From a virus: 23,497 bases of DNA. The position numbers and the translations under genes are program-made. Below, in pieces: positions 1 to 23,497 of the stretch (the stretch's first letter is position 1; each line of letters opens with the position of its first letter). Location: positions 1 through 23,497 of the IMG/VR virus record IMGVR_UViG_3300017776_000192. One strand, written 5' to 3'. Below the pieces are notes generated by a model. It was not told the origin of the DNA, searched no databases, and saw only the letters and a program-made list of their open reading frames with translations.

Positions 1-13
1 GGTAAATAAGGAG

Positions 14-21
14 TATAAATA
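14..21 (+). promoter_or_regulatory. T4-type late promoter TATAAATA before gp25
   Basis: Perfect match to the T4 late promoter core, which lies around position -10 and is read by the phage sigma55-type factor with the host RNA polymerase. Counting from the usual position places the start of transcription at or next to the A of the gp25 ATG at 27. The sequence TATAAATAGATATATGGC here is almost identical to that at 18221. Confidence 0.8.
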
Positions 22-26
22 GATAT

Positions 27-440
27 ATGGCAAATTTAAAATCACAAGGGAAGAATGTAGCAGCGAAGGAAGTTTACGCAGATTTAGACATGAACTTTAC
101 TCCTCACCCCATAACTGGTGATTTAACCATTAAAAAAGATACAGATGCAATCAAACAGTCAATTAAGAATATCATGTTAACAAATTATTATGAAAGACCA
201 TTCAAACCAGCATTAGGTGGTGGATTTAGAGAACTGTTATTTGCACTTGACACTGAAAGACGAGTAAAAAGGGCACAAAGAAAAATTAGTAAAACAATTG
301 AAGACTTCGAACCAAGAGTTTCAGGTGTTTTACCTCAGTTTGTAATAAACGGAAATGATTTGAATGTCACAATCTACTATACAATAATAAATGGCATGCC
401 GAATCAGGAAGTTAACATGACACTAACAAGGGCAAGATAA
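27..440 (+). CDS. gp25: Baseplate wedge protein gp25 (GPW_gp25 family)
   Basis: A 137-residue protein, close to the 132 residues of T4 gp25. The family is a small component of the baseplate wedge or of contractile injection machines, assembling next to gp6 around the hub. Visible family marks are the central block IKQSIKNIMLTNYYERPF (residues about 44-61) followed by PALGGGFRELLF, and the Glu-Pro-Arg triplet in FEPRVSGV near residue 95. The ATG lies exactly five bases after a TATAAATA box (14-21). An AAGGAG sits at 8-13, a long 13 bases from the ATG and upstream of the expected late start site, so it could only serve read-through mRNA. The stop overlaps the gp6 start (TAATG), suggesting coupled translation. 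Identity is firm from motifs, length and the neighbouring gp6. Confidence 0.93.
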   Translation: MANLKSQGKNVAAKEVYADLDMNFTPHPITGDLTIKKDTDAIKQSIKNIMLTNYYERPFKPALGGGFRELLFALDTERRVKRAQRKISKTIEDFEPRVSGVLPQFVINGNDLNVTIYYTIINGMPNQEVNMTLTRAR

Positions 441-2311
441 TGGCAACAAAGAGTTCACAAATAAACATTACAGAATTAGATTTTGAATCGATTTCAGATA
501 ATCTAAAAGCATATCTCAAAGGACAAGAGAAATTAAAAGACTATAACTTTGAAGGTTCAACAATGTCGACATTGATTGACCTACTTGCATATTCATCTCA
601 TATTGGTGCGGTCAATACTAACATCGCTGCATCAGAATTGTTCTTAGATTCAGCACAAATAAGAAAAAATGTTGTATCTCGTGCAAAAGATTTAGGTTTT
701 ACACCTGCTTCTGAAAAATGTTCTTCTGCAATCATTGATGTTGCAATAAGAAATGTTAAAAATGCAGATGGTGGTTCTCCGACATTAGCAGAAATGACAA
801 TACCAAGAGGTCATGTCTTTCAAACAGTTTTTGATGGTGTATCATATGACTTTGTGACTACAGATACAAACAAACCAACTCAAAACGGTTCAACATACAA
901 TTATGCTGGTGTAGAAATATCACAAGGTACATACATGGTCGATTCTTTTGTTTATGATAGACAAATTAAGAATTCAAAATTTGTTTTATCAAATGAGAGA
1001 GTTGATAGAAGTAAATTATCAGTTGTAGTCAACTCAGATGGTGTCTCAGAGACCTATGCTTTATCTACAGACATTTCCACAATTACAACACAATCAAATG
1101 TGTACTATACACAAGAAAACGAAGAAGGATACTTAGAGATTTACTTTGGTGATGGTGTATTAGGTAGAGAACTATTGGATGGTGATATCATAACTGCAAC
1201 TTATATTGTAGTTGATACAGAACATGCCGATGGTGCAAAAAACTTTAGTCAAATTACAGCAGTAAATGGATTTAATGATTCAACAGTCACAACTACAACA
1301 AATTCAACAGGTGGTGCAGAGAAAGAATCAATTGAATCAATCAAGTTTAAGGCAAACAAATTCTTTACATCTCAGAACAGACTGGTAACACTGAATGACT
1401 ACAAAGCAAAGGTCAGTGAGTATTATCCGAATGCAGATGCAGTTGCAGTATGGGGTGGTGAAGACAATGACCCACCACAATATGGTAAAGTTTTTCTTGC
1501 AATCAAACCTAAGAATTCAGACTACTTAACAGAAGTCGAAAAGAGTGATGTTGTTAGAAAACTAAATGCATTGAATATGGTAACTGTAAGACCTGAAATT
1601 GTAAATCCAGAGATTATTAAGATTCTTATATCATCAACATTCAAATACAACAACAACTTTACTACACTATCAAAAGGAGAGTTAGAACAATTAGTAGATA
1701 CTACAATCAATACATATGATGCAGAAAATTTATCTAACTTCGATAGTATATTCAGACATTCAAATTTAGTAAGAACCATTGATGATACAGATACATCAAT
1801 TCTATCTAACATAACAAATATAAGATTAAAGAAAGCAACAAGCATGACTCTGAATAAGAAGATTGGTTATACCAATGACTTTGGTAATGCTTTCTATCAT
1901 CCAAATGCAGAATACAATAAAGCATTGGGTGGTATATTAAGTTCAACAGGTTTTTATGTGACAGGTGATTCTGTTAACATACAATATTTTGATGACGATG
2001 GTAATGGAAATCTAAGAAGATTCTATCTATCTGGTTCAACAAGAATCTATAGTGATACGACTGCAGGAGTAGTCGACTACACTACAGGTAAAATTACAAT
2101 TGGTGCATTGATGGTTACTGGAACAGTAAACACTAATACAACGATTGATTTCACAATTATTCCTGACAGCTACGATGTAGTTGCAACGAGAGGTTCTCTT
2201 GTAGATATCTCTTCTGCTGATGTCACGGTGAAAGGTGAAATAGACACCATCGCAAGTGGTGAGAGTAGTGCTGGGGTTGGATTTACTTCAACATCTAGTT
2301 CTACATATTAA
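440..2311 (+). CDS. gp6: Baseplate wedge protein gp6 (baseplate J-like)
   Basis: A 623-residue protein; T4 gp6 has 660. gp6 forms the inner iris ring of the baseplate that links the wedges. The baseplate-J-like signature is visible at about residues 221-257: YTQENEEGYLEIYFGDGV followed by LGRELLDGDIITATYIVV. The N-terminal part (LDFESISDNLKAYLKGQ, then STMSTLIDLLAYSSHIGAVN) matches the usual start of T4-like gp6 proteins, and a later block near residues 460-490 (IRLKKATSMTLNKK, then FGNAFYHPN) fits the C-terminal half. It starts inside the gp25 stop codon (TAATG) and has no clear ribosome binding site of its own, so it is probably translated by coupling. The order gp25-gp6 is standard in T4-like phages and supports the call. 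Confidence 0.92.
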   Translation: MATKSSQINITELDFESISDNLKAYLKGQEKLKDYNFEGSTMSTLIDLLAYSSHIGAVNTNIAASELFLDSAQIRKNVVSRAKDLGFTPASEKCSSAIIDVAIRNVKNADGGSPTLAEMTIPRGHVFQTVFDGVSYDFVTTDTNKPTQNGSTYNYAGVEISQGTYMVDSFVYDRQIKNSKFVLSNERVDRSKLSVVVNSDGVSETYALSTDISTITTQSNVYYTQENEEGYLEIYFGDGVLGRELLDGDIITATYIVVDTEHADGAKNFSQITAVNGFNDSTVTTTTNSTGGAEKESIESIKFKANKFFTSQNRLVTLNDYKAKVSEYYPNADAVAVWGGEDNDPPQYGKVFLAIKPKNSDYLTEVEKSDVVRKLNALNMVTVRPEIVNPEIIKILISSTFKYNNNFTTLSKGELEQLVDTTINTYDAENLSNFDSIFRHSNLVRTIDDTDTSILSNITNIRLKKATSMTLNKKIGYTNDFGNAFYHPNAEYNKALGGILSSTGFYVTGDSVNIQYFDDDGNGNLRRFYLSGSTRIYSDTTAGVVDYTTGKITIGALMVTGTVNTNTTIDFTIIPDSYDVVATRGSLVDISSADVTVKGEIDTIASGESSAGVGFTSTSSSTY

Positions 2312-2313
2312 GG

Positions 2314-2349
2314 TATTCATTATGAATAAAGTGGTCGCGAGTCCCGCGA
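2314..2349 (+). other. Two inverted repeats between gp6 and the next gene
   Basis: The 79-base gap after gp6 holds the palindrome TATTCATTATGAATA (2314-2328; 7-base arms about one central base). It also holds a GC-rich hairpin, TCGCG (2335-2339) and CGCGA (2345-2349) with a five-base AGTCC loop, unusual in this AT-rich context. CGCGAGT is also a direct repeat (2336-2342 and 2345-2351). No T-run follows either structure, so neither is a typical intrinsic terminator. They could be an RNA processing or stability element, or a protein binding site. Confidence 0.5.
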
Positions 2350-2390
2350 GTAGTTTCCCATTAATTTGGATTATATAAAAGGAGAAAAAA

Positions 2391-2861
2391 ATGGCAGATA
2401 AAAAAATATCAGCACTATCAGCAGTAGCAGATTCAGCAATTGGTGCTGATGATTTACTACACATCGTTGACAACCCAGGTGGAACACCTGTCAACAAAAA
2501 AATGACTATTGGTCAATTGTTTGAAAATATCCCTACGCATTTAGCAGTAGATGATATTGTCACACATTCGGCAACTAGTTCAACTTTAGCAAATAGCTTT
2601 TGTAATATCATTAACGGTGCCGGATTCTCATCGAAAGTAGTTTTCGATTTGGGTGTAGGAACAAATACCGGACAATTACAAGTGTTGGTTTGTTCAGCAA
2701 TGGGCAGTGGTGGTTCAGCAGCTATTACTGTTGCATCATGGGGTGCTTCAACAGATTCAACTGAGCAAATCACTTTTGATGCAAGAGGTGAATCATGTGT
2801 TTGTATTTGGAACGGTTCAAACTGGTTCCCAATTGCAAATAACAGTGCAACTATAACATAA
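2391..2861 (+). CDS. Small fibre-type virion protein, function unknown
   Basis: A 156-residue protein of fibre style. The first 45 residues (MADKKISALSAVADS, then DDLLHIVDNPGGTPVNKKM, then IGQLFENI) follow the pattern of short N-terminal segments common on phage fibre and appendage proteins. The rest is Ser/Thr/Gly-rich and predicted beta, ending in a motif with two cysteines and two tryptophans (FDARGESCVCIWNGSNW). A strong ribosome binding site, AAAAGGAG at 2377-2384, precedes the ATG by six bases. TATATAAAA just upstream resembles a degenerate late promoter. It sits between gp6 and the gp7-like gene, so it may be an external baseplate or fibre component. No specific function can be assigned. 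Confidence 0.75.
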   Translation: MADKKISALSAVADSAIGADDLLHIVDNPGGTPVNKKMTIGQLFENIPTHLAVDDIVTHSATSSTLANSFCNIINGAGFSSKVVFDLGVGTNTGQLQVLVCSAMGSGGSAAITVASWGASTDSTEQITFDARGESCVCIWNGSNWFPIANNSATIT

Positions 2862-2872
2862 GAGTAAACTAA

Positions 2873-5800
2873 ATGTCTCACGAATCATTATCATCAGATA
2901 AAATAACACAAAGACTGCATACAATCTTACCAGAACATATAAGAGAAGATGCACCTGCCTTTTCGGCATTTTTATCTGCATATTTTGAATTCTTAGAGAA
3001 AGAGGTTATAACTCTTAAATCACAAAGCGATTTAGATGGTATTGCTTTAGAAGACGGTCTCGGTGCTCTACTTGTAGAGTCTGCGACCGTCTCACCATCT
3101 CCAGATGAGAACACATCTAAAATAATAAACGAGTCAACTCCTACAAACCCAAATACATCAGCAGAACCATTGACTGTAGGAGAATATGTTTACGGAAAAA
3201 CAAATGGTTCTATTGCAAGAATAGATGTTATCAATACTAACACTCTATATGTTTCAACGATTTCAGGAAATGGTTTCTCAAAAGATGAAGTCATAGAAGG
3301 AAGAAATAGTTTACAAACTGCACAGGTTGAATCATACAAAGAAAACAGTATACTTGCAAACAATCGATTATTGGACTATTCCGATATCGACCATACAACA
3401 GAAGAATTCTTACAATACTTCCAGAGAGATTTCTTACCTTCGATTGATTTATCGAAACTTAAAAACAAAAGATTAACAATCAAAAACATTTCTGATTTGT
3501 ATCAGAAAAAAGGAAGTGAAGAGTCAATTAAATTCTTAATGAGACTCTTATACGGTCAAGATGCAGAAGTTAGGTATCCTGATAACGAAACACTTTATGT
3601 TTCTACATCAGATTATAATGAAGAGAGAAGACTGGTTCTTCATATGACTACAGACCAAGTACCTTCTGAGACTGATAAAATAACATATACTAGTGCTGAC
3701 GGTACTATACTTGCAGAAGCAAATATAGAAAGATTAAACACACTTACAACTGATATTTACTCATGTAGTATATCCAGAAATCATTATGGTACTTTTGTAC
3801 AGAATGAAGAGGTCTCAGTTTTAGATAGAGATGGTATCACTGTTTATACAGGAACAGTCTTAGGTGTTAACACTGGAATAGATACCGATAGTGGGTCATC
3901 TACTTACATTGCACACAATGATAGTGGTGTAATCTTAGCAGAAGATGGTTCAGGTATTCTTATGGAGAAATCAACAATTGGTTCTCTATATTCATTCAAT
4001 GACAATATTGATATAACAAGTGCAAAAGATGATGCTGGAGTTGTAGACTCTACTGCAAAGGTTGATGGTCTATCGTCTGGACCTGTTAAAGAAATTATCA
4101 TCGAACATGGTGGTATAAACTATGAAGCAGGTGAAATGGTCATCTTTGACGAAACCAATACAGATGGTAATGGTGCAGAAGCAGTCATTGGTGCAACTGG
4201 TGATGAAATTGTACTAGAGAATGCCACACTTTGGGGTCAATTTGAATTTATTGCAACTGCTGGTCAAACTTTATTTGGTGGTGCAGGTGTAAAAGATGTA
4301 AACGGAAGATATGTATTCTTCAATGACCACACTGTTAAAGTTTTTAGAGACGGTTTATTACAAGTAGACCCAGGTGATGGTTCAGTCTATACTACAAAAA
4401 ATGATAGAGTCACATTTGCAAGTGGTCAAACTGCAGGAACAAAAATTGAAATTGTTACCGAATCAAATAGATTACTACACGAAACAGGAAAACCCATAAC
4501 ATTAGATGCATATATCGATGGTGGTGGAAATACTATATCAGATGACGGAAGAATTAGAAGAATTGAAATTAGAAATGGTGGTGTAGGTTATACAAGTGTA
4601 CCAGTAGCAAGTCCAGGTGGTTATTTATATTTTGATGCAGAAGATGTAATCAAATTCCAAGTAGGAGAAGTAATCACAGTAGGAAGTCCTGTATCTAAAA
4701 ATGCAATAGTCGTAAGAATTGACACTAAACATAACAGACTAGTTGTAAAGAGAATACCTACACACATTGGTGTTTTTCAGACCAACGATGAAGTCACTGG
4801 AACACTTTCAGAAACAGTATCAATCTGTAGAAAAGCATCAGTTGCAACAGGAACAGGTGCAACTTTACTTTCATATTCAGATGAAATTGGTGGTGTAGAT
4901 TCTATCAACATTATCGGTCAAGGTTATAACTTTGACTCAGACGGTTCTGTTTCCAGAAGTTCACATTATCCTATGTTGATTTCTAACCCTACTGGAACTT
5001 TAAATAGAGACTTAGTTATAACAGGTGCAACTTCAGGTTCAACTGGAAAGGTTGTTAGTTATGAGTTATCTAAACAGATATTAACATATACTGATTTAGC
5101 AGGTGAATTCTTAGAAGGAGAGAAAGTCACATTTAATGTAAACGATTCTTTCCAAGTATTTAAATCAGACCCAATATCAGGAAGAGGTAAATTTGCTGGT
5201 GAAGGAAATGTAAATGAAGGACTATTGGGTGATAGAGGAACAATATCTGCAGAAGCATCAAACATACAAGATGGTGTTTATTATCAAACACATTCATATG
5301 TTGTAAAAGTTGGTGAATCAATCAACAGTTGGAGAAGTGTATTAAAAGATTTAATACATCCATCTGGTCACATATTCTTTGGTGAAGTTGCAATCAACTC
5401 AAATATCAATACAGTTGCAGATGAACAGTTTAGATTTAGACCGACTCTTATAATACATTCAGACCTTGGTCTTGCAGTTCCAAATGCCTTTGCAAATTCT
5501 ACAAGAGTTGTCAAACTTTGGACTACAGATTCAGAGGTTACAGATTTTGGTATTTTAACACATTTAAGAAATGCAGGTGTTCCTGCAATAGGTATAGATA
5601 GTAATGGTGTTTTAACTCTTTCTACAACAAACCCAGCAGGTCAAGACTTAGGTCAACATTCAGAGTTCTATGATAGTTCACATAGGTCAAGACACATCAA
5701 TCTTAACATCATAAACTCTTTTGCAAATAAATTAGTAAAACACGAGAAAGGTTTACATGACGGAATACCAACTGCATTATCTTTAGATTCTTCAGACCAT

Positions 5801-6304
5801 GATTACTTAGTCAGAAGTAATGAACGAAGACCTGCAGACCAAGGAAAGATTTTCCAAATTGGTGGGCAATTTGTAGATGAACGACTAATACTCGAAGATG
5901 GCAGTCTTATTGAGTTAGAAGAAGAAGTATGTAAAGTAAGAATGGAACCAAAAAGAACTGATAGGGTTATGGGAGACTTTGGTGATACCTTCACAATGGA
6001 AGACGGAAGTATATTCAGACTTGAAAGTGCAACTACAGATGAACCAACACATTACTTTACAACAGAAAGGTCTATTGAGTTGGCAGGCAAATATCTTAGA
6101 ACAGAATCAAACGATATAATTTGTCTGGAAAACGGAGACACACTAATTGATGAAGAGAACTCTGAAAACGGTTTAGTTAGTTTTGTTCCTTTTGGGTCTA
6201 CATTTAACACTATAAATACAATTAGTAATCAAAACACATATGTGATATCTTATCATATGAAAGATGAAACGGATAATGACGACATCTTAATGGAAGATAA
6301 TTAA
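2873..6304 (+). CDS. Large baseplate wedge protein, gp7-like
   Basis: A 1143-residue virion protein. The N-terminal domain (to about residue 240) resembles gp7-type wedge proteins of marine T4-like phages: LPEHIREDAPAFSAFLSAYF, then YSDIDHTTEEFLQYFQRDFL, then ISDLYQKKGSEESIKFLMRLL. T4 gp7 is about 1030 residues and is the outer wedge scaffold. The rest is a chain of beta modules. Three G-x-GY-type units lie near residues 411, 566 and 680, and a VFRDGLLQVDPGDGSVY module lies at about 456-530. A recurring acidic motif of the form LEDGSxxxLEE occurs near residues 56, 353, 1004, 1039, 1081 and 1137. The chain ends in ILMEDN, and the same frame continues after the stop with GSVLMEE (see 6317-6460). 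Placement after gp6 and before the gp8-like gene supports gp7, but the gp7 name is inferred. Confidence 0.75.
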   Translation: MSHESLSSDKITQRLHTILPEHIREDAPAFSAFLSAYFEFLEKEVITLKSQSDLDGIALEDGLGALLVESATVSPSPDENTSKIINESTPTNPNTSAEPLTVGEYVYGKTNGSIARIDVINTNTLYVSTISGNGFSKDEVIEGRNSLQTAQVESYKENSILANNRLLDYSDIDHTTEEFLQYFQRDFLPSIDLSKLKNKRLTIKNISDLYQKKGSEESIKFLMRLLYGQDAEVRYPDNETLYVSTSDYNEERRLVLHMTTDQVPSETDKITYTSADGTILAEANIERLNTLTTDIYSCSISRNHYGTFVQNEEVSVLDRDGITVYTGTVLGVNTGIDTDSGSSTYIAHNDSGVILAEDGSGILMEKSTIGSLYSFNDNIDITSAKDDAGVVDSTAKVDGLSSGPVKEIIIEHGGINYEAGEMVIFDETNTDGNGAEAVIGATGDEIVLENATLWGQFEFIATAGQTLFGGAGVKDVNGRYVFFNDHTVKVFRDGLLQVDPGDGSVYTTKNDRVTFASGQTAGTKIEIVTESNRLLHETGKPITLDAYIDGGGNTISDDGRIRRIEIRNGGVGYTSVPVASPGGYLYFDAEDVIKFQVGEVITVGSPVSKNAIVVRIDTKHNRLVVKRIPTHIGVFQTNDEVTGTLSETVSICRKASVATGTGATLLSYSDEIGGVDSINIIGQGYNFDSDGSVSRSSHYPMLISNPTGTLNRDLVITGATSGSTGKVVSYELSKQILTYTDLAGEFLEGEKVTFNVNDSFQVFKSDPISGRGKFAGEGNVNEGLLGDRGTISAEASNIQDGVYYQTHSYVVKVGESINSWRSVLKDLIHPSGHIFFGEVAINSNINTVADEQFRFRPTLIIHSDLGLAVPNAFANSTRVVKLWTTDSEVTDFGILTHLRNAGVPAIGIDSNGVLTLSTTNPAGQDLGQHSEFYDSSHRSRHINLNIINSFANKLVKHEKGLHDGIPTALSLDSSDHDYLVRSNERRPADQGKIFQIGGQFVDERLILEDGSLIELEEEVCKVRMEPKRTDRVMGDFGDTFTMEDGSIFRLESATTDEPTHYFTTERSIELAGKYLRTESNDIICLENGDTLIDEENSENGLVSFVPFGSTFNTINTISNQNTYVISYHMKDETDNDDILMEDN

Positions 6305-6316
6305 GGTAGTGTATTA

Positions 6317-6460
6317 ATGGAAGAATCCGTTAAAGAGGGATTAAGAATATCAGATTTAGAACATTACTATCCTAAGTTCTATGTATCAGAATATGACAAT
6401 CATAAAAATTTACGAACAAATTTAACATTTAATGCATATGTAAAGTCTGGGACTGCATAA
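6317..6460 (+). CDS. 47-codon ORF in frame with the gp7-like gene beyond its stop
   Basis: An ATG at 6317 opens 47 codons ending at TAA 6458-6460; the product begins MEESVKEGLRISDLEHYY and ends NAYVKSGTA. It is in the same frame as the gp7-like gene, separated only by TAA (6302-6304) and GGT AGT GTA TTA. Across the stop the reading EDN-stop-GSVLMEE matches the acidic motif repeated in the upstream protein, so this looks like the former or alternative C-terminus of that protein. There is no ribosome binding site; translation would need reinitiation across the 12 bases after the stop, or stop read-through. It could be a real small protein, a read-through extension, or a decaying remnant. Codon use resembles the neighbours. 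Confidence 0.45.
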   Translation: MEESVKEGLRISDLEHYYPKFYVSEYDNHKNLRTNLTFNAYVKSGTA

Positions 6461-6463
6461 ATA
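6456..6463 (+). promoter_or_regulatory. Variant late promoter CATAAATA before the gp8-like gene
   Basis: CATAAATAG overlaps the stop of the small ORF and lies 39 bases before the ATG at 6503. It differs from the T4 late core by one base, and marine T4-like phages are known to use the looser NATAAATA form. A good ribosome binding site, GAGGAGA (6487-6493), lies between it and the gene. Confidence 0.55.
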
Positions 6464-6502
6464 GTATTAAAGAAATTTAATTATCTGAGGAGATAAAAGA
6501 AA

Positions 6503-7978
6503 ATGGCAGCAATAATAACAGAAAAGTTTCGTGTTCATAATGCGAGACAATTTAAGGAAGACTTTGGTGAATCAGCATCATCAACATATGTTTTCATAGG
6601 TCGTTCATATTCATGGACTGATGATAATAACCCACCTGCACCTGCAAACGGACCTGGTGAAGAGATTCAAGCATGGGAAGACATGTTAGCACTTAAAAAG
6701 GTCAAAACAGGAGATGTTTCACACGGTATACAAAGATATAATTGGACAGCAAGTACAAAATACGATGAGTATTCACATGACTACAGTGCAACAAATACTA
6801 CACCTGCAACAAATAAAAATAATTTGTATGAGGGAAGATTCTATGTAATGACTGATGAGTATAATGTATATAAATGTATCAGAACTGGAAGAGATAGTTC
6901 AGGTGCAGTTGTAAACTCAATGAACAAACCTACAGGAACAGATGTATCAACTCTATTTGAAGGAACACCAGCAGATGAGGGTGGAACAGACGGAATGCCT
7001 TATCTTTGGAAATACATGTACACTATTTCTGCATCTGATACAATCAAATTTGTGACTAACGACTTTATACCTGTTAAGACAATAGGTGCTCAAAATAAAG
7101 TTTATGGAACTGGTGCAAATGGTGGTCTGAACTCCTCAGCAGACAACGACACTTCACAACAATGGCAAGTAGAATCAAATGCTGTCGATGGTTCAGTCTT
7201 ACATATTAAAGTAGACAATCCAGGAACCAACTATACAAATGGAACATATACAGGTGTTGCAATCGACGGAGACGGTTCAGGCGGAACATGTACTGTTAAA
7301 GTAGTTTCAGGTGGTCTAAGAGAAATCGATGTGACTGCAAGAGGAACAGGATATCTGAGAGCATCAATTGATGTTGCAAATATATCAGGTATTAATTCTG
7401 GTGGTAATGCTCAAGGTGGTGTTGCAACTCCAGTAATCTCACCTCAGTTTGGACATGGTGCTGACCCTGTAGAAGAGTTAGGTGGAAACTATATCATTCT
7501 AAATTCAAGATTAGAATTTGCAGAAGGTACAGGCGACTTCCCAACAGACAACGACTTCAGAAGAATTGGTTTATGTCAAGACCCATTTGCCTTTGGTACA
7601 ACAAATAGAGCAACAGACGATACTATGAAAGCATACTTCGAAATGACTCTATCTTCAATTGGTAGTTTATCAGTTGACGATGTTGTCTATAATGCCTCTT
7701 CAGACGGAGCAGGTGTTGCAGTTGCTAGAGTCATATCAATGGACGGAAATGTAGTCTCATATCTACCTATGGCAAACAGTGAAGGTGGTTATGTTGCTTT
7801 TTCAAATGGTCAAACAGTATACAAAACAGGAGTAGGTTCAATCGGAACACTAACTCAATCACCAACAAATCCAGAAGTTGCAAAACATACTGGTAGAATG
7901 ATGTATATTGAAAATAGAGGTGCCGTGACAAGAGCGAACGACCAAATTGAAGATATCAAACTGATTATCGAAATGTAA
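6503..7978 (+). CDS. gp8: Baseplate wedge protein, gp8-like
   Basis: A 491-residue protein resembling the gp8-type wedge proteins of marine T4-like phages. The start MAAIITEKFRVHNARQF, then YVFIGRSYSW, EDMLALKKV and YDEYSHDYSATNT (residues 1-100), followed by YEGRFYVMTDEYNVYKCI and PYLWKYMYTISASDTIKF (about residues 108-190), are typical of that family. T4 gp8 is a 334-residue dimeric wedge subunit; the extra length here comes from two beta modules, NPGTNYTNGTYTG near residue 236 and RGTGYLRASIDV near 278. Similar modules occur in the gp7-like and DUF4815 proteins. A clear GAGGAGA ribosome binding site precedes the ATG. The family resemblance is good; equivalence to T4 gp8 itself is inferred. 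Confidence 0.8.
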   Translation: MAAIITEKFRVHNARQFKEDFGESASSTYVFIGRSYSWTDDNNPPAPANGPGEEIQAWEDMLALKKVKTGDVSHGIQRYNWTASTKYDEYSHDYSATNTTPATNKNNLYEGRFYVMTDEYNVYKCIRTGRDSSGAVVNSMNKPTGTDVSTLFEGTPADEGGTDGMPYLWKYMYTISASDTIKFVTNDFIPVKTIGAQNKVYGTGANGGLNSSADNDTSQQWQVESNAVDGSVLHIKVDNPGTNYTNGTYTGVAIDGDGSGGTCTVKVVSGGLREIDVTARGTGYLRASIDVANISGINSGGNAQGGVATPVISPQFGHGADPVEELGGNYIILNSRLEFAEGTGDFPTDNDFRRIGLCQDPFAFGTTNRATDDTMKAYFEMTLSSIGSLSVDDVVYNASSDGAGVAVARVISMDGNVVSYLPMANSEGGYVAFSNGQTVYKTGVGSIGTLTQSPTNPEVAKHTGRMMYIENRGAVTRANDQIEDIKLIIEM

Positions 7979-7981
7979 TTC

Positions 7982-8003
7982 ATGGGAGTCAAAGGACTCC
8001 CAT
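7982..8003 (+). terminator. Strong hairpin between the gp8-like and DUF4815 genes
   Basis: Arms ATGGGAGTC (7982-7990) and GACTCCCAT (7995-8003) pair over nine bases with an AAAG loop, three bases after the gp8-like stop. The downstream tract is ATATAAAATTTA rather than a T-run, so it may be a leaky terminator or an mRNA end-stabilising hairpin. The sequence just after it, TATAAAAT (8005-8012), is two mismatches from a late promoter core and lies before AGGAC and the ATG at 8025. Confidence 0.55.
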
Positions 8004-8024
8004 ATATAAAATTTAGGACAAACA

Positions 8025-11000
8025 ATGGCAGAGAAAACTGATTTAAATATATCACCCTATTACGATGACTATTCAGAAGATAATAAATTTCAAAAAGTTC
8101 TTTATCGTGCTGGAAGACCATTACAAGCAAGAGAATTAACTCAGTCTCAATCTATCTTACAGAATCAGATAGAGAGATTTGGTGACCACTTCTTTAAAGA
8201 GGGGTCAATAGTATCTGGTTCTCAGTGTGATATTGACATGGACTTATATTATGTTAAAATAAAGTCTGCTAATCCAAATGCAAATGGTGATGCAAATATC
8301 GAAACATATAGAACTGCATCACATGGTTTACATGTACAAGGTAAAACTTCAGGTGTTGTTGCAAAAATTATTACCTCATCTGCTGAAACAACAGATGACA
8401 AAGCAACACTTTTTGTTTACTATCTACAACAAGGAACAAATACATCAAACGATTTTGCCTTTACAGCAAATGAAGAACTGCAACTTGTCACTTTAGACTC
8501 TGCAGGTAATACTTCTGATGTCAGTTCAAACAACAATGACTTTCAAGTTGAAGTATCAGACCAAACACCAAATGGTCGTGCTTCGATAGCAAACATTTCA
8601 GAAGGTGTTGTCTTCAGTAGAGGATATTTCCTTAAAGTTGACAAACAAGAACTCATACTTGAAAAGTATTCAGGTAGACCAAGTTATAAAGTAGGTCTTT
8701 CTATTACAGAAAGTTTTGTAGGTTCTGCAGAAGACGGTGCATTACTTGACAATGCAACAGGAACATCAAACGAAAACGCTTCTGGTGCAGATAGATTTAA
8801 AATAGATTTAGTATTAAAGAAACAATCACTGGTAACTCCAGACGATACAAACTTCATTGAGTTAACAAGAGTTAATCAAGGTATTATTGAACTACATGTC
8901 AATAGACCTATGTACAATGAAATTGAAAACACAATGGCACGAAGAACATTCGATGCATCTGGTGATTTCGTTGTAAGACAGTTCACTCAATCAATGAGAG
9001 AACATTTAGATGATACTACAAACAGAGGTTTCTATACTGCACAAAATGGTGGTAAAGAAGATAAATTTGTTATGCAGATATCTCCTGGTAAAGCATATGT
9101 TAAGGGTTATGAAGTAGAGAAAATCGGAAGTTCTATTATACCTGTAGATAAAGCAAGAACTACTTCTACTTTAGCATCAACAAATACACCTATAAGATTA
9201 GGTAATATTTTAAGAGTCACAAAAGCACATTCATTACCAGAATTTGGTAATGAATCAGGAACAGATTCACAAGACCCATTTAATACATGTAAATTGTGGC
9301 CTTCAGTGGTTGCAAGTAATGGTACAGAAAACAGTGAAATATCAATTGGATTTGCAAGAGTTAGAGATATCACACTAAATGAAGGAACAGATTCAAGTAA
9401 TGTATATACTGCAACTTCTAAGTGGGACTTATCAATGTTCGACATTAAGATGTTCACTAAAGTCACATTTGGTAGTTTAAATGGTTCTGAGTTTGGAGTT
9501 GGTGATAGAATTACCGATTCAGTTTCAGGTGCAACAGGAATACTCGCATCGATAAGTAGTTCAGATAACTCTATTATGTTGCATGATGTAGTAGGAGATT
9601 TTAAAGTATCAAGTAGTGCAATCTCAGAAGGAAGCACAGCAACAACAAAGGGTGGAATTACAACAGTAAGAAAATATAACATAGATAGAGTTCGTTCTAT
9701 ATCACAAGTTCCTGGTGCTAATGGAAGAGAAATATTCACTGCCAATGTAATAACAAACGGTAGTTTTGTTTTAACAGGTACAGTTCAAATAACAAATTCA
9801 TCAACAGCATTAACAGGATTTGGAACTGCCTTCACTAGAGAATTAAAAGAAGGAGATGTTATCTATAATCCTTCAGGTTCAGGACAAGAATTAGTTATTG
9901 CTTCAGTTGCAGATAATCAGACTGCAACATTAGTTAGTCCTGGTGCAACAGGAAACTTCCAAGGAAATGTCACAAGAAGACGAGTTAATATTGTTAACCA
10001 AGACCAGACTGCATCAATATTCAGTTGGCCGAGAGATTGGGTTGAAGCACATAGACCAGACCAAGTTAAAGTAAGAAGACAAAAGGTTGTGACAGTTGCA
10101 TCAAACTCTTTCCAACTTAGTGTATCTTCAAGTGAATCTTTTGATTCAAATACTCCTAATACAGATGACTTAACAATTTCAGTTATCGAAAGAGGAACTA
10201 ATACTGGTGGTAATGCTAAGTCAGCAGGTAGTCTACTTAATATCGAAGACTACACAGTGACACCAGGTTCAAACACATTAACAATTTCAGGTTTTCATGC
10301 TGATGATGACAATGCAGTTTTAAAGGTCACATATACAGTTGATATCAACACACCTGTTAACAGAGACAAAACATTAAATAAAAATAGATGTTTAAAAGTT
10401 TCTACAAGTTCCACAACTTTCTATGGAACTCAATACACAAACAAAGACATATCTCTTGGTGTATCAGATGCATTTAAGATAAGAGGTATCTATGAAGGAG
10501 TTGATGGTACTCCTGTGACACCAAGTGCAACATTTACAGTCACATCAGGAACATTTGCAGAACACGAAACAATCGTTGGTCAAACATCTGATGCAAGAGC
10601 AGTAATGGTCACACTAAATGGTAATGGAAATACAAACTATTTCTATTATACAACACCAGAAAGATTTACCGATACTGAAGTAATTGTTGGTTCTTCTTCA
10701 CTTGCAACCGCAACTTTATCAAATATCGTTGCAGGTTCTCCAGAGATTAAAAACAGATACTTCTTTGACGATGGTCAGAGAGATGGTTTCTATGACTTAG
10801 CAAAAATTACACTTAAATCAGGTGAACCTAAACCACAAGGACCTATTTTAATAGTATTCGATTACTTTACAGCATCAAATGCTGGTGATTTCTATGATGT
10901 AAATTCATACACTAACATTGACTATAAAGATATACCTGTTTACTCTCCAAGTAGAGTCGACTTAGGTGGTTTAGAACCAGACGGAACATTCGAACTATCG

Positions 11001-14000
11001 GATTGTGTTGACTTTAGACCAAGTGTGGGACAGATATTTGCACAATCAACTTTTGCAAATACATCTCAACACAATGTTGTAAGTCCATTAGACTTATCTA
11101 ACACAACTTCTGGTGCCAGATATGCACCATTCGGTTATGAAACTGGTCGTTCTTTTGCAACAACAAGAAGTAATATTTCTGTTATGAATGCATCAACACC
11201 AGATACACCTGTTAATGGTTCAAATATGACTGGTGCTATTGACTTCTATGTTGGAAGAATAGACAAAGTGTTTATGCACAAAACAGGTCAGATGATGGTA
11301 TCAACAGGTATTCCTTCATTGACACCAACCAAACCTAAAGGAATCGATGAAGCAATCGAAATGTTTGAGTTGAGAATACCACCCTATACAAATAATCTAA
11401 AAGATATCAGAGTAAGGTCATATGACCATAGACGATATACCATGAAAGATATTGGTAAGATTAACAATAGGGTCACAAACTTAGAAAGAATTACTGCATT
11501 ATCTTTATTAGAAAAAGACACACAAACAAAACAAATTTTAGATGCAGACGGATTCGATAGATTCAAATCAGGTTTCTTAGTAGATAACTTCAGAGGTCAT
11601 AGAGTTGGTGATGTATCACATCCAGACTATAATGTATCTATAGATGTTAAATTAGGTGCAATGAGACCTAAGTCATATTCACAATTCTTTGATTTAGATT
11701 TAGATACTTCTGCATCAGCAAACTATACTAAGACTGGTGATTTAATTACATTACCATTCTCAGAATTGTCATATGTAAACCAAGATAAAGCATCAAGACA
11801 ATTGAATGTTAACCCATATCATGTCTTTGCATTCGATGGTCAACTTAAATTAACACCTGGTACTGATATATGGCAAGATACAGATAGATTACCAGAAGTC
11901 AGAGTAAACAGAGAAGGAAACTTTGATGCTGTTATGGCAGGAAGTGATAATGCACTTGGTACAGTTTGGAACAACTGGCAAACCACATGGGCAGGTGAAC
12001 CATCTGCAGTAAGTTCTGAAGTTCAAGCAACATCAAATGGTTCTTGGTCAGGAGACCCAGCACAAGGTGGTGAATGGGTTGCAGGTCTACAAGTCACAAG
12101 AGAAATTACAGAAACACCTGAAACACAAACAAGAACAGGTGTGACAACAAGTGTTGTTGAAGACTTTGCAGAAACAAGAAACGATAGAATTGTATCAGTA
12201 TCAATGATACCATTCATGCGTGCCAGAACTATTGAAATCGATGCAACCAATTTAAAACCAAAATCAAATCACTTTATATATTTTGATAATATCGATGTAA
12301 ACAAATATGTAAGACCACTTAATGCAAACTATTCACAAGATGGTGGTACAACATCTACTTCAGGTCTTAAAACAGACGGAAACGGAAGATGTCGTGCATA
12401 CTTTGATTTACCTAATTCAGAGTCACAAAGATTCCCTAGTGGTATGAGAGAGATGATGATTACATCATCTGCTTTTAATTTATCTAACCCAGCATCTTCT
12501 GCTAGTGTTATATATCAAGCACAAGGATTATTACAATCTTCACAAACAGAAATTGTTTCTACAAGAAATGGTCGAGTTATTACAGAAAGAACAAGAGGTG
12601 AGAGACAGTTTACAAGAAGAGGTGAAAACATAAATGCTACTGAATGGGATTCACAAGCACCAGAAATACCAGTAGATACAATTGAACCTGTTGTAACCGT
12701 TGCAGAACCAATTATAGTTGTACCCCCAAGTGCTCCAATAGTTCCACCAATACCAGAACCAGTCTTGCCTGTGCCGGCACCAATTAGTCCTCCACAGTTA
12801 GAGAGATTCCCAACACAAAGATTGGATATTGCAGATAGAAGATTCATAACCAGATTAGATGGTGGTGGAAGAGGTGGTTGGAAAGACCCATTAGCACAAT
12901 CATTTATGTGTGAACCACAAGGTGGAATGTTCTTATCATCAATTGATATTTTCTTTGCATCTAAGTCAGAAAACTTACCTGTATCAGTAGAAATCAGAAA
13001 CATGGTAAACGGATACCCAGGACAAGTAATATTACCATTCTCAGTGGTAACTAAGAATCCATCAGATGTTACCACTTCTGTAGACGGTTCAGTTGCAACA
13101 ACATTTACATTCGAATCACCAGTTTATATAGAAGAGGGTGCAGAAATGTGTTTCGTTGTTCTATCTAATTCAAATGATTACGAAGTGTTTATTTCAAGAA
13201 TGGGTGAACCAGATATCGTTTCTGGTGAAACAATATCAGGACAACCTTATGCAGGTTCATTATTCTTATCACAAAATGCATCTACATGGACTGCAGAACA
13301 AACAGATGATATGAAGTTCAACATGAAGATATGTTCATTCGATACAACAAAAACACCTGATTTAAGATTTAACAATAGTGCATTACCTTCTCATACATTG
13401 CAGAATAATCCTATTGAAGCATTATCAGGTAAAAACTTTGTTAAAGTATATAACTATTCTCATGGAATGTATACAACTGCATCAAGTGTAGTAATTTCAG
13501 GTGCAACTGGAGATAAACAAGGTTCTGCTTTAACTATTAGTTCAGAAACTATATCAAGTGGAACTTTAAACAACAGTGCGACAACAACTGGAACACAATC
13601 TGCTACAACTGGTAACGGAACAGGAATGGTAGTCGAAGTGATTTCATCTTCAAGTGGTGCTTTAACTAGTTGTAAAATTATAAATCCAGGTCAAGGTTAT
13701 ATAGTGGGTGAAGATGTCAGTTTCCAAGAGGGTGGAAATGGTGCTACAATAACTGTTAATGTTGATACAGTAGGAGAAACAATCGGTGGTATACCAGTAG
13801 ATGCAATTAATACTACATTTAATACAATAAAAGAGATTGGTATTGATTCCTTCTGTGTGACACCAGATGTATCTGCATATGACTTCAAAGATAATTATAC
13901 TGCACCTTCAAATACAGTGAGTGGTGGTACAAATGTAATGTCAACAAGAAATTATTATTTTGATACATTACATACAATGATACCTAGTTTACAGTTTAAA

Positions 14001-14738
14001 AACACAAGAATATATTCAAGTGTTTACATGTCTCCAATGCAATCACCAGAAGGATTTGCAAATGGAAGTAATCATGTTAAGAAAACAGTCACAGAATTTG
14101 TCACACTAAATGACAATGTGCATTTTGACAGTCCTCATGTAATTTCATCCACAGTGAATGAATCTGCTTACAATGGTGGTTCAAAATCATTTACATGTCA
14201 GTTGCAATTACAATCATTCAATTCCAACTTGTCTCCTATAATCGATGTAGGAACTTTAGGTGCTATTGGTATTATGAATAGACTGAATAATATTGACAGT
14301 GCAACTAGTAAAAAGGTTGATGGAACAACAGAATCATTACCAGAAGGAACAGTTTATGTTGCATCTACTGAACCTGAGGGTGATAACAATGCAATGGTAT
14401 ATTGTACAAGAAAAGTTAACTTGAAGACTCCTGCAACTGCATTGAGAGTCACAGCAGATTTATTTAAACCTGCAACAACAGACATCAAGTTCATGTATAA
14501 AGTTCTGAAGAACGATGACTCACAACCTTGGGATGACTTGGGTTGGGAATATTTCAATACAGACGGTTCTCCAGATTCAACACTTGAATCAGATGCAAGA
14601 AACTTTAAAGAATATGATTATACTGCAGAAGGACTTTCAGAGTTCTCATCATTCTCAATTAAAGTAGTAGGGCAAGGAACCAATACATGTGAAATACCTT
14701 TAGTAGCGGCATTAAGATGTATTGCATTGGCAACATAA
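8025..14738 (+). CDS. Giant DUF4815-type virion protein
   Basis: A 2237-residue protein. Its N-terminus (LNISPYYDDYSEDNKFQKVL, then RAGRPLQARELTQSQSIL, then NQIERFGDHFFKEGSIV) is the hallmark of the DUF4815 family, large structural proteins of marine and other T4-like phages, probably baseplate or fibre-attachment proteins. Other family-like blocks are VSMIPFMRARTIEIDATNL, then KPKSNHFIYFDNIDVNKYV (about residues 1390-1430), and KDPLAQSFMCEPQGGMFLSS (about 1620-1640). A proline-rich hinge lies at about 1552-1590 (for example IVPPIPEPVLPVPAPISPP), and a NPGQGYIVGEDVSF module near 1885. The early part holds many short beta modules. A spaced AGGAC precedes the ATG and a strong hairpin lies just upstream. 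It ends one base before the next ATG. The exact virion role is not known from sequence; it could be analogous to gp10 or to a long-fibre connector. Confidence 0.85.
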   Translation: MAEKTDLNISPYYDDYSEDNKFQKVLYRAGRPLQARELTQSQSILQNQIERFGDHFFKEGSIVSGSQCDIDMDLYYVKIKSANPNANGDANIETYRTASHGLHVQGKTSGVVAKIITSSAETTDDKATLFVYYLQQGTNTSNDFAFTANEELQLVTLDSAGNTSDVSSNNNDFQVEVSDQTPNGRASIANISEGVVFSRGYFLKVDKQELILEKYSGRPSYKVGLSITESFVGSAEDGALLDNATGTSNENASGADRFKIDLVLKKQSLVTPDDTNFIELTRVNQGIIELHVNRPMYNEIENTMARRTFDASGDFVVRQFTQSMREHLDDTTNRGFYTAQNGGKEDKFVMQISPGKAYVKGYEVEKIGSSIIPVDKARTTSTLASTNTPIRLGNILRVTKAHSLPEFGNESGTDSQDPFNTCKLWPSVVASNGTENSEISIGFARVRDITLNEGTDSSNVYTATSKWDLSMFDIKMFTKVTFGSLNGSEFGVGDRITDSVSGATGILASISSSDNSIMLHDVVGDFKVSSSAISEGSTATTKGGITTVRKYNIDRVRSISQVPGANGREIFTANVITNGSFVLTGTVQITNSSTALTGFGTAFTRELKEGDVIYNPSGSGQELVIASVADNQTATLVSPGATGNFQGNVTRRRVNIVNQDQTASIFSWPRDWVEAHRPDQVKVRRQKVVTVASNSFQLSVSSSESFDSNTPNTDDLTISVIERGTNTGGNAKSAGSLLNIEDYTVTPGSNTLTISGFHADDDNAVLKVTYTVDINTPVNRDKTLNKNRCLKVSTSSTTFYGTQYTNKDISLGVSDAFKIRGIYEGVDGTPVTPSATFTVTSGTFAEHETIVGQTSDARAVMVTLNGNGNTNYFYYTTPERFTDTEVIVGSSSLATATLSNIVAGSPEIKNRYFFDDGQRDGFYDLAKITLKSGEPKPQGPILIVFDYFTASNAGDFYDVNSYTNIDYKDIPVYSPSRVDLGGLEPDGTFELSDCVDFRPSVGQIFAQSTFANTSQHNVVSPLDLSNTTSGARYAPFGYETGRSFATTRSNISVMNASTPDTPVNGSNMTGAIDFYVGRIDKVFMHKTGQMMVSTGIPSLTPTKPKGIDEAIEMFELRIPPYTNNLKDIRVRSYDHRRYTMKDIGKINNRVTNLERITALSLLEKDTQTKQILDADGFDRFKSGFLVDNFRGHRVGDVSHPDYNVSIDVKLGAMRPKSYSQFFDLDLDTSASANYTKTGDLITLPFSELSYVNQDKASRQLNVNPYHVFAFDGQLKLTPGTDIWQDTDRLPEVRVNREGNFDAVMAGSDNALGTVWNNWQTTWAGEPSAVSSEVQATSNGSWSGDPAQGGEWVAGLQVTREITETPETQTRTGVTTSVVEDFAETRNDRIVSVSMIPFMRARTIEIDATNLKPKSNHFIYFDNIDVNKYVRPLNANYSQDGGTTSTSGLKTDGNGRCRAYFDLPNSESQRFPSGMREMMITSSAFNLSNPASSASVIYQAQGLLQSSQTEIVSTRNGRVITERTRGERQFTRRGENINATEWDSQAPEIPVDTIEPVVTVAEPIIVVPPSAPIVPPIPEPVLPVPAPISPPQLERFPTQRLDIADRRFITRLDGGGRGGWKDPLAQSFMCEPQGGMFLSSIDIFFASKSENLPVSVEIRNMVNGYPGQVILPFSVVTKNPSDVTTSVDGSVATTFTFESPVYIEEGAEMCFVVLSNSNDYEVFISRMGEPDIVSGETISGQPYAGSLFLSQNASTWTAEQTDDMKFNMKICSFDTTKTPDLRFNNSALPSHTLQNNPIEALSGKNFVKVYNYSHGMYTTASSVVISGATGDKQGSALTISSETISSGTLNNSATTTGTQSATTGNGTGMVVEVISSSSGALTSCKIINPGQGYIVGEDVSFQEGGNGATITVNVDTVGETIGGIPVDAINTTFNTIKEIGIDSFCVTPDVSAYDFKDNYTAPSNTVSGGTNVMSTRNYYFDTLHTMIPSLQFKNTRIYSSVYMSPMQSPEGFANGSNHVKKTVTEFVTLNDNVHFDSPHVISSTVNESAYNGGSKSFTCQLQLQSFNSNLSPIIDVGTLGAIGIMNRLNNIDSATSKKVDGTTESLPEGTVYVASTEPEGDNNAMVYCTRKVNLKTPATALRVTADLFKPATTDIKFMYKVLKNDDSQPWDDLGWEYFNTDGSPDSTLESDARNFKEYDYTAEGLSEFSSFSIKVVGQGTNTCEIPLVAALRCIALAT

Positions 14739-14739
14739 T

Positions 14740-14952
14740 ATGAAAGAGTATGCACAAGTTGAAGGTCAGTCTAATCTCGTAAGAGATGAAGAGTCATCTG
14801 CAATTGTAAATACAGACATTGAACAGTGGAGACTTGCTAAACAAAGAAAATTAAAGTTTAAAGCTCAGACAGATGAGATAAATAATTTAAAGACTGAAGT
14901 GATTGAAATTAAAACGATACTTCAAGATATACTAGGAAAGTTAAATGGCTAA
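14740..14952 (+). CDS. Small coiled-coil virion-associated protein
   Basis: A 70-residue protein starting MKEYAQVEGQSNLVRDEESS. The ATG at 14740, one base after the DUF4815 stop, is chosen over an upstream TTG at 14722 that would overlap the large gene. The N-terminal half has the pattern (Y-x-V-x-G, LVRD, SxAIVNTD) of a small conserved protein that accompanies the DUF4815 gene in marine T4-like phages. The C-terminal half (KFKAQTDEINNLKTEVIEI, then ILQDILGKL) has heptad spacing and should form a short coiled coil. Its start is probably coupled to the upstream stop. Its last eight bases overlap the next gene. Function is unknown; it may be a small linker or assembly helper. Confidence 0.8.
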   Translation: MKEYAQVEGQSNLVRDEESSAIVNTDIEQWRLAKQRKLKFKAQTDEINNLKTEVIEIKTILQDILGKLNG

Positions 14953-16045
14953 AACAGTAGATAATTACAGCACTATAGAAGAATTCAGGCAGAAGTATAA
15001 TGAACTTGCAGTTGATGTTGGTGAAGTTCAAGGACTAAGACCTGCATTAGGAGATAATCTAGTCGATGCTGTTAACGCAGTTGAAGATAAAGCATTCTAT
15101 TTTGGAAGATATAGATATACCGCAACTGCAAATCAACAGACATTTACAGGTGCTGATGGACAAGGAAATATTCTTAAATATAAAGGAAATAGAGTTCAAG
15201 TATTTAAGAATGGTGCATTGTTAGAAGAAGCACAAGATTGGCAAGTTGCCGGTCTTGCAGGTGCTTTCTATTATAGCATACAGTTAGTGTCTCCGGCAAG
15301 TGTAGGTGATTTAATACAAATCTTTGCTTATACAGGTTCTTTCGAAGGAACTGCAACATCTTCTGCAATACTTTCATTCTTTACAGAAACATTACAGAAC
15401 ACTATCTATAATACAAATACAAATGGTATTATACTTCAAGGAGATAATTCATCTCCTACAACTACTCTACAAAGTGGATTCAATATTCAACTTGCAGGTA
15501 AGACTTATGCAGAAGATAATATATCACTTGCAAGTGGTAAAACTCTAACAGGAAATGTTATTGGTGATTTAACTGGTGATGTCACAGGAAATGTCACTGG
15601 AAACCTAACAGGTAATGTCACAGGAAATGTTTCAGGTAGTGCAGGAACAGTCACAAGTATAACTACACATTCTGCTTCTACTCTATCAGATATTAATTAT
15701 ACATCTGCACCATCTGGTGGTCAAGTTTTGGCATGGGATGCTACCAATAATTATTGGGAACCTGTCAATCCAACAAACACAACAGACTCAGTATCAGAAG
15801 GTAATAATCAGAAATACTTTACAGATACAAGAGTAAATGCAATCATTAATGCACAAGACGGTTTATCTAAAACTTTCGCTGCAGGTACTTCCGACCCTTT
15901 AGATGGTGATATAAATATCAGTGTTAACACATCAGAGGGAATAAAAATCGTTAGTGATAATGTCGTGATGGATAAGACAATTACAAGTTCTGCACCTTCA
16001 GGAACAGGCAGTACATCATCAGGTCACATATGGTTTGTAGTATAA
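14945..16045 (+). CDS. Fibre-type structural protein with GNVT repeat
   Basis: A 366-residue protein. Residues 1-50 (YSTIEEFRQKYNELAVDVGE, then LVDAVNAVEDKAFYF) form a helical segment found at the start of this gene in marine T4-like phages. Residues about 55-131 hold the module RYRYTATANQQTF, then VFKNGALLEEAQDW, shared with other fibre proteins. Residues 203-231 are a four-residue tandem repeat of the type G-[ND]-[VL]-T. Next comes SVSEGNNQKYFTDTRVNAII, a linker that recurs in the genes at 22845 and 23105, and the chain ends GHIWFVV. It overlaps the preceding gene by eight bases (ATGGCTAA), with AGGAAAG about five bases before the ATG. It is probably an appendage or fibre protein; receptor contact is not shown. 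Confidence 0.78.
   Translation: MAKTVDNYSTIEEFRQKYNELAVDVGEVQGLRPALGDNLVDAVNAVEDKAFYFGRYRYTATANQQTFTGADGQGNILKYKGNRVQVFKNGALLEEAQDWQVAGLAGAFYYSIQLVSPASVGDLIQIFAYTGSFEGTATSSAILSFFTETLQNTIYNTNTNGIILQGDNSSPTTTLQSGFNIQLAGKTYAEDNISLASGKTLTGNVIGDLTGDVTGNVTGNLTGNVTGNVSGSAGTVTSITTHSASTLSDINYTSAPSGGQVLAWDATNNYWEPVNPTNTTDSVSEGNNQKYFTDTRVNAIINAQDGLSKTFAAGTSDPLDGDINISVNTSEGIKIVSDNVVMDKTITSSAPSGTGSTSSGHIWFVV
15551..15634 (+). repeat. 12-base tandem repeat coding G-[ND]-[VL]-T
   Basis: Seven successive 12-base units with variants such as GGAAATGTCACA, GGAAACCTAACA and GGTAATGTCACA encode GNVI, GDLT, GDVT, GNVT, GNLT, GNVT and GNVS. Synonymous drift between units shows that the peptide pattern is kept rather than the DNA alone. 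Such repeats form regular beta rods in fibre proteins. Confidence 0.75.
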
Positions 16046-16048
16046 ATT

Positions 16049-17485
16049 ATGTCAGAAGAAATTTATGTAAATACTGGTGGGACTTTTCAACAACCGTTTA
16101 ATGATAGGCAACCCGCTAACGCACAGCAACCTTATATTGCTAATGCTCAGCAACCATATATAGCGAACGCACAAACACCTTTTACATATCAAAACAGGAC
16201 TCCATTCACATATAGGAATCCAACAAACGCACAGCAACCTTATATTGCAAATGCTCAACAACCATATCCGTATATTGCAAATGCTAGAAATCCTTATATT
16301 GCAAATGCTCAACAACCATATCCGTATATAGCAAATGCAAGACAACCAATTATTGCGAATGCTCAGCAACCATATCCATTTACATATACGGCAAATGCAA
16401 GACAACCATATATTGCGAATGCAAGGCAACCGTCTACTTACAATGCTAGATATCCTGCTGGGTACAGAAATCCTGTATCAGCACAAAACCCATTTACATA
16501 TCAGGCAAGATATCCTGCGAATGCTCAATCACCAAGTAATGCACAACAACCATTTACTTACAATGCAAGGACACCTTTTACATATCAAGTTCCTTTTACA
16601 TATCAAGCAAGAACACCTGTTTCATCACAAACTCCTGTGATTTATGATGTATTTGGTGGTGGAAGTTCATCAACTGCAAATATCGAATCAACATCAGATG
16701 TGGGTCAAGCACCATTTCTTGCCAAAGTAAACACAGATGTCGGTATGTCTGCGAATGAATGGTGGGGTGCGGCATCACCACATATGGCACAAAATCCTAA
16801 TTCAGCATTTGCTCCAGGTAATCCTTATTATCCTGCAAATCCTTTAGCCGCTTCTAGTTTACAGAATCTCGCTTATGAGTGGAAGACAGTGCAAAGTCAG
16901 AACTTTAATTTTAGTTTTGGTGAAGCTTTTGCACAGTTCTATGTAGGATTTATTAAGACATCTGCACCAGGATTTATTTACTATGGGTATTCTGGAGGTA
17001 CCTCAGCAGCAATGTCAAATACATTTGGTCAAAATCCATATTATATCAAAATTGTTCCTACTGAATTTGGTAATAATAATGTAGTTGATGATACATGGAC
17101 ATTCTCTATTAAATATACCGTTCAATCACAATCCATTTTTAACGGTGGTACAGATTCGGAACATCCTGCCAATAGACAATATTCCACAAACTATACTGCA
17201 GGTACATTCTATAATTTGTATTCAGGTTCTTCATCAGCAGGTAATATGAGTGGAACAGCTAATTTTAGGCAGTTTATGTGGAAAGCAGTATCTAGTTCAA
17301 ATCCAGGTAATAGTACCGCAATTGTCAGTGCTTCAGGATTGATATTTACAATTAGAGCAAGTAAATCTGGTCAGACAACTTACTATACACATTTCATTGC
17401 ATCAAATGGTACTTCTGCTGGTGGTCACTTAGGAAATGATATACATCTTGTTAGTAGTTATGGTAGTTATAAACTTGCAGTATAA
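16049..17485 (+). CDS. Pro/aromatic repeat protein with C-terminal globular domain
   Basis: A 478-residue protein. Residues 17-196 are units of six or eight residues ending in proline, such as YIANAQQP, FTYQNRTP, FTYRNP and ANAQSP, with occasional YP inserts. All 27 proline spacings in the array (P16 to P196) are even. Phe and Tyr always fall at odd offsets after proline and Arg at even offsets, which fits a two-faced beta-type fibre. Residues about 215-478 form a Gly/Ser/aromatic domain (SANEWWGAASPHMAQ, then FNFSFGEAFAQFYVGF) that I do not recognise; it may be a tip or binding domain. The ATG lies three bases after the previous stop with no clear ribosome binding site, so coupling is likely. 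It is probably a virion appendage. The next gene carries the same array with a different end. Confidence 0.7.
   Translation: MSEEIYVNTGGTFQQPFNDRQPANAQQPYIANAQQPYIANAQTPFTYQNRTPFTYRNPTNAQQPYIANAQQPYPYIANARNPYIANAQQPYPYIANARQPIIANAQQPYPFTYTANARQPYIANARQPSTYNARYPAGYRNPVSAQNPFTYQARYPANAQSPSNAQQPFTYNARTPFTYQVPFTYQARTPVSSQTPVIYDVFGGGSSSTANIESTSDVGQAPFLAKVNTDVGMSANEWWGAASPHMAQNPNSAFAPGNPYYPANPLAASSLQNLAYEWKTVQSQNFNFSFGEAFAQFYVGFIKTSAPGFIYYGYSGGTSAAMSNTFGQNPYYIKIVPTEFGNNNVVDDTWTFSIKYTVQSQSIFNGGTDSEHPANRQYSTNYTAGTFYNLYSGSSSAGNMSGTANFRQFMWKAVSSSNPGNSTAIVSASGLIFTIRASKSGQTTYYTHFIASNGTSAGGHLGNDIHLVSSYGSYKLAV
16097..16636 (+). repeat. Degenerate 18/24-base coding repeat array 1
   Basis: Units coding for Φ-x-[AY]-[NQR]-A-[QR]-x-P peptides follow one another without interruption. 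Unit lengths are 6, 12, 18, 24 or 30 bases, so length always changes by two codons at a time. Codons vary widely between units (proline as CCA, CCT or CCG; asparagine as AAC or AAT), so the peptide pattern rather than the DNA is what is kept. Confidence 0.85.
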
Positions 17486-17497
17486 TGGAGATAGATA

Positions 17498-18208
17498 ATG
17501 CCATCAGCTAATCAACCAGTTATCGTACAACAACCTTATATTGCTAACGCAAGTTATCCTGCAAATGCAAGACAACCATATATTGCTAATGGAAGAAATC
17601 CATTTACATATAGAAATCCATTTACATATCGTGTACCTTATATTGCGAATGCAAGGCAACCTTTTACCTACAGAAATCCTGTAAGTTATCGTGTTCCCTA
17701 TATTGCAAATGCTCAAACACCGTTCACATACAATGCAAGGTCACCATTTACCTATCAGAATAATGCTACAGGTCGGAATCCGTTCACATATCAACATAGA
17801 GTTCCCTTTACATATAACGCAACTGGTAGAACACCTTTCACTTATCAGAATAGACAACCTAGTACATATGAGACACAAGGTCAAACACCCTTTACATATC
17901 AGAATAGGTCACCTTTTACATATAGAAATCCTGCAAGTGCTAGACAACCTTACATTGCTAATGCGAGGCAACCTTCTACATACAGTCATAGGTCACCTTT
18001 CACATATCAGAATAGAACACCTTTTACATATACCGTTCCTGTTCCAGGTACCAGACAAATCGGTCCTGTGGCAAAAGTTAAACAAGTTTGGATTAATGAT
18101 AACGGAACATTAAGAAAAGCAAGTGAAATGTATATAAATAATTCTGGAACTGCATCAAAGGTTCATCAGACTCAACCCACAGCACAATTAACAGAACCTA
18201 ATTCATAA
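17498..18208 (+). CDS. Second Pro/aromatic repeat protein
   Basis: A 236-residue protein whose residues 8-183 are the same kind of array as in the preceding gene, with FTYRNP, FTYQNRSP, YIANARQP and VSYRVP units. Longer units carry an inserted NATG or similar (FTYNATGRTP, FTYQNNATGRNP). Its 24 proline spacings from P7 to P183 are all even. The C-terminal 50 residues (KVKQVWINDNGTLRKASEMY, then INNSGTASKVH) are a short doubled motif of the kind K-x-[IV]-x-[IV]-N-[DN]-x-G-T, seen at the ends of many phage fibre and tail proteins. GGAG (17487-17490) lies seven bases before the ATG. It is probably made together with the preceding gene and may form a mixed fibre with it; function unknown. Confidence 0.72.
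   Translation: MPSANQPVIVQQPYIANASYPANARQPYIANGRNPFTYRNPFTYRVPYIANARQPFTYRNPVSYRVPYIANAQTPFTYNARSPFTYQNNATGRNPFTYQHRVPFTYNATGRTPFTYQNRQPSTYETQGQTPFTYQNRSPFTYRNPASARQPYIANARQPSTYSHRSPFTYQNRTPFTYTVPVPGTRQIGPVAKVKQVWINDNGTLRKASEMYINNSGTASKVHQTQPTAQLTEPNS
17519..18046 (+). repeat. Degenerate 18/24-base coding repeat array 2
   Basis: Twenty-four proline-ended units of 2, 6, 8, 10 or 12 residues, related to array 1 but richer in FTY units. The proline, aromatic and arginine parity is the same as in array 1. The two arrays are separated by the globular domain of the first gene. Confidence 0.85.
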
Positions 18209-18220
18209 GTTCTAAATTCG

Positions 18221-18228
18221 TATAAATA
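18221..18228 (+). promoter_or_regulatory. T4-type late promoter TATAAATA abutting a start codon
   Basis: Perfect TATAAATA core in the 25-base gap after the second repeat protein. The box ends five bases before the ATG at 18234, so the expected transcription start coincides with the start codon. No Shine-Dalgarno sequence lies in the gap. The local sequence TATAAATAGTTATATGGC matches that before gp25 at all but one base. Confidence 0.75.
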
Positions 18229-18233
18229 GTTAT

Positions 18234-18569
18234 ATGGCTATTATCGCAAATTTATATATTGACCAAGGAACCGACTTCACAATTACAGTAGATGTGACTG
18301 ATGCAGCGGGAGATGTCCTTGATTTGACTAACTATACTGCATTAGCACAGATGAGAAAAACATACAGTTCTTCTAGTGCTTCAGTAGCATTTACAACTTC
18401 GATATCAGCATCGAATGGTCAAGTCACATTGAGTTTAAATGATACTCAAACCAATTCCTTAGAAGCAGGTCGATATGTTTACGATTTAAATATTACAAGT
18501 CCTGGTGGGTTAACTACTAGAGTGGTCGAAGGACAGGCAGTAGTGACACCAGGTGTAAGTCGGAGTTAA
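18234..18569 (+). CDS. Small beta-sandwich structural protein
   Basis: A 111-residue protein, MAIIANLYIDQGTDFTITVD followed by LDLTNYTALAQMRKTYSSSS and LEAGRYVYDLNITSPGG, ending RVVEGQAVVTPGVSRS. Alternating hydrophobic strands and the L-x-x-Y-T-x-x-A-Q-[MI]-R-K block resemble small Ig-like virion proteins that occur near fibre genes in marine T4-like phages. It may be an N-terminal fibre-attachment or decorating domain on its own. The only start signal is the TATAAATA box five bases upstream; no ribosome binding site is seen, which suggests a leaderless transcript or coupling to the upstream gene 25 bases away. Function is otherwise unknown. Confidence 0.75.
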   Translation: MAIIANLYIDQGTDFTITVDVTDAAGDVLDLTNYTALAQMRKTYSSSSASVAFTTSISASNGQVTLSLNDTQTNSLEAGRYVYDLNITSPGGLTTRVVEGQAVVTPGVSRS

Positions 18570-18571
18570 TT

Positions 18572-18817
18572 ATGTCGAACATTAAAGGAACAGTTTCAAG
18601 AGTTGCAGGTATCTCAGGTAGAGTGGGTGGTACAGGAAACATTCGTGCCAAACAAGTTGCAATAGGTTCAGGTGGTGGTGGAACAGATTTATCTGCTAAA
18701 TCTATCAACGAACTTGCAGATGTGAATGCAACAGAAACAGATGATGGTCTTCTTTCATATGACCAAGCATCAGATAAATGGACAACAACCACCACAATTG
18801 ATGGTGGAACATTCTAA
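18572..18817 (+). CDS. 81-residue fibre-type protein ending DGGTF
   Basis: A short protein, MSNIKGTVSRVAGISGRVGG to start, then a glycine run, then LSAKSINELADVNATETDDG and LLSYDQASDKWTTTTTIDGG, ending TF. The INELADVN-x-x-LLSYD-x-x-x-x-KW segment is a widespread linker in phage fibre proteins, and the C-terminal [DN]GG[TS]F is shared with the genes at 18967 and 22845. GGAG (18562-18565) precedes the ATG by six bases, only two bases after the previous stop. It is probably a small virion appendage or adaptor protein; its size makes a receptor-binding role on its own unlikely. Confidence 0.72.
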   Translation: MSNIKGTVSRVAGISGRVGGTGNIRAKQVAIGSGGGGTDLSAKSINELADVNATETDDGLLSYDQASDKWTTTTTIDGGTF

Positions 18818-18843
18818 AACACTAAATAACTATACAAATCAAG

Positions 18844-18931
18844 GATACCAACCAGTGAAGGTATCGACCCACATTGTGAGTGGATAGAATTTTTATATAT
18901 TATGTAATCACGACCTCGACAGTGACAGGTC
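18844..18931 (+). other. Structured intergenic element with two matched hairpins
   Basis: In the 149-base gap before the next gene, GATACC (18844-18849) pairs with GGTATC (18860-18865), and GACCT (18912-18916) pairs with AGGTC (18927-18931). Both loops are ten bases long and both carry CAGTGA at loop positions 4-9. A third short hairpin, CCAC (18869-18872) with GTGG (18880-18883), lies between them. No T-run, late promoter core or ORF is seen. It may be a structured leader, a protein-binding RNA or a processing site. Confidence 0.5.
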
Positions 18932-18966
18932 ATTAACAATAACACAATTTTTATAGGAAAATAAAA

Positions 18967-20565
18967 ATGGCAACAGTAATTCAGATTAAAAGAAGTACAG
19001 GTGTTTCAGCTCCAGCAGTCTCAGACTTATCGGAAGGTGAATTAGCGTATGTACAGGATAGGTCGAATTCAGGTGCTGGTGCGAAACTATACATTGAGTC
19101 AGTAGATTCAGATAACTCTACACCCCTAATCCAAGCGATTGGTGGTAAGTATTATACTGATATTCTTTCTGGTTCTTCTGCTACACCATCCAACTTTAAA
19201 GTTGGTAATGGTTCAACGGCAGGTGCTAGTCTTTCACTAATGGAAGACAGTGATAACGGAACAAACTTTGTTGCGTTAAAAGCTGCTGACACATTAGGTG
19301 CATCAACAACCTTTACTCTTCCTGCGGCAGACGGTTCTGCTAACCAGGTTATTGCAACAGACGGAAGTGGAGCACTTTCATTTGTATCAACGACTTCAAC
19401 TTTAGCTGGTGCTTCAGACTCAGATATTTCTTCACCTACTTCAGCACAAATTCTTGTGCATGACGGTTCAGATTCATTTGACAATGTTAGCGTATCAGGA
19501 GATGCAACATTAGCTGCAAACGGTGCTTTAACAATTGCTAACTCAGCAGTTGAAACAGCAATGATTGCTGATGATGCAGTGACTTTAGACAAATTAGCAG
19601 ATGCTTTGTGGGTAACACAATCAGAAGGTATTAGTTCAAACGATAACGACACTACTATACCTACTTCAGCTGCTGTTAAAGACTATGTAGATAGTTTAGA
19701 TAGAGATGACGACTTAAACATTGCAGGTTCTTCAGGAACAGGTACAGTTGATTTAGACACTCAATCATTAACAATCACAGGTACAGCAAACGAAGTTGAG
19801 ACTTCAGCAAGTGGACAAACTATAACAGTTGGTCTTCCTAACGATGTCACAATTGCAAATAACTTAACAGTTTCAGGAAACTTAATATCAGACGATATTA
19901 CAACTGCAACTCTAACAACATCTGGTAACTTAACAGTCACAGGTAACTTGACAGTTAACGGTACTACAACTACAGTAAACTCAACAACAGTAAATATTGC
20001 TGACCCTGTATTTGAACTAGGTGATGATTCTTCAGATGACAATCTTGACAGAGGTATTAAATTTAAGTACAACTCAGGTGGTGCTAAAATTGGTTTCTTT
20101 GGTATGGACGATACAGACGGTTCTTTCGTTGCTCTTACAAGTGCAACAGATAGTTCATCAGTATTCTCTGGAACTGCTATGGCAGGTAAATTCGGAAACT
20201 TAACTCTTGCTAACGCAAGTATGAGTGGAAGTATTGACTCTTATGCAGGTTCAGCTCCTACAGATGGTCAGTTATTAATTGGAGATACTTCATCAGGAGT
20301 ATTTGACGCTGCTACTTTAACTGCAGGAGAAGGACTTGACATCACTAATGGTGCAGGTGCTATTACTCTTTCAGCGGAAGATGCAACAGCATCCAACAAA
20401 GGTATCGCAAGTTTCTCAGGCACTTACTTCACTGTAAGTTCAGGAGATGTAGCTATCGATGACGCAACTACTACTGCAAAAGGTATTGCAAGTTTCCATG
20501 CGGATAACTTCACAGTATCAAGTGGTTCGGTTACAGTCACAGCTATAGACGGCGGAACATTTTAA
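18967..20565 (+). CDS. Tail-fibre-like protein with IKRS N-terminus
   Basis: A 532-residue protein. The start MATVIQIKRSTGVSAPAVSD, then LSEGELAYVQD, is a common virion-attachment segment of marine phage fibres, resembling the N-terminal domain of Mtd-type proteins. A linker FTLPAADGSANQVIATDGSG lies near residue 118. Next comes the widespread beta-stack NLTVSGNLISDD, NLTVNGTTTTVNSTTVNIAD and PVFELGDDSSDDNLDRGIKF (about residues 298-365). The last 80 residues contain a doubled KGIASF segment (NKGIASFSGTYFTVSSGDV and KGIASFHADNFTVSSGSV), and the chain ends AIDGGTF. The ribosome binding site AGGAAA lies about eight bases before the ATG, after a structured 149-base gap. Fibre character is well supported; host receptor and exact position on the virion are not known. 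Confidence 0.82.
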   Translation: MATVIQIKRSTGVSAPAVSDLSEGELAYVQDRSNSGAGAKLYIESVDSDNSTPLIQAIGGKYYTDILSGSSATPSNFKVGNGSTAGASLSLMEDSDNGTNFVALKAADTLGASTTFTLPAADGSANQVIATDGSGALSFVSTTSTLAGASDSDISSPTSAQILVHDGSDSFDNVSVSGDATLAANGALTIANSAVETAMIADDAVTLDKLADALWVTQSEGISSNDNDTTIPTSAAVKDYVDSLDRDDDLNIAGSSGTGTVDLDTQSLTITGTANEVETSASGQTITVGLPNDVTIANNLTVSGNLISDDITTATLTTSGNLTVTGNLTVNGTTTTVNSTTVNIADPVFELGDDSSDDNLDRGIKFKYNSGGAKIGFFGMDDTDGSFVALTSATDSSSVFSGTAMAGKFGNLTLANASMSGSIDSYAGSAPTDGQLLIGDTSSGVFDAATLTAGEGLDITNGAGAITLSAEDATASNKGIASFSGTYFTVSSGDVAIDDATTTAKGIASFHADNFTVSSGSVTVTAIDGGTF

Positions 20566-20589
20566 TAACGCTTAATCTAGGAGAATCAG

Positions 20590-21417
20590 ATGGCAACAGT
20601 AATTCAATTTAAAAGAAGTGCTACTCAAAATAGTGTTCCTGCAACTAGTGATTTAACACTAGGTGAATTAGCAGTCAACACTTATCATGGTAGATTCTAT
20701 ACTGAAAAGAACGATGGTTCTGCTTCAGTCGTAGAAGTTGGGTCTAACCCAGCAACTCTTACTGTTAACGACGCATTCTCATTTCCAACAGCAGATGGTT
20801 CTTCGAATCAGGTCTTAAAGACTAACGGTTCAGGAACTTTAGATTGGTCAGACCAACCAAGTAGTGGTATTGTTGTATACACATACACAATATCTTCTAC
20901 TACAACATCAATCACAGGTAATGATGATAGTTCAAACTCATTATCATATACAAGTGGTTCAGAACAGGTGTACATCAACGGTGTTAAATTAGTTGGAGGT
21001 GGTGCAGATTATACTGCAACTAACTCAACAACATTAACACTTGCTGAAAATGCCTTATCTGGTGATGTCGTACAGGTTGTTGCTATAACAGCGGCAAGTA
21101 ATCTTGTCCAAGGTTTCTTTACACAAGGAACTTTCACAGCAACAACTGCAGACCAGGTCTTATCGTCTAACGCAGTTGCGAATAAAGCGGTTAAATATGT
21201 TATTAATGCCACTCACGCATCGGCAGGAACTCACGCAGCTGAGGTTCTACTGATAAATGATGGTACCAATTCATATTTTGTGCAATACGGTGATGTTTAT
21301 TCATCATCTTCATTGTTCACTTTGAGTTCAGATGTTGATTCAGGAAACATGAGACTTCTCATGACACCTGCCAACACTAACACAACAGTGGATACTTTCC
21401 AAATTAGACATAGTTAA
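20590..21417 (+). CDS. Tail-fibre-like protein, 275 residues
   Basis: Starts MATVIQFKRSATQNSVPATS, parallel to the previous gene, then LGELAVNTYHGRFYTEKNDG and the PTADGSSNQVLKTNGSGTL linker. Residues about 97-168 hold the module VYTYTISSTTTSITG, then EQVYINGVKLVGGGADYT, found also in the genes at 14945 and 2873. The last 75 residues (KAVKYVINATHASAGTHAAE, then VLLINDGTNSYFVQYGDVYS) form a C-terminal domain related to those of the next two genes. The ribosome binding site TAGGAG (20577-20582) precedes the ATG by seven bases. This gene looks like a short version of 18967 with a different tip, so it may be an alternative or companion fibre. Confidence 0.78.
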   Translation: MATVIQFKRSATQNSVPATSDLTLGELAVNTYHGRFYTEKNDGSASVVEVGSNPATLTVNDAFSFPTADGSSNQVLKTNGSGTLDWSDQPSSGIVVYTYTISSTTTSITGNDDSSNSLSYTSGSEQVYINGVKLVGGGADYTATNSTTLTLAENALSGDVVQVVAITAASNLVQGFFTQGTFTATTADQVLSSNAVANKAVKYVINATHASAGTHAAEVLLINDGTNSYFVQYGDVYSSSSLFTLSSDVDSGNMRLLMTPANTNTTVDTFQIRHS

Positions 21418-21427
21418 GGAGTAGAAA

Positions 21428-21838
21428 ATGGCTAAAACAAACGCATTCAAAATCGCTGAGTTGATAAGAGTCTTCTCTTACGATACCAGTGGCGATGTTA
21501 TCACTACTTCTAAAGAACTAGATACTAAACATAGAACTTCAAGTTCTTTGACAACAACTGCAACTACAGAGGTAAATTTAGATACCTTTGCTCATGCTTC
21601 ATATAGAGCAGCGAGATACATTGTAGCAATGTCAAGTGGTTCGGATTTCCATTCCACAGAAATAGTATTAGTACATGACGGAAGTGCGGTAACAATGACA
21701 CAGTATGGCACACTTAAATCTGCTAATCTAGCAACCTTTGATGCAGACATCTCAGGTTCAGATGCAAGATTGAGGGTAACACCAGCGTCCAGCAGTTCTA
21801 CAACTATTAAGTTCCATAGGGTCTTAGTAGGAGCGTAA
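21428..21838 (+). CDS. Short fibre-tip-like protein, 136 residues
   Basis: Starts MAKTNAFKIAELIRVFSYDT, then a Ser/Thr-rich turn and a domain of about 100 residues: YRAARYIVAMSSGSDFHSTE, then IVLVHDGSAVTMTQYGTLKS, then RLRVTPASSSSTTIKFHRVL. The same domain closes the protein at 21937 and, more loosely, the one at 20590. AAGGAG (21417-21422) overlaps the preceding stop region and lies five bases before the ATG. It is the last gene before a strong terminator. The protein is almost only this domain, so it may trimerise or cap other fibres; function unknown. Confidence 0.75.
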   Translation: MAKTNAFKIAELIRVFSYDTSGDVITTSKELDTKHRTSSSLTTTATTEVNLDTFAHASYRAARYIVAMSSGSDFHSTEIVLVHDGSAVTMTQYGTLKSANLATFDADISGSDARLRVTPASSSSTTIKFHRVLVGA

Positions 21839-21858
21839 AACTTCTTTACATTATACGG

Positions 21859-21887
21859 AAAGGGGAACTTCGGTTCCCCTTTTTTTT
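21859..21887 (+). terminator. Intrinsic terminator after the 21428 gene
   Basis: A perfect ten-base stem, AAAGGGGAAC (21859-21868) with GTTCCCCTTT (21873-21882), carries a TTCG tetraloop and is followed by an unbroken T-run to 21887. This is the only textbook intrinsic terminator in the window. It closes the unit ending at 21838, and a late promoter follows at 21907. Confidence 0.95.
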
Positions 21888-21906
21888 GGTCCTACTTCTC
21901 AAATGT

Positions 21907-21914
21907 TATAAATA
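21907..21914 (+). promoter_or_regulatory. T4-type late promoter TATAAATA before the 21937 gene
   Basis: Perfect core in TATAAATAGT, 22 bases before the ATG, directly after the terminator. The expected transcription start near 21920 leaves a short leader with AAGAGA (21924-21929) as ribosome binding site. Confidence 0.85.
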
Positions 21915-21936
21915 GTATAACACAAGAGATTCTTTT

Positions 21937-22770
21937 ATGGCAACAAAATCTAAATTTTATGCAGACCTAGGATTAGAATCAGCAAGTAATTTGCAAGTTG
22001 ATGGTAATGCAACCATTACAGGTAATTTAACAGTTAACGGTACAACGGTAACAGTTAATTCTTCCCAAACTTCAGTAGCTGATTCAATGTTAGAACTTGC
22101 AAACGGTAATACAAGTTCAGATACACTAGACATTGGGTTCTATGGTAATTATGATGACGGATTATCAGATAGTGGTGCTACAGAATTTACAGGTCTATTC
22201 AGAGATGCAACAGATTCCACATGGAAATTATTTGATGGTCTTGAAGTAGAACCTGGTTCGACTGTTAATATAACAGGAACAGGATATGCACTTGCAGATA
22301 TACTCGTAGGAGATTTAACTGCAACAACTATCACTGCAACTAATAGTATCACAGGTGCTTCGATTGTTTTCCCAACATCAGATGGTACAAGTGGTCAGGC
22401 AATAGTCACAAATGGTTCAGGAACCTTATCCTTTGCAACAGTATCAGGTGGTTTAGATGGTGGAACTATAACAACCACATCAACAACTGCAACTACAATG
22501 GATAGTTTTGCAATAGGAACATATAGAAGTGCGAAATATCAAGTTTCAATCTCAGATTCAACAAGTGGAGACTATCAACATACAGAAGTCTCAGTAGTTC
22601 ATGACGGAACTAGTGCATACTTTACCCAATACGGAACAATTACAACAGATACAAGTGAATTAGCTACATTTGGAGTAGACATAAACATAAATACTCTCAG
22701 AATCAGAGTCACCTCTGCTTCATCAAATTCAACTGTATATAAATTTAAAAAAATACTTGTAGATATCTAA
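21937..22770 (+). CDS. Tail-fibre-like protein, 277 residues
   Basis: Begins MATKSKFYADLGLESASNLQ and passes at once into the beta-stack GNATITGNLTVNGTTVTVNS, then SMLELANGNTSSDTLDIGFY, related to the central part of the protein at 18967. A linker with FPTSDGTSGQAIVTNGSGTL lies near residue 145. The last 100 residues (YRSAKYQVSISDSTSGDYQH, then TEVSVVHDGTSAYFTQYGTI) repeat the domain that makes up the protein at 21428. It therefore looks like a fusion of a fibre shaft with the stand-alone tip domain next door. It has its own late promoter and ribosome binding site. A virion fibre role is likely; the receptor is unknown. Confidence 0.8.
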   Translation: MATKSKFYADLGLESASNLQVDGNATITGNLTVNGTTVTVNSSQTSVADSMLELANGNTSSDTLDIGFYGNYDDGLSDSGATEFTGLFRDATDSTWKLFDGLEVEPGSTVNITGTGYALADILVGDLTATTITATNSITGASIVFPTSDGTSGQAIVTNGSGTLSFATVSGGLDGGTITTTSTTATTMDSFAIGTYRSAKYQVSISDSTSGDYQHTEVSVVHDGTSAYFTQYGTITTDTSELATFGVDININTLRIRVTSASSNSTVYKFKKILVDI

Positions 22771-22798
22771 AAAACCATGTCCGAGAGGGCACGACTTT

Positions 22799-22806
22799 TA
22801 TAAATA
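22799..22806 (+). promoter_or_regulatory. T4-type late promoter TATAAATA before the 22845 gene
   Basis: Perfect core 38 bases before the ATG at 22845. A small hairpin, TGTCC (22778-22782) with GGGCA (22887 to 22891 is not part of it; arm at 22787-22791) and a GAGA loop, lies just upstream and could weakly terminate the preceding transcript. AGGA (22833-22836) serves as the ribosome binding site. Confidence 0.8.
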
Positions 22807-22844
22807 TCTGTATAATAACACATTCTTAGACTAGGACAACGAAT

Positions 22845-23105
22845 ATGGCAACACAAAACACATTTGTAGTAGAGTATGGGATTACCGTTGGCACCACCGA
22901 AATTATATCATCATCTGGAAAACTTGTCGCAGCAGCGATTTCAGAATTAGATACTGATAATCTTTCAGAAGGTTCAACAAATCAATACTTTACTAATGCA
23001 AGAGCTAGAACAGCTATATCACTTGCTTCAGGAGAAACAAACCTTTCTTACAACTCATCAAATGGTGAACTCAGTTTACCAGGTGTTAACGGAGGGTCAT
23101 TCTAA
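22845..23105 (+). CDS. 86-residue fibre-type protein ending NGGSF
   Basis: MATQNTFVVEYGITVGTTEI, then ISSSGKLVAAAISELDTDNL and SEGSTNQYFTNARARTAI, ending LPGVNGGSF. The ITVGTTEIISSSGKLV segment is a common start of fibre shafts, and the SEGSTNQYFTNARAR linker recurs in the genes at 14945 and 23105. The C-terminal end is of the same type as those at 18572 and 18967. It has its own late promoter, and its stop overlaps the next start (TAATG). It could be an adaptor or a minimal fibre unit. Confidence 0.75.
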   Translation: MATQNTFVVEYGITVGTTEIISSSGKLVAAAISELDTDNLSEGSTNQYFTNARARTAISLASGETNLSYNSSNGELSLPGVNGGSF

Positions 23106-23497
23106 TGGCAGGCGAAAAGAATTTTAATATCAAAAACGGTTTATCCGTTGGTGGTGTAGAAGTAATTAACTCATCAGGCGACTTAGTTGCTGGTGGTGTA
23201 GGAACTGCAGTACAAGAAGCAATTGCAGATAAAATTGGTGGAATAATTCAAGGTTCAGGTTCAACAACTGTAACCTATGATGACGCTGCAGATACTATTA
23301 CAATCTCATCAACAGGTAAAACAACAGAAGAAATACAAGATATCGTTGGTGGAATGATGTCAGGTAATACCGAGGCAGGTATTACAGTTGCATACGAAGA
23401 CGGAGACGGAACTGTAGACTTTACAGTAAGTCTTTCTTCATTCGATACAGATGCATTATCAGAAGGAAGTTCAAACCTTTATTATACAGATGCAAGA
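23105..23497 (+). CDS. Fibre-type protein, N-terminal part (runs off the window)
   Basis: An ATG at 23105 overlapping the previous stop opens 131 codons without a stop to the window end. It begins MAGEKNFNIKNGLSVGGVEV, then INSSGDLVAGGVGTAVQEAI, parallel to the preceding gene. It continues with two halves of similar form (IADKIGGIIQGSGSTTVTYD and IQDIVGGMMSGNTEAGITVA), then LSEGSSNLYYTDAR at the edge. The internal doubling and the shared linker mark it as a larger member of the same fibre family. The missing C-terminus prevents assignment of a tip. Confidence 0.75.
   Translation, partial: MAGEKNFNIKNGLSVGGVEVINSSGDLVAGGVGTAVQEAIADKIGGIIQGSGSTTVTYDDAADTITISSTGKTTEEIQDIVGGMMSGNTEAGITVAYEDGDGTVDFTVSLSSFDTDALSEGSSNLYYTDAR

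Follow-up and report, generated by a model that had tools for sequence, protein, structure and literature searches.

The window (the whole stretch of DNA analysed, 23,497 nucleotides) is a 23.5-kb contig of an uncultured virus with a T4-like baseplate cluster, comprising gp25 (27-440), gp6 (440-2311), a gp7-like protein (2873-6304) and gp8 (6503-7978). An open reading frame (ORF; 2391-2861, 156 aa) separates gp6 from the gp7-like gene and had no match in a PHROG search. Next in gene order, on the plus strand, is a DUF4815/VrlC-type baseplate-associated protein (8025-14738), a context marker of the tail-fibre module, and then come two adjacent genes, A (16049-17485, 478 aa) and B (17498-18208, 236 aa), together with more fibre-type genes. 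The protein directly 5' of A (14945-16045, plus strand, 366 aa) carries GxVTGNVTGN repeats and is likely of fibre type. The one 3' of B (18234-18569, plus strand, 111 aa) is LtfC-like, with a match to the PHROG for L-shaped tail fibre assembly (phrog_3304, E-value 8.9e-26) and one to PF23926 that stayed under the cut-off. Within this T4-like structural cluster, the A/B pair sits in the tail-fibre slot, next to an LtfC-like gene. Judged by gp6, the nearest isolates are Methylophilales phage Melnitz (43%) and Pelagibacter phages Mosig and HTVC008M (39-40%); the regions read from these three phages contained no array ORF of the kind described below.

Both proteins, encoded on the plus strand, consist of an array flanked by terminal parts. 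Protein A starts with an IYVNTGGT module, MSEEIYVNTGGTFQQ (16049-16093), followed by the array from P16 to P196 (16094-16636) and a variable C-terminal domain of ~280 residues (16637-17482). Protein B has a short N-terminus, an array from P7 to P183 (17516-18046) and a C-terminal module containing ...GPVAKVKQVWINDNGTLRKASEMYINNSGTASKVHQ... (18047-18205), of which residues 191-225 are matched by PHROG_13729. The N-terminal module of A is similar to the repeat unit of this C-terminal module of B. From the sequence and from relatives with the same layout, we propose that the former marks the base end of a fibre, that the latter would lie beside it, and that the C-terminal domain of A would form the tip. 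This last domain is swapped among relatives, where its place is taken by a Hint/intein-like domain, by other β-rich domains or by a short Gly-rich tail. The Hint/intein-like C-termini, which match PF14623, PF01079 and PF05203 and are of a self-processing type, occur in many relatives (L188:5486-5989, L197, L180, L041, L225, L166), often after a Gly-rich stretch, where the N-terminus of B would sit. One may speculate that such a domain couples the end of A to another group, the N-terminus of B included.

Four scans of IMG/VR yielded several hundred relatives, and exactly two adjacent array ORFs were present in 204 of 220 untruncated clusters. The IMG/VR genomes are related and partly redundant, a limitation only partly offset by clustering, by shuffling within genomes and by tests that leave relatives out. 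Searches with A and B found no match in PDB at E≤1 and no fibre family among the PHROGs, where the matches were weak and mostly to the terminal module of B. BLAST, whose low-complexity filter may hide some matches, found no cultured phage with an A/B pair; a tblastn match to Vibrio phage F23s1 (L080:1-572) proved to be an unrelated 24-nt tandem repeat at the joined ends of the record. The open-access literature, to which our survey was limited (subscription journals and preprints lay outside its scope), does not describe the units or a comparable system. In the cultured Synechococcus phage S-SCSM1 (L246:3647-4912), the short tail fibre contains an Arg/Pro-rich insert in which many proline spacings are even; it may be a distant single-chain analogue and was not counted among the relatives. 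Two contigs with these phage genes, L082 (JAAXIF010000105.1) and L083 (NZWA01000048.1), are binned in Sphingobacteriales and Flavobacteriales MAGs; these bins may be contaminated with viral sequence, or they may hint at the host.

A preliminary description of the window had claimed that all consecutive proline spacings in both arrays are even and that the rule behind them is two-residue alternation, not a fixed repeat length. The spacings are indeed even throughout (27 of 27 in A, 24 of 24 in B), with values of 2, 6, 8, 10 and 12 mixed. The same description had placed every Phe and Tyr at an odd and every Arg at an even offset from the preceding proline. For Phe and Tyr this holds without exception (odd/even 30/0 in the A array, 33/0 in the B array); for Arg it is true in the window (12/0 and 18/0 even), whereas family-wide it weakens to a preference, with Arg at 12% of proline-phase and 5% of opposite-phase positions. 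Alanine is likewise confined to odd offsets (30/0 and 16/0) and Ile lies nearly always at even ones in the window arrays. Of the span given for the feature, 16097-18046, the end is right and the start one codon late, the A array beginning at 16094.

We fitted a hidden Markov model (HMM) with three states, two alternating phases and a background, to 234 unique ORFs from marine viral contigs. Period 2 was strict across all of them: the model returned 137 formal phase slips, nearly all in one misdecoded protein, leaving ~20 real ones in 68,126 array residues, too few for the rule to be due to chance. The proline and aromatic rules hold in these homologues, where the preliminary description had suggested looking for them. 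Across the family the proline phase is populated by P, Q, R, T, N, I and S and the other phase by Y, A, S, N, F, Q, T, R, G and V. Seven copies of PYIANA in A are encoded by six different codon strings, and since identical units vary in their codons, selection appears to act on the protein rather than the pattern reflecting recent slippage of the DNA. The arrays have no match in Pfam, NCBIfam or PDB, in agreement with the earlier remark that they belong to no named family, and the family-wide pattern supports its suggestion of an extended β-type strand with two faces, into which insertions would be accepted as residue pairs. That description overlooked the relation between the two chains, A and B being length-matched, mirrored and complementary antiparallel partners, an arrangement from which parity would follow as one consequence.

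The first indication of this arrangement is the length of the arrays. Lengths based on composition alone overran into the C-terminal domain of A and were replaced by those from the two-phase HMM. In 104 unique A/B pairs, the arrays range from 165 to 556 residues and the two members of a pair are nearly equal (Pearson 0.992, slope 0.993), with a median difference of 6 residues and at most 20 in 95 of the 104. Some pairs differ by 40-90 residues, located in one chain, perhaps owing to assembly collapse.

The second is the order of the units. In the window, the proline spacings of A read from N to C are those of B read from C to N, counting 2+8 as 10 and 2+10 as 12, so that for 24 prolines (A has 28, B 25) the positions in the two chains add up to 203. 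None of 20,000 unit shuffles brought 24 prolines to a constant sum, the best reaching 19. Over the 104 pairs, the mean proline match was 0.82 in antiparallel orientation, 0.53 in parallel orientation and 0.43 after unit shuffling, and the antiparallel match exceeded all 100 shuffles in 102 pairs; the shuffles could choose their offset just as freely, and the offset chosen for the real pairs falls where the array ends predict. A parallel pairing of A and B can be discarded, its match being near background. A scored 0.51 against a B of similar length from another genome, and same-type comparisons gave 0.56 (A-A) and 0.55 (B-B). Some divergent pairs, a minority, match poorly (L079, 0.41; L204, 0.48). 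Between close genomes, insertions and deletions occur in mirrored order, for instance +18, +10, +8 in A and +8, +10, +18 in B. Where close genomes differed in length by at least 6 residues (61 comparisons), only 33 showed changes in both chains that agreed within 3 residues; the remainder involved repeat expansions or collapses in one chain only, possibly artefacts of assembly or genuine intermediates. High antiparallel matching is also seen within a 743-aa proline-rich ORF ~2 kb upstream of one pair (L168:1-2232; self-match of its prolines 0.90), where it probably reflects a regular repeat.

The third is that units facing each other at the mirrored register are of opposite type. In the unit-code analysis, which covered 70-74 non-redundant pairs and kept those with a proline match of at least 0.6, PYIANAQQ stands opposite PFTYQNRQ/S/T, PFTYNARY opposite PYIANARQ, PVSAQQ opposite PFTYRN, PANAQS opposite PFTYRV, PYPYIANSQT opposite PGTYARQGQT and PNIRxAQx opposite PxTYxHRS. 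Facing units combined a TY-type with a non-TY unit in 97.7% of the eight-residue cases (n=1,043; 58% expected from within-genome unit shuffles) and in 86% of the six-residue cases (n=715; 56% expected). At the level of residues, like phase faces like phase at 19,638 of 19,682 positions (99.8%), aromatic residues lie opposite small ones or Arg and avoid other aromatics, and the pair preferences are reciprocal (A-Y/Y-A, Q-F/F-Q, I-R/R-I, H-R/R-H). In a blind test, a residue-pair score with proline masked was trained solely on unrelated genomes, which shared few 12-mers with the pair tested. Out of every possible register, antiparallel or parallel, the true one scored best in 52 of 54 pairs; that of the window came first of 250. 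In a mean-field coupling analysis, inter-chain couplings were strongest along two antidiagonals, x+y = L and x+y = L-2, a pattern that vanishes on shuffling. Such covariation is the signature of an antiparallel β-ladder, in which prolines would either face each other or be shifted by two.

Near-complete contigs carry two A/B pairs ~10 kb apart. The genome of the window extends in contigs that are 99.8% identical to it, with a second pair ~1.1 kb beyond the right end of the window (L074:5431-7068); its end modules are different, VKTPxGWN... and RWDG...QxWP. A 2OG-Fe(II) oxygenase gene lies ~4 kb past this second pair (L074:10975-11700), and hydroxylation of array prolines by its product is a possibility worth a look. 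In 12 genomes with both pairs, the mean match was 0.81 in cis and 0.45 in trans, and by this difference the codes of the pairs are largely orthogonal.

In 13 ORFs, the N-terminal module of A and the C-terminal module of B are joined in one chain. Self-mirroring is found in 7 of the 13 (at most 1 in 300 shuffles scored as high) and is weak or absent in the other six; the single-chain self-mirroring versions include L209:5902-7365, L218, L262, L258 and L083, and in L209 18 proline pairs are mirrored around residue 225. Read as natural fusions, these ORFs are evidence for a hairpin in which the base modules would come together and the tip would lie at the turn.

The sequence statistics establish parity, equal lengths and mirrored order of the arrays, complementary units, couplings along antidiagonals, preference for the cis partner and natural fusions. 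With these and the genomic position in view, we infer β structure, direct contact between A and B, a role in the tail fibre and a base-to-tip orientation. Most likely, A and B each supply one half of a long thin tail fibre, a two-chain antiparallel β structure encoded in the tail-fibre module. Chain A would start at the base with its IYVNTGGT module, run outward as one extended β-strand of ~180 residues and end in the variable tip domain; if straight, the strand would measure ~60 nm, and the family would span ~56-184 nm at 0.33 nm per residue. Chain B would return antiparallel along A from the tip and end in its similar module, so that the IYVNTGGT module would lie next to the VKQVWINDNGT module of B, and the short N-terminus of B next to the C-terminal domain of A. 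In the β-ladder, proline phase would face proline phase and aromatic phase aromatic phase. Prolines of one phase could all aim their missing NH away from the partner chain, with the aromatics all on one face; an insertion of odd length would reverse the direction of the hydrogen bonds and at the same time turn the side chains to the wrong face, which would account for the locked parity. A zip code would be provided by the irregular succession of units, in which aromatic PxTY-type units stand opposite equally long small units of the PxxANA, NIR or PVSAQ type. It would set the register, prevent slippage and mispairing, and stop one fibre pair of a phage from cross-pairing with the other. AlphaFold2 models had low confidence and showed no structure in the arrays, both for a contiguous read-through hairpin (L073, 222 aa; pLDDT 29.6, arrays ~25) and for A and B of the window read through as a single chain (719 aa; pLDDT 32.2, arrays ~25); a Foldseek search with the latter model found no match in PDB at E≤0.001.

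A variant of this model, to which we give slightly better than even chances, is that the chains assemble into a bundle, for example (AB)3, whose six antiparallel strands would form a needle as at the tip of T4 gp37, or into a coiled ribbon with prolines at its corners. A lone ribbon would expose its aromatic face, phage fibres are usually trimeric, and co-located prolines could mark shared corners. The two antidiagonals, two residues apart, could likewise mean two interfaces, but diagonal contacts inside one ribbon account for the second one equally well. It is unlikely that A and B make no contact and instead line an ordered third partner (a tube, a sheath or another fibre), which would dictate how long they are and in what order their units come. 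The nearby genes do encode other structural proteins, one of which could be such a scaffold; however, mirrored order, reciprocal pair preferences and short-range antidiagonal couplings are what direct contact predicts, and the natural A-B fusions favour it as well. More improbable still is a historical match, in which the B array was copied from A or both descend from a common ancestor, parity and length being relics. The arrays do share one vocabulary of units, and recombination between them is likely, but a copy would match in parallel, the orientation that scored near background, and neither the opposite types of facing units nor the mirrored indels fit it; simple duplication as the cause of the equal lengths fails on the reversed order and the complementary units. 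That the mirror pattern stems from antiparallel pairing of the coding RNA or DNA of A and B as an inverted repeat can be dismissed almost entirely, for although RNA pairing is antiparallel too, base complementarity at the register is near chance and nowhere close to that of a duplex (no more than 0.415, where composition predicts 0.319), a proline codon cannot pair with the proline codon opposite it, and identical units differ in codon choice.

The proposed two-chain antiparallel fibre resembles the needle at the tip of T4 gp37, where each chain goes out and returns, so that its outgoing and returning strands must be equally long. Antiparallel strands of equal length are likewise indicated by the length match, mirror order and couplings of A and B and, within one chain, by the self-mirroring fusions. 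Yet gp37 is a homotrimer from one gene, whereas A and B come from two genes and have a unit code and proline parity; we know of no unit code in gp37. Neither PDB (E≤1) nor PHROG searches indicated homology of A or B to gp37 or to the family of long-tail-fibre distal subunits. The core of gp37 is lined with HxH iron-binding motifs; the A array contains no His and the B array two isolated ones. The triple-stranded β-helix of the T4 gp5 C-terminus is likewise fibrous, β-rich and built from short repeats with residues alternating between inside and outside, but it has a fixed octapeptide and three identical parallel chains in place of units of 2-12 residues and antiparallel partners. Left-handed β-helices and other solenoids share six-residue β units (hexapeptides) and alternation, but their coils need a constant unit length, whereas the lengths in A and B mix freely, and Pfam hexapeptide models did not match the arrays. 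In heterodimeric coiled-coil zippers, modular repeats also encode partner and register, although with a period of 7 and in helices rather than with a period of 2 in proline-rich antiparallel β-strands. Collagen-like and polyproline fibres are elongated, proline-rich phage proteins as well, but have a period of 3, in contrast to the strict period of 2 in the 234 array ORFs.

Judging from these sequence patterns, we think it likely that A and B represent a new class of protein-protein recognition: a long antiparallel β zipper encoded by two genes, in which irregular complementary units would provide a digital address for partner and register over up to ~550 residues and co-evolve by mirrored indels. 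To our knowledge, no other modular code of this kind for protein-protein pairing has been described. The novelty would lie in the recognition system, the object built with it probably being an ordinary one, a phage tail fibre.

If this is correct, phages would possess a natural modular code for pairing the β-strands of separate proteins over distances from tens to nearly 200 nm, with orthogonal code pairs within one genome, and it could serve as a template for designed β zippers. The mirrored indels pose an evolutionary puzzle, as two genes have to gain or lose matching units at mirrored sites. The code would also explain how very long, thin phage fibres with a set register can be built from repetitive strands without misalignment.
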